Shown here: positions 1-64,000 of the stretch, one piece after another
Layout: each line of letters begins with the position of its first letter
How positions within the stretch are numbered: the stretch's first letter is position 1
Assembly (NCBI GenBank): GCA_026986775.1
Contig: JALSNX010000022.1
Location: 27,520-91,519 of the forward strand
Source: Caldifarciminota bacterium
GTDB lineage: Bacteria; Hydrothermota; Hydrothermia; UBA1063; CAJXJZ01
DNA: 64,000 nucleotides
Direction of reading: 5' to 3'
Made by a program: the position numbers and the translations under genes
The notes under the pieces: generated by a model
What the model saw: only the letters and a program-made list of their open reading frames with translations
The model's database searches: none
Told to the model about the DNA's origin: nothing

Positions 1-69
1 ATAGTTAGGAGAAAGGGAAGAGTTTGGGTTATTTGTGAAAACCCCAAACACAAGCAAAGACAGGGATAG
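1..69 (+). CDS. rpmJ: 50S ribosomal protein L36 (C-terminal part, truncated at window edge)
   Basis: Frame 1 reads IVRRKGRVWVICENPKHKQRQG*, the typical L36 C-terminus, directly upstream of rpsM; not in the ORF track. Confidence 0.93.
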   Translation: MVRRKGRVWVICENPKHKQRQG

Positions 70-79
70 GAGGTAACTT

Positions 80-460
80 ATGGCGAGAATTGCAGGTGTT
101 GATCTTCCCAAGAACAAGAGGATTGAGGTTGCACTTACCTATATTTTTGGAATAGGACTTTCCACTTCAAGAAAAATTCTTTCAGCCACAGGTGTTAATC
201 CAGATACAAGAGTTAAGAATCTCACTCCAGAAGAAGTGGCAAAACTGAGAGAGGAAGTGGATAAATACAGGGTTGAAGGTGCTTTGAGGGCGGAGATAGC
301 GAGAAATATAAAAAGGCTTATAGATATAGGATGCTATAGAGGTCTAAGGCACAAGATGGGACTCCCTGTTCGTGGGCAGAGGACAAGGTCTAATGCAAGA
401 ACGAGAAAGGGCCCTCGTGGGAATATGCTTAAAAGAAGCAGAAAGAAGGGAGGTAAATAA
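80..460 (+). CDS. rpsM: 30S ribosomal protein S13
   Basis: [26 protein letters not shown]...; gene order. Confidence 0.98.
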
Positions 461-864
461 TGGCCAGAAGAACAAGTTCTGAAACTCTGAGGAGAAAGAA
501 GAAAAGAGCTAAGGGTATAGAGCCTGTTGGTATAGCCCATATTCAATCCACATTTAACAACACCATAGTCACTATAACTGACCTTAAGGGGAATACCATT
601 ACATGGGCAAGTGGGGGTACTGTTGGTTTCTCCGGCACAAGAAAGGGTACTCCTTTTGCCGCAATGAAAGCGGCTGAAAGAGCTGCAAAAGAGGCCAAAT
701 CCATTGGAGTCCAGAGGGTTGAGGTCTGGGTTAAGGGTCCCGGGCCTGGCAGAGAGTCGGCAATAAGAGCAATTCAGGCTGCTGGTTTAGAGGTTTTTGC
801 AATTAAAGATGTAACGCCCATACCCCATAATGGCTGCAGACCACCAAAAAGAAGGAGAGTGTAG
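460..864 (+). CDS. rpsK: 30S ribosomal protein S11
   Basis: S11 motifs ([30 protein letters not shown]). Confidence 0.98.
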
Positions 865-866
865 GT

Positions 867-1496
867 ATGGCGAGATATACAGGTCCAAAGTGCAGGTTAT
901 GCAGGAGGGAAGGAGAAAAGTTGTTTCTTAAGGGTGACCGTTGTTTTTCCAAGTGTCCACTGGATGGACATAAAAGGTATCCACCCGGAATGCACGGCCC
1001 TGAGAGGAGAAAGAAACTGTCAATTTATGGCTTACAGTTGCGTGAAAAACAGAAAGTAAAGAGAATATACGGGGTGCTTGAAGCTCAGTTTAGAAAGTTT
1101 TTTGAGTGGGCGAGAAAAATGCCTGGTAATACAGGTGAAAATCTTCTCTCACTTCTTGAACGCAGACTTGATAATGTAGTTTACCGTCTCGGTCTTGCTT
1201 CAAGCAGATCACAGGCAAGGCAGCTTGTGAATCATGGACATGTAAGAGTTAATGGCAGAAAGGTTGATATTGCCTCATATCTCGTAAAGCCTGGCGATAT
1301 TATCACAGTTTCTGACAGAGCAAAAAAGATACCATTTATCCAGGAGAATCTTGAGTCTCTTGATGTTTCTGCCATCCCAACGTGGCTTGTGTTTGATAAG
1401 AATAAGATAGAGGGCAAGGTCGTAAGGAATCCTATCAGAACAGATATCACATATCCTGTAAATGAAACCCTGATTATTGAGCTCTACTCCAAGTAG
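867..1496 (+). CDS. rpsD: 30S ribosomal protein S4, zinc-ribbon (C+) form
   Basis: [19 protein letters not shown]..., S4 domain [19 protein letters not shown]-terminal Cys pairs. Confidence 0.98.
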
Positions 1497-1506
1497 GGGT
1501 AAATCT

Positions 1507-2496
1507 ATGAAGAATTTAATTATACCAGAAGGCATAGTTGTTTTAGAGGAAACCGGAAATTACGGTAAGTATGTATTTGCTCCTCTGGAAAGGGGCTTTG
1601 GCATTACAGTGGGAAACAGTATAAGAAGGGTTCTCTTATCCTCTATTCCGGGACAGGCTATTTATGCGGTTAAAATAGAGGGAGTGCTTCATGAATTTTC
1701 TACGATTAAAGGAGTTGTGGAAGATGTTCCGCACATTGTTTTGAATCTCAAGCGAGTTAGGCTTAAGTTTGATGAAGGCTCACCTGACGAGGCTGTAATA
1801 AGACTGAAGGTTCAGGGACCAAAAGAAGTAAGAGCCAGTGACCTTGATGTACCTGAATTCGTAAGTGTTATGGACCCGGATCATCTTATAGCCACGATTA
1901 CTACGGATACAGTTCTGGAAATGGAAATCAGAGCCAATAAGGGCAGAGGGTTTGTTCAGGTGGAGGACATGAAAGTTGAATTGCCGGAGGGCTTCATCCT
2001 TATTGATGCTATATACAGTCCTGTTCAGAAGGTGAATTACACAGTAGAGAATATGCGTGTGGGGTCAAGGACAGACTATGAGAAACTCATCCTTGAAATA
2101 TGGACCGATGGCTCAGTTGCGCCGTTTGATTCTCTAAAAGAGGCAGCCGATATTCTCAGAGATCATTGCGAAAGAATAACCGCACTTGTAAAAGAGGAGA
2201 AAAAAGAAGAGGAGACCATCCGATTTGAGGAAAGAGAGAGAATCAGAAACTTCATACTCAATGACATCGCAACACTTGAACTATCAAGGAGAACGCTGAA
2301 CTGCCTGAGGGATGCAGGGATTAACAAAATCTATCAGCTTGTCGCAAAGAGCGAGGATGAACTTCTTGAGCTTAAAAACTTTGGACAGAAATCTCTTTCT
2401 GAAGTCAAGGAGAAGCTTGCAAGGTTTAACTATACCCTTGGTCTGGACATTACCAAGTATTTGAAAGAGGAGGAAATAGAGAATGAGACATCTTAA
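1507..2496 (+). CDS. rpoA: DNA-directed RNA polymerase subunit alpha
   Basis: GFGITVGNSIRRVLLSSIPG, alphaCTD; start moved from 1477 to ATG 1507 (MKNLIIPEG) behind aggggtaaatct. Confidence 0.97.
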   Translation: MKNLIIPEGIVVLEETGNYGKYVFAPLERGFGITVGNSIRRVLLSSIPGQAIYAVKIEGVLHEFSTIKGVVEDVPHIVLNLKRVRLKFDEGSPDEAVIRLKVQGPKEVRASDLDVPEFVSVMDPDHLIATITTDTVLEMEIRANKGRGFVQVEDMKVELPEGFILIDAIYSPVQKVNYTVENMRVGSRTDYEKLILEIWTDGSVAPFDSLKEAADILRDHCERITALVKEEKKEEETIRFEERERIRNFILNDIATLELSRRTLNCLRDAGINKIYQLVAKSEDELLELKNFGQKSLSEVKEKLARFNYTLGLDITKYLKEEEIENETS

Positions 2497-2917
2497 AAAG
2501 GTTAAGAAACTGGGAAGAGATACAGAGCACAGGAAGGCCCTTCTAAGAAATCAGGTTATTTCCCTTTTTACGCATGGTAAAATTAAGACCACGTTACAGA
2601 AGGCAAAGGAAACAAGACGCTGGGCTGAAAAGATGATTACGCTTGGTAAGAGGGGAACTGTGCCTGCCAGAAGAGAAGCGTTTAAATTCCTTGCAGATAG
2701 AAAAATGGTTAACAGGGTGTTTGATGAAATTGCTCCACTATTTAAAGAAAGAAATGGCGGGTACACGAGAATATATAAGTTATGGAGACGGAGAGGTGAT
2801 AACGCCGAGATGGCAATGCTGGAACTTATAGAGTTTCCATCCGCAAAGGAAGAAGAGCCAAAAGAGGCCCAGGAAGAGGGAAAAAAGAAGAAAAAGGGCC
2901 TTTTTAGAAGAAGGTAG
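2483..2917 (+). CDS. rplQ: 50S ribosomal protein L17
   Basis: MRHLKKVKKLGRDTEHRKALLRNQVISLFTHGKIKTT; overlaps rpoA end. Confidence 0.97.
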   Translation: MRHLKKVKKLGRDTEHRKALLRNQVISLFTHGKIKTTLQKAKETRRWAEKMITLGKRGTVPARREAFKFLADRKMVNRVFDEIAPLFKERNGGYTRIYKLWRRRGDNAEMAMLELIEFPSAKEEEPKEAQEEGKKKKKGLFRRR

Positions 2918-2948
2918 TCGTTCAACCCACTGATATACAACGGTTTAG

Positions 2949-2984
2949 GCCCATCTCTCAGGTTTGAATGGCTGAGAGAGGGGC
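2949..2984 (+). terminator. Rho-independent terminator after the ribosomal operon
   Basis: GCCCaTCTCTCAG...CTGAGAGAgGGGC stem (one mismatch) followed by tttataatttattt. Confidence 0.8.
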
Positions 2985-2998
2985 TTTATAATTTATTT

Positions 2999-4024
2999 AT
3001 GTATAATTGTTCAATTTCACTTGAAAATTTCAGGAGTTTTGAAGTTTTCAGTGCAGATTTTTCTGATAGAGTGGTAATAATTCATGGAGAAAATGGTTCG
3101 GGTAAGACATCACTCCTTGAAGCCATATTTTATGTATTTTATGGCGTGTCATTTCGTGACAGAGATATAAGTTCTCTAATAAAGAATGGTACATATTATT
3201 CAAAGATCACTCTGACCATAGATGATAAAGAGATTTCTGCATACCTTGACCGCTTTGGAAATAGAAGTGTTGCGCTTAATGGAGAGAGTATAGCAAGAAA
3301 CACTTTAAGAAAGAGTTTTATTCCAATATATTCAATTGGTAGAGATAATCTGATTGATGGTTCTCAATCTGATAGAAGGCGGATAATAAACAAACTTGCC
3401 TCACTCTCAATTGAAGGTTTCCGAAGTGTTCTTTCTGCTTATGAAAGGATAGCAAAGAATAAAAAGGAAGCCATTATCAGGAAAGATATTGCCACCCTTA
3501 CTGCTATTAACCAGAAGTTTTATGAACTTTACAGCATTATATCCAGGACAAGGAGTGAGGTGGTAGATAGATTATCTTCAATTGCAGAGAGACTTGGCTA
3601 TGAGGATATGCAATTTATATATAAACCGTCAATCATAGAATATTCCATGCTTGAGGAAGCTTTACACAGGGAGATTGAGGAAGAGAAGATGACCATGGGA
3701 GCCAGCTTTGATGTTATTGACGTTAGATTGAAAGGTATTGATGCAAGAAAATTTCTATCTCATGGCGAAAAGCATTACCTCTGGTATGTTCTTTTGTTTG
3801 AATTCATTAAAGATTTTTCTCGTAGATATGATAGAGGAGTTTTGATGTTGATGGATGAGGCTTTTTCAGTTCTTGATGATGCGAAAACGAAAGAACTTTT
3901 AGATGCTATAATGTATGGTCCTGAAAAGGTTGTTTACTTTTTCACCACCCAGCGCAGGATTCCTGTAACTGCATCGTATCTGTATCTTGGTAGAGCATAT
4001 GGAAGAATTCGGGCAGACAGTTAA
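2999..4024 (+). CDS. recF: DNA replication/repair protein RecF
   Basis: HGENGSGKTSLLEAIFYVFYG Walker A; D-loop LMDEAFSVLDD; next to gyrB. Confidence 0.88.
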   Translation: MYNCSISLENFRSFEVFSADFSDRVVIIHGENGSGKTSLLEAIFYVFYGVSFRDRDISSLIKNGTYYSKITLTIDDKEISAYLDRFGNRSVALNGESIARNTLRKSFIPIYSIGRDNLIDGSQSDRRRIINKLASLSIEGFRSVLSAYERIAKNKKEAIIRKDIATLTAINQKFYELYSIISRTRSEVVDRLSSIAERLGYEDMQFIYKPSIIEYSMLEEALHREIEEEKMTMGASFDVIDVRLKGIDARKFLSHGEKHYLWYVLLFEFIKDFSRRYDRGVLMLMDEAFSVLDDAKTKELLDAIMYGPEKVVYFFTTQRRIPVTASYLYLGRAYGRIRADS

Positions 4025-4283
4025 CAGAGTTTTAAAGAGATTACTGGGAAAGAAGGCGCATAAGTTTGAGATAGTAAATAGCATTAATGAATTCTTTGAA
4101 ATGAAGGGAATAAATTTAGAGGAGTTTGAGGTGGATGTAAAGAGGAAGTATGTGTACATAAGGGTGAAAAATCCGTATATGAGACAGGAAATGTCACTTA
4201 TGTTATACGAACTCATGGAGTTTCTCAAAAAAAAGTGTTCAAAAATTATGAGTTATGAAATAAAGTTTACAGGGAGGCCATGA
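3987..4283 (+). CDS. DUF721/DciA-like protein
   Basis: Small protein between recF and gyrB, weak resemblance plus classic synteny. Confidence 0.6.
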   Translation: MVEHMEEFGQTVNRVLKRLLGKKAHKFEIVNSINEFFEMKGINLEEFEVDVKRKYVYIRVKNPYMRQEMSLMLYELMEFLKKKCSKIMSYEIKFTGRP

Positions 4284-6190
4284 TGGATAAGGACCCTAAA
4301 GAGAACAAGAAGAATTACACTGCTCAGGATATAAGAGTGCTGAAGGGCCTTGAGGGTGTGAGAATGAGGCCTGCAATGTATATTGGTGATGTTGGTAAAA
4401 GAGGACTTCATCATCTTATTTACGAAATTGTTGATAATGCGGTTGATGAAGCACTGGCTGGGTACTGTTCAGAGATAAGTATAACACTGAATGAAGATGG
4501 AAGTGTTACCATAGAGGATAATGGAAGGGGTATTCCTGTTGATATTCATCCTGAAAAGGGAATCCCTGCAGTTCAGGTTGTGTTTACAATACTTCATGCG
4601 GGTGGAAAATTTGGTTCAAAGGCCTATCAGATTTCTGGTGGTCTTCATGGTGTTGGTGCGTCTGTAGTAAATGCACTTTCTGAATGGCTTGTTGTTGAGG
4701 TCATGCGGGATGGAAAAATATACAGACAGAGGTATTCAAGAGGAGAAGTTGTTACGCCGCTTGAAGTTGTGGGAGAAACAGATAAAACAGGAACAAGGGT
4801 TACCTTTAAGCCTGATGCAGAGATTTTTAAGGTAACAGAATTTGATTATGAGGTTTTAAGAGATAGAATCAGGGAAATAGCTCTTCTTATAGGTGGCTTA
4901 AAGTTCAGGCTTGAAGATAGACGTTCGGGATTAAAGGACGAGTTCTATTACGAGGGTGGCCTGGCTGAGTTTGTGGATTTTCTTGATGAAGCAAAACAGA
5001 GGATTGCTGGCCCGTTCTACATGAAAACAAAGAGAGACAATGTGGAGATAGAGATTTCTCTATCGTACAATGCAGGGTATGTTGAAACTATATTGAGTTT
5101 TGTCAATACCATAAACACACATGAGGGTGGAACACATCTTGTTGGTTTTAAAAGTGGTCTTACCCGCGCTATAAATGATATAGCAAAAAGATACAATCTG
5201 GTTAAGGAAAACTTCTCATTTCATGGTGATGATGTAAGGGAAGGACTTACCGCAGTTATACATGTAAAACTACCACATCCTCAATTTGAAGGACAGACAA
5301 AAACCAAGCTGGGAAATGGGTACGTAAAGGGGCTGGTAGAATCTGCATTCTATGAATACTTTATGAGGTGGATGGAAGAGAATCCTAAGGAAGCAGAGAA
5401 GATTGTGGAAAAGGCAAAGACAGCGGCAAAATCAAGGGAGGCAGCAAAGAGGGCAAGAGAACTTATAAGAAGAAAGAGTTTTATAGAGTCCGATTCACTT
5501 CCGGGAAAGCTATCTGATTGTACCTCACAGAATCCTGAGGAGGCTGAGATTTTTATTGTTGAGGGTGAGTCAGCAGGTGGTTCAGCGAAGCAGGGGCGTG
5601 ATAGATATTTTCAGGCTGTTTTGCCACTTAAGGGCAAGATTTTAAATGTTGAGAAGGCGGCGTTGCACAAAGCACTTGCCAATGAGGAAATAAAAGTGCT
5701 CCTTTCAGCTATAGATGCAGGCCTCAAGGATGAGTGTGACCCATCAAAAGCAAGGTATCATAAGATAATAATCATGACCGATGCCGATGTGGATGGTGCT
5801 CATATAAGAACCCTTCTTTTAACATTCTTTTACAGATTTATGAAACCTCTTGTTGAAGCCGGTTATATATACATAGCCCAGCCACCGCTCTATCGTGTGC
5901 AGAAGGGTAAAAAGGTTTTCTATGTGTATTCAGATGAAGAACTGAATGAGAAACTTAAAGAACTTGGCGATGGTGTGCATATACAGAGATACAAGGGTCT
6001 CGGTGAAATGAATCCTGAACAGTTATGGGAAACCACAATGAACCCTGAAAACAGGGTTTTAAAGAGAGTAACCGTAGAAGATGCTGCCGAGGCTGATCGG
6101 TTGTTTTCCATTTTAATGGGAGATAAGGTTGAACCAAGAAGGGAGTTCATAGAAAGGAACGCAAAGAAGGTTCAGAATCTTGATGTGTAA
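4280..6190 (+). CDS. gyrB: DNA gyrase subunit B
   Basis: VRMRPAMYIGDVGKRGLHHLIYEIVDNAVDEA; EGESAGGSAKQGRDR; IMTDADVDGAHIRTLLLTFFYR. Confidence 0.98.
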   Translation: MMDKDPKENKKNYTAQDIRVLKGLEGVRMRPAMYIGDVGKRGLHHLIYEIVDNAVDEALAGYCSEISITLNEDGSVTIEDNGRGIPVDIHPEKGIPAVQVVFTILHAGGKFGSKAYQISGGLHGVGASVVNALSEWLVVEVMRDGKIYRQRYSRGEVVTPLEVVGETDKTGTRVTFKPDAEIFKVTEFDYEVLRDRIREIALLIGGLKFRLEDRRSGLKDEFYYEGGLAEFVDFLDEAKQRIAGPFYMKTKRDNVEIEISLSYNAGYVETILSFVNTINTHEGGTHLVGFKSGLTRAINDIAKRYNLVKENFSFHGDDVREGLTAVIHVKLPHPQFEGQTKTKLGNGYVKGLVESAFYEYFMRWMEENPKEAEKIVEKAKTAAKSREAAKRARELIRRKSFIESDSLPGKLSDCTSQNPEEAEIFIVEGESAGGSAKQGRDRYFQAVLPLKGKILNVEKAALHKALANEEIKVLLSAIDAGLKDECDPSKARYHKIIIMTDADVDGAHIRTLLLTFFYRFMKPLVEAGYIYIAQPPLYRVQKGKKVFYVYSDEELNEKLKELGDGVHIQRYKGLGEMNPEQLWETTMNPENRVLKRVTVEDAAEADRLFSILMGDKVEPRREFIERNAKKVQNLDV

Positions 6191-6255
6191 CTTAATGTGC
6201 TGCAATGCTGTATGCGGAATTATTTGTGGGGCAATGAACTATAAGCACAAAATAC

Positions 6256-6284
6256 TTGACAAAATGCGGGATATGCTTTAAAAA
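6256..6284 (+). promoter_or_regulatory. sigma70-type promoter for HU gene
   Basis: TTGACA-N17-TAAAAA. Confidence 0.5.
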
Positions 6285-6317
6285 TTAGATACTTCAGAAC
6301 AAAAAGGAGGATGATGC

Positions 6318-6593
6318 ATGAACAAGCAAGAACTGATAGTTGAGGTAGCCCAGAGGGCGGGACTCACAAAGAAAGATGCATCCATGGCAGTAAATGCTAT
6401 GCTCGAAGCCATCAAAACATCTCTTGCCAAGAAGGAAGCAGTAAGACTCATTGGCTTCGGTACATTCGATGTAAAGAAGAGAGCAGCAAGAAAGGGCAGA
6501 AACCCCAGAACAGGTGCAGAGCTCAATATACCTGCAAGAACTGCCGTTGTCTTCAGACCGGCCAATGCTCTCAAGGACATAGTAAACAAGTAA
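6318..6593 (+). CDS. HU family DNA-binding protein
   Basis: MNKQELIVEVAQRAGLTKKDA...GRNPRTGAELNIPARTAVVFRPA; SD aaaaaggagg. Confidence 0.97.
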   Translation: MNKQELIVEVAQRAGLTKKDASMAVNAMLEAIKTSLAKKEAVRLIGFGTFDVKKRAARKGRNPRTGAELNIPARTAVVFRPANALKDIVNK

Positions 6594-6608
6594 GATCGGA
6601 TATTCCAT

Positions 6609-7223
6609 ATGCGCGGAGGGGGGCTTTTCAAGTGGGCGGGCTCCCTCCGCAGAACAATATCGGTAATCCTTTTTACAATACACTTTTCAATTTTAACCAC
6701 AGGCTGTAAATTATTTTCACTTAGAAATCCCGAGACAGAAGAAGGGAGTGTTGTGAACACTCCTCATTCATTTACAGAATTATTGAATGTTTTCAAAGAG
6801 AGTATTATGGCGGGTAATATAAACCAGTATGAGATGTTACTTTCAGATAGCTTCAGGTTCAGAGTATGTGACAGGATTTACTATTCAAACCCTGAATTTT
6901 ACAACCACTGGAACAAACAGATGGAAATAAATACCATGCGTAATCTTTTCCTCGCACTGTCCAGAAATGAGAGCTATCCTGTTTTTTTTGAAAATTATAG
7001 CATACAGGCTATAGATACTGCAGAAAGCGATACGCAGCTTGCAAGAATTGAGTATCGTATACACTTTGCTTTTACCTCAGATGAGGTGGATACTGTATGC
7101 GGATACATGGATATTAAGGGTGTAAGAAATTTTGAAAACTGGCAGGTGGACTCCATCTACGACTATTCAGTAGATGAAGACCCCTGCCTATCGGATGTGA
7201 AAGTTAGATTCCTAAGTAAATAA
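6609..7223 (+). CDS. Putative lipoprotein of unknown function
   Basis: Hydrophobic segment with LTTGC lipobox; annotated start lies at a strong hairpin (6613-6650), so start uncertain. Confidence 0.6.
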   Translation: MRGGGLFKWAGSLRRTISVILFTIHFSILTTGCKLFSLRNPETEEGSVVNTPHSFTELLNVFKESIMAGNINQYEMLLSDSFRFRVCDRIYYSNPEFYNHWNKQMEINTMRNLFLALSRNESYPVFFENYSIQAIDTAESDTQLARIEYRIHFAFTSDEVDTVCGYMDIKGVRNFENWQVDSIYDYSVDEDPCLSDVKVRFLSK

Positions 7224-8108
7224 CCTGTATAGGACCGCTTTTTCAGTATGCAGCCTGTTTTCTGATTCCTGAAGAACCACTGAGTGAGGGCCATCAAGCA
7301 CTTCGTCAGTAATCTCTTCCCCACGATGGGCAGGCAGGCAGTGAAGGACTTTCACATGTGAGGGAGCATATTTGAGAAGTTCGGAATTAACCTGATAAGG
7401 TGCAAAGAGCTTCAGTCTCTTTTCCCGTTCTGCCTCCTGACCCATGGAAGCCCATACATCAGTATAAATAAAGTCTGCATCTTTTACCGCTTCCTTTGGG
7501 TCTCTCACAATCTCAAATTTTACTCCAAGCTCAAGGGCTTTTTTTACAATATAGCCGTTTGGCTCGTACTCATAGGGCGTTGCAATGGTAAACTTTCCTC
7601 CTAACAGGGCTGTAGCAGCAAGAAGTGAGTTTGCAACGTTATTACCGTCTCCTATATAGGCAAGGTTTACATTGAATTTACCGCTTATCTCATACATTGT
7701 CATGTAGTCTGCAAGTATCTGGCAGGGATGTTCAAGATCAGAAAGTGCATTTACCACAGGATGTTTTGAGTGTTCTGCAAGTTCAAGTAGAATACCATGA
7801 TGGAAAACTCTTGCTACAATGCCATCAGTCCAGTTATCAAGGTTTTTGGCCACGTCTTTGACAGATTCTCTCTTTCCCAGCTGGATGTCCTGAGGAGAGA
7901 GATAGACACCCTTCCCTCCAAGGTCGTATATAGCTCTTTCAAAGGTAACCCTTGTCCTGAGCGAGGGTTTCTGGAATATAAGGGCTATCATTTTGCCCTC
8001 TAACGGCCTCTCTTTTATTTCACCCTTTTTAAATTTAATGGATATTTCAATGAGTTCTTTAAGTTCCTCGGGAGAGAGGTCAAATATGGAAAGAAAATCC
8101 TTTTTCAT
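7212..8108 (-). CDS. argF: Ornithine carbamoyltransferase
   Basis: FQKPSLRTRVTFE, HPCQILADYMT, VLHCLPAHRGEEIT. Confidence 0.96.
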   Translation of the reverse strand: MKKDFLSIFDLSPEELKELIEISIKFKKGEIKERPLEGKMIALIFQKPSLRTRVTFERAIYDLGGKGVYLSPQDIQLGKRESVKDVAKNLDNWTDGIVARVFHHGILLELAEHSKHPVVNALSDLEHPCQILADYMTMYEISGKFNVNLAYIGDGNNVANSLLAATALLGGKFTIATPYEYEPNGYIVKKALELGVKFEIVRDPKEAVKDADFIYTDVWASMGQEAEREKRLKLFAPYQVNSELLKYAPSHVKVLHCLPAHRGEEITDEVLDGPHSVVLQESENRLHTEKAVLYRLFT

Positions 8109-8119
8109 ACCTCTCCTCC

Positions 8120-9202
8120 TCAGTTTTTGCTCTTAAGTTCCTGGTACTTTTTCATAGCCTCTTTTGCTTTCTGTTTGTCGCCCAATTTTGCATAAAAGAT
8201 ATAGAGCATTTCATAGTAATCTGCATTTTTGGGATTGAGCTTTACTAATTTCTCGTATGCTTCAGCCGCCTTTCTGTAATAGTCTTTTGACTCAGACTTT
8301 TTCTTTTCATTTTCTAATTTCTGGGCATAGAGGTATGATGCAAGTCCAAGATTCTGAAGAGCAGCCTCGTCATCTGGCTGATGTGAGAGGTATGATGTAA
8401 AGGCTTTAACTGCAACGTCATAGTGTTTATTGTTAAAAGCAGATATTCCATAGTTAAAGAGAAGGTCAATGTCAGCTGTATCCTTTTGTAGTGCTTTTTT
8501 ATAGTATTCCTCTGCAAGTTCTGGATACTGCTTGTTTTCTTTGGAATTTTTGAAATAGAAGCTGGCAACTTTGGCATAGTTGTCTTTTGTCGGTGCCAGC
8601 TCAATGGTTTTCTTGAGGCTTTCTTCTGCCTTGGAGAGATACTCTGATTTATGAACTGTATCCTTTGATGCGAGTGAGTCATAAATATTTGCAAGGTAAA
8701 CGTACACAAGCGGATTTTTGGGGTCAATTTCTTTTGCCTTATTTACATAGGCTTCTGCTGTGTCAAACTTTCCTTCCTGAAGATATATGGTGGCTACAGA
8801 CAACAAAGCGGCCTTGTTCTTTGGAGAAAGTTTAAGTGCATATTCAAAGTACTTTAAAGCCCTGTCTTTATCCTGACTGTACGTGTTTTTTCCAGCTGTG
8901 AGAAGAATGTTTATTTCGTTCTCCCCGATTTTGTCTTTGAGCACGCCCTGTTTATCAAGGTCTATTGCCTTAATCAGATTGTCTGCTGCGTCCTGATATT
9001 TCTGCATACCTGTGTATGCCATGGCAATCCAGTAATAAGCTTCCGGGTCCTGTGGTGCCTCTTTTACCCATGCCTTTCCTTCATTAAGGGCTTTTGCCCA
9101 GTTTCTCTGCTGTATGTAGATTTTTACACTTGTTTTATGTGGTGTGCTTGCACAGCCTGCAATTACTCCCACGAGCAACCCTGCTGCAAGAAACCTTTTC
9201 AA
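8120..9202 (-). CDS. TPR-repeat lipoprotein
   Basis: MKRFLAAGLLVGVIAGCAS lipobox; many TPR units; TTG start with ggaggtaacg SD. Confidence 0.9.
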   Translation of the reverse strand: MKRFLAAGLLVGVIAGCASTPHKTSVKIYIQQRNWAKALNEGKAWVKEAPQDPEAYYWIAMAYTGMQKYQDAADNLIKAIDLDKQGVLKDKIGENEINILLTAGKNTYSQDKDRALKYFEYALKLSPKNKAALLSVATIYLQEGKFDTAEAYVNKAKEIDPKNPLVYVYLANIYDSLASKDTVHKSEYLSKAEESLKKTIELAPTKDNYAKVASFYFKNSKENKQYPELAEEYYKKALQKDTADIDLLFNYGISAFNNKHYDVAVKAFTSYLSHQPDDEAALQNLGLASYLYAQKLENEKKKSESKDYYRKAAEAYEKLVKLNPKNADYYEMLYIFYAKLGDKQKAKEAMKKYQELKSKN

Positions 9203-9228
9203 GACGTTACCTCCTTTTTATGGGGTAT

Positions 9229-9257
9229 ATTATAAGACACCGAAAATGTATATACAA
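9229..9257 (-). promoter_or_regulatory. sigma70-type promoter for TPR lipoprotein
   Basis: TTGTAT-N17-TATAAT on minus strand. Confidence 0.55.
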
Positions 9258-9296
9258 AGCCTGAGCCTGCAAGTTTATACAGTTCAATCGCTTGGC

Positions 9297-9325
9297 TTGA
9301 CTGTCCCTTAGGAACTTCGTATAAT
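9297..9325 (+). promoter_or_regulatory. sigma70-type promoter for second HU gene
   Basis: TTGACT-N17-TATAAT. Confidence 0.7.
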
Positions 9326-9358
9326 TTCAGAACTTTTGAAAGGCAAGGAGGAAAGATT

Positions 9359-9637
9359 ATGAAGAAGGCTGATCTCGTAGATAGAATTGCAGAGGAAACC
9401 GGGCTTACAAAAAAGGATGTATACATAGTGATAAACGAGTTTATTGCTCAAATCAAGCAGGCCCTCTGGAATGAGGAAAGGGTGGACCTTCGGGGATTTG
9501 GTGTATTTGAGGTAAAAACACGTAAACCAAGAATAGGCAGGAATCCAAGAACGAAGGAAAAGGTTGAAATACCTGGAAGAAAGGTTGTTACATTTAAACC
9601 TTCCAAACTATTTAAAGTAATTAAGGAGGAAAGATAA
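9359..9637 (+). CDS. HU family DNA-binding protein (second paralogue)
   Basis: MKKADLVDRIAEETGLTKKDVYIVINEF...GRNPRTKEKVEIPGRKVVTFKPSK. Confidence 0.96.
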   Translation: MKKADLVDRIAEETGLTKKDVYIVINEFIAQIKQALWNEERVDLRGFGVFEVKTRKPRIGRNPRTKEKVEIPGRKVVTFKPSKLFKVIKEER

Positions 9638-9732
9638 TGCCCTGTGGAAGGAAAAGAAAAAGAAAGAAGATAAAGACCCATAAGCTCAAAAAAAGAAGGA
9701 AGAGGGACAGGCATAAGAAGAAGAAAAGATAA
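9637..9732 (+). CDS. 31-aa very basic AURKAIP1/COX24-like (mS38/bS22-like) small ribosomal-type protein
   Basis: MPCGRKRKRKKIKTHKLKKRRKRDRHKKKKR*; start overlaps HU stop (TAATG); SD aaggagg; absent from ORF track. Confidence 0.75.
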   Translation: MPCGRKRKRKKIKTHKLKKRRKRDRHKKKKR

Positions 9733-9734
9733 GG

Positions 9735-10238
9735 ATGCGATTTGTTGTATTGTCCGATACTCACATACCTCATCGGGCAAAAGGGCTGCCTGATGAGGTA
9801 TGGTCTTATATAGAACAGAGTGACGGTGTAATACATGCAGGAGATTTTACCTCATACGATTTTTATCTGGAACTCTGTGCCCGTGCAGGTGGAGAAGATA
9901 AGGTGTTTGCAGTATGGGGAAATATGGACGAAGAGTATTTATTCAGGAAGCTGCCAGAGAGACTTGTATTTGAAAAGGATGGTGTGAAGATAGGTGTTTA
10001 TCACGGAACAGGTGCTCCTTTTGGTATAGAAAAAAGAGTGTTTAAGAAGTTCAAGGAAGATATGCCGGACATTATTATATTCGGACATTCGCACCTACCC
10101 CTTAAAAAAGAACTGAATGGAGTATTAATGTTCAATCCCGGAAGTCCCACTGATAAAATCTTTGCAAGAAAGAACACCTTTGGCATTTTGGCCATAGAAA
10201 ATGGTGTTTTTAATATAGAACATATAGAACTGAAGTGA
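9735..10238 (+). CDS. YfcE/MJ0936-type metallophosphoesterase
   Basis: VVLSDTHIPHRA, VIHAGDFTS, WGNMDEE, FGHSHLPLKK, NPGSPTDK. Confidence 0.92.
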   Translation: MRFVVLSDTHIPHRAKGLPDEVWSYIEQSDGVIHAGDFTSYDFYLELCARAGGEDKVFAVWGNMDEEYLFRKLPERLVFEKDGVKIGVYHGTGAPFGIEKRVFKKFKEDMPDIIIFGHSHLPLKKELNGVLMFNPGSPTDKIFARKNTFGILAIENGVFNIEHIELK

Positions 10239-10243
10239 TTTTA

Positions 10244-10317
10244 GCGCCCGTAGCTCAAATGGATAGAGCGCGAGATTCCGGATCTCGAGGCTGGGGGTTC
10301 AATTCCCTCCGGGCGCG
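10244..10317 (+). tRNA. tRNA-Arg (anticodon CCG)
   Basis: Acceptor GCGCCCG/CGGGCGC, D arm GCTC...GAGC, anticodon stem CGAGA-TTCCGGA-TCTCG, T arm GGGGG-TTCAATT-CCCTC; CCA not encoded. Confidence 0.96.
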
Positions 10318-10328
10318 TGTTTAAGAAC

Positions 10329-11096
10329 ATGGGGAAAATACAAAAAAAAGAACTCGTTGAGTATCTAAATTCATATCTCAGGATAGCCGAGATTCGGGAT
10401 AGTTCTCTGAACGGTCTTGTTGTTGACAATGAAAAGGAAGAAATTGAAAAGATTGGTGTTGCTGTTGATGGTAGTCTTGATGCCATTAGCGAAGCTAAAG
10501 ATAAAAAGGTTGATTTTCTGATAGTACATCATGGGTTTTACTGGGGCAGACCACTTTATATTGACCTCTGGCTTAAAAGACGATTGAAGGCTTTATTTGA
10601 TAGTGATATGGCTCTTTATGCCGCACATCTTCCCCTTGATATTCATCCTGAAGTAGGAAACAATTATGGGGCTCTTAGAATACTCGGGTTTGAGGCAATA
10701 GAGCCATTTGGAGATTATCACGGAATTCCCATAGGTGTAAAATTCAGGGTTAAAGGTGGTATAAAAAGTATGAATGAACTTATAGAGTATATAAGTGAAA
10801 AACTCTTTTCCCCAAAGGATGTATGGAATTTTGGCAAAAGTGAAGTTGATTATGGAGTTTACTGTTCAGGTGGCTGTCTTTCTCTTCTTGACCAGGTAAA
10901 AAGAGCGGGAATTGACCTTTTTATTACAGGTGAAACTTCCCATGCCTACTATAATTCTGCAAGGGAAATGGAGTGTAACGTTATACTCCTCGGTCATTAC
11001 AGGTCAGAAACAGTTGGAGTAAAGCTTCTTGGCAGGCATCTTGGTGAGAAATTTGGACTGGATTATGTGTTTGTTGGGGAGGATACAGGATTATGA
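10329..11096 (+). CDS. Nif3-like dinuclear metal centre protein (GTP cyclohydrolase I type 2 homologue)
   Basis: LVDNEKEEIEKIGVAVD, FLIVHHGFYWG, FITGETSHAYY, GHYRSETVGVKLLGRHL; ORF track start GTG 10317 overlaps the tRNA, ATG 10329 more likely. Confidence 0.88.
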   Translation: MGKIQKKELVEYLNSYLRIAEIRDSSLNGLVVDNEKEEIEKIGVAVDGSLDAISEAKDKKVDFLIVHHGFYWGRPLYIDLWLKRRLKALFDSDMALYAAHLPLDIHPEVGNNYGALRILGFEAIEPFGDYHGIPIGVKFRVKGGIKSMNELIEYISEKLFSPKDVWNFGKSEVDYGVYCSGGCLSLLDQVKRAGIDLFITGETSHAYYNSAREMECNVILLGHYRSETVGVKLLGRHLGEKFGLDYVFVGEDTGL

Positions 11097-12520
11097 ATAC
11101 AGAATTTGAGGCTGTAATAGGTCTTGAGATTCATTTTCAGCTAAACACTGCTACAAAGCTCTTCTGTCGCTGCAGGTCTTCTCACGATGCAGTCCCGAAT
11201 ACGAATGTATGTCCTGTGTGTATGGGGCTTCCAGGGGCACTTCCGGTACTGAACATGGAGGCAGTGAAGAAGGGCATAGGTATTGTAAGAGTACTGAACG
11301 GTAAAATTCATTCTCGCTCAAGGTTTTACAGAAAAAACTATTTTTACCCTGACCTCCCAAAAGGCTACCAGATTACCCAGTATGAGGCCTCTTTAGGTAC
11401 GGATGGCTATGTCATCATTAAAATTGATAATTTTGAAAAAAAGATTCGTATTGAGAGGATGAATCTTGAGGAAGAGGCTGCCAGATCCATTCATGTGAAG
11501 ACCGGTGATGTATTGCTTGATTATAACAGAAGTGGTATCCCATTGCTTGAGGTAACAACATATCCTGATATGCGCTCTCCCAGAGAGGCACGAATTTTTC
11601 TTGAGAAACTAAGAAATATGGTTCTGTATATTGGGGCATCCGGTTGTGATATGGAAAAGGGAGAGATGAGGGTGGATGCAAATATTTCAGTGAGAAAGAA
11701 GCACTCAGCAGGTTATGGAGTTAGAGTGGAGTTGAAAAACCTTAACTCTATCAAGGCTGTTGAAGATGCGCTTACGTATGAATACACACGGCATGTTGAA
11801 AATATAAAGAAAGGCATTCCCATTGAAAAAGAGACGAGGCTGTGGGATGAATTTAAGGGTGAAACGAGAAGCATGAGGAGAAAGGAAGAGTCGCATGACT
11901 ACAGGTTCTTTCCTGAACCGGACCTTCCAGAGCTTATACTGAGTGAGGAATTTATAAAAGATGTAGTTGAGAGTCTTCCGGAAATGCCCGATGAAAGGGC
12001 CAATAGATACGTGAATATGGGACTTCCTGTCTTTTATGTGGAGACAATAATAAGGGATAGGGCCATGGCAGACTATTTTGATAAAGTAGTCTCTGAATTG
12101 AATAGCCCCCAGAAAGTGGCAAAGATTCTTGTCAACGAACTTGCCGGTCTGGTTAGAAAGAAAGGACACAATTTCCAGAGTTTTCCGCTAAAACCGGAAG
12201 ATTTTGCTAAACTCCTTATGTTGCAGGAAGAGGGTAAAATCAACAGAAATCAGATGTTTTTGATTATCAATAGATTTCTTGAGGGTAAGGGTACACTTTC
12301 TGAACTGGTAGACTCCTTTTCTGCCAATAAAGTGGATTTTGTTCTGGAAGATGTTGTTAAAGAGGCGATCTCAGAAGGTCAGGACCTTGTAGAAAAATAC
12401 CGTGATGGAAAAACAGGGGTAATAGGGGCACTTATAGGTATAGTCATGAAGAAGACGAAGGGCAGGGCTGACCCTAAAGAGGTGAGAAAGCTTCTGCTCA
12501 AATTTATAGAGGAGGGGTGA
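11093..12520 (+). CDS. gatB: Asp-tRNA(Asn)/Glu-tRNA(Gln) amidotransferase subunit B
   Basis: EAVIGLEIHFQLNTATKLFCRC, NTNVCPVCMGLPGALPVLN, YFYPDLPKGYQITQ. Confidence 0.98.
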   Translation: MNTEFEAVIGLEIHFQLNTATKLFCRCRSSHDAVPNTNVCPVCMGLPGALPVLNMEAVKKGIGIVRVLNGKIHSRSRFYRKNYFYPDLPKGYQITQYEASLGTDGYVIIKIDNFEKKIRIERMNLEEEAARSIHVKTGDVLLDYNRSGIPLLEVTTYPDMRSPREARIFLEKLRNMVLYIGASGCDMEKGEMRVDANISVRKKHSAGYGVRVELKNLNSIKAVEDALTYEYTRHVENIKKGIPIEKETRLWDEFKGETRSMRRKEESHDYRFFPEPDLPELILSEEFIKDVVESLPEMPDERANRYVNMGLPVFYVETIIRDRAMADYFDKVVSELNSPQKVAKILVNELAGLVRKKGHNFQSFPLKPEDFAKLLMLQEEGKINRNQMFLIINRFLEGKGTLSELVDSFSANKVDFVLEDVVKEAISEGQDLVEKYRDGKTGVIGALIGIVMKKTKGRADPKEVRKLLLKFIEEG

Positions 12521-12521
12521 T

Positions 12522-13472
12522 ATGTTGAATATTCTTGAAAAAAAGATACTTGAGCACTATGACTTTGCGGATATTATGGCCACGCTTCTTAAGTCTTTTG
12601 GAGCCAGACGTCTGGTTCTCAGAGTTCCTGTTCATGAGGAGAGCGAGATTTTTAAGACAATCTATGATAACAGGGGAGAGTTGCTTGAAGAAAAGAGGGA
12701 TGTACTCTCCGCTTACTACATGTCACACAATCAACCCGAATTCATTGTTGATTTTACCGGTGATATTTTTCGTTCAAGTGATATTCTGGATAGCAATGTA
12801 AAGGGGGCACTCATTGTTCCTGTGTTGTTTTCAGGCAGAGTTGTGGGCATAATGCATCTTCTCTTTGATTCTTATGATAATTCAGAGCAACTTCTAACAC
12901 GTATTAATAATCTGTTGCCATTTATCAGTCTGCTTGTGGCATACCGTTTGAAAGAGCTGGAACTTTCCGAAAGCGCACTTCTGGACAGGCTAACCAATCT
13001 TCCATCTGCCACATATTTCTGGCAGAGGGTGGATGAAGAGTACAGGAGAGCGAGAAGGTATTCAAGAAAGTTCTCCCTTATGCTGATTGATATTGATAAC
13101 CTGAGGGATATAAATGAAAAGTATGGACCAAGGACCACTGATAAGTTACTTCGTAAATTTGCGGAACTTCTCAAGAAACACTTTAGAAGCACTGACATAG
13201 TGACCAGATTTGGGGGAGATGAATTTGCGGTAATACTACCTGAAACAGGTCTTCAGAATATTTATCAGGTTGCTGAAGGTTTCAGACTGCGTGTAATGTC
13301 AACTCCATTTGAAATTGAGTTTGGACCTACTCTTAATATAACAGTGACAACTGCTGTTGTTAATTATCCTTCTGTGCCACTGGACCCTGATGCTCTTTTA
13401 GAAAAGTTGCTCCTGGGACTTAAAGAGGCAAAGAGTGAGGGGGGTAACAGAACCATGCTCATTAACTATTAA
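12522..13472 (+). CDS. Diguanylate cyclase (N-terminal GAF-like, C-terminal GGDEF with RxxD I-site)
   Basis: RSTDIVTRFGGDEFAVILPETG. Confidence 0.9.
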   Translation: MLNILEKKILEHYDFADIMATLLKSFGARRLVLRVPVHEESEIFKTIYDNRGELLEEKRDVLSAYYMSHNQPEFIVDFTGDIFRSSDILDSNVKGALIVPVLFSGRVVGIMHLLFDSYDNSEQLLTRINNLLPFISLLVAYRLKELELSESALLDRLTNLPSATYFWQRVDEEYRRARRYSRKFSLMLIDIDNLRDINEKYGPRTTDKLLRKFAELLKKHFRSTDIVTRFGGDEFAVILPETGLQNIYQVAEGFRLRVMSTPFEIEFGPTLNITVTTAVVNYPSVPLDPDALLEKLLLGLKEAKSEGGNRTMLINY

Positions 13473-14397
13473 TGTTTCTGTGAATAGTAGCAGATTGGAT
13501 GTATTCTTTAATACCATAAAAAGTGTTGTAAAAGGACAGGAGCATAATGTAAAGCTCCTTCTTACAGGGTTCTTTTCACGTGGACATGTACTTCTTGAAG
13601 GTATTCCAGGCACAGGAAAAACCACGCTGTCGCTTGCTTTTTCTAAACTCCTGGGTCTTGAATTCAAGAGAATTCAGGGGACAAGTGATATGTTGCCAGC
13701 GGATATTACAGGAGCCTTTGTTCCACAGAAAAATGATGGAAAATTGGTATTTTTAAAGGGTCCCATCTTTACTGATGTACTGTTGGTTGATGAAATCAAC
13801 AGAATGAACCCCCGAACACAGAGTGCCCTTCTTGAGGCTATGGAAGAAAGACAGGTGACCGTGGAAGGAAAAACTTACGCTTTAAGCTCATTGTTTTTTG
13901 TTATTGCCACTCAGAACCCTTCAGAATCCTATGGTACCTTTCCTCTGCCGGCGTCTCAGCTTGACAGGTTCATGATGAGAATTCAGATAAACCGTGTATC
14001 TGAAGATGTTGAGAGAAAAATACTGAGGGATGAACATTTAAGGGATAAAATAAAAGACCTTGAGGCCATTTTCAAAAGAGAGGAAGTCTACAGGATGATC
14101 AGTAATGCTGGAAGAGTAAAGGTTGGTTCTGAGATTGAAGATTATCTTATCTCTCTTGCGCATGCTATCAGGTCACATCCTGTATTTTTAGATGAACTTT
14201 CAACACGTGCGCTTTTGCATTTAAGGGATGCTGCCAGAGCCTTTGCTTACATAGAGGGCAGGGATTATGTTATACCTTTTGATGTAAAAAATGTTCTGGA
14301 GCCTGTGATACTCCATAGAATAGGTCTTCATCTAACCTATCAGGAAAAAAAGAAGTTGCTTGATGAAATTAAAGAATCTGTTGAACCGCCCATTTGA
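13435..14397 (+). CDS. MoxR family AAA+ ATPase
   Basis: GIPGTGKTTLSLAFSKLL, LLVDEINRMNPRTQSALLEAMEERQVT, FPLPASQLDRFMMRI; true start probably downstream near 13480. Confidence 0.95.
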   Translation: MRGVTEPCSLTINVSVNSSRLDVFFNTIKSVVKGQEHNVKLLLTGFFSRGHVLLEGIPGTGKTTLSLAFSKLLGLEFKRIQGTSDMLPADITGAFVPQKNDGKLVFLKGPIFTDVLLVDEINRMNPRTQSALLEAMEERQVTVEGKTYALSSLFFVIATQNPSESYGTFPLPASQLDRFMMRIQINRVSEDVERKILRDEHLRDKIKDLEAIFKREEVYRMISNAGRVKVGSEIEDYLISLAHAIRSHPVFLDELSTRALLHLRDAARAFAYIEGRDYVIPFDVKNVLEPVILHRIGLHLTYQEKKKLLDEIKESVEPPI

Positions 14398-15238
14398 TAG
14401 AGTCAAAATTACACCTCTTGGAAGATTCTTTTCGGTTTTTACCCTATTTTTTGGAATAGCCACAATTAATTCCGGTAATAATCTTCTTTACATGATACTG
14501 GCTTACCTTCTCATTTTACTTTTTGCCTCTGGAATATTGAGCACAGTAAATATTCTATTTTTACATGTTCAGGCAACGGGGCAGGAAGCAATTTACAAAA
14601 AAAGGACGGGGAATATTATCCTGAAGGTAAGTAAAGGGAAAATTCCTGGTTTTTTCCTCTATTTCTGTACGGACACCGGCTGCGCTTTCCTGCCAGTACT
14701 GACGAGCAGGGTAGCTCTAATAAAAGTTCCTTATAAGGGTAAAAAACGGGGAATTCAGACAATATCAGATATTACCGTTTATTCTCTTTTTCCCTTCGGG
14801 TTTGCTAAGAGATGGCGCAATATCAGAATTGACGCAAAGGTTATAGTGTTCCCTGCAATAGACAGGGACGTAAATGATGAGTATGTCTTCAGGAGATATC
14901 TTCAGGGCGAGGAAAGTTCATCAAAGAGAGGATTTGATGGAGAATTCAGAGGTCTTAGAAGGTATAAAGCAGGTGAGAGCCTGTATCATATACACTGGAA
15001 GAAGTCGTTTAAAGAGTTAAATCTTAAAGAATTCGGAACAATGGAACAGGATAGTCTTGTCTTTCAACTTTCGCAAGACCCATCTGAGGATGATATTGAT
15101 AATGTGGCTTCCATGATACATCAATGGTTAAAGGCAGGAAAAAGCGTGGGACTTTTTGCAGAAGGAAGGTTTTTTGTTCCTCCATCAAAAGGTTCCACCC
15201 ATGAGTATAATTTAATGAAGAGGCTTGCCCTGTTATGA
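14360..15238 (+). CDS. DUF58 domain protein
   Basis: GEFRGLRRYKAGESLYHIHWKKS, adjacent to MoxR. Confidence 0.9.
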   Translation: MMKLKNLLNRPFDRVKITPLGRFFSVFTLFFGIATINSGNNLLYMILAYLLILLFASGILSTVNILFLHVQATGQEAIYKKRTGNIILKVSKGKIPGFFLYFCTDTGCAFLPVLTSRVALIKVPYKGKKRGIQTISDITVYSLFPFGFAKRWRNIRIDAKVIVFPAIDRDVNDEYVFRRYLQGEESSSKRGFDGEFRGLRRYKAGESLYHIHWKKSFKELNLKEFGTMEQDSLVFQLSQDPSEDDIDNVASMIHQWLKAGKSVGLFAEGRFFVPPSKGSTHEYNLMKRLALL

Positions 15239-17061
15239 GAAAGGCCTTTGTTTACCGTTATCATACCTCCTATATGATAGCAGTGCTGACCATACTATCT
15301 GCAATGTTTGGAAGGGGAATACACCTTGTTTTGTTTTTTCTGCCCCTATTTATGAGTTATATATTTCGGCTGAGTGGCAGGGTAGTTCTGAGAAAAAGAG
15401 AAGGGAATATAATTGCAGGAATTATAAGTATTGTGTTTATACCACTCTTTTTCTCAAAGGATGTTTTTGTGATGGCTCTGTACTATCTTTTGGGGCTTTT
15501 GACTTTAAAACTCTTTGTCTCCTTTGAAAGAAAAGACTATGACCATGTTACACTTTTAGGATTTCTTGCCTTTTCACTGTCCACAGTTTTTCTCTATTCA
15601 ATATGGTATATGTTGCTCTTTCTGGTGTTTGGCACATTAATAGCGTTTTATCTTTTTCTCAGAATAGTGCCGGATTACATAGAGATTACTGGAAAATCTC
15701 TTAACTACATCTTCGGGACCTTTGCTATTATAATGGTTTTTTCCCTTATGCTATTTTTTCTTCTGCCACGTAATCCCTACATGCTTTTTGGCATGAACGT
15801 TACACAGGCAAGTGGAGATTTTGGTGAACTTGAGGTGGGTGGTCTTGCTAAAGATGCTCTTTCCAGCAGGGTTCTACTCAGAGTAAAACCTCCTGACAAA
15901 CAGAACAATTTTATTTATGTACGCTCAAGGGTTTTCGTGTCTTTTGATGGGGCTAAATGGAGTTCTCTGGAAAACTGGGAAACAGGTGTAAGAAGCAGGG
16001 TCATAATAAGTGAAAATCCTGGCATGAGGACCATGAGGTTTAGATTTTTCCCTGCTGTAAGGTTTAGATATGTTCCTCTAACAGAATATCCTGTGCTCCT
16101 TCTGTGGGAAAAAGGGAGGTTTGCATTCAACAGGAATTTAATGGAGGTAAGAATTGAAAAAAGGCCTGTAAAAATGGACTATACGGTGTTTTCAACACCA
16201 CTCCCCAATATTCCATTAACAGTTAAAATGTTACCAGAATATCTTGAGGTCCCCGAATCTGTAAATAGATATCTCAGGAATATAATCAATAGCATATCTT
16301 TTTCAAGGGACACACTTGGCTCAATTATTGATTTTTTAAGAAAAAATTACAAGTATGGAAGGTTTGTTCCAGAGATGGACACCATACCATCAATTGTGGA
16401 GTTTCTACTATACAAAAAGAAAGGAGAGTGTACTGAGTTTGCTACAGCCTTTGTCTTGCTTGCAAGGATGCTTGGTTACAGAACGAGATTGGTTGTGGGA
16501 TTTTTGACAAAGGAATTCAATCCCGTTGGTGGTTATTTTATTGTAAGAGAAAAAGACGCTCATGCATGGGCAGAGGTTTTTGAGAAGGGAAAGTGGGTGA
16601 GGTACGATCCCACACCTTCTGGACTTTTCCATGTGAATTTAATAGCGAAAATTCGTGAGTATTATGATTATGTTCAGTATCTGTGGTTTACGAGGGTAGT
16701 TGAGTACAGCTACAGGGACCAGATGCATGTGGCGCTTAAAATTATGCCATATTACTGGAAACTCCGCACAGTGCGTGCTGGAAAACTCGCTGGATATATT
16801 ATTGTGGCTTTGTTACTTTTGTCCATGATAATTTACAGGTTATACGCTATGCTATTTATTTCTTTTCATAAAAAGGCACTTCGCCATTTTTTTCGTTATA
16901 TGAAAAAGAATGGGTTTGTGAGAAACAGAGGTGAAACCCTGATGGAATTCGCTATTAGAAGTGGCGATAAGAGGGCAGAGGAGTTTGTAAAAGAGTACTA
17001 TGAAGTAAAATATGGTGGGAAGTCACCAGAAGGTTTAAAACGTATTTTAAAATCATTTTGA
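15235..17061 (+). CDS. Transglutaminase-like (TgpA-type) membrane protein
   Basis: N-terminal TM helices; KGECTEFATAFVLLARMLGYRTRLVVGF, DAHAWAEVF, VRYDPTPS. Confidence 0.94.
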   Translation: MRKAFVYRYHTSYMIAVLTILSAMFGRGIHLVLFFLPLFMSYIFRLSGRVVLRKREGNIIAGIISIVFIPLFFSKDVFVMALYYLLGLLTLKLFVSFERKDYDHVTLLGFLAFSLSTVFLYSIWYMLLFLVFGTLIAFYLFLRIVPDYIEITGKSLNYIFGTFAIIMVFSLMLFFLLPRNPYMLFGMNVTQASGDFGELEVGGLAKDALSSRVLLRVKPPDKQNNFIYVRSRVFVSFDGAKWSSLENWETGVRSRVIISENPGMRTMRFRFFPAVRFRYVPLTEYPVLLLWEKGRFAFNRNLMEVRIEKRPVKMDYTVFSTPLPNIPLTVKMLPEYLEVPESVNRYLRNIINSISFSRDTLGSIIDFLRKNYKYGRFVPEMDTIPSIVEFLLYKKKGECTEFATAFVLLARMLGYRTRLVVGFLTKEFNPVGGYFIVREKDAHAWAEVFEKGKWVRYDPTPSGLFHVNLIAKIREYYDYVQYLWFTRVVEYSYRDQMHVALKIMPYYWKLRTVRAGKLAGYIIVALLLLSMIIYRLYAMLFISFHKKALRHFFRYMKKNGFVRNRGETLMEFAIRSGDKRAEEFVKEYYEVKYGGKSPEGLKRILKSF

Positions 17062-18102
17062 CATAACTATCAATCTGACAAAATTATCCACAAGTTCAGG
17101 ATCAAACTGTATACCCTTAAATTTCAAAAGTTCATTGATTGCCCAGTCAAAGGTTTTCTTTCTTCTGTAGGGTCTATCTCGTGTTATAGCATCATAAGCA
17201 TCTGCTATTGCTACAATGCGGGCACCCAGGGGTATTTCGTCTCCCTTTAACCCATCAGGATATCCTGTTCCGTTATACCATTCGTGGTGGTGTTTGACTA
17301 TCTCTCCTGCTTCTTCATCCAGTGAGCCATAATGAGTTACTATATAATATCCAATTAAAGGATGGCGTTTTACAACCTCATATTCGTTTTTGTAGAGAGC
17401 ACCCTGCTTGCGCAGAATAGTTTCAGGGATTGCTATTTTACCAATGTCGTGGTATTTTGCACCAAGGTAAAGGGTTTTCAAAAACTCTTCGTCGTGAATA
17501 CCAGCAGCGCGAGCTATGGCAATGCTGTAAATTGCAACCCTTTTTGAATGTCCAACGTCTTCTATACTTTTTGCATCAGCTATTCTTGCGAGGTAATCAA
17601 GAATGTTTTCTTCAAAACTCACGCTCAGCATATTTTTGAGTCTTATAGCATTCTCTATAGTATTGTCTGCTTTTTTATCCTGAAGATTGAGGTCTATTAT
17701 GTCAAATACACCGTACTGCCAGAAATGATACAGTCTCTGTTTATTGCGACCGGCGAGTATTATAGGCACATAATCATATGAGAGCTGGAAGTTGAAAAGG
17801 AGATTTTTTAGAAGTCCATCAGCTATAGTATCTGTGTCAACTATGAGTATATCAGGGTAGAACTTCAGAATCTCACTCAGGCTCTCTTTTGTGGCTGGAA
17901 ATCCCTTGATTGTTATGTCCTCTCTTCCTATCATATAGTGTAAAAGATGCTCTTTACCCTGTTCGTTTGATATAAGAGCAATTCTTACCGGTTCTCTTTT
18001 TTCTGTATAGTTGCGAATATCGCTGCTATTCAGGATAATGGAATTAAACTCCTCAAACTCCTTATCATCTCCAAAAACTGCCATCTTCCTCGCCTCTAAC
18101 AT
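17053..18102 (-). CDS. HD-GYP domain c-di-GMP phosphodiesterase with N-terminal receiver-like region
   Basis: YHDIGKIAIPETIL, HHHEWYNGTGYPDGLKGDEIPLGARIVAIADAYDA; start set to ATG 18102 behind ggaggtg SD. Confidence 0.93.
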   Translation of the reverse strand: MLEARKMAVFGDDKEFEEFNSIILNSSDIRNYTEKREPVRIALISNEQGKEHLLHYMIGREDITIKGFPATKESLSEILKFYPDILIVDTDTIADGLLKNLLFNFQLSYDYVPIILAGRNKQRLYHFWQYGVFDIIDLNLQDKKADNTIENAIRLKNMLSVSFEENILDYLARIADAKSIEDVGHSKRVAIYSIAIARAAGIHDEEFLKTLYLGAKYHDIGKIAIPETILRKQGALYKNEYEVVKRHPLIGYYIVTHYGSLDEEAGEIVKHHHEWYNGTGYPDGLKGDEIPLGARIVAIADAYDAITRDRPYRRKKTFDWAINELLKFKGIQFDPELVDNFVRLIVMSK

Positions 18103-18132
18103 AATCTCACCTCCGTTTTCCACTTATATTAA

Positions 18133-18148
18133 TGCAATAAAAATGCCA
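18133..18148 (-). promoter_or_regulatory. sigma-54 (-24/-12) promoter for HD-GYP gene
   Basis: Minus strand TGGCATTTTTATTGCA matches TGGCAYrNNNNTTGCW with correct GG-to-GC spacing, about 30 nt before ATG 18102. Confidence 0.75.
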
Positions 18149-18191
18149 GAAGTGCCGTGCTTAAAATCCCTGAAATTCCTTTAAAATCCGG

Positions 18192-18207
18192 GTTACTCTT
18201 TTGTAAC
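18192..18207. promoter_or_regulatory. Candidate activator binding dyad (UAS)
   Basis: GTTAC-TCTTTT-GTAAC inverted repeat upstream of the sigma-54 promoter. Confidence 0.4.
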
Positions 18208-18209
18208 AA

Positions 18210-18245
18210 AATAAAAAATGCACGGAGTTGTTACACCCCGTGCAT
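18210..18245 (-). terminator. Rho-independent terminator of sigma-54 activator gene
   Basis: Minus strand ATGCACGG-N12-CCGTGCAT-TTTTTATT. Confidence 0.85.
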
Positions 18246-18272
18246 CTGGTGCATAGTTTATCTGAGAAGTAT

Positions 18273-20123
18273 TTACTTCTTGCCCTTAAGTTTACGCTTT
18301 ATCTTCCCTTTAATCTTAAATTCCTTCGGGTCTATATTGTATTTCCGCAGTATCCTGTAAATTCTCATTCTATTGGTGTTTAACAGTTCTGCTGTGGCAA
18401 GAATATTACCATGCGTTTCTCTCAGGGCTTCAAGAATAATCTCCTTTTCTCTGTCATGCAAGAATTCCTTGAGAGCTTTAGCTCTAAGCTTCATTGCCTC
18501 GGTTTTATCTGTACCGAGCAGGTCTTCAGGGATGGTGTGAAGTGTTATCCTTCCGTCCTTTGTAAATATCATGGCCTGTCTGATTACATTTCTGAGCTCT
18601 CTCACGTTACCTGGCCAGTGATATGAGAGGAGGAATTCCTCAGCTTCCTTATCTATTCCCTTGAATTCCTTTCCAAATTCTGCTCCGAATTTTCTGGCAA
18701 AGTATTCTGCAAGTGGAATAATATCTTCCGGTCTCTGCCTTAGCGGGGGAATTTTAATGACAAATTCACTTATTCTGTAGTAAAAGTCCTTCCTTACCCT
18801 GTTTTCTGATACGAGTTTGTCAAGGGGTTTATTGCTGGCAAAAATTGAGCGTGCTTTAAACTGTTTCTCCTCTTTTCCGCCAACCCTTCTAAACTTTCTT
18901 TCTTCAAGGAGTGTGAGAAGTTTGCCCTGTGTTGTCAGGGTTGTATTTGATATTTCGTCAAAAAATACAGTTCCCCCGTCTGCCACTTCAAGAAGTCCCG
19001 GAGTATCTTCCATAGCACCTGTAAAGGCTCCCTTTTTATAACCAAATAGCTCTGACTCTATCAGGGTATATGGTATTGCAGAGAGGTCAACCTGTACAAA
19101 GGGTTTATTTGCCCTTTTGCTTAAAGAGTGGATGTATCTGGCTATGAGTCCCTTACCCGTTCCTGTTTCACCTTCAATGAGGATAACCGTGTCTGTGGGT
19201 GCTACCTGTTTGATTTTTGATAAAATATCCTGCATGGCTTTACTCTGGTAAACTATTGTTATTTCCTCGTCTTCTTTTATTCTACCTTTGAGGAGTCTTA
19301 TGCTTGTTGACATTACCTGTTTCTCAAGGTTAAATGCAATGTGTGACGCAAGTATCTTTGATAGAGTTTCTATAAACACCCTGTCCTGAACGAGGAAGGT
19401 TTTACTTCTCGTTGTTGTATCAACGTAGAGTACGCCTATGAGATTATCTTTGTGGATTAGCGGGGTTGCAAGGACAGAACGTATCTTATTGAATATAACA
19501 GAATGCGCTCTTTTGAATCTGGGATCCTGCTGTGCATCCTCTATAATAAGTGTTGCTTTTTCCTTTTCTACTTCAAGCAGAATAGAATTGGATATGGATT
19601 TTGCCTTTTTTATTTCAAGGTCTTCCATATTGATGGCTGCCCTCTTCCTGAGTCTTCCGTTTGTCATGATGAAAAGAGCACCTCTTTCTGCACCAAGAGT
19701 TTCAATGGCTATTTCCAGGATACGCTTGTAATAGTTCTGTTCGGAGAGGGAAAGTTCCTGAAGTTCAGCTATTTTCCTGAATGCCTGCACGTAACGTTCT
19801 TCAGTTGAGAGTTCTTTTGGAATTTCTAAAGCAGCCGTATTCCTGCGGATTTTTAGAAGTGTTTTTCTGTGTTCCCTGTGCCCCAATTCTTCAGAAAGAT
19901 TGAGGGCCTTTTCAAGGATTTCAAAGAACTCATCCTTTGGTATATCCACCTTACCGTACATGGATAGATACATGACGTACACATCCAGAAGGTCTTTGGG
20001 ACTGTCCTTTAGACTCTCAAACAGTTCTCTGGCGAGGTCCAGGGCTTTTGCATACTCGCCGGTATTTATCAGGTACTCAAGGAGTACCTTTGGGTACCTT
20101 TTCAGGCTTTCAATATCAGTCAT
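18273..20123 (-). CDS. sigma-54-dependent transcriptional activator (GAF + AAA+ + Fis HTH)
   Basis: GETGTGKGLIARYIH, ELFGYKKGAFTGAMEDTPG, YHWPGNVRELRNV; start ATG 20123 with gggaggtgcatc SD. Confidence 0.95.
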   Translation of the reverse strand: MTDIESLKRYPKVLLEYLINTGEYAKALDLARELFESLKDSPKDLLDVYVMYLSMYGKVDIPKDEFFEILEKALNLSEELGHREHRKTLLKIRRNTAALEIPKELSTEERYVQAFRKIAELQELSLSEQNYYKRILEIAIETLGAERGALFIMTNGRLRKRAAINMEDLEIKKAKSISNSILLEVEKEKATLIIEDAQQDPRFKRAHSVIFNKIRSVLATPLIHKDNLIGVLYVDTTTRSKTFLVQDRVFIETLSKILASHIAFNLEKQVMSTSIRLLKGRIKEDEEITIVYQSKAMQDILSKIKQVAPTDTVILIEGETGTGKGLIARYIHSLSKRANKPFVQVDLSAIPYTLIESELFGYKKGAFTGAMEDTPGLLEVADGGTVFFDEISNTTLTTQGKLLTLLEERKFRRVGGKEEKQFKARSIFASNKPLDKLVSENRVRKDFYYRISEFVIKIPPLRQRPEDIIPLAEYFARKFGAEFGKEFKGIDKEAEEFLLSYHWPGNVRELRNVIRQAMIFTKDGRITLHTIPEDLLGTDKTEAMKLRAKALKEFLHDREKEIILEALRETHGNILATAELLNTNRMRIYRILRKYNIDPKEFKIKGKIKRKLKGKK

Positions 20124-22842
20124 GATGCACCTCCCTATTTTTCTTATTTTTGTCAAGCATTACAAGTAACAAGTTAATGATATCTTTCTCCTCTTTACTT
20201 TTTGCCCTTTTCTTTAAAGACTTCAGTTTTTCTATTTTGCCCGTAGCATGATATAGCTGGGCAAGAGTGATAAAATCATATAGTTTCTCCATCTCTGGAT
20301 GTTTCTCAAGAAAATCCAGAGCTTTTTGATAATGATGTAAATCAACTGCAAGTTTAACATATGTCCTGAGAAGATGACGCTTCTGCCCACCGGATAAAAA
20401 AGCGCTATACTTATATGCAAAGTCCATATAAGATTCTGCGAGATCAAGTCTGTCATTCTCATAATACATGTGGGAAAGGTAAAAGGCTGCCTGGGCTGAT
20501 AAGGGGCTGTTGTTTAATTCTCTGGCCATATAGTAGGAGTATTCAAAGTAATAAATGGCCTTTAGATATTCGTTTCTCCTGTAATAGATATATCCAAGTT
20601 GAAAGTTTACGAGCAGCGCTTCAATACCATATTCTTCGTGTCCTGTAATTGATTCAAGTATATTTATAGCGGCTTCTGTATTACCCGATTCCAGCATTGA
20701 TATACCATATAGGTAGGTGGCAACCATGGTGGCATGAGGATTGGTAGTGGCCAGTTCCGAAGCCCTTACAGCATGGTTTTTGGCCAGCGTAGTGTTTCTG
20801 TTTCTTATAAGTTCAAAAAGGCCAATTGCAAGATGATAGTATGGATTTTCTGTATTTATCTCTTTTCTTTGCATAACCTTTTCCATCTCATCAAAATTTG
20901 AGTAAAGAGCGTGTGCATAAAGTAGTAAAGGTGTAGAATGTGGTGCCTCTATATCCTCAAGCATACCAACAGCTTCTGAGTATCTGCCGAGACTTATGGA
21001 GAGTCTTATGTAATCAAGTAGCAGTGAAGGATATTTTTCTGGTATTTCCAGTGATAGTTTTTGCCAGTCTTCAATGGAGCTTTTCCAGAAACCAAGAGAG
21101 ATTTTTGTTTCAAGTAGTTTCATTTTCATTGTTGGGGTCTGTATTATCTCATAAAGTCTGTCTAAAAAGATTCTTGCATGTGTAGGAGGTATTCTCTTTT
21201 CCTGTAAAAGCTTCTTTATTTTGGCAGGGAGGTCCTCCGTATGGTGAGCCTCTCTGAGTATGTGTTCAAGCTCATCGTATATGTTTTTTGTGATGGGAGA
21301 ATACCTGCTAAGTCTTCCCATATTTTTCCTCCTCAAGAGTAGATTAAATGATGGCAAAAGAATTATGTGGGAATCTGTGGTTTCAATAAATCCCATAAGC
21401 TCCAGAAGTAGTAAAAGCGAGGTATGTGTGTTTTGTTTGAATTTTGCATAGGCTTCTGTTTCAGTATTAAACAAAACGGTGTATATAAGGTCCTTTGGTA
21501 CGGCGAAGGCGAAAGATGCTAAAAGGTCTATCAGGTTATGAAATTCTGAATACAGATAATCGGAAAGTGTTTGAAGTACATTTATATTTATGGGAAAATT
21601 CTCTGGAAGGATATTTTTTAGAATTTCAAGGTTAAGCTGTGCATAGAGGGGAAGGGATTGATATACATCCGATGGCCGAAAAGATATAGAAAGAATTTTC
21701 TCAATCCATTCCTTCAGAAGGAATTCTCTGATAGAGAGATTTAAATAAGTGACAGTTAAATCATTAAGTTTTACAGGTTTCATGGAGAATATAATAAGTT
21801 TCTGGTTGTCTTGTATACTGTTTAGTAGTTTTGGTAACTCAACCGGGTTCTCTGAGCATAAAGAACTGTAGATTATAATACTGGCAGATGGCTTGTAAGA
21901 ATTGATAGCTATTTTATACCCATCAAGTTGAAGACGTAATTCAAGTTCTCTGAATATGTACGAGAAGAATCCTTCAGGGTATCTTGCATGGAAAACGTTC
22001 AATATACGCACATCTTTTTCCTGAATAGTATCCACTATTTTATCAATTGCGCTGGAAAATATCATGGGAAAGCTTTTATCAAGTAACAGCTGGCCTATAC
22101 GTGGTGATTCATTGAGCATCCTTATGGCCTCAAGAGTCGTTGGCCTTTCTTGCTCGTCAAATGAGAGGATTCTGGATATTAATTTTCGGGGTAAGGATGG
22201 AATATTCAGCATGGGTGGCAAACCCCGTCTCTGTTGCATTAATAGGGCGTCTATATGTGGTGCATCGTATGGTAATTTTTTTGTGTAAAATTGATAAAAC
22301 ATTATTCCAACAGAGTAAATGTCTGTTTTAAAAGAATATGTTGCCTGTAATATACTTTCTGGTGCAAGATAATGGGGTGTCCCCTCTAAGGCTGGTTTCT
22401 CTTTATACAGAATGGCCAGTCCAGCATCAAGGAGATGCAGCCTTCCATCACGGGTCACCAGAAAATTATCCGGTGATATGTCTCTGAGAATTATTCCATG
22501 TGTGTGAATCCTGTAGAGGATGTAAAGGGTTTCCTTAAAGTATTCTGTGATAATATCCTGTGATTTGTCCTTTAAGAAGTCTCCCAGTGTGATGCCATAC
22601 ATCCATTCCCTTATAAAATAAAGTCTTTTGCCGATCATGCCAATGGCAATGGGTTTTGGCACAAAGCCCAATGGAAATAAATATCTGAGGAGTATAAACT
22701 CTCTCTCTATTATGGGATTATACTCCCTGTGCAGGGCCATTTTAAGCACATACTTAATACCATATTTTTCTACGAGAATTATTTGCGAAATAGAGGTTTT
22801 TACCAGTATTTTTAGGTATCTGTAACCAGCAATTACTTTCAT
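20116..22842 (-). CDS. Ser/Thr protein kinase-like protein with long C-terminal TPR region
   Basis: GIILRDISPDNFLVTRDGRLHLLDAGLA, GTPHYLAPES; TPR helices in C-terminal half. Confidence 0.88.
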   Translation of the reverse strand: MKVIAGYRYLKILVKTSISQIILVEKYGIKYVLKMALHREYNPIIEREFILLRYLFPLGFVPKPIAIGMIGKRLYFIREWMYGITLGDFLKDKSQDIITEYFKETLYILYRIHTHGIILRDISPDNFLVTRDGRLHLLDAGLAILYKEKPALEGTPHYLAPESILQATYSFKTDIYSVGIMFYQFYTKKLPYDAPHIDALLMQQRRGLPPMLNIPSLPRKLISRILSFDEQERPTTLEAIRMLNESPRIGQLLLDKSFPMIFSSAIDKIVDTIQEKDVRILNVFHARYPEGFFSYIFRELELRLQLDGYKIAINSYKPSASIIIYSSLCSENPVELPKLLNSIQDNQKLIIFSMKPVKLNDLTVTYLNLSIREFLLKEWIEKILSISFRPSDVYQSLPLYAQLNLEILKNILPENFPININVLQTLSDYLYSEFHNLIDLLASFAFAVPKDLIYTVLFNTETEAYAKFKQNTHTSLLLLLELMGFIETTDSHIILLPSFNLLLRRKNMGRLSRYSPITKNIYDELEHILREAHHTEDLPAKIKKLLQEKRIPPTHARIFLDRLYEIIQTPTMKMKLLETKISLGFWKSSIEDWQKLSLEIPEKYPSLLLDYIRLSISLGRYSEAVGMLEDIEAPHSTPLLLYAHALYSNFDEMEKVMQRKEINTENPYYHLAIGLFELIRNRNTTLAKNHAVRASELATTNPHATMVATYLYGISMLESGNTEAAINILESITGHEEYGIEALLVNFQLGYIYYRRNEYLKAIYYFEYSYYMARELNNSPLSAQAAFYLSHMYYENDRLDLAESYMDFAYKYSAFLSGGQKRHLLRTYVKLAVDLHHYQKALDFLEKHPEMEKLYDFITLAQLYHATGKIEKLKSLKKRAKSKEEKDIINLLLVMLDKNKKNREVHHD

Positions 22843-22850
22843 TATGTAAT

Positions 22851-22879
22851 ATTATATAACACAGTTTGTGTAAAGTCAA
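22851..22879 (-). promoter_or_regulatory. sigma70-type promoter, leaderless configuration
   Basis: TTGACT-N17-TATAAT ending 8 nt before ATG 22842. Confidence 0.75.
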
Positions 22880-22897
22880 ATGGAAGTGTAACAAAAT

Positions 22898-23722
22898 TTA
22901 CAATGCGTAGAGTTCTTTCCTTTGCGCCTCAAGTAGTAATTCCCTATCGTGCATAAATTCCGCTGCTGTAACAAATTCTATACCTTCGTGAAAGAAATCT
23001 CTAAAAGTTTTGATTCTGGCTATGTGGTGGTCAAGTATTAATGTCTTTATGTGACCATATGCCCTTTGTAAAAGTTTTATAGATAAAGAGAAGTCTTCTT
23101 GCGTGTAGTATTTATCTATTAGATAAATGGGGAATCCGTCAAGAAATGCAATGTCAGGGGAACATTTCTCTATGAAGGCAAGCTGTATTTCTGTATTTAT
23201 GCCCTGGATGTCCGAGGAATGCAGAAATGTAATATCCTCTGTAATTATACATACTGAGACAACAAACACCTTTGATTGGTATGTGCCGTGATGCAAGGGG
23301 GGTGAAAATATTATTTCTGTTTTGCCAAATACGTAATGTCTGCCATCAGCTATTGAAATGTCCTTCATGGTAGGTAGTTTGTTCAGAAACCTTTCTGCTC
23401 TCTTTTTAAGACCTTCATGAGAGAATCGGTAGGGATCCTTGATGAGGAGAATCTTGTTATGGTATAATCCGGCATTTTCTTCAGTGAAGTGATCATAGTG
23501 ATAATGGGTAATTATTACAATATCCGCAGTTTTGAGATGTGAATTGATTGTCTTCAGTCGGACTTTTCTTTGTTTCAGCTCAAGTGAATGTGGTGGAAGT
23601 CCAAACCTTCTGGGAGATAGGGCGCACGAGGGGTCTATTAGAATGTTTACATCCTCTGTCTGAATAAAGGTGGCCATTGACCTTACCCCCATGCTCTCAG
23701 AAGCGAGTATTTTTATTTCCAT
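22898..23722 (-). CDS. Metallo-beta-lactamase fold hydrolase
   Basis: IVIITHYHYDHFTEEN; ILDHHIAR; N-terminal strand pattern. Confidence 0.8.
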   Translation of the reverse strand: MEIKILASESMGVRSMATFIQTEDVNILIDPSCALSPRRFGLPPHSLELKQRKVRLKTINSHLKTADIVIITHYHYDHFTEENAGLYHNKILLIKDPYRFSHEGLKKRAERFLNKLPTMKDISIADGRHYVFGKTEIIFSPPLHHGTYQSKVFVVSVCIITEDITFLHSSDIQGINTEIQLAFIEKCSPDIAFLDGFPIYLIDKYYTQEDFSLSIKLLQRAYGHIKTLILDHHIARIKTFRDFFHEGIEFVTAAEFMHDRELLLEAQRKELYAL

Positions 23723-25845
23723 CAGGGTAAGAGGTCTTTCAGAAAACCCTTGTCTATCTTTATATCGGGAATCTTTTTTATGAAGATTCTGAAATTATAG
23801 TCCCAGATGTTTCCGTATTTATTGTAGGAAAATGTTAGTTCCCAGCAGTGCAGGTCCTTCTTTAGAGAGATGCTTTTTGAGAGGTATTTTCCCTTTGAAA
23901 GGTCATAAGATGTAGCAAAGCTTCCGCTCAGACTGGGTGATAATTTAAAACCACCAGATAGTGATACTGTTTGAGAGGTGAATAATGCTGTTTTTGTCAG
24001 AGAATAATTTACATTCAAACTCAGAGAGTTTGTTATACTGTGGATAATGGTGGAGTCTGTATCATGTGCTGTTGACTCAAAACTTGTTTGCGGTAATGGT
24101 AATTTAAATGAGGAGGAAGCAAATAAAGAAGGGTTTTCCAGCGCTTTTTTATCTGTGTTGTATGACACGTTGCCCCGTATTTTAACAGGAAGTTTTTCGG
24201 AAATGGAAAATGTGATTGGAACATTGTTCCATTTTTTTGCTTCAAAATTGTAGGATGTTGATAAATTAAGGGAAAAAAGCGGTATCTTCCCCGAATCTGT
24301 TTTTGCAAGAAAAGTATTCTGTAGGGAGATGAGAAGTTGTTTCCCAGGAGAATAAAGGGTGCCATATTGAAAAACTACAGAGTCGTTTTTTATGGCAGGC
24401 ACATAAGAGAAGGCAATCTGGGGGGATAGTATATGTACGAATTTTTTTATTCCTGCAAATGGTATTCCAAATATGGAAAAGCCGTATAGAGTAGTTGATA
24501 GGCTCTCCTTCAACAGGGCACTTTTCTGTAAAGTAAACCTGATATTCTGTGTGTCTTTTGGTAAGATATTGAATGCTGATTTGAATGAGGTGTTCAGACG
24601 GATATAGTGAAAGAGCGTGTTGTTGTAACCCATTGATACGTCGTTTCTTATCCCTTCATGTATGTATGTGGTAAGTGAGTCTTCTACCCTTTTTCTCAAA
24701 AGCCCTCCAGAAAAGCGTAAGTTCAGTATAGAAAATGGCGGAAGGGAGTACTGAAATGAAGGAAGCAGACTTTCCCTTGTTTTTCTATCAGGCCTTATTC
24801 TATCATCTATTGTGAGTGTAAACGGTACTGGTAAAAAGGCGCGTCTTAATGTTATATAGCTGTACAGTTCTTTTTTTAGCCATTCCACCCTGGTTTCGGA
24901 ATACTGATTGTAGTAATCATAACTTGAGACATAGTCAACCCTCGCCTCTAACATTGTATGCCATGGTAATATATGACTGTGCCAGCCTTTTATGGACCAT
25001 TCAGTTCTTCTGGGCCAGAAATTTTCAGCCCTTGAATATTTTATTTCGCCCCCGAAGTGTTTGTATAATTTATAAACAAGGTCAATATTACCACGTACGC
25101 CTACATTTTCTACAATGTCCACTGAGGCAGTGACATCCATATAGTTGTTTATAACAAAATAATATGCAAGGTTTCTGAAATACTTACCACTGTACGAGTT
25201 ATATCCTATGTGAGGAGTAAGAAAACCACTTTTCCTCCCTTCTTTTACAGGAAACATCCAGAATGGAACGATAAAGAGGGGAACATTATGGACTTTAAGT
25301 ATCACAGGTTTCGCAATTGCCATCTTTCTCTTTTCTACCTTCATGTATTTTGCCTGAAAGTAATAGTGGGGTGTGTCTTTATCACAGGTGGTATAAAATC
25401 CATTTTTAATATAGATATTATCAAGGGAGTCTTTGTATGCCATGTTTCCCCAGATCTTTCCCTTTTCCCTCAGAGTATATCCCTCAAAGGCAAAACCGGT
25501 TTTTAGTTTCGTGTTGTAATAAAGGGAATCACCGAAGAAACTGTCTTTTCCTGTAATAAGAGTGGCATTTCCGTATGCTTTTATAACTGAGGAATCTTCA
25601 AAGTAAATGATACTATCTGCTTTGAGTCTGTTATTTTTATCCTCTGTCCATGCACTATCAACTAAAACGATTATTTTGCTATCTGGTAAGTATCGTAAGA
25701 TTTTTGCTCCAAAATAAATATCTGAAAAAAGAAATTGGGGTATTAAAAGTGTGAAAAGTATAGAAAAGAGTTTTCTTGCCTTGAGAGGGGAGCGTCTATG
25801 CCTCTCCCCTCTCAAAGTCAACCTCTTTAAATTTTTTAATCTCAC
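23722..25845 (-). CDS. lptD: LPS-assembly protein LptD (OstA-like domain plus beta-barrel)
   Basis: OstA-like repeats LKADSIIYFEDSSVIKAYGNATLITGKDSFFGDSLYYN; FWMFPVKEGRKSGFLTPHIGYNSYSG. Confidence 0.88.
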   Translation of the reverse strand: MRLKNLKRLTLRGERHRRSPLKARKLFSILFTLLIPQFLFSDIYFGAKILRYLPDSKIIVLVDSAWTEDKNNRLKADSIIYFEDSSVIKAYGNATLITGKDSFFGDSLYYNTKLKTGFAFEGYTLREKGKIWGNMAYKDSLDNIYIKNGFYTTCDKDTPHYYFQAKYMKVEKRKMAIAKPVILKVHNVPLFIVPFWMFPVKEGRKSGFLTPHIGYNSYSGKYFRNLAYYFVINNYMDVTASVDIVENVGVRGNIDLVYKLYKHFGGEIKYSRAENFWPRRTEWSIKGWHSHILPWHTMLEARVDYVSSYDYYNQYSETRVEWLKKELYSYITLRRAFLPVPFTLTIDDRIRPDRKTRESLLPSFQYSLPPFSILNLRFSGGLLRKRVEDSLTTYIHEGIRNDVSMGYNNTLFHYIRLNTSFKSAFNILPKDTQNIRFTLQKSALLKESLSTTLYGFSIFGIPFAGIKKFVHILSPQIAFSYVPAIKNDSVVFQYGTLYSPGKQLLISLQNTFLAKTDSGKIPLFSLNLSTSYNFEAKKWNNVPITFSISEKLPVKIRGNVSYNTDKKALENPSLFASSSFKLPLPQTSFESTAHDTDSTIIHSITNSLSLNVNYSLTKTALFTSQTVSLSGGFKLSPSLSGSFATSYDLSKGKYLSKSISLKKDLHCWELTFSYNKYGNIWDYNFRIFIKKIPDIKIDKGFLKDLLP
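25781..25815. repeat. Perfect 12-bp inverted repeat spanning phosphomannomutase stop / lptD 5' coding overlap
   Basis: TTGAGAGGGGAG-11 nt-CTCCCCTCTCAA. Confidence 0.9.
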
Positions 25846-27175
25846 TTATGACAAGTTCCTTGATTTCTTCAAGCCTTTTCTGGGTTTTTGCTTCAAATCT
25901 CAATACAAGCACCGGCTGGGTATTTGATGCCCTTACAAGTCCGAAACCATCTTCAAACTCTATTCTCGCACCGTCTATGTCAATTACCTCGTATTTTTCT
26001 TTGAAGGTCTTTACAAGGGTATCCACAACTTCAAACTTCTTATCATCAGGGCAATATACTCTTATTTCCGGGGTAGAATAATAGAAGGGAATATCCTTTA
26101 CCATTTCCGACAGTGGTCTTTTGCTGTGGGATACGAGTTCCAGCATACGAAGGGCATCGTATATGGCATCGTCAAATCCGTAGTATCTGTCATTAAATTC
26201 AATATGTCCGGACATTTCACCTGCAAGGGGTGCATTGATTTCTCTGAGTTTTGCTTTGATGAGAGCGTGTCCTGTCTTCCACATAACGGGTTTCCCACCG
26301 TGTTTTTTAATTACATCAATAAGTCCCTTTGTGCATTTTACATCAAAGATGATAGGAGCACCGGGATATTCCTTTAGGACCTCTGGGACAAACAGGGCAA
26401 GGAATTTGTCTCCAAAAAGAAGCTCACCTTTATCTGTTATAACTCCAACCCTATCACAGTCACCATCAAGTCCGATGCCGAGGTCATAACCTTTTTCTTT
26501 AACGGTGTTCATGAGTTTTTCCATATACTCTGGAACAATTGGGTCGGGTATATGGTTTGGAAACCTGCCATCAGGTTCAAGGTAAAGCCCCTCATATTCA
26601 ACACTCAGCTTTTTGAGAATCTTTTCCATCAGTGGACCACCAACGCCGTTTCCTGTATCAAGGGCAATCTTAAGTGGTCTTGCAAGTTTTATTGAAGATG
26701 TTATTTCTTCTATGTAGGGTGTTTCAATATCATATTCTATTATTTCACCCTTTTCCACCGGAAGATAATCTTCTTTCTCAATCATGTCGGCAAGCTTCTG
26801 TATATCATCGCCAAAGAACGGCATTTTGCCAATTGATAGTTTAAATCCATTATAATCACGTGGATTATGACTTGCTGTGACTTCAACTCCACCATCAAGG
26901 TTGAGTTTGAAGATTGAATAATACTGAAGTGGAGTGGGGACAATACCAAGGTCATAAACCTTAAGCCCTGTATCCTTTAAGCCTTCCATAAGGGATTTTG
27001 CATACTCTGGGGAAGTGGGTCTTACGTCCCGACCAACAGATACGACCTTGCCACCTTTTTTTCTGATTATTGTGCCAAAGGCTCTTCCTATGTGATAGGC
27101 GAGTTTAGTATCTATATCCCTTTCAGCAATTCCACGAATGTCGTATTTTCTGAAAATATTCCTTGGTATCTTCAT
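25796..27175 (-). CDS. Phosphomannomutase/phosphoglucomutase
   Basis: VEVTASHNPRDYNGFKLS, LGIGLDGDCDRVGVI. Confidence 0.95.
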   Translation of the reverse strand: MKIPRNIFRKYDIRGIAERDIDTKLAYHIGRAFGTIIRKKGGKVVSVGRDVRPTSPEYAKSLMEGLKDTGLKVYDLGIVPTPLQYYSIFKLNLDGGVEVTASHNPRDYNGFKLSIGKMPFFGDDIQKLADMIEKEDYLPVEKGEIIEYDIETPYIEEITSSIKLARPLKIALDTGNGVGGPLMEKILKKLSVEYEGLYLEPDGRFPNHIPDPIVPEYMEKLMNTVKEKGYDLGIGLDGDCDRVGVITDKGELLFGDKFLALFVPEVLKEYPGAPIIFDVKCTKGLIDVIKKHGGKPVMWKTGHALIKAKLREINAPLAGEMSGHIEFNDRYYGFDDAIYDALRMLELVSHSKRPLSEMVKDIPFYYSTPEIRVYCPDDKKFEVVDTLVKTFKEKYEVIDIDGARIEFEDGFGLVRASNTQPVLVLRFEAKTQKRLEEIKELVISEIKKFKEVDFERGEA

Positions 27176-27176
27176 C

Positions 27177-27878
27177 TTAAACCTCCTTTATTTCAATATC
27201 ATTGATGCTGTTAATGATAAAATCTGCTTCTTTGAGTCCTTCTTCATCTTCAACACCTGAAAGGACTCCAATGGACATTGCTCCTGCCCTTTTTGCAGTA
27301 TCAATATCGTGTTTTGAATCCCCAACAACCACAACCATTTTAGGGTCTTCAATACCAAACTCTCTCATGATTTCAAAAACAAGTCTCGGATCAGGTTTAT
27401 AGAATGGAAATGTGTCCGAACCAACCACCCTGTGGAACGGTATATCAAGGCTGTTTAAGATGGTCACAGTTCTTTTCTCAAGGTCATTGGTCAATACAGC
27501 CACTTTATTCTTTTTAAAGAGTGCTGAGGTTACTCTTTTTGCACCCTGAATAGGTGCAAAAACATTGTCTTTAAGTACATTGTCGGCAAGTTTAAAAAGC
27601 TCTAATATCTCTTCCTGTGGCCTTTTGAGAAGCCTCGCACATTCTCTTGATGTTTCATCTCTTGTGGTATACAGGATATCTTTTATGTTAAACCTGCCAT
27701 TTTTGAAGCCAAGTACCGGCTTTACAATTTCTGCAGCGCTATGGCCGTATTTTTCCTCAATTATCTTGATTCTCTTTTCCATTATTTTACGCCAGCCGTC
27801 AAGTGAGATCAGTGTTCCGTCTTTGTCAAATATCCAGAGTCTGGCTGTTATTTCAGTATTTTGTACGAATATCCTCAT
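27177..27878 (-). CDS. HAD family hydrolase
   Basis: IFDKDGTLISL, AVLTNDLEKRT, VVGDSKHDIDTAKRAGAMSIGV. Confidence 0.92.
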   Translation of the reverse strand: MRIFVQNTEITARLWIFDKDGTLISLDGWRKIMEKRIKIIEEKYGHSAAEIVKPVLGFKNGRFNIKDILYTTRDETSRECARLLKRPQEEILELFKLADNVLKDNVFAPIQGAKRVTSALFKKNKVAVLTNDLEKRTVTILNSLDIPFHRVVGSDTFPFYKPDPRLVFEIMREFGIEDPKMVVVVGDSKHDIDTAKRAGAMSIGVLSGVEDEEGLKEADFIINSINDIEIKEV

Positions 27879-27879
27879 A

Positions 27880-28323
27880 TTACAGCATATTTCTTATGGC
27901 ATAATTTATAATCGTTGACATATCAAGAAAGCCTACCACCCTGTCTTTGTCATCTAAAACTGGCATAATCTTCATATTGTATTCAAGCATTCTGTCTATG
28001 GCGTCTTTTATATTGTCTTCTTCTCTCACGAAAGGAACGTTTTTACTCATTATATCTTCAGCAGAGCCTGAAAATAGTATATCAAGAAGATGACGAGTGG
28101 AAATTACACTGCCAACTCTTGGTGACTGTTCTCTTAAAAGGTGTCTTATAAGATTTTCCAACTTAATGAACCCAACCAGTTTTTCATTTTCGTCAAGAAC
28201 GAATATACCCCATCTAAAATTATATCGTGCCACAAATTGAGCTATGTCTATTATGGGGTCATTTTTCTTCACAAATGGTGCAGGTTCCTTTATGGGTTTT
28301 AGAAATTCTTTTACTGTTTTCAT
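27880..28323 (-). CDS. CBS-domain pair protein
   Basis: Tandem CBS motifs (DRMLEYNMKIMPVLDDKDRVVGFLDMS). Confidence 0.88.
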   Translation of the reverse strand: MKTVKEFLKPIKEPAPFVKKNDPIIDIAQFVARYNFRWGIFVLDENEKLVGFIKLENLIRHLLREQSPRVGSVISTRHLLDILFSGSAEDIMSKNVPFVREEDNIKDAIDRMLEYNMKIMPVLDDKDRVVGFLDMSTIINYAIRNML

Positions 28324-29588
28324 TTTTTATCTCCTGGAAGCTCTCCTGCTTTTCCAATTGCGAATCTTGAGGAAATGGGACCGAGCAGTTCGTGGAGCGC
28401 TGTTGTACCTAAGATGATGTTTATGAGATAGACACTGAACTTATGAAACTCCGGAAATTTGGCAACCGTAAGAGCAAGGCCAACAACTATTCCACCCTGA
28501 GGGAAAAGGCCAAATGCCAGGTATTTTGAAATAATACGGGGAGCTTTTGAGAGTTTACTTCCAATAAATACGCCTGAGAATTTACCGGAGAATCTGACTA
28601 TTACAAACAGGACCACAACAATGGCTGCTGTAAAAAGTGCTTTAAGTTGTAAGAATGCACCACCCAATACGAAAAACAGTATGAAAATGAGTTCTTCATA
28701 GTATCTCTCTATTACTCCAAAGAGTTTATTTTCATCAATCTTCATATTTACAATAGTTGCCCCTGCGCTCATGGTTGAAAGTAGAGGGTCAAGTTTTAAA
28801 TATTCAGACACAGAATAAATCAAAAATAGCGTACCAAAGACAAGTGCAACCACGCCACTATCCCGCATTACCCTTTTTGTTACTCTGAAAAGGAGAAAGC
28901 CACCTGTAATTCCTATTATAATGGATAATAAAATATCTTTGATGGGTTCAAGTACAAGGGAAGAAAATGTAAGATGACCTCCCTGAGAAAACACAAGGGC
29001 AAGGCTTGTTGCAATACTGAAGTTTATTATACCGAAGGCATCGTCTGCTGCTGCAACCCCGAGTAATGTGGTGGTAAGAGGACCACGTGCATTGTATTCA
29101 TGTATTACAGCAAGTGAGGCTACAGGGTCTGTTGGAGATGCCATGGCTGCAAGGAGAAAAACAAAAGGTAGATAGTACGTTCTGTAATTGCCATAACCGG
29201 GCATAAGGTGTGGTAAGAACAGAGCAAAGAATACTATCATAAAAAGAAAAGCCATTTCCGCTTCAAACACAGTGATGAAGGTGATAACCTTGCCAAGGCG
29301 TTTTATTCTGTTATATGCAAGTGAACCACCTATCATGTATGTCACTATTGAAAGTGCAAAGTCTGTTATAACGTGGGAGTTTTTGATGAAGGACTGTGGT
29401 AAAACCCTGAATATGGATGGAGAAAGCAGCATTCCAATGATTATGTATCCTGAAACCCTTGGTAGTTTTAGTTTGTTAGCTATGTATCCTCCCAGGAATC
29501 CAGAGAGAATCATTACTGCTATATAGAACAGCACGTTTAGATGTTGTTCCATTTTACCCTTCCCTTTTGAGTTTTTTATACCATGCAA
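28320..29588 (-). CDS. Cation:proton antiporter (CPA family)
   Basis: Multi-TM, KLPRVSGYIIIGMLLSP, ASPTDPVASLAVI. Confidence 0.88.
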   Translation of the reverse strand: MHGIKNSKGKGKMEQHLNVLFYIAVMILSGFLGGYIANKLKLPRVSGYIIIGMLLSPSIFRVLPQSFIKNSHVITDFALSIVTYMIGGSLAYNRIKRLGKVITFITVFEAEMAFLFMIVFFALFLPHLMPGYGNYRTYYLPFVFLLAAMASPTDPVASLAVIHEYNARGPLTTTLLGVAAADDAFGIINFSIATSLALVFSQGGHLTFSSLVLEPIKDILLSIIIGITGGFLLFRVTKRVMRDSGVVALVFGTLFLIYSVSEYLKLDPLLSTMSAGATIVNMKIDENKLFGVIERYYEELIFILFFVLGGAFLQLKALFTAAIVVVLFVIVRFSGKFSGVFIGSKLSKAPRIISKYLAFGLFPQGGIVVGLALTVAKFPEFHKFSVYLINIILGTTALHELLGPISSRFAIGKAGELPGDKK

Positions 29589-30510
29589 TGGTTTTTTTAA
29601 GGCCGCTTATTAAGGTATATTTTGGTTCATAGCCAAGTAATTTTCTCGCTTTTACAATTGAGCCCACACGTCTTTTTGGGTCTTCATAATTTACAGAGAA
29701 CTTTTCATATGGGATAAATTTAAGTGTGGGTTTTGTGTCCATAAGTTCTCCTATTAGATTGGCAAGGTCAAGTATGGAAATTTCCTCTTGTGTGCCAATA
29801 TTTATAATCTCTCCGCACAGGTCATCTCTCTCAATGACTTTTATGGTGGCATCCACCACATCCTCAATGAACACAAAACTCCTTTTTTGCAGGCCGTCTC
29901 CATGTATCTCCACTTCACGGTTATTGTAGATTGAATCAATGAAAACGCCGATTGGCCCTCCCCACCAGTTTAAATGCTGTCTTGGTCCATAAATGCCAAA
30001 ATATCGGAGAATACTCACGTATGTATCAAATTCATCCATATATGCAAATGCAAGGTGTTCATTATAGATTTTTGAAACAGCATAGGTCCATCTCCGTGAT
30101 GTGGTTGGTCCGAGCACAAGGTCACCCTCTTCTTTTAAAGGAAAATCAGTGCTTTTCCCGTAGACATCTGAGGTGGAAATCAATACGTATCTGGAGTTTT
30201 TCATTTTTGCCATATTCAAAAGATGCCTGTTAACCTCTATATTCAATGTGAGCGTTTTTAGCCCACTGGAGTACCTGGGAATTTTGGATGCAATAAGGTT
30301 AACAATGACGTCAGGTTTACTTTCTTCATTGAACTTTAGTATATCTTTTTTTATGAATCTGAAGTTCTCTTTTCCTATATTATGGGCGATATTTTCAAGT
30401 TTACCCTTTTCAAGATTATCTACAACTATTACATCATGTCCCCTTTCCACCAGGGCATCTGCGAGATGAGAACCAACAAAACCAGCTCCGCCGGCAAGAA
30501 GTATCTGCAT
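29554..30510 (-). CDS. NAD-dependent epimerase/dehydratase (UDP-glucose 4-epimerase-like)
   Basis: ILLAGGAGFVGSHLADALVERGHDVIVVDNL, YAVSKIYNEHLA. Confidence 0.93.
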   Translation of the reverse strand: MQILLAGGAGFVGSHLADALVERGHDVIVVDNLEKGKLENIAHNIGKENFRFIKKDILKFNEESKPDVIVNLIASKIPRYSSGLKTLTLNIEVNRHLLNMAKMKNSRYVLISTSDVYGKSTDFPLKEEGDLVLGPTTSRRWTYAVSKIYNEHLAFAYMDEFDTYVSILRYFGIYGPRQHLNWWGGPIGVFIDSIYNNREVEIHGDGLQKRSFVFIEDVVDATIKVIERDDLCGEIINIGTQEEISILDLANLIGELMDTKPTLKFIPYEKFSVNYEDPKRRVGSIVKARKLLGYEPKYTLISGLKKTIAWYKKLKREG

Positions 30511-30517
30511 GAATTAT

Positions 30518-30523
30518 ATTATA
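30518..30523 (-). promoter_or_regulatory. -10 element (TATAAT) 7 nt before ATG 30510, leaderless configuration
   Basis: Minus strand TATAAT-ATAATTC-ATG; -35 weak (TTTTCA). Confidence 0.5.
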
Positions 30524-30606
30524 TGCAGTGTATTATGTAATTGAAAAAGATAGCGTAATCTTAAAAATGAATCCCTATCTTGGTAATATTAAAAAAACAC
30601 CACTAT

Positions 30607-30639
30607 TTGACATAACATCCCCCCCCTCATTATTATAAT
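30607..30639 (+). promoter_or_regulatory. sigma70-type promoter with C8 homopolymer in the spacer
   Basis: TTGACA-TAACAT-CCCCCCCC-TCAT-TATTAT (18-nt spacer) or TATAAT at 30634 (21-nt spacer). Confidence 0.65.
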
Positions 30640-30667
30640 AGACAAGAAACAGGAGGCAGGAGCAAAA

Positions 30668-31882
30668 ATGATAAAGTGGATGTTCATATTGTTTCTGGTT
30701 AACTGTAAATCATGCGGGTCCCACAGTTACACAGCATGGGGCATCTGGTGGGACATTAACAGTATAAGCACAATAAAAGTCTATATAAGTGATAATTTTG
30801 GAAGTGTGATTAGAGATGCAATAATCAGGAATGTAATAAACACATGGGGAAGTTATACACCTGACCATGGATTTTCTTTGCAATACACTCCCTATCAGAG
30901 TGATTGTTACATAGGAATTTACATAGATTCTGACCTCGGTGCTGATGAGCTTTATATGGAAGAACTTGCCATAACTGACCCACTGTGCTTTAACGATACC
31001 ACAGGCAGGATAGATGCGCCCAGTCCGTGTCATCCTGCAATAAAAATAAGTGTGGCAGACCCACATTTGTTGGCACAGCATGGCAAAGACCTATATACGA
31101 TATTACGTCATGAGATGGGGCATGCACTTGGATTGTGGCACACCAGAGACACCGCATGTCTTATGTACCCTTATTACACCGGAGTGAAGGATATTGGTGA
31201 AGGTGAAGATAACGGCCTTACCTGCATTTATGGTACTTTGTTTGGAGATAGAGTCAGACCATCATCAGGTTCAGATACCAGAGCAAAAGTAATAGATAGA
31301 AGGCATGTTACCATAAAAATACTTGAGGGAGCCTGTAATGGAGATGGAACTAATGGTGCGGATTCAGCAAAAATAAAGATGAATTTTTACCATAATGGGA
31401 AAGGTATGACATGGGAAGTAATAGACAGTTTTAATTATGCATCAAGATACTACGAAGACAGTATAGTGGTTGAATTACCTGTTGATGACACAAATTATTC
31501 AGGATGGCGTGTTGTAAAGAGTTACATTTACTTTCCTGATACTGTAATTGTTAATATTTCAGACACCTTCAATTTTAATGCTTTAGAGGTGCATGAGAAA
31601 TCATATACCAGTGATTTCATGAAGGACTCAATTATCAAAGTTTCTTTCAAAGACGGTATTTTACTGGTAACTAACAATGGAGATTTTCCCGTAAAACTCG
31701 CCATTTACAATGTTGCTGGACAGAAGGTGTTAAAATCATTATACTTAAATCCGAGGGAAACAAAAGGACATCATTTAAAACCGGGTTATTATTTGATAAG
31801 AGGTGAGTATGAAAACAGTGAAAATAAAAAAGAGGTATTTGTTAAGCGTTTTATCATACCTTATAAAGGAGGTAAGTTATGA
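30668..31882 (+). CDS. Secreted matrixin-like (metzincin) metalloprotease with C-terminal secretion-signal-like domain
   Basis: RHEMGHALGLWHTRDTACLMYP (HExxHxxGxxH and Met-turn); C-terminal VKLAIYNVAGQKVLKSLYLNPRETKGHHLKPGYYLIRGEY. Confidence 0.85.
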   Translation: MIKWMFILFLVNCKSCGSHSYTAWGIWWDINSISTIKVYISDNFGSVIRDAIIRNVINTWGSYTPDHGFSLQYTPYQSDCYIGIYIDSDLGADELYMEELAITDPLCFNDTTGRIDAPSPCHPAIKISVADPHLLAQHGKDLYTILRHEMGHALGLWHTRDTACLMYPYYTGVKDIGEGEDNGLTCIYGTLFGDRVRPSSGSDTRAKVIDRRHVTIKILEGACNGDGTNGADSAKIKMNFYHNGKGMTWEVIDSFNYASRYYEDSIVVELPVDDTNYSGWRVVKSYIYFPDTVIVNISDTFNFNALEVHEKSYTSDFMKDSIIKVSFKDGILLVTNNGDFPVKLAIYNVAGQKVLKSLYLNPRETKGHHLKPGYYLIRGEYENSENKKEVFVKRFIIPYKGGKL

Positions 31883-32943
31883 AAAAAGTCCTTTTAATAA
31901 TACTGATATTTTCTCTTAATTGCTCACTGATAAAGAAAAAAGACAATTTTGATTTAAGGCATATTGAAGGATATGTGGGCAGGTGGATGCTGAAACATGA
32001 GGTGGGAGGATATGTGGCAGCACAACTTTTGAAGATGTATCTTCTGGAGAAGGGTATAAAGGTAGATGATGAAGAATGGAGAGATATGGATGTAGCGAAG
32101 AAATGGCTAAATGCACATAAAGATTATTTCAGTGACAGTCTGATAGTAGGGGAGCTAATACGTTTATTTTCCCGGATAGGTATAAGCACTGGTATGGTGA
32201 TTTCAGGACGGATGGAGAGGGCTTATTTTGGATGGGAGTTTGATTTTGGAAAGGGAGAGAGGCTTTACTGGTATCCTGAACCCCGGAAGGTTATGGCATT
32301 GATGATGGGGCATTTAGAATACTTTACAGGCCCTTATTGTAAATATGGAAGAGACAATAAGAGGATTTTGATAACATTTCCATCTGGAGAATCAGGTCTG
32401 ATAAGTCCTGTAAACAGTGTTATTCCATGGAGAGGACCTCAGCATGTGGACAGTGTCCTTGTATTTTTTTACGAAGGTAAATGGGAGGATATGGAGTTTT
32501 TGAGAAAACTTAATCAACTTCACGCTACAATGGGTGTGCATATATATACAGGAATGGGTGCAGAAACCTTTATTTCACATTTTATAAGCAAAGAGTGTGT
32601 AAGATACACAAATGGTATATTCTTTTTAAAGGACAGCATATTTTATTATGCTTATCCTTTATCAGAAGAACTTTACAGGCATCCCACAGATGCCATCTTA
32701 CCTGAGGTAACAGAGGACCCATCCATTTATGTATGGGGAGAGAGAATAAGGAGAAAGGACACCATGAAGGGGATACCGTATTTTGATCCGCGTCCAGCCG
32801 GGCCGTCATTTCGTTATACAACTTATCTGGATGTAATGAATTTTATCAGGAGGCATAAAAAAGACTTAAAGAGAATAAGACGTAGATGGTTGAAGATGCA
32901 TAAAAAGACAAGAAAGCATTGGATGATATATCATTCTAAATAA
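31879..32943 (+). CDS. Hypothetical lipoprotein, translationally coupled to the protease
   Basis: MKKVLLIILIFSLNCS lipobox; ATGA overlap; no family recognised. Confidence 0.75.
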   Translation: MKKVLLIILIFSLNCSLIKKKDNFDLRHIEGYVGRWMLKHEVGGYVAAQLLKMYLLEKGIKVDDEEWRDMDVAKKWLNAHKDYFSDSLIVGELIRLFSRIGISTGMVISGRMERAYFGWEFDFGKGERLYWYPEPRKVMALMMGHLEYFTGPYCKYGRDNKRILITFPSGESGLISPVNSVIPWRGPQHVDSVLVFFYEGKWEDMEFLRKLNQLHATMGVHIYTGMGAETFISHFISKECVRYTNGIFFLKDSIFYYAYPLSEELYRHPTDAILPEVTEDPSIYVWGERIRRKDTMKGIPYFDPRPAGPSFRYTTYLDVMNFIRRHKKDLKRIRRRWLKMHKKTRKHWMIYHSK

Positions 32944-33087
32944 AGACTGTTTTGACTTAGCCTCTTAATGAAGGGTTGACTTTTTTCTTCATATCCTACC
33001 TTTACTCTCCTTAAATGCTTTCCACTGTATTTCTAAATCAAAGAATCCCAATGTAGGCGAAATTATTTTTTGAGGAATTAGGCAGTG

Positions 33088-33116
33088 TTGTTTTTTCATA
33101 TCGGCTCTTATATAAT
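33088..33116 (+). promoter_or_regulatory. sigma70-type promoter for lptA-lptB-rpoN, leaderless configuration
   Basis: TTGTTT-N17-TATAAT ending 6 nt before ATG 33123. Confidence 0.65.
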
Positions 33117-33122
33117 ATCAAA

Positions 33123-33986
33123 ATGATGTTAGTGTTGCTAACAATAGTTGCCTTTAACTTTGAAGCTGGGGTGTTAAAACTTGAAAAAAGAGATAGTTTT
33201 TATGTTACGAGACTGCTTGATTCAGTTTATATATACAATGATACCATGAAAATACTGGGAGATTATGGCGTATTCAATGAAAAAGATAATATGCTCTTTG
33301 TGGGGGGAGATGTGCTACTTTTAACACCTGAAATCAGGGCCTTGAGTGATTCCTTGATGATTCGTGAGGGTGGTAATATAATCCACTTTATGGGTAGTTG
33401 TGAGATAGTGCAGAAGGAAAGTGATACGTTATGGGGAAAACAGGTGAAAATTGTAGGGGATACCTTATTGGCCACAGACAGTGTCAGGGGACATTTTACT
33501 AAAAAGAACCTGCTTTTTTATGCGGATACCCTACTCGCATATGATTCCACATATATTCTTATGGGACAGGACGTCTGGATTAAAAGGATTTTCAGGGATA
33601 CACTGGTATTTAAAGGAGCGTATCTGAGAATTTCAGGGGATACCGTATTCTCAGATGCAGCACCTGTTATAGAGGTCGGAAAATACATAGTAAAAGGTGA
33701 TACTTTTTATTATCAGGAATCAGATTCTTCAGGTAGCTTCTTTGGCAGTGTCACCATCTCATGGGATTCTGGAATTGCCACTGGTGATACAGTTTTTTTC
33801 TACCTGCAGGATGAGTCACTTGACAGCCTGATACTCACAGGTAAGTGCAATCTTCAAAAACGCGCTGAGAAAAACACTGTAGAGCTCAATGGGTCATTGT
33901 TCAGAGTCTATTTTGAAAATGATAGTTTGAAAGAGCTTGTTGCAGAAAGCTCACATGGTGTAATGAGGAGTAGAAGGAATGAGTGA
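33123..33986 (+). CDS. LptA/OstA-like periplasmic protein
   Basis: OstA-like repeats (YGVFNEKDNMLFVGGDVLLLTPEIRALSDSLMI), directly upstream of lptB. Confidence 0.8.
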   Translation: MMLVLLTIVAFNFEAGVLKLEKRDSFYVTRLLDSVYIYNDTMKILGDYGVFNEKDNMLFVGGDVLLLTPEIRALSDSLMIREGGNIIHFMGSCEIVQKESDTLWGKQVKIVGDTLLATDSVRGHFTKKNLLFYADTLLAYDSTYILMGQDVWIKRIFRDTLVFKGAYLRISGDTVFSDAAPVIEVGKYIVKGDTFYYQESDSSGSFFGSVTISWDSGIATGDTVFFYLQDESLDSLILTGKCNLQKRAEKNTVELNGSLFRVYFENDSLKELVAESSHGVMRSRRNE

Positions 33987-34701
33987 GCTTCGTGCTGTGA
34001 AACTGAGGAAGATTTATAAAAAAAGGGAAGTGGTTAAGGGTATAACAATAAAGGTGAAGCAGGGAGAAGTTGTTGGGCTCCTTGGTCCGAATGGTGCAGG
34101 TAAGACGACGTCTTTTTACATGATAATGGGGGCGGTGAGGCCAGATGGAGGAAAGATTTACTTTGATGGAAAGGATATATCTTCTTATCCAATGTATAAA
34201 AGGGCAGGACTCGGGATAAGTTATCTGCCACAGGAAAGTTCTGTCTTCAGAAGGCTAACTGTATGGGAAAATATAGAGGCTGTTTTGGAAATGAGGGGAG
34301 TGGATAAAGAAACGAGGAAAAAGAGAACAGAGGAACTTCTCAATCTGTTCAATATTTATAAGCTGAAAAATTCCATTGCCATGACCCTTTCAGGTGGTGA
34401 GAGGCGAAGGCTGGAAGTGGCAAGGGCACTTGCAATTGAGCCCCGAATTTTATTACTTGATGAACCTTTCACCGGGATAGACCCAAAAACCAGAGAGGAG
34501 ATACAGGATATTATAATTCAACTTAAAGATATGAACATCGGTATTCTGATTACCGACCATAATGTAAGAGAAACACTTGCTATCTGTGATAGAGCCTATA
34601 TAATATATGATGGCAGAATTCTTTTACATGGAACAGCAGAGGAGTTGATTAATAATGAAGAGGCAAGAAAGATCTATCTTGGCAGGAGGTTTAGTCTATG
34701 A
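33979..34701 (+). CDS. lptB: LPS export ABC transporter ATPase
   Basis: GLLGPNGAGKTTSFYMIMG, LSGGERRRLEVARALAIEPRILLLDEPFTGIDP. Confidence 0.96.
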   Translation: MSELRAVKLRKIYKKREVVKGITIKVKQGEVVGLLGPNGAGKTTSFYMIMGAVRPDGGKIYFDGKDISSYPMYKRAGLGISYLPQESSVFRRLTVWENIEAVLEMRGVDKETRKKRTEELLNLFNIYKLKNSIAMTLSGGERRRLEVARALAIEPRILLLDEPFTGIDPKTREEIQDIIIQLKDMNIGILITDHNVRETLAICDRAYIIYDGRILLHGTAEELINNEEARKIYLGRRFSL

Positions 34702-36008
34702 AGCTTGAGCATAGATTGCAGGAAAGGCTTGAACTCAAGCTCAAGCCCATTCCTCTTTTAGTACTGGAGGCAAAAATTCTTGAACTTCCAGCGCTGGAGC
34801 TTGAAGAGGCAATTATAAATGAAGTTGAGGCAAACCCAATTCTTGATGTACCTGAAAGTCTTGAAAATAGCATTAATACCATGCTGAAAAAAGCAGAGTA
34901 CCTATCCTATGAACCGGAGTTAAACGCTCATCCTATGGGAGGATATGAAGATGATACTCCCTCTCCTGAAGAACTCCTTGAAGCCCCACCTGTATCCGTG
35001 TGGGACAGACTTGAAGTTCAGGCAAGTGCTGAGTTTACAGAGGAAAATGAGAGAAGGATAGCAATGGCCATACTTGATAATTTAGATGGGAAAGGATTTT
35101 TGAGCATAAGCGAAGAGGAGCTCGCAAAAATAACAGGTTCGGATTTAAATGATGTGAAAAAGGTAAGGCGCTCGTTTATGGAACTTGATCCGGTGGGCTC
35201 TGGCAGTCTTTCAATCTCTGAGTTTCTGCTTTTCCAGTTGCTTTTAAGACGTTTAATTTCAGAAGAAGAATTCAAAGAGTTTGCAGAGCATCTTGATGAA
35301 AATAAGATAAAAGAGATAACCCGGAATTTGAAAATAAGTCTTCTTCCGTATCCGTTCAGTCTGTATGAGAAAGACTCACCTCTCTATGTTATCCCTGAAA
35401 TCACATTTAAAATTGTAGATGGAAAAATACAGGTTGAAATTTATGAGTCACCGTTTACAAGTTTACAGATAAATCCACTCTATGAGGAGATGTTGCGTTC
35501 TAAAAGTACACCAAAGGATATAAAGAAGTTTCTTGCAGTGAAGTATAAAAGTGCCCAGAAATTCAGAGAGGCCTTAATAAAAAGAAGGGAGTATATACGA
35601 AGAATTGCAGAGTTTATTGCTCAAAAACAGGAGGATTTTCTTTTAGGAAAAGCGTCTTATCCTGTTCCGGTAAGTCAGAAGGACGCTTCAGTTGAGCTTG
35701 AAATACCGCCATCAACACTGAACCGAATATTGAAGGAAAAGTATGCAGATACGCCAAGAGGCATATTTGCATTACGTTTCTTCTTTAAGCGTGGTGTTCG
35801 TGGCGCTCATTTTGCCCTATCTCAGGATGAATTGGGTGATATTATTCGCGAAATTATAGAGAGTGAAGATAAGGCGCATCCTCTCTCTGATGAGGAGATT
35901 ACAGCGATTTTATACCAGAGAGGCATAAAGATTAAAAGGAGGACTGTTGCAGCCAAAAGGAAGGAACTCGGCATTCCGTCCTCAAGAGAGAGAAGAATAA
36001 GAGAGTAA
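34698..36008 (+). CDS. rpoN: RNA polymerase sigma-54 factor
   Basis: TPRGIFALRFFFKRG; RpoN-box-like IKRRTVAAKRKELGIPSS. Confidence 0.95.
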   Translation: MKLEHRLQERLELKLKPIPLLVLEAKILELPALELEEAIINEVEANPILDVPESLENSINTMLKKAEYLSYEPELNAHPMGGYEDDTPSPEELLEAPPVSVWDRLEVQASAEFTEENERRIAMAILDNLDGKGFLSISEEELAKITGSDLNDVKKVRRSFMELDPVGSGSLSISEFLLFQLLLRRLISEEEFKEFAEHLDENKIKEITRNLKISLLPYPFSLYEKDSPLYVIPEITFKIVDGKIQVEIYESPFTSLQINPLYEEMLRSKSTPKDIKKFLAVKYKSAQKFREALIKRREYIRRIAEFIAQKQEDFLLGKASYPVPVSQKDASVELEIPPSTLNRILKEKYADTPRGIFALRFFFKRGVRGAHFALSQDELGDIIREIIESEDKAHPLSDEEITAILYQRGIKIKRRTVAAKRKELGIPSSRERRIRE

Positions 36009-37210
36009 TGTATAAGATTTATCGCTTTCTTAACACGCTCTTTACCCTGCCCATACGTTCACCGGGTATAGGTGGTGCCTCAAGACCATCTGTCTGGTTT
36101 CACATTGCATCCCTTGGTGAAATCAATTCAGCTCGTGGTCTAATTGACAGGTTTCTGGAAAATGAATATTTCGTGTTCGCTACGGTGTTTACAGGTTCAG
36201 GATATGAAAGATTAAAGGATATGTATAAAGGAGTCAGAAATTTTGAGGTGGTCAGGTTCCCATACGATAAAGCTGGTTTTATTGAAAAGGTTTATAAGCT
36301 AAAGAGTATAAGGGCATTAATTATAGTTGAGACAGAACTCTGGCCAAATCTCATTAATGTGAGCGCAAAATATACAAACCTCTACCTTGTAAACGCAAGA
36401 ATATCCGATAAGAACGCAGCAAGAATCAAGAAATTTGAGGTTTTTTTCAGAGGATTACTTGACAAATTTTCACTGATTTTTCCTCAGTCAACCTACCAGC
36501 TTGAAAGATTCCGCGAGTTTGGCGTGCCTGAAGAACGTCTGATTTTTGTTGGTAATACAAAGGTTGATGGTTTAAATATTGACCCTTCAAAACTGCTCAA
36601 GCGTAGTGAGATTGGTATTCCACCAGATGAATTCGTTGTTGTGTTTGGTAGTGTAAGAGGCAGGGAGATACCTCAAATAGTAGATACTATCGCTTTTCTT
36701 CTGCAAAATGGAATTGGTGTCATTGTGGCACCGAGACATCCCATTCGTGTTGGCTTGCTGGAAGAAAAGCTTATAGAAAAAGGGATACCCTTTGTTAGGA
36801 GAACGCGGAGTAAGTATAAGAAAGGTCAGGTATTTATAGTTGATACGCTTGGAGAACTGAAGAAGTTTTACTATCTTGCCAGTGTGGCCTTTGTGGGAGG
36901 CACACTGAAAGATTATGGTGGTCACAATGTACTTGAACCTGCAATTTTTGCAAAGCCTGTTTTATTCGGCCCCTTTATACACAATGTAAAGGATGAGGCT
37001 GAAGGTATTTTGAAGGCTGGTGGTGGAATCCTTGTTAGAGACCCAGAAGAACTCACCAGCAAAATACTGGAGCTTCATTCTGACAGGAGAAAGTCGGCTC
37101 TTATGGGTGAAAATGCTCTGAGATTCGTGGAAAATTTAAAAAAGTCATCTGACAGAATATTCAAACTTATAATGAGGGACATTGGTGAGGGCACAGGAAC
37201 TTTATTATGA
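36008..37210 (+). CDS. waaA: 3-deoxy-D-manno-octulosonic acid transferase
   Basis: WFHIASLGEINSARGLI, IIVETELWPNLI, GGTLKDYGGHNVLEPAIFAKPVLFGP. Confidence 0.94.
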   Translation: MYKIYRFLNTLFTLPIRSPGIGGASRPSVWFHIASLGEINSARGLIDRFLENEYFVFATVFTGSGYERLKDMYKGVRNFEVVRFPYDKAGFIEKVYKLKSIRALIIVETELWPNLINVSAKYTNLYLVNARISDKNAARIKKFEVFFRGLLDKFSLIFPQSTYQLERFREFGVPEERLIFVGNTKVDGLNIDPSKLLKRSEIGIPPDEFVVVFGSVRGREIPQIVDTIAFLLQNGIGVIVAPRHPIRVGLLEEKLIEKGIPFVRRTRSKYKKGQVFIVDTLGELKKFYYLASVAFVGGTLKDYGGHNVLEPAIFAKPVLFGPFIHNVKDEAEGILKAGGGILVRDPEELTSKILELHSDRRKSALMGENALRFVENLKKSSDRIFKLIMRDIGEGTGTLL

Positions 37211-38762
37211 AATTCTTAGACAACTCAGAGAGGAGGAATTTTACGCTCTGCTTGCTGATTTTATATCATATAATCGTATTCAGGGCACATCGGAAATGGA
37301 AGAGGCCATGGTGTTTGTAAAGGAAGTCTTTGATGCCAAAGGAGTTTTAAATACTTTGTCAGTGAAGCAACTGGTGTATGGAGAAAGAACTTATGGACTT
37401 CCATATTTCCGTGGATGGAAGCCCCGATACCAGAAAGCAACTATCCGCTATGGAAGCAAAAGGATTGTTCTTGAATTTAACCTTAATCCACTTACCTTTG
37501 TTCAGAGGAGCGGAAACATTGAAGGCAGATACAGGATATCACAGGGTAATTTTAAAAATACAAGCGATAGTTTTATCCTTGTTTCTGACCTTGGGAAGGG
37601 GATATTGGAGTATCTGTTCCATAGCAGGGCAAAAGGCGTTGTTCTGTATGACAAATCGGCTCCGTACAATGCCCGAAAGAAATTCCAGTTCTGGTATTAT
37701 AGTCCAAAGGAGCCTGAATTCACAGGTGTTGTTGTTACCCGCAGAGAAGCAGATGAAATAAAGCATCACATTGAAGCGAAAAGAGATATTTTTATTGAAA
37801 TTAAATCCAGTTCCGATTTTTATGACCCTGAGAATTTATACTTACTTGCAAGAATTGAGGGAGAAAGAGAGGATGCTATACTGTATGTCGCACATACCTG
37901 CCATGCAAGGGGTGAAGCAAATGATAACGGGTCGGGTGCTTCAAGTCTTATCTATGCTGCCATAACCATGCAGAGGATGATAGACAAAGGGATTCTTAAA
38001 AAACCACCCTATACGGTATATTTTCTACTTGTGCCTGAAATGTGGGGCAGTGCCCTGTTTGTGGAAGAGAAGAGAAAATTACTAAAAAGTATTTTTGCAG
38101 GTTTCAATTTTGACATGGTAGGTAGTAGTATAGAGAAGACCGGCGGTCGTGTTGTTATAGAAAAGCCTCATGGGATAATAAAGACAAACATCCATACGGT
38201 TTTTAAATCTCATGTTGAAAGCGTTCAGAGATTCCTTGATTTTCCTTATGCGGTATATATACGAAATTTTGAAGGTGGAAGTGACCATCTCATATTCCAG
38301 AATACTGAATTTGAGATTCCCATGCCCATGCTGATTCACTGGCCCGATAGATTCTATCATTCAGATATGGATGTTATTTCCAACATAGACCCGAGAGCAA
38401 TATGGAGAAACGTTATTCTTATGGTATCAATGCCTTATCTGATCAGGAAAAATAAAATAGTATTCAGAAAGAGACGGGTGCTTCAAAGTGGGAAGGATGT
38501 TTACAGAGTTGTGAGAAAAGGTGTGTACATTCCGACAATGGATGAAGACTTTGATACAAGAATACGATGGTTTAAGTTACTGCTTGAGAAAAAGGGATAC
38601 GTTAATTTCATGCACTTTTTCTATTATATTGATGGAATGAGCGGTTTTTCAGATATTTTGAGCCGTTTGAGAAAAGATAGTGGGAAAAAAGTAGATGTTG
38701 AGATTTACAGAGAGTATGTAACTTACCTTCTGAATAAGGATGTAATAAAAGTCAAATCGTAG
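37182..38762 (+). CDS. DUF4910/M28-like aminopeptidase
   Basis: ILYVAHTCHARGEANDNGSGASSLI, FNFDMVG, GGSDHLIFQ. Confidence 0.8.
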   Translation: MVRAQELYYEILRQLREEEFYALLADFISYNRIQGTSEMEEAMVFVKEVFDAKGVLNTLSVKQLVYGERTYGLPYFRGWKPRYQKATIRYGSKRIVLEFNLNPLTFVQRSGNIEGRYRISQGNFKNTSDSFILVSDLGKGILEYLFHSRAKGVVLYDKSAPYNARKKFQFWYYSPKEPEFTGVVVTRREADEIKHHIEAKRDIFIEIKSSSDFYDPENLYLLARIEGEREDAILYVAHTCHARGEANDNGSGASSLIYAAITMQRMIDKGILKKPPYTVYFLLVPEMWGSALFVEEKRKLLKSIFAGFNFDMVGSSIEKTGGRVVIEKPHGIIKTNIHTVFKSHVESVQRFLDFPYAVYIRNFEGGSDHLIFQNTEFEIPMPMLIHWPDRFYHSDMDVISNIDPRAIWRNVILMVSMPYLIRKNKIVFRKRRVLQSGKDVYRVVRKGVYIPTMDEDFDTRIRWFKLLLEKKGYVNFMHFFYYIDGMSGFSDILSRLRKDSGKKVDVEIYREYVTYLLNKDVIKVKS

Positions 38763-38825
38763 TTTCCATTTTTTGCACGAAGTGTTTCGTATATAATTCT
38801 ATGCCTTAAAAAGGAGGATATTATC

Positions 38826-40031
38826 GTGAGATATGAGGATATACTCAAACTTGCCATGGAGGAAGAGGATAATATAGCCAATTTTCTCGCTGACATAGTA
38901 TCAATCAGAAGCCTTTCAGGCGAGGAGGAAGAGGTTATTTTGCGGATAAAAGAGGAGATGGAGAAGGTTGGTTTTGACGAAGTGAGAATTGATGATTTTG
39001 GTAATGTCATCGGCAGGATAGGGAATGGGAAGAAGAAGATAGCCTTTGATGCACATGTTGATGTTGTTGATACAGGTGATTTATCTTTATGGGAGTTTGA
39101 CCCATTTAAAGGGAAAGTCATAGGGGATAAAGTGATTGGAAGGGGAGCCTCTGACCAGAAGGCAGGAATGGCAAGTATAGTTTATGCGGGTAAAATTCTC
39201 AAAAAACTTGGCATTGAAGGTGATTTTACCTTTTATGGAATAGGTTCTATAATGGAAGAGGATTGTGATGGTCTGCCGTGGATGTATCTTGTGGAAAAAG
39301 AAAACTTCAGGCCCGACGTGGTGGTGCTTACAGAGCCTACAGACCTTGGAATATACAGAGGACACAGGGGAAGAATGGAGATTGAGGTTATTGTTCGTGG
39401 TAAATCTGCACATGGAGCCTTCCCTCATCTCGGGGATAATGCAATTTACAAGGCTGCAGATATAATAAATGACATCCGTGACCTTGCTCCAACTCTGAGA
39501 GAACATGATTTTCTTGGCAAAGGCACCCTGACCGTTTCCAGAATAAGAGGGCATGGTCCTTCTCTATGTTCAGTTGCAGATTACGCTGATATATATATAG
39601 ATAGAAGGCTTACTCTTGGTGAAACCCTTGAAAGTTCACTGAATGAAATAAAGTCCCTTGCCGCTGTGCAAAAGTATGGGGCAGAAGTCCATGTTCCTGT
39701 TTATGAGAAGAAGTCCTATAAAGGTTACCTCCTTCCCATGAAGAAATACTATCCAACGTGGTTAATGGATGAGAAAAGCCCGTATCTTTTGAATGCCAGA
39801 AAAGCATTTTCAGGACTGTTTAATGAGGAAGCGAGGATTGGAAAATGGACCTTCAGCACAAACGGTGTTACAATAGCGGGTATGTATAATATTTCAGCCT
39901 TTGGATTTGGCCCTGGTATTGAGAAAATAGCACACTCACCAAACGAATACTGTCCAAAAGACCATTTACCGAAAGCATCAAGTATGTATGTGGCATTCAC
40001 ACTGCTTGAGTCCGGGATTACCTTAGAATAA
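38826..40031 (+). CDS. M20 family metallopeptidase (YgeY/ArgE-like)
   Basis: FDAHVDVVDTGD, GRGASDQKAGMAS, GRMEIEVIVRGKSAHGAFPHLGDNAI. Confidence 0.92.
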   Translation: MRYEDILKLAMEEEDNIANFLADIVSIRSLSGEEEEVILRIKEEMEKVGFDEVRIDDFGNVIGRIGNGKKKIAFDAHVDVVDTGDLSLWEFDPFKGKVIGDKVIGRGASDQKAGMASIVYAGKILKKLGIEGDFTFYGIGSIMEEDCDGLPWMYLVEKENFRPDVVVLTEPTDLGIYRGHRGRMEIEVIVRGKSAHGAFPHLGDNAIYKAADIINDIRDLAPTLREHDFLGKGTLTVSRIRGHGPSLCSVADYADIYIDRRLTLGETLESSLNEIKSLAAVQKYGAEVHVPVYEKKSYKGYLLPMKKYYPTWLMDEKSPYLLNARKAFSGLFNEEARIGKWTFSTNGVTIAGMYNISAFGFGPGIEKIAHSPNEYCPKDHLPKASSMYVAFTLLESGITLE

Positions 40032-41571
40032 TTATAGCTCTTTTACGTTTTCTGTCAAAGAGGATACCGTTCCTGGTGGATAAAAGTCCACCGGGAATTC
40101 TTCTTCCTGTAAGGTCATAGTAGATCGGTGCTGGTTGAATGTTGTCATACCTGGTAAAAACAGCATTGATTACTGGCTTTTTATGATTTCTGGATGATGA
40201 AAGGTTGATAGTTAAATAGGAATATTCCCTTAAAGCAGAACCGGGGTCAATTGTAGGGGTTGCATACACTATTTTACCCCCACCTTCTGTGCTGAATCCT
40301 GCAACCATAAGGTAAATGTTACCTGAAATGTGATGACCTCTTGATATAGTGAATTCCAGAAAACCTCTTGAAGATGCGAATTTTATATAATCAGGTTGAG
40401 CAGTAATCTGAAGTGAGTCCCTGAGTTCTACTTCCTGAGTGCTGTTGTTAACTTTAAAATAAAAATCATAGGATGGAAGAAATCCGTCTCTTGACCATGG
40501 TGTTGAAACCTCTGTTCTCGTGTCAAAAGATAGAACCACATATGTCCTTGCAACTTCTGGATTGAACTTTACAGCGATATAGAATACAGTATCGTTTTCC
40601 CCTGTATAAATAATCGTATTGCCATTCTTTGTGTGAAGTGTTGCTGTACTATCAAGTGTGCCATCAAGCACAAATACAGGTTCTTCTGTTTCTATATTCC
40701 TTTGTTCAAGCCAGTAAATTGTGTTGAGCATCAATTGGGGGTGTGTGGTGCCTCCTTCATTCCAGCCATCATATAGTCTATCATGGGGGTCACCTGTTCC
40801 GTCGTCAATAGGTGATGAATCTCCAATAGCAGCCACTCTTCCCCTTCCATAGGTGCTTATTGCAAACATGGCTCCGTGTGTTCCTGAGTATCCCGATTTA
40901 AATATAAGTCCTTTAACATTGGGATTATACTCTGGATGAAGTTCCATGCCGTCTCCTGCATGGAAAGAGAGTGCAGAAACTGAACCATAGGGGCCGTCAA
41001 TTATGATATGCGTTCTATCAGGAATATTTCTTGAGACCTCTGTAAAACTATTGGGTCTGTCACCTGTAATATTGAAATGTATGCCAAATAGCTGTTCGCT
41101 TCCAAGGTCATTAAAAACACGTGGTGAGTCCCATCCAGACCTGTTTCTGTCTGACATATTGTGGTCCGCTATCATCAAAAGACCACCACCGTTTTCCACA
41201 AATCTTCTTATAGCAGCTTTTTCGTTATTACTGAAGGGATTCTGTGGCTCAGGTATAACAAAAACATCAAAGTTTGAAAGGTCCATGGGATTGGTCGGGT
41301 CATTATAGGTAATGGGTGCGTTGTGGAGAATGTAAACTGTATCATGCAGTTCTGAATATATTGCAAAGCCGAATGCCGAAAATGCACCGTCCCAGTCCCC
41401 CTCGTTTTGAGGGTTTTGTGGAAGAGGTTCCGGAAAGTCTCTATCCACTATCCAGTCAGCATTGCCTGCAGTTTCATCTTTTGTCCAGTCAAATAGAACT
41501 TTGTAAGAATATAGAGGTGAATGAATTACAGAGAGAAAAAAAATCAAAGAGAATAGTTTTTTCAATTTCAT
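40018..41571 (-). CDS. Secreted DUF4350-like protein with C-terminal sorting-domain-like tail
   Basis: NNEKAAIRRFVENGGGLLMIADHN; signal peptide MKLKKLFSLIFFLSVIHS at revised start 41571; C-terminal YDLTGRRIPGGLLSTRNGIL. Confidence 0.7.
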   Translation of the reverse strand: MKLKKLFSLIFFLSVIHSPLYSYKVLFDWTKDETAGNADWIVDRDFPEPLPQNPQNEGDWDGAFSAFGFAIYSELHDTVYILHNAPITYNDPTNPMDLSNFDVFVIPEPQNPFSNNEKAAIRRFVENGGGLLMIADHNMSDRNRSGWDSPRVFNDLGSEQLFGIHFNITGDRPNSFTEVSRNIPDRTHIIIDGPYGSVSALSFHAGDGMELHPEYNPNVKGLIFKSGYSGTHGAMFAISTYGRGRVAAIGDSSPIDDGTGDPHDRLYDGWNEGGTTHPQLMLNTIYWLEQRNIETEEPVFVLDGTLDSTATLHTKNGNTIIYTGENDTVFYIAVKFNPEVARTYVVLSFDTRTEVSTPWSRDGFLPSYDFYFKVNNSTQEVELRDSLQITAQPDYIKFASSRGFLEFTISRGHHISGNIYLMVAGFSTEGGGKIVYATPTIDPGSALREYSYLTINLSSSRNHKKPVINAVFTRYDNIQPAPIYYDLTGRRIPGGLLSTRNGILFDRKRKRAIIILR

Positions 41572-41578
41572 TGTACAA

Positions 41579-41607
41579 AGTATAAGGCAAGTGCTTTGCC
41601 CGTGCAA
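41579..41607 (-). promoter_or_regulatory. sigma70-type promoter, leaderless configuration
   Basis: TTGCAC-N17-TATACT ending 7 nt before ATG 41571. Confidence 0.65.
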
Positions 41608-41628
41608 TAGGTTTTCTTTCACATTGTT

Positions 41629-41657
41629 TTGATTGACCTTTACGCATGTGGTATAAT
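41629..41657 (+). promoter_or_regulatory. sigma70-type promoter for sucD
   Basis: TTGATT-N17-TATAAT. Confidence 0.55.
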
Positions 41658-41678
41658 TTTAAAAAAGGAGTGCATGAG

Positions 41679-42545
41679 ATGGCTATACTTGTAGGTAAAG
41701 AAACAAGACTCGTTGTGCAGGGAATTACAGGAAGGGATGGCTCTTTTCATGCAAAACTGATGAAAGAATATGGTACCAATGTGGTTGCAGGAGTTACTCC
41801 TGGAAAAGGTGGAATGAATGTGGAGGGCATACCTGTTTTCAATACCATGAAAGAAGCTGTTGAGGAAACGAAGGCCAACACATCTGTGATATTTGTCCCC
41901 GCTCCTTATGCTGCAGATGCCATAATAGAGGCTGCAGACAGTGGAGTTAAACTCATTGTGGCTATTACTGAGGGGATTCCCGTACATGATATGGTTAAGG
42001 CCAAGAAGTATGTTGTTGAAAAGGGTGTAAGACTGATTGGTCCTAACTGCCCCGGACTTATAACACCGGATGAAGCCAAGGTGGGTATTTTGCCGGGACA
42101 TATATTTAAGAGAGGTAGGGTTGGTGTTATTTCAAGAAGTGGCACCCTTACTTATGAAATTGTGAGCCATCTTACAGCGTATGGACTTGGCCAATCCACT
42201 GCCATAGGTATTGGAGGCGATCCTATTATAGGGTCAAGGTTTATAGACCTTTTAAGATTGTTTAAAGAGGACGATGAAACAGAGGCAGTTGTGCTTATTG
42301 GAGAAATTGGGGGTACTGATGAGCAGGATGCAGCAAAATACATAAAAGAGAGTTTCGGTAAACCTGTGGTGGCGTTTATTGCCGGACGTACAGCCCCCAG
42401 AGAAAAGAGGATGGGACATGCTGGTGCCATTATTCAGGGAAGTGAAGGTACGGCTGAAGAGAAAATCAAAGCCTTTGAAGATGCAGGTGTGAAAGTCGCC
42501 GCCGAACCTGAAGAGGTGGCAAAATTGCTTAAAGACATTCTGTAA
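41679..42545 (+). CDS. sucD: Succinate--CoA ligase subunit alpha
   Basis: [50 protein letters not shown]; start set to ATG 41679 after aaaaaaggag. Confidence 0.96.
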
Positions 42546-42556
42546 TGAGGGGAATT

Positions 42557-42979
42557 ATGATTGCACTTTTCTCCCTGTGTCCGGTGCTGGACACAGGGAA
42601 GTTTTATTTTACAGAAATTATGTATAATGCAGAATCTGTGGACACCTTTCAGGGTACAGTTTTCGTGTCCCCACAAAAGACCATAAGAATGAGTGTTGAA
42701 TATCCAGAAAGACAGTTGTACACTTATCGTTTTGATAGTATTTATATGATTTCCCCTGAAGATACACAGGTGATTTTTAAGAGGGGCATTGGAAAGATCG
42801 TTTTTGGAGGCAGAGACTCTCTATTTATAAAAAAGCCTTTTAAAGGTGGTTGCATGGTTTTGCCGAAAGATACCTCTGTAAATGACACATTGTTTATTTA
42901 TGGGACAAGATATATAGATTCCCTTACGTTTGCATCGGAGAATACTAAAGCAAAATTCTACTTGAGGAGGGGGAAATGA
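42557..42979 (+). CDS. Hypothetical exported protein, possibly LolA-like
   Basis: Short hydrophobic N-terminus, beta-rich pattern; family assignment weak. Confidence 0.5.
   Translation: MIALFSLCPVLDTGKFYFTEIMYNAESVDTFQGTVFVSPQKTIRMSVEYPERQLYTYRFDSIYMISPEDTQVIFKRGIGKIVFGGRDSLFIKKPFKGGCMVLPKDTSVNDTLFIYGTRYIDSLTFASENTKAKFYLRRGK
42573..42610 (+). terminator. Terminator-like hairpin plus T-rich tail inside 5' end of the 42557 ORF
   Basis: CCCTGTGTCC-GGTGCT-GGACACAGGG-AAGTTTTATTTT. Confidence 0.65.
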
Positions 42980-44541
42980 AGAAATATATGGTACTTGTAT
43001 CGGTTTTATTATTGCTTTCGTGTGGCAGAATAAGGAGTATGTTTGAAAAATCACGACCCTTATCTGATCTTTACAACTACGTTAATGCCGAACTCGTGAG
43101 AGCAATGCGGCTTCGTGCCGCTGGTAAGGAAGTGGAGGTCGCAAAAATAGATTCCCTTCTGGGAAATATAGGGATTTCTGCAAAAACTGTTGCTCTAAAC
43201 ATGAACTGGGTTCTTGATACATTTGACGTTACAGGAGATAAAAAAGGTGAATTGCTTTTGTATATTCCCACTGACAGAGAACACCGAACCGGTATAGTTG
43301 CCATCTACGACAATAAACTCAAGGTGCTCTACAAGGACATGGGTTATATAAGGGCAAAACTCGTAAAGCCTGTATATTCAAAAACAGGATTTCTGTATTA
43401 TGTAAAGACCGTAAATGCCATCTCAAGACACAATTTTGTGGGGCCGTATCTTGGGGAATGTAAGTTAATTCTCAGTATTCAGGAGGCAATACAGCCATTA
43501 CCCCTGAATTTTGATGCTGAAATATACTCTGAAAGGCACATGAGATTTGATTTTTATTTTGGAGGTCAGGTGCATTCTGAGTATATGATACAGCAGGATG
43601 GTGAATTTATCCCGCTCACAGACAATTTACTGTATGTGGTATCCCAGCTTCCCGATTACAGAAAGACCTTCGTCTTTCTGGATAAACTGATTTCCCATTC
43701 TTATCTGGGTGTTATAACCCCCTTTGTAATTATGTCGCCTGATAGTGGTAAGTTCATCTATTCAAAGGGGGACAGCATAAAGATTCTCTACGTGGATAAC
43801 CTGCAAAACAAGGGGCTTTACAGTGTTGCAGGAAAAATCGTAGATTATAGATGGCGACCAAATTCTGCCGGGATTCTTATAAAGACCTATGACGGATATA
43901 TGGCACATTACTACACCATATTCTTTGAAGAATTGCCATCTTATGAGATAGATATGAATGCGGTTTTTTATAAAGCAAGTACAGTTGCAGGCTCTCCCAT
44001 TAAGTATACCATGTATCCCGAAGTGGATAAGTGGATAAAGGACTTTTACTGGGAAGACCTTGCAAAACTTGCATTTGTTCTCAATTACAATGTAGGATAT
44101 CCGGGGAAGATATCCGCAAAGTATGTTGTTAAGGTGATTTTGGATGCTGCAAGTGGTGTTCCGCTTGATGCTCACCCACTCTCTGTTCAGAAAACCGTCG
44201 TGCCTCTTTATAAACTCACGGATATACCGTGGGTTGATGAAACAAGGAGCATAGTGGAATACAGGTTCAGTCCCAATGGAAGATTTTACTGGAAAAGTCT
44301 AAATTCATCCACAAGGGGTACAGGAAAATATGAGGTTCAGGGTAAAAAAACTATAGTCCTTTATTATCAGTTTGATATTGTAGAAAAAGCTGGTTCCTCT
44401 GGAGAGGTTGTTCAGGATACATTTAATATAGCGAGAATGGAAAAGTTAAAGGTGGTTAATGCCCCCGATGGGTCAATATATCTTGTTACAGAGGATGGAG
44501 TCAAACTTTTTCCTGTAACACCTGATAATAACACGGAATAA
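42976..44541 (+). CDS. Hypothetical lipoprotein
   Basis: MKKYMVLVSVLLLLSCG lipobox; no family recognised. Confidence 0.75.
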   Translation: MKKYMVLVSVLLLLSCGRIRSMFEKSRPLSDLYNYVNAELVRAMRLRAAGKEVEVAKIDSLLGNIGISAKTVALNMNWVLDTFDVTGDKKGELLLYIPTDREHRTGIVAIYDNKLKVLYKDMGYIRAKLVKPVYSKTGFLYYVKTVNAISRHNFVGPYLGECKLILSIQEAIQPLPLNFDAEIYSERHMRFDFYFGGQVHSEYMIQQDGEFIPLTDNLLYVVSQLPDYRKTFVFLDKLISHSYLGVITPFVIMSPDSGKFIYSKGDSIKILYVDNLQNKGLYSVAGKIVDYRWRPNSAGILIKTYDGYMAHYYTIFFEELPSYEIDMNAVFYKASTVAGSPIKYTMYPEVDKWIKDFYWEDLAKLAFVLNYNVGYPGKISAKYVVKVILDAASGVPLDAHPLSVQKTVVPLYKLTDIPWVDETRSIVEYRFSPNGRFYWKSLNSSTRGTGKYEVQGKKTIVLYYQFDIVEKAGSSGEVVQDTFNIARMEKLKVVNAPDGSIYLVTEDGVKLFPVTPDNNTE

Positions 44542-44552
44542 AGGAGGTTTAT

Positions 44553-45617
44553 ATGGTGCTAAACCTTATAGTTTTTATGCTTGCTGCCAGTGGGGTACTG
44601 AAGGTTACAGATATCCCCAATGATGATGGTAGCAGATTAAAAGTGGAGTACTTAATCCCCGAAAGCTTTGATTCTGCATTTTTGTATAGAGTTTCAGGGG
44701 ATAAGAGTGTACTCATAAAGAGGCCTACGAATAAAGAGGGCGTTATAGTTGATATGGGACTTTCTTATAAAAAGGAATACAGATATAGACTTGTTGTATA
44801 TGCTGATACGATGAAGAAAGAATACGAAAGTGCCCTTGTAAAGCCCAGGGCCAGCTGGTTTGATACCTCGCAGTTTCCACTGTTTATAGTGGTTATACTC
44901 TACACGGGGCTTCTGCTGTTCTATCTTCAGCATGCAAGGAGTGGAAAATCGCTTTATCTTCGCCCCATTGCCGGTCTTCAGGCAGTAGATGAGGCAGTAG
45001 GAAGGGCAACGGAGATGGGAAGACCAATTCTGTATGTACCTGGCCTTTCAAGTATTTCGGATGTCGCTACAATTGCTGCGTTGAACATACTCTCGCATGT
45101 AACCAAGAAGGCAGGAGAATATGAGACAAAAATTCTGGTGCCCGTCAGAGATCCCGTAGTATACACAATTGCAAGGGAAATAGTAAAAGAGGCTTATTAT
45201 TCTATCGGGCGTCCAGATCTTTATAATGAAAATGATGTATTTTTTGCTACAGACAGTCAGTTCGGTTATGCCGCACATGTTTCAGGTACAATGGTAAGAG
45301 AAAAAACAGCAACCAACTTTTTCCTTGGAATGTTCTGGGCTGAATCACTTATTTTATCTGAGACAGGTGCTTCAACTGGCGCCATTCAGATTGCCGGAAC
45401 AGATGCGGTTACACAGTTACCTTTCTTTATAGTTACCTGTGACTATACACTTATGGGTGAGGAACTTTATGCGGCAAGTGCCTATTTGTCAAAGGAACCC
45501 ATGCTTACAGCCACCCTGAAGGGACAGGATGCCATGAAGATCATAATACTTGTGGTTATTGGAGCACTCTCCATTTTAAATCTTTTTGGTGTCCATGTAA
45601 CACTTGGACTCTTTTAA
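44553..45617 (+). CDS. DUF6754-like membrane protein
   Basis: Membrane anchor plus RPIAGLQAVDEAVGRATEMGRPILYVPGLSSISDVATIAALNIL. Confidence 0.75.
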   Translation: MVLNLIVFMLAASGVLKVTDIPNDDGSRLKVEYLIPESFDSAFLYRVSGDKSVLIKRPTNKEGVIVDMGLSYKKEYRYRLVVYADTMKKEYESALVKPRASWFDTSQFPLFIVVILYTGLLLFYLQHARSGKSLYLRPIAGLQAVDEAVGRATEMGRPILYVPGLSSISDVATIAALNILSHVTKKAGEYETKILVPVRDPVVYTIAREIVKEAYYSIGRPDLYNENDVFFATDSQFGYAAHVSGTMVREKTATNFFLGMFWAESLILSETGASTGAIQIAGTDAVTQLPFFIVTCDYTLMGEELYAASAYLSKEPMLTATLKGQDAMKIIILVVIGALSILNLFGVHVTLGLF

Positions 45618-45630
45618 AGGAGGATAAAAA

Positions 45631-46245
45631 ATGTTACAGAGAAAAATACCTCTTGCAATGGTTTTTGTGTTTGGTGTAATATCAACCCTGCAATACTTCG
45701 TCCCACACCCCCTCTCACAACAGTATTATGATACCATGCTCAAGTGGATGATTGGTGTGGGTTCAATGGCCATTTTTCTCGCACTTGTGAGTTTTCTCCG
45801 TCACCATTATGTGAGACTCAGAAAAAAGGAGCATGCACCTTACAGTGCTGTTGCCATTCTGTCTTTCCTCTTTATGACACTTGTGGGGTTCATTGGTGGA
45901 ATGGGACCGGGTTCTGTATTTCAGAAGATGTTCTACTATGTTCAGGCCCCCCTTCAGGCAACCATGTTCTCTTTGCTTTCTTATTACATGGCATCTGCCT
46001 CATACAGGGCATTCCGTGCGAAGAGTTTTGAGGCCACATTACTCTTAATAACTGCATTCATAGTAATGTTCAGTGTAACTACGTTTGGGAACTATGTTCC
46101 CGGTGTTCCAAAAGCCCTTGAGTGGATAATGGCTGTTCCAAACATGGCATCTAAAAGGGGTATCGCTATAGGTGTGTCACTTGGTAGTATAGCTACATCG
46201 TTAAAAATAATACTTGGTGTTGAGAGAAACTGGCTGGGAGGGTGA
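45631..46245 (+). CDS. Hypothetical integral membrane protein
   Basis: Multiple TM helices; within the same operon. Confidence 0.75.
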   Translation: MLQRKIPLAMVFVFGVISTLQYFVPHPLSQQYYDTMLKWMIGVGSMAIFLALVSFLRHHYVRLRKKEHAPYSAVAILSFLFMTLVGFIGGMGPGSVFQKMFYYVQAPLQATMFSLLSYYMASASYRAFRAKSFEATLLLITAFIVMFSVTTFGNYVPGVPKALEWIMAVPNMASKRGIAIGVSLGSIATSLKIILGVERNWLGG

Positions 46246-46246
46246 C

Positions 46247-47107
46247 ATGAGAGATTTTTTAATAAAACTTGCGAGTTTGAACAGGACTACCATTTATCTT
46301 ATTATAACAATAGGAGTGCTTTTGCCCCTTGTTGTGCCTCTAAATCTCGGACAGAAGATGTCTCCACCAACAGAGCGTCTCTACACCTTCATTGACACCC
46401 TACCGAAAGGCTCACATATTCTTCTTTCTGCTGATTATGACCCATCTACACTACCGGAACTACAGCCAATGTTAGAGGCAATAGTTAAGCATGCTGTTTT
46501 AAGAGGGGTTATTCCCATTGTGATGTCCCTTTATCCGCAGGGTACGGGACTCGGTATTCAGGCCTGTGAGAAGGCAAGGCTGGAACTTGGAGCAAGGCCT
46601 GATACAGATTATGTAATATTAGGATACAAACCAGGGTTTTCTGCTGTTATACTCGGTATAGGAGAGGATATAAGGAAGATATTTCCAACAAACTACAGTG
46701 GTATACCACTTGATAGCATTCCCGCCATGAGGGGTGTGAAAAACTATAATGATATTGCCCTTGTCGTTTCCTTTTCAGGTGGAAGTACTCCTTTTGCATG
46801 GGTTACATATGCAAATACCAAGTATGGACAGAAGATTGCAAGCGGTATAACTGCTGTCAGTGCTGCTGATTTTTACCCATATCTTCAGACAGGGCAGTTT
46901 ATAGGTGCTCTTATGGGTATGAAAGGTGCAGCAGAGTACGAATATCAGGTTAACAAACTCCTTGAAAAAGAAGGATTCAAGAAAGCAAAGAGTGTTTTTG
47001 CTGTGCGTGGAATGGAGGCAAATTCCATAGCACATTTCCTCATAATGCTCTTTATAGTTGTCGGTAATATAGGCTATTTTCTTACAAAGAAAAGGAGGGA
47101 AGCATAA
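46247..47107 (+). CDS. Poly-gamma-glutamate system (PgsW-like) protein
   Basis: Resembles the poly-gamma-glutamate system protein family; start moved to ATG 46247 after gggagggtgac. Confidence 0.6.
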   Translation: MRDFLIKLASLNRTTIYLIITIGVLLPLVVPLNLGQKMSPPTERLYTFIDTLPKGSHILLSADYDPSTLPELQPMLEAIVKHAVLRGVIPIVMSLYPQGTGLGIQACEKARLELGARPDTDYVILGYKPGFSAVILGIGEDIRKIFPTNYSGIPLDSIPAMRGVKNYNDIALVVSFSGGSTPFAWVTYANTKYGQKIASGITAVSAADFYPYLQTGQFIGALMGMKGAAEYEYQVNKLLEKEGFKKAKSVFAVRGMEANSIAHFLIMLFIVVGNIGYFLTKKRREA

Positions 47108-47745
47108 TGCATATTTCACATGACCCATGGATATGGATAGCAGCTATTTTAACCCTTGCCATTTTCTCGTTTTTGTATAAAGATAATCCCTTTTTCAAGA
47201 TGGCAGAGCATATTTTTGTAGGTGTTGCCACAGGTTATGGCTTTGTTTACACATGGAATAATGGTATATATCCAAACCTCCTGAGGCCTCTTTTTGTTGA
47301 TCATCAGATTCTTTTCGTAATTCCGTTTATTTTAGGACTCATGTATCTTTCTGTGGTTGTTCCAAAATTTGCCTATTTTATAAGGTGGCCATTTGCATTC
47401 CTGCTTGGTGTTGGTTCAGGTCTTTCCATTCCTCTTGCATTTAGAGCATCACTGGTTGAGCAGATTAAATATACTATCTTACCAAATCCACACGGTATGA
47501 GTATGGGCTTATTTATAAACGCACTGTTAATTCTAATAGGTGTGGTCACGGTTGTTCTATACTTTTATTTCTCAACTCCCCATGAAGGTGTTATGAAGCC
47601 CGTTACAAAAGTGGGCATAGTGTTTTTGATGGTTGGATTTGGAGCGTCCTTCGGCTATACGATTATGGCGAGGTTTTCTCTTTTAGTTGGAAGGTTTGAG
47701 TTCCTGCTTGGCAACTGGCTCGGAGTGCTTCCCTGGTTGAGATAG
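47107..47745 (+). CDS. Hypothetical integral membrane protein
   Basis: Multiple TM helices; co-operonic. Confidence 0.75.
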   Translation: MHISHDPWIWIAAILTLAIFSFLYKDNPFFKMAEHIFVGVATGYGFVYTWNNGIYPNLLRPLFVDHQILFVIPFILGLMYLSVVVPKFAYFIRWPFAFLLGVGSGLSIPLAFRASLVEQIKYTILPNPHGMSMGLFINALLILIGVVTVVLYFYFSTPHEGVMKPVTKVGIVFLMVGFGASFGYTIMARFSLLVGRFEFLLGNWLGVLPWLR

Positions 47746-47765
47746 TAAAAAAAGTCTCTCAGTTT

Positions 47766-47797
47766 AAAAGGCAGGACAAATGTCCTGCCTTTTATTT
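47766..47797. terminator. Bidirectional terminator between convergent operons
   Basis: AAAAGGCAGGACA-AA-TGTCCTGCCTTTT with flanking A/T tracts. Confidence 0.85.
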
Positions 47798-48640
47798 TAT
47801 TCTTTTAAATCCCTTTCCGAATACATCCTTTACTGTGGTCACAGTGAGAAAGGCATTCTCATCTATTTCTCTCACAAACTCCTTTAATCTCACAAGCTCT
47901 CTTCGCCTTCTGAGTATTATCCAGAGCATCTTTCTTTTCTCTCCCTCATAACCACCCTCTGCGTCAATTATTGTAACACCCCTCTGGAGGGTGTTTTTCA
48001 CATAGTCTCTTATTTTTTGCCATTTATCAGAAATTATAATTACCTTGAAGGAAACCTTTATACCCTCAACAACATAGTCAATTGTGTTGGTGTTTACAAG
48101 GACTGCTAAAAGTGAATACATACCTATTTCCCAGCCGAAAAATAGCCCTGCAAAGAATGTGATTGTAAAATCTATAAACAAAAGTCCCTGCCCTATGTCA
48201 AAACCGAGGTATTTATTGAGAATCATGGCTATAATGTCTGTGCCACCCGTTGAGGCATCCTGAAGGAATATCATGGCAAGACCTATGCCTGTAAGGAGGT
48301 CTCCAAAAATAACGGCTAACATTATATCATGTGTGTAGATTATGGGGAAAAGCCTTGCAAACAGGTCAACAAACATGGATAACGCTATTGTTCCGTAGAT
48401 TGATTTGATTCCAAATGCAGGCCCAAGAAGCAGGAAGGCTAAAATAAAGAGGAAAATATTGATAACAAGCATGGTCATACCTACAGGTACGTGGAGGGTA
48501 TAGTGTAATATGGTGGCTATTCCACTTACGCCTCCTGCGGCTATTTTATTGGGAACGAGAAAAATATCAAGCCCGATAGCCGCTACCAATGCCCCAATGG
48601 TAATGTAAAATAAATTTCTGAAATTCGTCCTGTGTGCCAT
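47792..48640 (-). CDS. YitT family (DUF161/DUF2179) membrane protein
   Basis: GLDIFLVPNKIAAGGVSGIATILHY, DASTGGTDIIAMIL. Confidence 0.92.
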   Translation of the reverse strand: MAHRTNFRNLFYITIGALVAAIGLDIFLVPNKIAAGGVSGIATILHYTLHVPVGMTMLVINIFLFILAFLLLGPAFGIKSIYGTIALSMFVDLFARLFPIIYTHDIMLAVIFGDLLTGIGLAMIFLQDASTGGTDIIAMILNKYLGFDIGQGLLFIDFTITFFAGLFFGWEIGMYSLLAVLVNTNTIDYVVEGIKVSFKVIIISDKWQKIRDYVKNTLQRGVTIIDAEGGYEGEKRKMLWIILRRRRELVRLKEFVREIDENAFLTVTTVKDVFGKGFKRIK

Positions 48641-48703
48641 GGAAAAATTTTAAGGTTTTATGCACGTTGAACAGAATTATTTAGGGTGATTTTTTGTTGT
48701 TTG

Positions 48704-48732
48704 TTGCCCCTCTCTGGGTTGTAAATTATAAT
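48704..48732 (+). promoter_or_regulatory. sigma70-type promoter for gcvH operon
   Basis: TTGCCC-N17-TATAAT. Confidence 0.6.
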
Positions 48733-48764
48733 ATTATCGTTCTTTTGAGACAACAAAGGAGGAA

Positions 48765-49151
48765 GTGATGAACATACCTGAAAATCTTAAGTATACGAAA
48801 GAGCATGAGTGGGTGAAAGTGGAAGGTGAGTTTGCTATCGTGGGGATTACGGATTATGCTCAGGGAGAGTTGTCTGATATAGTTTACGTTGAACTTCCAG
48901 AGGTTGGAACAAATCTAAATAAGGGTGATGTGATAACAACCCTTGAAGCAGTTAAAACAGTAGCTGATGTGTACAGCCCTGTTTCAGGTGAGATAGTTGA
49001 GGTAAATGAAAAACTCGCCGATGAGCCCGGTCTTATAAATCAGGACCCATACGGTGAAGGCTGGATTGTGAAAATAAAGATTTCAAATCCTGATGAGTTA
49101 AACGATTTACTTGGTGCAGATGAGTATAAAAAGGTTATAGAGGAAGACTAA
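48765..49151 (+). CDS. gcvH: Glycine cleavage system H protein
   Basis: YTKEHEWVKVEGEFAIVGITDYAQGELSDIVYVELPEVG; lipoyl-lysine region TTLEAVKTVADVYSPVSGE. Confidence 0.97.
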   Translation: MMNIPENLKYTKEHEWVKVEGEFAIVGITDYAQGELSDIVYVELPEVGTNLNKGDVITTLEAVKTVADVYSPVSGEIVEVNEKLADEPGLINQDPYGEGWIVKIKISNPDELNDLLGADEYKKVIEED

Positions 49152-49153
49152 AA

Positions 49154-50485
49154 ATGCACCCATTTATTCCCAATACTCCCGAAGATCGGGAGGAAATGTT
49201 AAAGGAACTTGGAGTTGAATCTTTCAAAGACCTTCTAAGAGACATACCAGAGGACCTCTTCTTTGAGGGTGAACTGAATTTGCCCTCTGCTATTTCTGAG
49301 GAGGAGGCCCTTGACCTTATTAAAAACATAGCCAGAAATAATAAGGTTCTTACGCTTTTTGCCGGTGGTGGAGCCTATGATCATTATGTGCCTGTGGTTA
49401 TAGATTACATTGTGTCCAGACCAGAGTTTTATACAGCATATACGCCGTATCAGGCTGAGGTCAGTCAGGGGACGTTACAGGCGATTTTTGAATTCCAAAC
49501 GATGATTTCCAATCTTACAGGTCTTGACGTAACCAATGCTTCCATGTATGATGGCGCCTCTGCCGCTGCTGAAGCACTTCTTATGGCTATAAGAATAAAG
49601 AAGAAAAACAAAGTGGTAATAAGTTCTGCTATTAATCCAGCATATAAGAAAGTAATAGAAACGTATCTTGATGGACCCAATGCTGAAATAGTCTATGTGA
49701 ATTACGATGAGTACACGGGGATGACGGATGTTTCAAAACTTGTAGAGGCTGTTGAAGGTTCTTCTGCAATTCTTATGCAGCATCCAAATTATTTTGGTGT
49801 ACTGGAGGATATGGAGCAGGCAGGGAAAATTGCTAAAGAAAAGGGAGTAATATTCATACATCACTATTACCCTGTGTCCCTTGGTCTATTAAAGAAACCA
49901 TCAGATTATGGGGCAGATATCGCAACGGCAGAAGGACAACCCTTTGGACTGCATCTTAATTTTGGTGGTCCCTATGTGGGGCTATTCTCTGCTAAAAAAG
50001 AGTACATAAGACAGATGCCCGGTAGAATAATTGGTGAGACCGTGGATTTAAACGGCCATAGAGGCTATGTAATGACCTTGCAGACAAGGGAGCAACATAT
50101 AAGGAGAGAAAGGGCAACTTCCAATATATGCTCCAATCAGAACCTCTGTGCTTTGAGAGTGCTTGTTTATCTTTCAATTTATGGGAAAGAGGGGCTTAAG
50201 AAAGTTGCCAAAGGTTGTTTTGGAAAGGCACATTATTTACTTGAGAAGCTTGAGAATGAAAAGGTGGGGAAAAGAGCCTATAAAGGTGCATTCTTCAACG
50301 AATTTGTTTTAAAGCTCAATAAAATCTCTGCGGCAGAGTTCATAGAAAAAATGGTCAATAAGGGGATACTCCCCGGTATAGACCTGGGTGAGAACAAGTT
50401 ACTGGTGGCTGTTACTGAGAAGAGGCGCATGGACGAACTTGATGAGTATGTAAAACTCGCCAGAGAAATTTTAAAGGAGAGTTAA
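49154..50485 (+). CDS. gcvPA: Glycine dehydrogenase (aminomethyl-transferring) subunit 1
   Basis: FIPNTPEDREEMLKELG, PYQAEVSQGTLQAIFEFQTMISNLTGLDVTNASMYDG. Confidence 0.96.
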   Translation: MHPFIPNTPEDREEMLKELGVESFKDLLRDIPEDLFFEGELNLPSAISEEEALDLIKNIARNNKVLTLFAGGGAYDHYVPVVIDYIVSRPEFYTAYTPYQAEVSQGTLQAIFEFQTMISNLTGLDVTNASMYDGASAAAEALLMAIRIKKKNKVVISSAINPAYKKVIETYLDGPNAEIVYVNYDEYTGMTDVSKLVEAVEGSSAILMQHPNYFGVLEDMEQAGKIAKEKGVIFIHHYYPVSLGLLKKPSDYGADIATAEGQPFGLHLNFGGPYVGLFSAKKEYIRQMPGRIIGETVDLNGHRGYVMTLQTREQHIRRERATSNICSNQNLCALRVLVYLSIYGKEGLKKVAKGCFGKAHYLLEKLENEKVGKRAYKGAFFNEFVLKLNKISAAEFIEKMVNKGILPGIDLGENKLLVAVTEKRRMDELDEYVKLAREILKES

Positions 50486-50487
50486 AA

Positions 50488-50988
50488 ATGGCACTACCCA
50501 TAGAAGAAGTCTGGGTAAACCGCAAGGTTGTAAAGGTTACACTGAAGGGGGCGAGAAATAAGCCCGGTATTGCTGCTGACATCTTTGAAATGCTTGCGTC
50601 ATGGGGAATAAATGCGGAACTTATAGTGGCTGGAGCCGGAGATAGAGGAAGAGCTGACATTGCCTTTCTTGTGCTTGAGAGTGATTATTTCAAATTAAAA
50701 GAGCAGGAGGAGGCGCTCTGTGAAAATGTAGATGCAAAGGGTATTAAATACGAACCCAAAGTCGCTCTGTTTGTATTTTACGGAGACAGGACCCTTTCAC
50801 GAAGACCAGGTATTGCCGCAAAGATTTTTGATATTTTTGCACAGGCTGGAATTAATATTGAAATGGTAAGTGCATCAGTTGACTCTATATCCATTGTCAT
50901 ACCAGAGGATAGAGTTGATGATGCATATATGGTTTTACAGGATACACTTGGTGTTGATATAACAGAGGGTTTTGGTTATGAAGATTGA
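50488..50988 (+). CDS. Tandem ACT-domain protein (aspartokinase regulatory-like)
   Basis: Two ACT motifs (KPGIAADIFEMLASWGIN, RPGIAAKIFDIFAQAGINIEMVSAS). Confidence 0.85.
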   Translation: MALPIEEVWVNRKVVKVTLKGARNKPGIAADIFEMLASWGINAELIVAGAGDRGRADIAFLVLESDYFKLKEQEEALCENVDAKGIKYEPKVALFVFYGDRTLSRRPGIAAKIFDIFAQAGINIEMVSASVDSISIVIPEDRVDDAYMVLQDTLGVDITEGFGYED

Positions 50989-52102
50989 ACTTTATCAGGG
51001 TAATGAGGCTGTTGCATATGGGGCTCTGAGAGCCGGGGTTTCCTTCTATGGTGGTTATCCAATCACACCTTCGTCCGAAATAGCAGAAGTTATGGCGAGA
51101 GAGTTGCCCAAAAGGGATGGTGTTTTTATTCAGATGGAGGATGAAATAGCATCTTTAGCTGCATGTATTGGTGCAAGGCTCGCAGGTAGAAAATCAATGA
51201 CTGCAACAAGTGGGCCGGGATTTTCTCTTATGCAGGAGCATCTTGGTTATGCTGCAATGGCAGAGGTTCCTGTTGTTATAATTGATGCCATGAGAGGTGG
51301 ACCATCAACAGGATTACCGACCAGAACCTCTCAGGGAGATATAATGCAGGCAAGGTGGGGAACTCATGGGGACCATCCTGTTGTAGTTCTTATGCCATCA
51401 ACTGTTGAGGAGGCTTTTTATTTTACCATTGATGCGGTTAATATTTCGGAAAGGCTGCGACTCCCTGCCGTCGTTCTCTCTGATGAAATACTGTCCCACA
51501 TGAGAGAAAAGGTTGTTATTGACAGAGAGGTGGAAATATGGGAAAAAGAGCCCGATATTAAACCGGGTGAACGTTATTTCCCGTTTGATGAAAATAATAT
51601 CTATGATTCAGGTATTCTTCCTTTTGGAAAGGGACAGAGATATCATGTGACGGGTCTTGTTCATGGAAAAGATGGATTTCCCAGCAATGACCCTGAAGTG
51701 GCAAAGAAAAATCTGGAAAGGTTTAAGAAAAAAATAGAGGATAATATAGAACTTCTTACAGACGTTGAGTACTACAAAACTGATGATGCTGAGATTCTAT
51801 TTGTCGCTGGTGGTACTGCTGCGCGTGCCACGAAGGAGATTGTGGATGTTCTGAGAGATAGAGGCATAAAGATAGGGCTATTCAGACCCAAAATTGTGTG
51901 GCCATTTCCCGGACATGAACTTAAAAAGTTTGATGGAAGAGTATCTCATGTGATTGTACCAGAGTTGAATCAGGGACAGTTAATTTACGAAGTAGAACGC
52001 CATTTTAAAACGTCTTTGGTCTTCGGGCTCAATAGATACGATGGCGAACTCTTCACATTTGATGAGCTCCTTGATGGTACTTTAAATATAATTAAATCCT
52101 GA
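50978..52102 (+). CDS. 2-oxoacid:ferredoxin oxidoreductase subunit alpha
   Basis: YGGYPITPSSEIAEVMARELPKRDGVFIQMEDEIASLAACIGARLAGRKSMTATSGPGFSLMQE. Confidence 0.93.
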   Translation: MKIELYQGNEAVAYGALRAGVSFYGGYPITPSSEIAEVMARELPKRDGVFIQMEDEIASLAACIGARLAGRKSMTATSGPGFSLMQEHLGYAAMAEVPVVIIDAMRGGPSTGLPTRTSQGDIMQARWGTHGDHPVVVLMPSTVEEAFYFTIDAVNISERLRLPAVVLSDEILSHMREKVVIDREVEIWEKEPDIKPGERYFPFDENNIYDSGILPFGKGQRYHVTGLVHGKDGFPSNDPEVAKKNLERFKKKIEDNIELLTDVEYYKTDDAEILFVAGGTAARATKEIVDVLRDRGIKIGLFRPKIVWPFPGHELKKFDGRVSHVIVPELNQGQLIYEVERHFKTSLVFGLNRYDGELFTFDELLDGTLNIIKS

Positions 52103-53040
52103 TGGCTGGACTTTACGTTGTTATTTTAGCAGCAGGCAGGTCAAAAAGGATAAATTCTAAAAAAAGCAAACTTCTTCTTCCTCTGTGTGGAAAGGAACTC
52201 CTTGCATATCCCACTGAGGCCGCCTTATCTCTTAAACCAGAAAAGGTTATACTGGTGGTTGGAGGCCCACACAAGGATTGCATTATGAAGAACTTCTCAA
52301 GATACAATCCTGTATTCGTAGAACAGCCTGAACCTCTTGGGACAGGAGATGCGGTGCGAAAGGCTGAAGGCCATATTCCTAATGATGCTGATGTTCTTGT
52401 AATGCCGGGAGATGCTCCTCTAATTAAAGCTGCAACACTTAAATCCCTTGTGGAATTCCACAGGGAGAAAAAGGCAGTGGCAACAGTTTTAACAGTTGAT
52501 CACCCGAATCCCACGGGCTATGGAAGGATTGTAAGGTCTAAAGGGGACAGAATTCTCATGATAGTTGAGGAAAAAGATGCTTTTCCTGAGGAACGTGCTA
52601 TAAAAGAGATAAATTCAGGTATATACGTGTTTGAGGCAGGAAAACTCTTTGAGGCACTCAGAGATATAAGGCCTGACAACAGGCAGAAAGAGTATTATCT
52701 TACCGATGTTATTGAGATTTTACAGAGACGAGAAAAAAGGGTTTACGCATTCAAAATTGATAACTACAGAGAAATTACAGGTGTTAATACAAGAGAACAG
52801 TTTTCTGAGGCAGTAATATATATGCAGGAAGAGATTAAAAAGTACTGGCTATCACAGGGAGTTACATTTATAGACCCGAGACTTGTTTATATTGAATCAG
52901 ATGTTGAAATAGGAAAAGATGCAGTAATCTATCCTTTCGTTTCACTTTTAGGTAAGACAAAAGTTGGGCAGGATGCTGTGATAGGACCAAACAGAATTCT
53001 CAAAGATATGGAGGTTCCTGATGGAGAAGAACTTTTTTGA
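52102..53040 (+). CDS. GlmU-like nucleotidyltransferase with shortened left-handed beta-helix region
   Basis: VVILAAGRSKRINSKKSKLLLPLCGKELL; EINSGIYVFEAGKLFEAL; VEIGKDAVIYPFVSLLGKTKVGQDAVIG. Confidence 0.85.
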   Translation: MAGLYVVILAAGRSKRINSKKSKLLLPLCGKELLAYPTEAALSLKPEKVILVVGGPHKDCIMKNFSRYNPVFVEQPEPLGTGDAVRKAEGHIPNDADVLVMPGDAPLIKAATLKSLVEFHREKKAVATVLTVDHPNPTGYGRIVRSKGDRILMIVEEKDAFPEERAIKEINSGIYVFEAGKLFEALRDIRPDNRQKEYYLTDVIEILQRREKRVYAFKIDNYREITGVNTREQFSEAVIYMQEEIKKYWLSQGVTFIDPRLVYIESDVEIGKDAVIYPFVSLLGKTKVGQDAVIGPNRILKDMEVPDGEELF

Positions 53041-53350
53041 AAAAGAGGTAAAGCGCATTTCAAAACTTGCATATCTTAAACTGTCAGAAGAAGAAGAAGA
53101 GATGAAAATGATTGAACATTTCAGAAAGATGTATAAATTTGTATCTCGCCTTAAAGAGGTTGATACACGAAATGTCAGGATGCTTATTTATCCCCATGAT
53201 AGAGTTTCTTTGAGAATGGAGGATGATATTCCGCGTGAAGGTATATCCCATCTTGATGTTATGAAAAATGCACCTTTGACATTTAAAGAATATATAAGGA
53301 CAAAAAGTCCAATTAAAGAGGCAAAAATAAAGGAAAAGCAGGCAGAATAA
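53021..53350 (+). CDS. gatC: Asp/Glu-tRNA amidotransferase subunit C-like
   Basis: VKRISKLAYLKLSEEEEEMKMIEHFRKMYKFVSRLKEVDT. Confidence 0.8.
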   Translation: MEKNFFEKEVKRISKLAYLKLSEEEEEMKMIEHFRKMYKFVSRLKEVDTRNVRMLIYPHDRVSLRMEDDIPREGISHLDVMKNAPLTFKEYIRTKSPIKEAKIKEKQAE

Positions 53351-54039
53351 TGTATCTTTTTCTGTTTGACGTAGATGGCACCCTTATAAATTCTGGAAAT
53401 GCTGGCAGGATGGCTCTTGAGCGTGTTTTCAGAGAAATTTATGAGGTTGAAAATGCCATGAATGGCATAGTGCCTGACGGAAAAACAGATATTGAAATCA
53501 TTAAGGAGATGTTGCGCGAAAAAGCTAAAATAGATAATGTTGACGATGGTATAGTTGATTTTATAGTTTCCGAATACATAAAAAACCTGGAGGAAACCAT
53601 AAACAACCCTCATTACAAGGTAATAGATGGAGCGAAGGAATATGTTCAGAAAATACACTATTCAAAGCGAAACATTGCAGGTCTTGCAACAGGTAATATT
53701 GAAATGGGCGCCAGAGTAAAATTGAAACCAGCAGGACTTTTAAAATACTTTAAATTTGGAGGTTATGGCTCTGACTCAGAAAGCAGAGTGGAAATCCTGA
53801 AAATCGCTTTTGAGAGAGCCAGGAAATTTGCGGATGAAGAAATAGAGAGAGTTTATGTTGTGGGTGATACCCCAAGGGATATACGGGCTGCAAAGGAAGC
53901 AGGTTTTATAAGTGTTGCAGTGGCAACAGGCAACTATAAAATGGATGACCTTCTTAAAGAAGGCCCCGATTTTCTATTCAGTTCTCTAAAAGATCCCGAT
54001 GCCATAAAACTCCTTAAGGATTGGGATCTCTTTTCTTAG
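53350..54039 (+). CDS. HAD family hydrolase (phosphoglycolate phosphatase-like)
   Basis: LFDVDGTLINSGNAGRMALERVF, YVVGDTPRDIRAAKEAGF. Confidence 0.92.
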   Translation: MYLFLFDVDGTLINSGNAGRMALERVFREIYEVENAMNGIVPDGKTDIEIIKEMLREKAKIDNVDDGIVDFIVSEYIKNLEETINNPHYKVIDGAKEYVQKIHYSKRNIAGLATGNIEMGARVKLKPAGLLKYFKFGGYGSDSESRVEILKIAFERARKFADEEIERVYVVGDTPRDIRAAKEAGFISVAVATGNYKMDDLLKEGPDFLFSSLKDPDAIKLLKDWDLFS

Positions 54040-54909
54040 AGGTATAGAACAACATCCTTCATAGAATCTGACCCTGTAGCCCAGAGACTTGGCCTTCTTT
54101 ATACCTTCATAAGACCACAGGGCCATGGCATCTATCAGGTTGTTCTCTAAAAGAGCTGTTTCAAGCACTTTTCTGTATTTTCCTCTGGGCCTTGCACAAC
54201 CGAGTGTAACACGTTTGAAAAGTTTTCTGGCATATGAAAAGACCTCTATAACATCCTTAATATCTGGAGTTTCAGCATTCATGACGTCCGGCATGAGAAC
54301 CACCAGTATGACCTCTTCTTTCTGAAATTCAGCAAGCATATCAAGGGCACTGAATTCTCCCTTTATTTTACCGCCGTGGATACCAATTATTACGTGTGGT
54401 GCAACTCCAAGATCGCTTAAGTAAACGTTTTTGAGGGTATTCTCCATTACGCTAAAGTCATCTATGTGATAAACGTATTTCAGCGTTTCAGCATCTCCAA
54501 CTATGTCAATTAGTATCTGTTTTATAGGTGTGTTTTTGAACAATTCAGCGATATCTGAAGAAATGTTCATTCCACCATGGGCTATGAGATAGAGTCCTGT
54601 CTCGTAATTGGTGAGGACTGGTAAAAATCTTTTCCACGGCATTCTGCCGTTTTTATCGCACCCTCCGCTGAGCAGGGCTCCTATCATGCCATTTTTTTCA
54701 AAATTATTGAGGATGCGTAGTAGTTCGTCGGGTGTTCTTATATGATACATGCTCTTTAAAAGGTAGCCTTTACAGTGTTCACATCCAAGAGCACAGGAAG
54801 GTCCGGTTATTGAAACAGCCGGAAACCTGCTTCTGTGCCCGTATGCATTGATCATTCCCGGTAAAAAGATATCCAGGACTTTTCTATTGCTTCTTTCAGG
54901 TCGTTCCAT
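53986..54909 (-). CDS. Radical SAM protein, LipS1/LipS2-type lipoyl synthase component
   Basis: CALGCEHCKG; LGCARPRG; EGCCSIP; cluster context. Confidence 0.6.
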   Translation of the reverse strand: MERPERSNRKVLDIFLPGMINAYGHRSRFPAVSITGPSCALGCEHCKGYLLKSMYHIRTPDELLRILNNFEKNGMIGALLSGGCDKNGRMPWKRFLPVLTNYETGLYLIAHGGMNISSDIAELFKNTPIKQILIDIVGDAETLKYVYHIDDFSVMENTLKNVYLSDLGVAPHVIIGIHGGKIKGEFSALDMLAEFQKEEVILVVLMPDVMNAETPDIKDVIEVFSYARKLFKRVTLGCARPRGKYRKVLETALLENNLIDAMALWSYEGIKKAKSLGYRVRFYEGCCSIPLRKEIPILKEFYGIGIF

Positions 54910-55817
54910 TTTTTCTCCATTAAGTCTCTTCTTTTCTTTCTTCTTTTCAGATACTTCGCAAGATATGAGGATTGCAGAAGTCTTTCGTATTCCTCTTTGT
55001 TTATTCTGCCCTTTATCAAAGAAGAAGCCATGTGGGCAGATTCAAAAGCATTCTGTATACCTGCACCTGTAAGGGGGTCCGCAAATCCTCCGGCATCACC
55101 AATAAGTATATGATTAGAATGCAGGGATTTACGCAGGACAGATAGCGGAATGAGCCCGGTATGAGCCTCTCTGTATCTGACATCTTCAATGATTCCCTGT
55201 TTTTTTAAAACGGTGAGCCATTTAAGAAGTAAAGACTTTAGATTTCTGCTTCGTGCCCCTACTCCGCAGTTTGCCTCGTCCTTTCTCGGAAAACACCAGG
55301 CATATCCGTGAAGTATTTCCTCTGAAAAATAAATCAGTGTTTTTTTCAGGTTTCTTTTAAGTGTAACTCTAACATTGATTGCAGGGAGAAAGTTGTGTTT
55401 GTTTTCCTTTTCATTCATAGGACCCCACGGTCCATAAGCTCCGACTATCCATTCCGCTTTATATGTCCCGCAGTTAGTTTTCACTGTATTTTTGTCTACT
55501 TTTACTACTCTTTCACCCAGATGTATTGTGCATTTTAAACTCTCCAGCATACTTTTCTGTAATTTTTCCCTGTCTATGATATATCCGGGAGCTTTGACTG
55601 TTCTTCTGGTATCGTTGACTATAAGTTCCATAAAAGATGTCTCAGCCACCTTGAATGGTGTAAAATGGGATAGCGCTGGAACCCACTCTGCACAGGCTAT
55701 GTTTTTAAATGGCTTTTTTTTCGCATCTATTAGCAATAATCTAACATCTTCAATTTCTTTAGCCAGAGCAAGACCTGAAGGGCCTGCTCCGATTATGATA
55801 ACATCGTATTCAATCAT
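54852..55817 (-). CDS. FAD-dependent geranylgeranyl-reductase-like oxidoreductase (LipT-like by context)
   Basis: DVIIIGAGPSGLALAKEI; HILIGDAGGFADPLTGAGIQNAFESAHMAS. Confidence 0.8.
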   Translation of the reverse strand: MIEYDVIIIGAGPSGLALAKEIEDVRLLLIDAKKKPFKNIACAEWVPALSHFTPFKVAETSFMELIVNDTRRTVKAPGYIIDREKLQKSMLESLKCTIHLGERVVKVDKNTVKTNCGTYKAEWIVGAYGPWGPMNEKENKHNFLPAINVRVTLKRNLKKTLIYFSEEILHGYAWCFPRKDEANCGVGARSRNLKSLLLKWLTVLKKQGIIEDVRYREAHTGLIPLSVLRKSLHSNHILIGDAGGFADPLTGAGIQNAFESAHMASSLIKGRINKEEYERLLQSSYLAKYLKRRKKRRDLMEKKWNDLKEAIEKSWISFYRE

Positions 55818-56832
55818 AAAGGAAGATTTCTTTTTTGATTTTTTCTATATCGTGAGGTTCCGGAGGAAACGGGTGATTCCTTATATTATCACCGGGTCGT
55901 TCATTGGCATAGGGTCTATTACATGCAACCCTTCCTTTTTTCCCTACACATCCTGAGGTCATAAAGCATTCACCATCTTCAATATATGGTGTTATATCAA
56001 CGCCGAAATCAATAATCTGGTCCTTTGCGTTAAATTGCATGGATTCGTATCTTGATATTTCATTGTCAATAAGATACCTTGCAATCTGGATTCTCCTGTA
56101 TGTGCCTATGGGAGGTGGTGACTGGTTCTCAAGTAAACTTCCCTTCTCCGGATAAAATGAAAAAAGGTGAGTTTCGCCACCAAGGTCTTTTATAAACTGT
56201 ATTGCTCTTACCATCTCCCTTTCCGTTTCTCCAAGTCCCACAATAAAATGACTTCCCACATTGCCTTTGCCGAAAATAGATACGGCTTCTTTGAAAACGG
56301 TTATGTATCTTTCCCATTTATGTGGACCTTTTACGCTTTTCCCTCTGTGTTTTTCAAAAAGTTCAGGAGTGGCAGCGTCTATTGCTATTCCTATTTTATC
56401 TGCACCGGATTTTTTAAAGTCTTCAAGGTCATCGGGCAATATGACAGTTGGAGAGATGAGAAATGAGATTGGAATATCGGTTTTTTCTTTTATTCTTTTT
56501 GCTATTTCCATTGTATCCAGCACAGCCTTTCTCCTTGTTATCATGGAAATACATACCCTCTCAATTTTATCCTCTCTTTCCTGCATTCTCTTTATAATCT
56601 CATCTGTTGAGTAAAGAGGCCAGTCCACACGGATAAATGATTTTTCATTATAGGTACCCGGTCTTAACTTCTGGAGCCCGCAATAGGAACAGTTGGCGGA
56701 ACATCCTTTATCATAGTGTATTAGCAAATTTATGCAGTATAGTCTGGCATTTCTGTAAAACCTTCCTCTTTTCAAGCCCAGTGTTATGCTTGCTGCAAGA
56801 CTGGTCCTTACAAAGTCAGGGCTTTCCATCAT
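55810..56832 (-). CDS. Radical SAM protein, LipS1/LipS2-type lipoyl synthase component
   Basis: YDKGCSANCSYCGLQ; C-terminal Cys set CFMTSGCVGKKGRVACNRPYANERPG; cluster context. Confidence 0.65.
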   Translation of the reverse strand: MMESPDFVRTSLAASITLGLKRGRFYRNARLYCINLLIHYDKGCSANCSYCGLQKLRPGTYNEKSFIRVDWPLYSTDEIIKRMQEREDKIERVCISMITRRKAVLDTMEIAKRIKEKTDIPISFLISPTVILPDDLEDFKKSGADKIGIAIDAATPELFEKHRGKSVKGPHKWERYITVFKEAVSIFGKGNVGSHFIVGLGETEREMVRAIQFIKDLGGETHLFSFYPEKGSLLENQSPPPIGTYRRIQIARYLIDNEISRYESMQFNAKDQIIDFGVDITPYIEDGECFMTSGCVGKKGRVACNRPYANERPGDNIRNHPFPPEPHDIEKIKKEIFLYD

Positions 56833-58418
56833 TTTTTCACTCCTTTCATGTTGTATTGTGATATTATACTGAGTGTTTTTCTTATAAGTGGAAGATTTAA
56901 AGTGGTCTGGCTCTCAAACCTCCCTTTATATGCCTCTTTTGCTTTACCTAAATCATAGCATGTGGTATTTTCAATATTTATGAGAAGCCCTTTAAGACCG
57001 CTTTCAAAGAATTCTTCCTGGTGCTTAACATAAAAGGCTTCACAACAACTGCCAATATACTCGTATATACCCTTACTTTTGAGTTTATCAAAGGTTTCCA
57101 TAAGGTCCTCAAAACTCGTAATGGTGACAGGCTCAAGTCCATATTCATACGAAAGTCCATACGCATCCCCAACAGTGCATAAACCACATACAGTGCAGTT
57201 ATTTTCATATCTCAAAGAGCAGTCTGTGTCCTTTGAACAGTAGGGCAACAGGAAAACCTGAGGCTTAAAACTACCAAGGTCACTTATATTTACAAGAAAG
57301 ATGTCATTTGCCTCTTTTGGTGTAAAGCCCGCCTCTATTAAATGCCATTTTTTGAACACCTCTTTTATGGCTGTAAGCAGGTCATCTTCTTTAATCCCGC
57401 TGGGTGCATACTTCATGAAGAAATCGTGGACGATTTCCCTCACGTTATCAGGGTTAAATCTGATGTTTTTTAACAGGCTTTCTATCCTGTAAATACTGTC
57501 CGGGGGATTTAAGAAAAAGTCTCCTGTAATCAGAGTGTTTCTTATTGCCTTCTTTCGGGTATTTATCGTCATGGATACCTTGATGGTGCCGTTTTCTGTT
57601 CTAAAATAGCCGTTTAGTACATCCTGCTCCTCTTCAGGAAAGACTATTTTATTAACCCATTTTTCGCTTCTGAAATAAGACAGAATTTCCCTGTGTATTT
57701 TTTTGACCTCCTCAGGGATTTCTGAGTGTACAAGTTTTACTCCAAGAAATTCTTTAATACCGGAGAGCAATACGCTTTTCAGTTTATCCCTTTCGGGCAC
57801 ATATCCTATCTCGTGCTCAATACAGGTTACCCTTTCCCTTACTGAATCTATTTCCTTTGGGTTCAGCTTTTCTATGGGCACCTTCAGGCTTTTAAGCATT
57901 CTCTCTATTTTGTCCTCGGCGAGCAATGTTCCCTGAAATAGAAAGTTGCCTTCATAAGTTACCCCACCCATTCCGGATATTTTCTTTCCTTTAACTTCTA
58001 TATCGTTCCTTTCCCTGAATTCTGCGTTTATACCAATTTTTGATAGAGCGTAAGCCACTGCGCTTCCAAAAATTTTGGAAAGTTCACGCAAAGTGTATGG
58101 AAAGTCCGATATTTTGCCTATGATTTCCCAGCCCAATTGCGAGGGGTCAAAGTATATGGCACCACCACCGGTTATTCTTCTGTTGATGTCAATACCTGCT
58201 TCTTTGCAGTAACCTGTTCTTATCTCCTGATTAACCGATTGAAAGTATCCCACGAGCACGCATTCAGGGGAGAAGGAAAGAAATCTAAGGAATGGTCCAT
58301 AGATATGTGCTTTCTCAAGCAATGCCTGGTCCATTGCCATATTCCATGCAGCGTCTTTCGTCCCCGTATCAACAACCTTAAGGGTAAGATGTTTGAATTT
58401 ACCTTTATCAATAATCAT
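56829..58418 (-). CDS. Lipoate-protein ligase (LplA domain, accessory domain) fused to DUF116-like domain
   Basis: DINRRITGGGAIYFDPSQLGWEII, ERNDIEVKGKKISGMGGVTYEGNFLFQGTLL; C-terminal YCSKDTDCSLRYENNCTVCGLCTVGDAYGLSYEYG. Confidence 0.85.
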   Translation of the reverse strand: MIIDKGKFKHLTLKVVDTGTKDAAWNMAMDQALLEKAHIYGPFLRFLSFSPECVLVGYFQSVNQEIRTGYCKEAGIDINRRITGGGAIYFDPSQLGWEIIGKISDFPYTLRELSKIFGSAVAYALSKIGINAEFRERNDIEVKGKKISGMGGVTYEGNFLFQGTLLAEDKIERMLKSLKVPIEKLNPKEIDSVRERVTCIEHEIGYVPERDKLKSVLLSGIKEFLGVKLVHSEIPEEVKKIHREILSYFRSEKWVNKIVFPEEEQDVLNGYFRTENGTIKVSMTINTRKKAIRNTLITGDFFLNPPDSIYRIESLLKNIRFNPDNVREIVHDFFMKYAPSGIKEDDLLTAIKEVFKKWHLIEAGFTPKEANDIFLVNISDLGSFKPQVFLLPYCSKDTDCSLRYENNCTVCGLCTVGDAYGLSYEYGLEPVTITSFEDLMETFDKLKSKGIYEYIGSCCEAFYVKHQEEFFESGLKGLLINIENTTCYDLGKAKEAYKGRFESQTTLNLPLIRKTLSIISQYNMKGVKK

Positions 58419-58426
58419 ATATGCAC

Positions 58427-58455
58427 ATTATAACATATAATTGAAGTTTGGTGAA
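58427..58455 (-). promoter_or_regulatory. sigma70-type promoter, leaderless configuration
   Basis: TTCACC-N17-TATAAT ending 8 nt before ATG 58418. Confidence 0.55.
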
Positions 58456-58555
58456 ATAGATATGATGTTTATTATGTAGGAGATTAGAATAAAAACAAGA
58501 TTATCGTATACTTTAATGCTATGGCCCTGGAACTGATTTGTAAAAAATTAAAATC

Positions 58556-58583
58556 TTGACAATACCCCCCCCTATGTTATAAT
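58556..58583 (+). promoter_or_regulatory. sigma70-type promoter of RiPP-like locus with C8 homopolymer in the spacer
   Basis: TTGACA-ATA-CCCCCCCC-TATGT-TATAAT (16-nt spacer). Confidence 0.8.
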
Positions 58584-58603
58584 TTTATTTAATGTGACAA
58601 AAC

Positions 58604-58627
58604 TTTCACTCGTCCGGATGGGTGAAA
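58604..58627 (+). other. 5' UTR hairpin of RiPP-like transcript
   Basis: TTTCACTCGT-CCGG-ATGGGTGAAA, 10-bp stem including G-U pairs. Confidence 0.6.
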
Positions 58628-58650
58628 ATACAACAAAAAGGAGGTGAATC

Positions 58651-58746
58651 ATGAAGGTGATAAGATACCCTCTACCAATGGGGAAAGCCATAAGAGATAG
58701 CCTGCATAAAGATAATTGTTGTAGGCAAAAAGCAAATATAAAGTAA
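58651..58746 (+). CDS. Putative RiPP precursor peptide (31 aa, Cys-Cys)
   Basis: MKVIRYPLPMGKAIRDSLHKDNCCRQKANIK*; strong SD aaaaggaggtgaatc; directly upstream of radical SAM/SPASM gene; absent from ORF track. Confidence 0.75.
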   Translation: MKVIRYPLPMGKAIRDSLHKDNCCRQKANIK

Positions 58747-58756
58747 TAGGTATAAA

Positions 58757-58785
58757 AGCCGGTCCCTATTTAAAAGGGACCGGTT
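58757..58785 (+). terminator. Strong intercistronic hairpin (attenuator/RNA stabiliser) after precursor
   Basis: AGCCGGTCCC...GGGACCGGTT stem without a following U-tract. Confidence 0.65.
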
Positions 58786-58809
58786 AAGCAATACGAAAGG
58801 AGGTTAAAA

Positions 58810-60126
58810 GTGAAGTGGACAATGTTTATGATGAAAGTTGAATCTAATAAGGAGGTGTTGCTGTATAATACCTATAATAGAGCGGTTGTTATTCTGGATA
58901 AACTGGAGTATAATAATATAAACGATTTGATTCATGGAAAAAAAGTAAAAGAAGTGCAAAGTAATAAGAGTGAAGTAAAAAGTCAGATTGAGAAATTGCG
59001 TGAGATGAAATTTATAATGGAAGATGAAACGAATGAAAAGGAGGAATATTTAAAAGAATTGAAAGAATTTTACGAAAACGACGATTTTCTGGCTTTATTG
59101 GTGCTACCGACGACAGCATGTAATTTTGATTGTACTTATTGTTATCAGAAGGGGATTCCTCTTCATGTTGTTAACCGGAATATAATAGCATCTATAATGA
59201 GCCGAATAGAAGAATTATTGGAAGATAATAAAGAGATAAAAATGACTAAAATAGATTTTTTTGGCGGAGAACCCTTATTGAACTGGAATTTCATAGAAGA
59301 TTTTACAAAGGAATTTTCTTCTTTGATGAGAAAGAGGACAATAGATTATTTTTTAAAGTTGACTACCAATGGATATTTACTTGATTTAAATAAAATAAAT
59401 TTTTTATTAAAATATAACTTACAACAAATTCAGATTACCATGGACGGTCTTCCTGAAGTGCACGATAAAAGGAGAATGCTAAAAGGTACTCATAAAGGTA
59501 CGTTTGACAGAATATTTAATAACTTAAAGGGTCTACTTGATTTAAAAGACGCACGAGATTTGCTGATACTTTTAAGAATAAATTTTGATTACCAGAATGT
59601 AGATCATATTCCTGATTTTTTGGATTTCATAAAGAGAGAATTGGGCGTTGATAATATTGAAATTTCCTTTGGCCAGGTTACCAGCCCTATCAATTTTAAT
59701 TACGAATATATGATTCCGTTTGATGAAGTACCCGAACATTATATTAAACTTTATAAAGTGCGATTGGGTTTCACACTTTCAGACACTTTCACATTTGGTT
59801 CTCTATGCTTTGCGAAAAGGAAATTTAGCTATGTGGTTGCACCTAATGGTGATATATACAAGTGCGTAAGTTCGGTTGGTGTAGATAGAATGAAAGAAGG
59901 AAATATTTATAAAAATCCTCTATATAAAATAAGAGATTACCTGTTTGTTGACTTATACGATGAGTGTTTTAAGGAAAAGTGTCCCTTTATCCCGATATGC
60001 CATACTGGATGTAGATTCGTATCTTTCATAAGATATGGGGATATTAAGAAACGGGATTGTCACAGGGAAGAAATGAAAAGAATTAACTCAGAAATTCTGA
60101 AAATCCAGTATTTAGATGGATACTGA
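58810..60126 (+). CDS. Radical SAM/SPASM peptide maturase
   Basis: TTACNFDCTYCYQ; FGGEPLLNW; SPASM-like CVSS...CFKEKCPFIPICHTGC...DCHREEM; N-terminal peptide-maturase-like FMMKVESNKEVLLYNTYNRAVV. Confidence 0.88.
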   Translation: MKWTMFMMKVESNKEVLLYNTYNRAVVILDKLEYNNINDLIHGKKVKEVQSNKSEVKSQIEKLREMKFIMEDETNEKEEYLKELKEFYENDDFLALLVLPTTACNFDCTYCYQKGIPLHVVNRNIIASIMSRIEELLEDNKEIKMTKIDFFGGEPLLNWNFIEDFTKEFSSLMRKRTIDYFLKLTTNGYLLDLNKINFLLKYNLQQIQITMDGLPEVHDKRRMLKGTHKGTFDRIFNNLKGLLDLKDARDLLILLRINFDYQNVDHIPDFLDFIKRELGVDNIEISFGQVTSPINFNYEYMIPFDEVPEHYIKLYKVRLGFTLSDTFTFGSLCFAKRKFSYVVAPNGDIYKCVSSVGVDRMKEGNIYKNPLYKIRDYLFVDLYDECFKEKCPFIPICHTGCRFVSFIRYGDIKKRDCHREEMKRINSEILKIQYLDGY

Positions 60127-60137
60127 GAAAATTAATT

Positions 60138-61787
60138 ATGCGATCTCTACTAAATCTGTTAAAACGGATTAAAAGTAAGCAATTAAAATTAAAATTTATA
60201 AGATTATTGTTTGTAACCATTTTATTAAAATTGGTTGGAGCCATATCTCCTCTTATTGCTAAAAAACTTATAGATACGGCAGTGTATACCAGGAATATGC
60301 AAAGTTTCAAAAATTTCGGTATTTTGTATGTCGGTATCACCATATTATTCATAATGCTTCTTTCTGTTCGGTATTTTTATGAAAAACTTTTTTATGTGGA
60401 TGTATTGAATTCACTAAGGAAAAATGTTTTAAATAAAATCTATTCTTCCAGAGCGATGCATGTGCTTGAAAAGGATTCAGGTTATTTTATACAGAGGATT
60501 AACTCGGATGTTAAAAGTATTGCAAGTTTTTTCTCTACAGATGTAAATGTATTTGTTACAAATGTTATTATATCTGTTATTATATTTTATTTGATGGTAG
60601 AATTATCTTTTAGACTTACTCTGGTGGTTGTAATACTTTTTATATTTTTCTATATAGTTTCAAAGAAGATACTTCCCATTATAAAAAGGTTATCCAGAAA
60701 ACTTATGGAAACTGAGGAGGAACTAAACACAATCACAAATGATTCTGTGGTTGGTCTATTGCATATTAAGAGTTTTAACCTTCAGAATTATATGCGTGGC
60801 AAGGTTATAGAGGTATTGGGTAAATATACGGAAACTTTGAAAAAATATACACTTTATGGAGTTATATTTGATATCCTTATTGTTTCAGGCACATTAAATC
60901 TGGTTGATACTGTAATAGAGGTGGGAGGAGGAGTCCTTATTCTGAGAAGTGTCATAAGTGTCGGTACACTTATGGCATTTATGTCCTATTTTTATAAGAT
61001 ATGGGATTCGGTAGAGGTTGTGCTGGATTTTCCCAGGACTCTCAGAGAAAAAGGGGTCTCAGCAGAGAGAGTGCTTGAACTTTTTAACCTGCCCGAAGAA
61101 GATAATTCGTTAACCAGTGAGATTGATATTGATGAAATTGATACGATAGTTTTAGAGGACATTGAACTTTCACTGGGAAATAGGAAGATATTTGATGGTT
61201 TGAATCTCAGGATCAAAAAGAAAGACCATATCTGTATTTTAGGAGATAATGGCACAGGTAAAACTACTTTGTGTCGTCTCTTGGTACGGATAATTGAGCC
61301 TGATAGGGGGACAGTTTATATAAATGGAATTGATTATAAAAAACTGTCTCCAGTAGTATTGAGAAGCAAAATTATGCATATTCCGCAGGAACCTTTTATT
61401 TTCAGAGGTAGCATAGAAGAAAATATCTACTTTGATGTTTCTCCTCATAAAAAAGATAGTTTTCCTTCATACTTCATGGAAACACAGAAGAAAAACGCAG
61501 GAGAGGTTGTGGATAACAAAAATACGAACCTGTCTGGTGGAGAAAAAAAACTTATTCAACTCGCACGGGGTTTATATAGGGATGGTGAGGTATACATTAT
61601 TGATGAGCCTTTTGCTTTTGTGGATGCAAAATACACAGAAATTCTCAAAGATTTTATTGAAAAGCAGTTTAAAAATAAGACCTTGATTGTTATAACACAT
61701 GACAAGACAATACTTTCTTCTTTGTGTGAAAAGGTGTATGTCCTTGAAAAGGGCAGGATAAGAAAATATCAGCATTATAAACACTAA
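60138..61787 (+). CDS. ABC exporter (fused TMD-NBD) without an N-terminal C39 peptidase
   Basis: LGDNGTGKTTLCRLL, IPQEPFIFRGSIEENIYF, NLSGGEKKLIQLARGLYRDGEVYIIDEPFAFVDA. Confidence 0.93.
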   Translation: MRSLLNLLKRIKSKQLKLKFIRLLFVTILLKLVGAISPLIAKKLIDTAVYTRNMQSFKNFGILYVGITILFIMLLSVRYFYEKLFYVDVLNSLRKNVLNKIYSSRAMHVLEKDSGYFIQRINSDVKSIASFFSTDVNVFVTNVIISVIIFYLMVELSFRLTLVVVILFIFFYIVSKKILPIIKRLSRKLMETEEELNTITNDSVVGLLHIKSFNLQNYMRGKVIEVLGKYTETLKKYTLYGVIFDILIVSGTLNLVDTVIEVGGGVLILRSVISVGTLMAFMSYFYKIWDSVEVVLDFPRTLREKGVSAERVLELFNLPEEDNSLTSEIDIDEIDTIVLEDIELSLGNRKIFDGLNLRIKKKDHICILGDNGTGKTTLCRLLVRIIEPDRGTVYINGIDYKKLSPVVLRSKIMHIPQEPFIFRGSIEENIYFDVSPHKKDSFPSYFMETQKKNAGEVVDNKNTNLSGGEKKLIQLARGLYRDGEVYIIDEPFAFVDAKYTEILKDFIEKQFKNKTLIVITHDKTILSSLCEKVYVLEKGRIRKYQHYKH

Positions 61788-61799
61788 GAGGAGGAGCAA

Positions 61800-63782
61800 A
61801 TGAGTTTTATTGTTGCAGCATTGTTGTGTTTTGGTCACTGGAAAATACCCTCAAATTATATGCAAAAAGCCTGGGAGGTATACCGAATTTCATATCAGCA
61901 GCGTCCCTGTCCAGGCGCATCACCCAGCAGAACAACTGTAGTTTACTATTTCCATGATACAACCAATTTATATTTTGTCTTCAAATGCGAAGTGAGGGGG
62001 GAACAGGTAAAACGCTTATCTTTGCGGGACCACATTGATGGTGATGAGGTTTATGTATATATTACACCGAATAGACTTAAGGGTACAGGCTATTATTTCG
62101 CTTTAAGTTTCACGGGTATAAAAGGGGATGCTTATTCAAATAATAACGGAGAATCATGGAATAAAGACTGGGATGGTTTATGGTATTCAGATGTTGTATA
62201 TAAGGATTCTTTCGTGTTGCTTGGATTCAAAATACCTGTGTACAATTTTTTCTATACCGATAAATTGGACTGGAGTGTCAACTTCAAAAGATTTATTGCT
62301 GTTTATGAGGAGGAAGATTCTTATGTGAGGTTTGGCCCCTCAGGTCTGGAACCTATTTCCATGTATGCAGAATTACCCGTGGAAAACATAAAATTTAGTA
62401 CACATGTGATAAGAATATTTCCGAGTTTTACTATGAGGAAGTATTATGATGACAATAAGTACAGGATGTGGATGGGAGGAGATGTAGTTTACGCACCAAG
62501 AGCCAATTTTTTGACAGGCATTACTGTCTATCCGGATTATTCTGAGATAGAGTCTGACCCATATACCATTAATATATCAAAGTACAGGACATACTATCCT
62601 GAAAAAAGGGAATTTTTTATTAAGGATATGGATGTTTTCAGGACTCAAAAAGCATCTTTCTACTCAAGGAATGTGGGTGCAAAAACATCTTTCGGAGAGG
62701 TGATCCCGGTTAAATATGGCTTTAAATCACATTATTCCATTAAAAGCATGGATTTAGCATTGTTGAGTGTAATCACAGATGGGTTGGTGAGCAGTGATAC
62801 CGTGATATCTTCAGAAGTTTATACTCTTGGCAGGTTCAAATTTTCCCTGAGAAATGCGAGGGTGGGCTTTTTTTACGGAGAAGTAAGACATGATACCATA
62901 TTACAGAGTATAAAAACAGTAGATATTTCTTATGATAAAAAGAATCTGAGGTTGAAAGGCCAATTGAGCGAGGATAAATCACACAAAAGACTATTCTATT
63001 TAAAATCAATATACGAAAAGCGTGGTTTCTGGCTTATCTCGGAGATGGAAAACACAAATGACAGCTTTTCGGTTAATCGGATAAGCTATTATTATCCGGC
63101 GAAGAGAATCAGTTTAAAAGTACGGCGCGATTACTGGAATAGTAAGTATCTTTTGAAGAATTACTCATGGGGATTGGGTCTGGAAAGAGTGAAAGAATAC
63201 GGTGAAAATGAATGGACTACAGCCGGTAATTTTGACATGGATTGTGTATTCGCAAACAATTATGAACTCTATACGAATATTAAACTTATAAACGATTATG
63301 AACAGGGAAAAAAATTTTTAAGACGCTATGTTTATGTCTACTCCGGTACGGATTTTTCAAAGAAAATTGCGGGTGGTCTGAACATAACCTGGCAATCCAG
63401 AGAATTTGATTACATGTCAATGATTTTTGTAAGATCTATAAATGTACTTCCCTTTGTTCAACTGATGACGGAACATTTTGACCTGAGCACAAGTTATTCG
63501 TTTTACCTGTTGCGGGGCATTGAGAAGGATACAGTATTTAAATACACGACTTTTACTTTGAAAGGAACCGTATACTTTAACAGGCATTTGTTCGTCCGTT
63601 CCCTCTTATCTCAGGAAAACAGCGCAGATACTTATATCACCAATTTAATTTTAACATGGAAGTTTATGCCTGGAAGTTATTTATACTTTGTAATAAATAA
63701 GGATCTCAATATTAAAGATAACAGCATAAATTTTAAAAATTCTGCCAATGCATTCAAAGTAAAAATACAGTTCTGGCTATAG
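61800..63782 (+). CDS. DUF5916-like protein (CBM9-like N-terminal domain plus outer-membrane beta-barrel)
   Basis: YYFHDTTNLYFVFKCEV...DGDEVYVYITPNRLKGTGYYFALSFTGIKGDAY; YYPEKREFFIKDMDVF; amphipathic strands to a terminal aromatic-rich FKVKIQFWL; SD gaggagg. Confidence 0.75.
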   Translation: MSFIVAALLCFGHWKIPSNYMQKAWEVYRISYQQRPCPGASPSRTTVVYYFHDTTNLYFVFKCEVRGEQVKRLSLRDHIDGDEVYVYITPNRLKGTGYYFALSFTGIKGDAYSNNNGESWNKDWDGLWYSDVVYKDSFVLLGFKIPVYNFFYTDKLDWSVNFKRFIAVYEEEDSYVRFGPSGLEPISMYAELPVENIKFSTHVIRIFPSFTMRKYYDDNKYRMWMGGDVVYAPRANFLTGITVYPDYSEIESDPYTINISKYRTYYPEKREFFIKDMDVFRTQKASFYSRNVGAKTSFGEVIPVKYGFKSHYSIKSMDLALLSVITDGLVSSDTVISSEVYTLGRFKFSLRNARVGFFYGEVRHDTILQSIKTVDISYDKKNLRLKGQLSEDKSHKRLFYLKSIYEKRGFWLISEMENTNDSFSVNRISYYYPAKRISLKVRRDYWNSKYLLKNYSWGLGLERVKEYGENEWTTAGNFDMDCVFANNYELYTNIKLINDYEQGKKFLRRYVYVYSGTDFSKKIAGGLNITWQSREFDYMSMIFVRSINVLPFVQLMTEHFDLSTSYSFYLLRGIEKDTVFKYTTFTLKGTVYFNRHLFVRSLLSQENSADTYITNLILTWKFMPGSYLYFVINKDLNIKDNSINFKNSANAFKVKIQFWL

Positions 63783-63831
63783 ACAGTATGGGGGTAACCT
63801 TAAGTTGAAACTTCCTATCTGAAAAGTTGAT

Positions 63832-63939
63832 TTATTTGATATTTATTGCGAGTATTTTTGAGAAAAGCGGTTTTCCTATTGCCTCACGAAAGAATCCACA
63901 TGAAAAAGTGGTGTATAGTTCAAGAAAGAATCTACTCAT
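63832..63939 (-). CDS. Uncalled 35-aa peptide ORF
   Basis: MSRFFLELYTTFSCGFFREAIGKPLFSKILAINIK*; SD AAAGGAG 6 nt before ATG. Confidence 0.45.
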   Translation of the reverse strand: MSRFFLELYTTFSCGFFREAIGKPLFSKILAINIK

Positions 63940-64000
63940 AATAAACTCCTTTAACAGGTGTAGCTAAAGAATAAAGTTTTCTCTGAAGTTTTACAATATC

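Follow-up and report, generated by a model that had tools for sequence, protein, structure and literature searches.

Peptides that must cross two membranes can leave the cell by tripartite (type 1) export, in which an ABC transporter or a peptidase-containing transporter (PCAT) acts together with a membrane fusion protein and TolC, as in the export of colicin V and in RiPP clusters of Bacteroidales (PMC10352776). The locus reported here is similar in that an ABC transporter would begin the passage of a RiPP across both membranes. It differs in that the operon has no C39 peptidase, adaptor or TolC-type gene and has a DUF5916 barrel instead.

For the modification step, the best match in both sequence and fold is to CteB and the other SCIFF/ranthipeptide maturases. 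These share with our enzyme an RRE-like N terminus, the radical SAM and SPASM cysteines and an adjoining Cys-containing peptide. However, identity is ~21%, and the precursor at this locus is a 31-aa peptide with two adjacent cysteines, whereas the SCIFF peptide has six. The TIGR04463, Clo7bot (TIGR04334), CefB (NF038107) and geopeptide (TIGR04280) maturases also match over nearly the full length, but our enzyme scores 150 to 177 bits against cut-offs of 400 to 600.

Expression also has a described parallel. In gonococci, a poly-C tract between the -35 and -10 elements of Neisseria fetA alters expression (PMC5320596). Phase-variable promoters with poly-C or poly-G spacers, such as those of Neisseria fetA and porA (PMC5320596), resemble the promoter studied here in having a homopolymer of ~8 to 12 bases between -35 and -10 and a spacer of varying length. 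What differs is that, in the present case, a single genome has promoters of this kind at about nine RiPP-type loci.

Our evidence supports the view that the locus is a genuine operon for the production and chemical modification of a small Cys-containing peptide and, probably, for its export. We further think it fairly probable that this is a minimal RiPP operon with a CteB/SCIFF-like thioether maturase, export by an ABC transporter and a DUF5916 barrel, and expression set by a C tract.

RESULTS

Gene content and setting of the locus

The window analyzed is a stretch of 64,000 nucleotides (G000:C22:27520-91519) from a genome of 2.18 Mb that is 98% complete, and the locus occupies its end (58556 to 63782). 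Downstream of one promoter, four ORFs on the plus strand, all in the same orientation, encode a 31-aa peptide, a radical SAM/SPASM protein, an ABC exporter and a DUF5916 protein; the last gene stops 218 bases from the contig end. An earlier note, made from the sequence, had described this gene set, its co-orientation and the single promoter, and every part was found in place. It had read the locus as RiPP-like, which the conserved precursor and barrel linkage reported below support; thioether chemistry and outer-membrane export are proposed steps in how such a locus might work. Two elements had been missed in that description: a C8 tract in the promoter spacer and a stable hairpin at 58757 to 58785. 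An Rfam scan of the window returned one tRNA and nothing else. On the opposite strand, a lipoyl-synthesis operon diverges from the locus and is unrelated to it.

A small Cys-containing peptide is conserved beside the maturase

The first ORF (58651 to 58746) encodes the 31-aa peptide MKVIRYPLPMGKAIRDSLHKDNCCRQKANIK. As first described, it contains cysteine, here as a Cys-Cys pair, and has an excellent Shine-Dalgarno (SD) sequence. The latter is an 11-base match, AAAGGAGGTGA (58637 to 58647), which occurs once in the window when both strands are checked. In a sister species (G003), the orthologous locus has a homologous 32-aa ORF, reading MKIIKRPVTTLDASKRTSLHKDGCCHAYRVSK, in the same position. 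The two peptides align at 48% over 25 aa, with a common MKxI start and SLHKDxCC motif, and a whole-genome search of G003 recovered the homologue at E 0.02. The order precursor-maturase-exporter is identical in the two species, the maturases aligning at 41% and the exporters at 43%.

The same arrangement recurs across the phylum. Among strong-SD small ORFs adjoining related maturases, 28 of 32 have at least two cysteines, versus 4 of 15 in control stretches (p 7e-5); MKYIYRPKHIDYNKRAILPICGCFLTRCDEIS and MVIVDMSSNDVKINEIVRGDESSWCGPLGNGPGISTAAK are examples beside related maturases of the source genome. The earlier note had named maturase homologues without a conserved small upstream ORF as the outcome that would speak against it; what we found was the G003 homologue and Cys-rich ORFs phylum-wide. 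No precursor peptide matched a peptide family in NCBIfam. The Cys-Cys core in the window does not resemble the CxCFxxxC core that several paralogues have, and this counts against our main explanation.

Between the precursor and the maturase gene lies the hairpin at 58757 to 58785 (-21.2 kcal/mol, z -3.8), with no T-run downstream. The same gap holds hairpins at sister loci, including one of lanthipeptide type, and because these recurring hairpins are unrelated in sequence, the gap keeps structure, not sequence. The hairpin may serve as a read-through attenuator or as a processing or stability element. A short ORF with a strong hairpin right after it could also encode a leader peptide that regulates the maturase gene, and not a precursor to be modified. 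We regard this as very improbable: the missing T-run argues against it, as do an unconserved hairpin sequence next to a conserved peptide, the RRE-like domain of the maturase, and sister loci with several precursor ORFs or with the precursor ORF downstream. We continue to read the ORF as a precursor.

The maturase is closest to CteB in sequence and fold

The second gene (58810 to 60126) encodes a 438-aa radical SAM/SPASM RiPP maturase. The radical SAM assignment and the CxxxCxxC motif of the earlier note both held (Radical_SAM E 7e-17; CNFDCTYC, that is, CX3CX2C). Its SPASM-like Cys-rich C terminus stood in part: six cysteines of SPASM type (Cys 333, 352, 391, 397, 401 and 417) are invariant among 36 relatives, as are the CX3CX2C cysteines and GGEP, but the Pfam SPASM model scores 15.9 bits against a cut-off of 21.5. 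In the structural model (pLDDT 88.5), residues 7 to 65 form a predicted beta-beta-beta-alpha-alpha unit as in RiPP recognition elements, an assignment made by topology and not by an RRE-profile score.

A Foldseek search with the model placed CteB at the top (E 5e-21, TM 0.70), followed by TigE, anSME and SuiB. Among solved structures, CteB (5wgg/5why) is the nearest in both sequence and fold. Therefore, thioether formation is the best guess for the reaction. The locus nevertheless falls outside the SCIFF/CteB family itself, since its peptide has two cysteines and the enzyme scores 94.7 bits against the TIGR03974 cut-off of 425. Its nearest NCBIfam equivalogs are the TIGR04463, Clo7bot, CefB and geopeptide maturases, and by their cut-offs it belongs to none of them. 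Because it falls short of all equivalog cut-offs in NCBIfam by a wide margin, we place it in a separate subfamily, and the type of crosslink is not transferable from a named family, which weighs against our main explanation. In a scan of named genomes, the related maturase type was present in many phyla.

A peptidase-free exporter and a predicted DUF5916 barrel

The third gene (60138 to 61787) encodes a 549-aa ABC exporter with a TMD and an NBD, and the domain search (ABC_membrane and ABC_tran) confirmed the original annotation. The same search found no C39 peptidase, which sets the protein apart from the PCATs. Since the operon has no C39 domain, the leader would be removed by an unlinked protease or not at all.

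The fourth gene (61800 to 63782) encodes a 660-aa predicted outer-membrane beta-barrel protein. Its score with the DUF5916 model (PF19313), 38.3 bits, exceeds the Pfam gathering cut-off (22.6), and it carries the family motif YPEKREFF. It had been described as a CBM9-plus-barrel protein; the DUF5916 part was borne out, but CBM9 had no match in the window protein. A single-sequence AlphaFold model of the barrel reached pLDDT 30, and a PDB sequence search gave weak, irrelevant matches only (Cdc37). Our literature search found no paper that names the DUF5916 family.

The barrel is linked to related maturases within this phylum

In 100 genomes of the phylum, a DUF5916-like barrel lies on the same strand and within 9 kb at 20 of the 27 related maturase loci whose flanking sequence sufficed for evaluation; four loci cut by contig ends and one with the barrel N terminus only were left out. 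These and the other locus counts across the phylum rest on draft genomes. The chance expectation is ~0.7% per locus, and the resulting binomial value of 8e-37 overstates the evidence because the loci are related. A DUF5916 gene without conserved linkage, the other outcome that the earlier note had set against its reading, was thus not what we saw in this phylum. Elsewhere the result was different: a scan of other named taxa, from which near relatives of the source genome were excluded, found 80 related maturase loci and no barrels. A general association between DUF5916 and RiPPs was therefore rejected, and we claim the linkage for this phylum only. Within the phylum, 80 of the 100 genomes contain DUF5916, mostly as a lone gene of ~700 aa. 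For both reasons, DUF5916 is not a RiPP protein as such.

The linked barrels overlap the preceding gene or sit at most 30 nt from it in 16 of 19 cases, versus 9 of 39 for other barrels, and the gene ahead of them can be either an ABC exporter or a permease of the ABC-2 type. In a tree of barrels, 14 linked ones cluster together, and those of L064, L073, L061 and L188 are scattered among unlinked DUF5916 proteins. The window barrel groups with that of L181, which is exporter-linked and of another family, outside the main linked clade and likewise among unlinked DUF5916 proteins, at an exact place that long branches leave unsure. A single origin of the linkage was considered, and this position of the window barrel does not fit it. 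Because linked barrels fall in separate tree positions, the pairing arose several times, and the tree is stronger evidence than the binomial value.

Barrel-less loci bear on what the barrel does. One (L015) has OEP, HlyD and AcrB genes, and another (L217) has a MacB permease. The presence of tripartite-type export genes in two kinds of barrel-less RiPP loci favors an outer-membrane conduit, since such replacement would be expected of a substitutable outer-membrane exit. Two loci, L010 and L012, have neither a barrel nor tripartite genes nearby, which counts against this explanation. So does G003, where the orthologous precursor, maturase and exporter are paired with a non-orthologous barrel of another branch.

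This G003 pairing would also suit a RiPP operon in which the DUF5916 barrel carries a CBM9-like ligand domain and serves as a binder at the surface, as a receptor or in self-protection, and not as the exit path. CBM9 (CBM9_1) was detected in 6 of 20 relatives of the window protein, and most DUF5916 proteins of the phylum have no neighboring exporter. We judge this alternative unlikely, though a serious contender. The translational-type coupling of the barrel to an exporter or permease and the repeated, independent pairing of barrel and exporter both argue against it. So do L054 and L181, where barrel and exporter occur together and no maturase is close by, and the replacement of the barrel by tripartite-type genes. 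We infer that the barrel acts as a conduit.

Homopolymer-spacer promoters are a feature of the genus

The promoter of the locus, TTGACA-ATACCCCCCCCTATGT-TATAAT (58556 to 58583, plus strand), is of sigma-70 type, matches at 12 of 12 positions and has a TG before the -10 element. Its 16-nt spacer contains a C8 homopolymer (58565 to 58572), a candidate tract for slipped-strand phase variation. The orthologous G003 promoter has the same architecture, with C10 and a 19-nt spacer. Further downstream, a 5'-UTR stem-loop (TTTCAC...GTGAAA; 58604 to 58627; dG -10.0) occupies a place where several sister promoters have perfect palindromes. A second C8-spacer promoter in the window (30607 to 30639, plus strand) stands ahead of a gene for a predicted secreted matrixin-like metallopeptidase (30668 to 31882).

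We scanned the 100 phylum genomes for the pattern TTGAC..C7..TANAAT, with the reversed pattern as a control. Of 23 sites, 21 were in this genus (4 genomes) and 2 in the 96 other genomes; other genera of the same order had none, and the reversed pattern matched once across all 100 genomes. The source genome has 12 sites versus 0 for the reversed pattern. All nine of its C runs of at least 9 lie inside such spacers; in one case a contig end cuts into the -35 element. The reversed-pattern control and the placement of these long runs reject the C tract as a chance feature of the genome.

Poly-C promoters precede about nine RiPP-type loci, among them the window locus, L011 (with a broken maturase gene), L012, L013, L015, the duplicated L157/L158 and L217. 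They also stand ahead of the exporter-barrel pair L054 and, with an interrupted tract, ahead of a LanKC lanthipeptide-type locus (L215: RamC_N, kinase, LANC_like). Others precede genes for secreted or surface proteins, namely a C25 peptidase with a Por sorting tail, a matrixin, a BspA-like protein and, in G001, a NIDO protein. The tract of L010 is interrupted as well, and the RiPP promoter of L009 has T19 in its spacer, the only A/T run of at least 12 in 344 kb of own-genome DNA. In our literature search, no publication connected lanthipeptides to phase variation, or RiPPs to poly-C promoters.

Spacers range from 14 to 20 nt (21 with a TATAAT reading at 30607), and 16 to 18 nt is commonest. 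In G001 and G002 all are 14 to 15 nt, a length that might simply be optimal for the species, and this counts against our main explanation. The promoters of L054, L015 and L011 have shared flanks and tracts of C9 versus C11, lengths that, like the others here, come from metagenome assemblies, in which homopolymers can be miscalled. These promoters thus have a homopolymer inside the -35/-10 spacer and a tract length that differs between copies (C9 versus C11) and orthologs (C8 versus C10). By analogy with Neisseria fetA, this looks like slipped-strand phase variation.

Many of the promoters have palindromes just downstream of -10, several of them perfect and with variable centers (for example, CACC-TCGA-GGTG), which could be either 5' mRNA stems or operators. 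They suggest extra regulation, and a dedicated regulator might accordingly bind the C-rich spacer; or, given that 16 to 18 nt is commonest, the spacer might simply be an accepted one. In either case the promoters would not be phase variable. We consider this rather improbable, since tract length varies in otherwise identical spacers, some tracts are interrupted, and T19 replaces C in one RiPP promoter. For the same reasons, homopolymer character seems to outweigh base identity, and phase variation remains our preferred reading.

DISCUSSION

Our model builds on features computed here: the gene content, the conserved precursor and gene order, the recurrent and independent pairing of barrel and exporter, the RRE-like fold, and the genus-wide homopolymer-spacer promoters. 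Gain or loss of C in the tract would shift the distance between -35 and -10 and turn the promoter ON or OFF, and cells of one clone would then express differing subsets of the RiPP and secreted-protein repertoire. In the ON state, the mRNA would be rich in precursor, the hairpin after the precursor lifting it above the enzyme. The RRE-like domain of the maturase would bind the N-terminal leader of the 31-aa peptide, and the enzyme, as a putative member of the CteB/SCIFF-like thioether group, would crosslink the Cys-Cys core (Cys23/Cys24). The ABC exporter would move the product across the inner membrane. Exit would occur via, or be aided by, the DUF5916 outer-membrane barrel, which would replace the adaptor-plus-TolC part of tripartite exporters. 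The leader may be removed by an unlinked protease or retained. The purpose is probably competition or signaling among relatives, where bet-hedging pays.

A wider reading, which we offer tentatively and with somewhat less than even confidence, is that this uncultured diderm genus has ~10 or more RiPP-type operons, most under phase-variable poly-C or poly-T promoters, such that the subset on display would differ from cell to cell. Many of these operons would export their product by a two-part route not described so far, in which an ABC exporter works with a dedicated DUF5916 outer-membrane barrel and with neither adaptor nor TolC. Contingency-locus control is known so far mainly for pathogen surface structures. 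If this reading is true, an entire peptide repertoire would be under such control, diderm bacteria would have a simpler way to secrete modified peptides, and a branch of DUF5916 would have its first function.

Other RiPP-type loci of the genome

The genome from which the window derives carries further RiPP-type loci. On contig C4, two near-identical cassette copies lie ~17 kb apart (fetched stretches L157, 4118-12120, and L158, 3375-11377), each holding an ABC-2 transporter, a precursor with a core rich in His/Asp (HDHHADGHADMHAD), a radical SAM enzyme, a DUF5916-type barrel and an ABC exporter. There are two possibilities for this pair: a duplication or an assembly repeat. Contig C2 holds a LanKC-type lanthipeptide locus (L215, 3670-10556) with a poly-C promoter whose tract is interrupted and a 43-aa precursor followed by a strong hairpin. 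On contig C27, the maturase gene contains several stops (L011, 6694-7842), but the barrel and exporter are intact and the promoter has C11. This is a RiPP locus in decay.

Homopolymer promoters

The window has a second C8-spacer promoter (30607-30639), upstream of two genes (30668-32943), one for a matrixin-like metallopeptidase predicted to be secreted, the other for a lipoprotein-like product. In stretch L009, a T19 run (7463-7481) is flanked by TTGATT and TATAAT, with a CGCFLT-type RiPP locus downstream; the related locus in another genome of the genus (G001, stretch L062) has C7 at this place. Directly 3' of the -10 in the homopolymer promoters of seven stretches (L010, L013, L015, L054, L055, L215 and L216) are perfect CACC-centre-GGTG palindromes with a variable centre, representing either an operator or a 5' mRNA stem.

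Lipoyl genes and secretion tails

Diverging from the main RiPP operon, a minus-strand operon (window 53986-58418) encodes a lipoate ligase-DUF116 fusion, a LipS2-like protein, a geranylgeranyl-reductase-like flavoprotein and a LipS1-like protein, with gcvH nearby (48768-49151). The gene set has the look of a LipS1/LipS2 lipoyl pathway, which uses two enzymes; both radical SAM proteins score somewhat under the curated cut-offs.

A Por secretion-tail domain was found on a C25 peptidase (L157, 343-2700) and, scoring below cut-off, on a NIDO protein (L219, 3232-5037). These tails point to a type IX secretion system in the genus.

Follow-up and report, generated by a model that had tools for sequence, protein, structure and literature searches.

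Homopolymer-based phase variation is known mainly from host-adapted pathogens and from surface antigens. In the opc gene of Neisseria meningitidis the poly-cytidine stretch is placed between the -35 and -10 hexamers, and the tract of porA in the same species is poly-G. Bacteroides capsule promoters, which are inverted by a recombinase, serve many operons of one functional class and give combinatorial expression. As cited in PMC5084427, the size of the opc promoter poly-cytidine changes expression (Sarkari et al. 1994, doi 10.1111/j.1365-2958.1994.tb00416.x; via PMC5084427), and variation in the spacing between -10 and -35 controls porA transcription (van der Ende et al. 1995, doi 10.1128/jb.177.9.2475-2480.1995; via PMC5084427). 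In Helicobacter pylori sabA, a variable promoter T-tract acts as a rheostat that is more than a spacer and alters RNA polymerase binding (PMC4081817).

The locus described here, a promoter with a C8 tract in front of a RiPP operon, lies in a window of 64,000 nucleotides (the whole stretch of DNA that was analysed) from a member of Caldifarciminota, the current NCBI name of candidate division WOR-3. It is like opc in having poly-C in the promoter of an exported product and differs from it in that opc is one outer-membrane protein gene of a cultured pathogen, whereas about 18 promoters, about half of them at RiPP loci, are recognised here from the sequence of an uncultivated lineage. The single porA locus encodes a surface porin and carries poly-G, whereas the tracts here are of C. 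A promoter homopolymer of variable length is shared with sabA, the tract sitting here between the hexamers; and the Bacteroides promoters switch by DNA inversion, whereas homopolymer slippage is proposed here; on that proposal the two would be alike in providing each operon with a switching promoter of its own. No report of phase-variable RiPP or lanthipeptide clusters was found in the literature searched; slippage as such is an established mechanism, and the same papers contained no instance of it as a promoter cassette serving a repertoire of RiPPs in candidate phylum WOR-3.

Promoter and operon at the RiPP locus

An earlier note on this DNA had described consensus hexamers separated by a 16-nt spacer upstream of the RiPP operon, had observed that C8 occurs at only two places in the window, both of them promoter spacers, and had proposed the tract as a candidate phase-variable switch. 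Direct reading of the sequence gave the order TTGACA, ATA, C8, TATGT, TATAAT, with exactly the spacer described, and placed the two C8 tracts of the window at 58565-58572 and 30619-30626, again as stated. The RiPP promoter was the sole 12/12 sigma-70-type match among 30 promoter-like sites between 56800 and 64000. The features of the locus are as follows.

58556-58561, plus strand: -35 hexamer TTGACA, read from the sequence and found by promoter scan
58565-58572, plus strand: C8 homopolymer, proposed slippage site, inside the 16-nt spacer
58575-58583, plus strand: extended -10, TGT-TATAAT (TG at 58575-58576, TATAAT at 58578-58583)
58604-58627, plus strand: inverted repeat of the 5' leader, TTTCACTCGT-CCGG-ATGGGTGAAA, RNA stem-loop; leader about -10 kcal/mol
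58651-58746, plus strand: candidate RiPP precursor, 31 aa, MKVIRYPLPMGKAIRDSLHKDNCCRQKANIK, preceded by AAGGAGGTG
58759-58783, plus strand: hairpin between precursor and maturase, a possible attenuator or mRNA-processing site
58810-60126, plus strand: radical SAM/SPASM-type peptide maturase, 438 aa
60138-61787, plus strand: ABC transporter, membrane and ATPase parts, 549 aa, likely peptide exporter
61800-63782, plus strand: 660-aa protein that partially matches DUF5916, encoded at the end of the run

A short precursor, a radical SAM/SPASM maturase and an exporter thus stand in one run, as in radical SAM RiPP clusters. The maturase matched Radical_SAM at 62.5 bits and has conserved C-terminal cysteines in common with SPASM homologs; it scored below every NCBIfam equivalog cut-off (TIGR04463, TIGR04334 and others), the best being 177.1 bits against a cut-off of 525. 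The precursor candidate and that of the corresponding operon in a sister species (G003) are identical at 12 of 25 positions. The divergent promoter on the lipoate-ligase side has the same extended -10, TATGTTATAAT, as the RiPP promoter.

The second C8 tract of the window lies upstream of a different kind of gene, and its -10 can be read in two overlapping registers: from TTGACA at 30607-30612, the spacer is 18 nt to TATTAT at 30631-30636 or 21 nt to TATAAT at 30634-30639.

30607-30639, plus strand: second tract promoter, TTGACA, C8 (30619-30626), TATTAT/TATAAT
30668-31882, plus strand: 404-aa product of the gene under the second tract promoter; signal-like stretch at the N-terminus, match to matrixin (M10 metallopeptidase)

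Distribution of tracts in the genome

Genome-wide counts were obtained by pattern searches of the 2.18-Mb genome (30 contigs; contig positions are given below as contig:position). Within the window, C8 tracts alone are unsurprising because two or more of them occurred in 35 of 100 dinucleotide shuffles of it. Across the genome, 43 C8 positions collapsed to 21 tracts of C8 to C12, and 15 of the 21, read in context, sit between TTGACA and a TATAAT-type -10; this figure includes one promoter whose -10 is TATACT and another, right at the beginning of contig C27, that has no readable -35 and in its other parts agrees with the promoter at C8:505. The nine tracts of C9 to C12 lie without exception in promoter spacers, and the six tracts outside promoters are all exactly C8; at the density of C8 given by these six, the number expected in such spacers is about 0.001. 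A looser search added a C7 tract (C12:43204) and the interrupted tracts C5-TA-C3 (C18:18601) and C5-A-C7 (C2:27651), which brought the total to about 18 tract promoters with spacers of 15 to 21 nt. A reversed control pattern and a G-tract control pattern each gave 0 matches, and a chance origin of the placement is ruled out by the location statistics together with these controls.

Perfect-hexamer promoters with spacers of 14 to 21 nt numbered 68, as against 7 in the reversed control, and 15 of the 68 carried C7 or longer. Of the 15 promoters with a tract 6 had a 17-nt spacer, compared with 36 of the 53 that lack one (Fisher p = 0.07), an excess of non-17 spacers among tract promoters that is suggestive only. 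Three of the 18 tract promoters lie 600 bases or less from a contig end (binomial p = 0.003); this excess fits either length mixtures that break the assembly or repeated promoter sequence, and it was kept out of the evidence. Single tract lengths could also carry homopolymer assembly errors.

Genes under tract promoters

A profile of nine RiPP-type maturases identified eleven RiPP-type radical SAM loci, one weak fragment being left out. Promoters with a homopolymer in the spacer were found at 10 of these 11 loci and at one lanthipeptide cluster. The tract is of C at nine of the eleven (one interrupted, one with a decayed maturase); of the others, the locus on contig C9 has T19 before TATAAT, and only C4:3948 is without a recognisable tract promoter. 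The decayed maturase (L066, C27:151681-153009) has one TGA and four TAA codons in frame and stands behind an intact C11 promoter. That long-tract loci in general are dead clusters was considered and rejected, as the maturase frame at C1:199792 is intact (417 aa) and decay is confined to the C27 locus. On contig C4 a RiPP cluster and the C8 promoter in front of it are part of a 7.7-kb duplication, the two copies of which (L057 8564-16243 and L058 5321-13001) are 99.65% identical.

The C5-A-C7 promoter on contig C2 precedes a lanthipeptide synthetase (RamC_N, kinase and LANC_like matches), an ABC transporter and an outer-membrane beta-barrel protein. This cluster (L215 1652-8556), whose synthetase is of the LanKC type, encodes two precursor-like peptides with similar terminal cores (SMSWAFCSTLSMACT and AISYSFCSALSLGCN). 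The other tract promoters mostly precede proteins with lipoprotein- or signal-like N-termini, and the exported targets include a C25 peptidase with a Por secretion tail as well as the matrixin of the window (30668-31882). One tract promoter precedes a protein followed by a large Por-tail protein, and that at C1:48295 precedes a mixed gene set with an ABC transporter, the class of which is unclear. The targets are thus of the surface or secreted kind seen at porA/opc-type contingency loci: RiPP clusters, lipoprotein-like and secreted proteins, and C25 and M10 peptidases.

Proposed phase variation and alternative readings

From its anatomy and its genomic company, the C8 tract is probably the slippage element of a phase-variable sigma-70-type promoter, one of about 18 contingency promoters. 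Slipped-strand mispairing during replication would add or remove C residues and thereby shift the distance between -35 and -10: at the RiPP locus C8 gives 16 nt, C9 would bring it to the optimal 17, and poor spacing would result from C7 or from tracts of C11 upward. Spacer length would then set transcription of the operon (precursor, maturase, exporter and DUF5916 protein) in a heritable yet reversible manner, and with some 18 promoters switching, each cell would express its own combination of RiPPs and secreted proteins or lipoproteins. Promoter anatomy, the enrichment of tracts, changing length at orthologs and the kind of target are read from the sequences; slippage within the population is presumed, and so is an effect of spacing on expression, for which porA and opc of Neisseria are the analogy. 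At the RiPP locus the extended -10 may soften the switch by lowering its dependence on spacing and keeping a basal level. MutS is present in the genome, so slippage may be slow and an extreme rate is not predicted.

The proposal of a candidate phase-variable switch made in the earlier note gains considerable support from the genome-wide set of homopolymer spacers, from tract-length changes at orthologs, from the exchange of C7 for T19 described below and from targets of the contingency type; it is refined in that the RiPP-locus site is one of a cassette family and no lone switch. We lean, with less assurance, toward the broader view that a clonal population would be a mixture of cells in which ten or more RiPP clusters each stand behind a slipping-homopolymer promoter of a shared cassette; the leader palindrome might then be the target of a regulator common to them. 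If this is true, it would suggest that natural-product repertoires can be bet-hedged cell by cell in an uncultivated candidate phylum.

The cassette design is also what speaks for the strongest rival, namely that the C tract is an invariable promoter or operator element, either recognised by a sequence-specific protein or setting promoter strength through the DNA shape of G/C tracts, in a co-regulated regulon that does not vary in phase. The common layout is TTGACA, 2-7 nt, C5-C12, 1-10 nt and TATAAT, often followed by a palindromic leader 8 nt on and an AAGGAGG site, and with a single exception the non-template strand carries C in every tract, with no G tracts. At nine C-tract promoters the sequence CACC-NNNN-GGTG begins exactly 8 nt past TATAAT, and it occurs in that register at no other promoter of the genome. 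The centre of this palindrome is self-complementary in most cases (TCGA, TGCA, CCGG), though the sequences differ, and in most of the leaders that were folded the palindrome forms a stem close to the 5' end; examples in G000 are at L063 4602-4660 and C1:40921-40946 (minus strand, in L051). The RiPP-locus inverted repeat (58604-58627) sits farther downstream than this register. The leader palindrome may act as an operator or as a hairpin that stabilises the 5' end, and it could serve as an operator without any tract, a point against this rival.

A multi-locus slippage system of the PorA/Opc type predicts that the tract is kept with changing length, whereas a fixed binding site does not, and comparison of homologous loci bears on this point. 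In the sister-species (G003) ortholog of the window RiPP operon, whose maturase is 41-42% identical, the tract is C10 with a spacer of 19 nt, as against C8 and 16 nt. The operon at C18:57239 has C11 (spacer 18), and its orthologs have C8 in G002 (spacer 14) and C7 in G001 (spacer 15). Behind the T19 tract of the contig C9 operon (L061, minus strand, near C9:121452-121480) lies a maturase 73% identical to that of its G001 ortholog, which has C7 between TTGACT and TAAAAT; this T19 is the one case of T10 or longer shortly before TATAAT in four genus genomes. Paralogous promoters with similar flanks carry C8, C10 and C11, and the promoters at C8:505 and C27:1, which have the near downstream flank in common, differ as C8 versus C11. 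Three close copies (C4:174698, C4:191956 and C10:14772) are all C8, which counts against slippage, and the two interrupted tracts (C5-TA-C3 and C5-A-C7) may be fixed. Across the genus the spacing between hexamers at tract promoters ranges from 13 to 21 nt as tracts go from C5 to C12, a shift that a fixed site would tolerate poorly, and the replacement of C7 by T19 at one orthologous operon is likewise hard to reconcile with it. We therefore regard a fixed site as unlikely.

Still less probable is that these are constitutive promoters in which neutral C tracts, copied from an ancestral promoter, drift slowly in length with little effect. Several of the promoters are clearly copies of one another, including those of the 7.7-kb duplication, as such copying would have it. 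The tracts are nevertheless kept at orthologs that are only 41-73% identical in protein, the rest of the genome is devoid of long C tracts, tracts also occur in promoters whose flanks are unrelated (contigs C8/C27, C12/C4:103890 and C22), and there is a strong bias of the targets toward RiPPs and exported proteins. Promoter inversion in place of slippage at the RiPP locus seems very unlikely: the only exact inverted repeat, of 11 bp, flanks the -35 and the C tract (arms 58427-58437 and 58573-58583), and its match is explained by two divergent promoters having the same extended -10 box (TATGTTATAAT), one in each arm.

Tract promoters in relatives and other lineages

Tract promoters were found in all four genus genomes, each a separate species, with 4, 3 and 2 exact matches in the three other members, and none was found in five other members of the order. 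G-tract versions were absent from the genus. In the rest of the phylum (147 genomes searched) matches were scattered, with two or three in G057 and G063; in G057, L230 and L233 are paralogous secreted-protein genes with C7 and C2-T-C9 spacers (16 and 21 nt). Viral contigs contained no copies of the specific tract promoters.

A pattern scan of one genome per species returned at least 116 stretches. By our own estimate, assuming even base composition, about 30 chance matches are expected in a collection of that size, so single matches mean little and repeated matches within a genome mean more. Among the matches listed, several each came from some Clostridia, Mucispirillum and Bipolaricaulota MAGs, many of them before lipoproteins. 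A pair of loci in one Bipolaricaulota MAG (C9 versus C12, downstream sequence 99% identical) was considered as possible alleles and rejected because the upstream sequences were mismatched. Recurrence in Mucispirillum, rabbit-gut Clostridia and Bipolaricaulota MAGs suggests that the design may reach further than is known from cultured organisms, and if the slippage reading is true, TTGACA-C tract-TATAAT would provide a sequence signature for finding such systems in metagenomes. The Mucispirillum promoters are likely a second, independent set. In that genus (L104, L107, L114, L117, L119, L128, L137, L151 and L155) promoters resembling TTGACA-C9-ATGATATAAT recur, mostly before lipoproteins and secreted proteins, and recurrent promoters of the same form are also present at many Clostridia loci.
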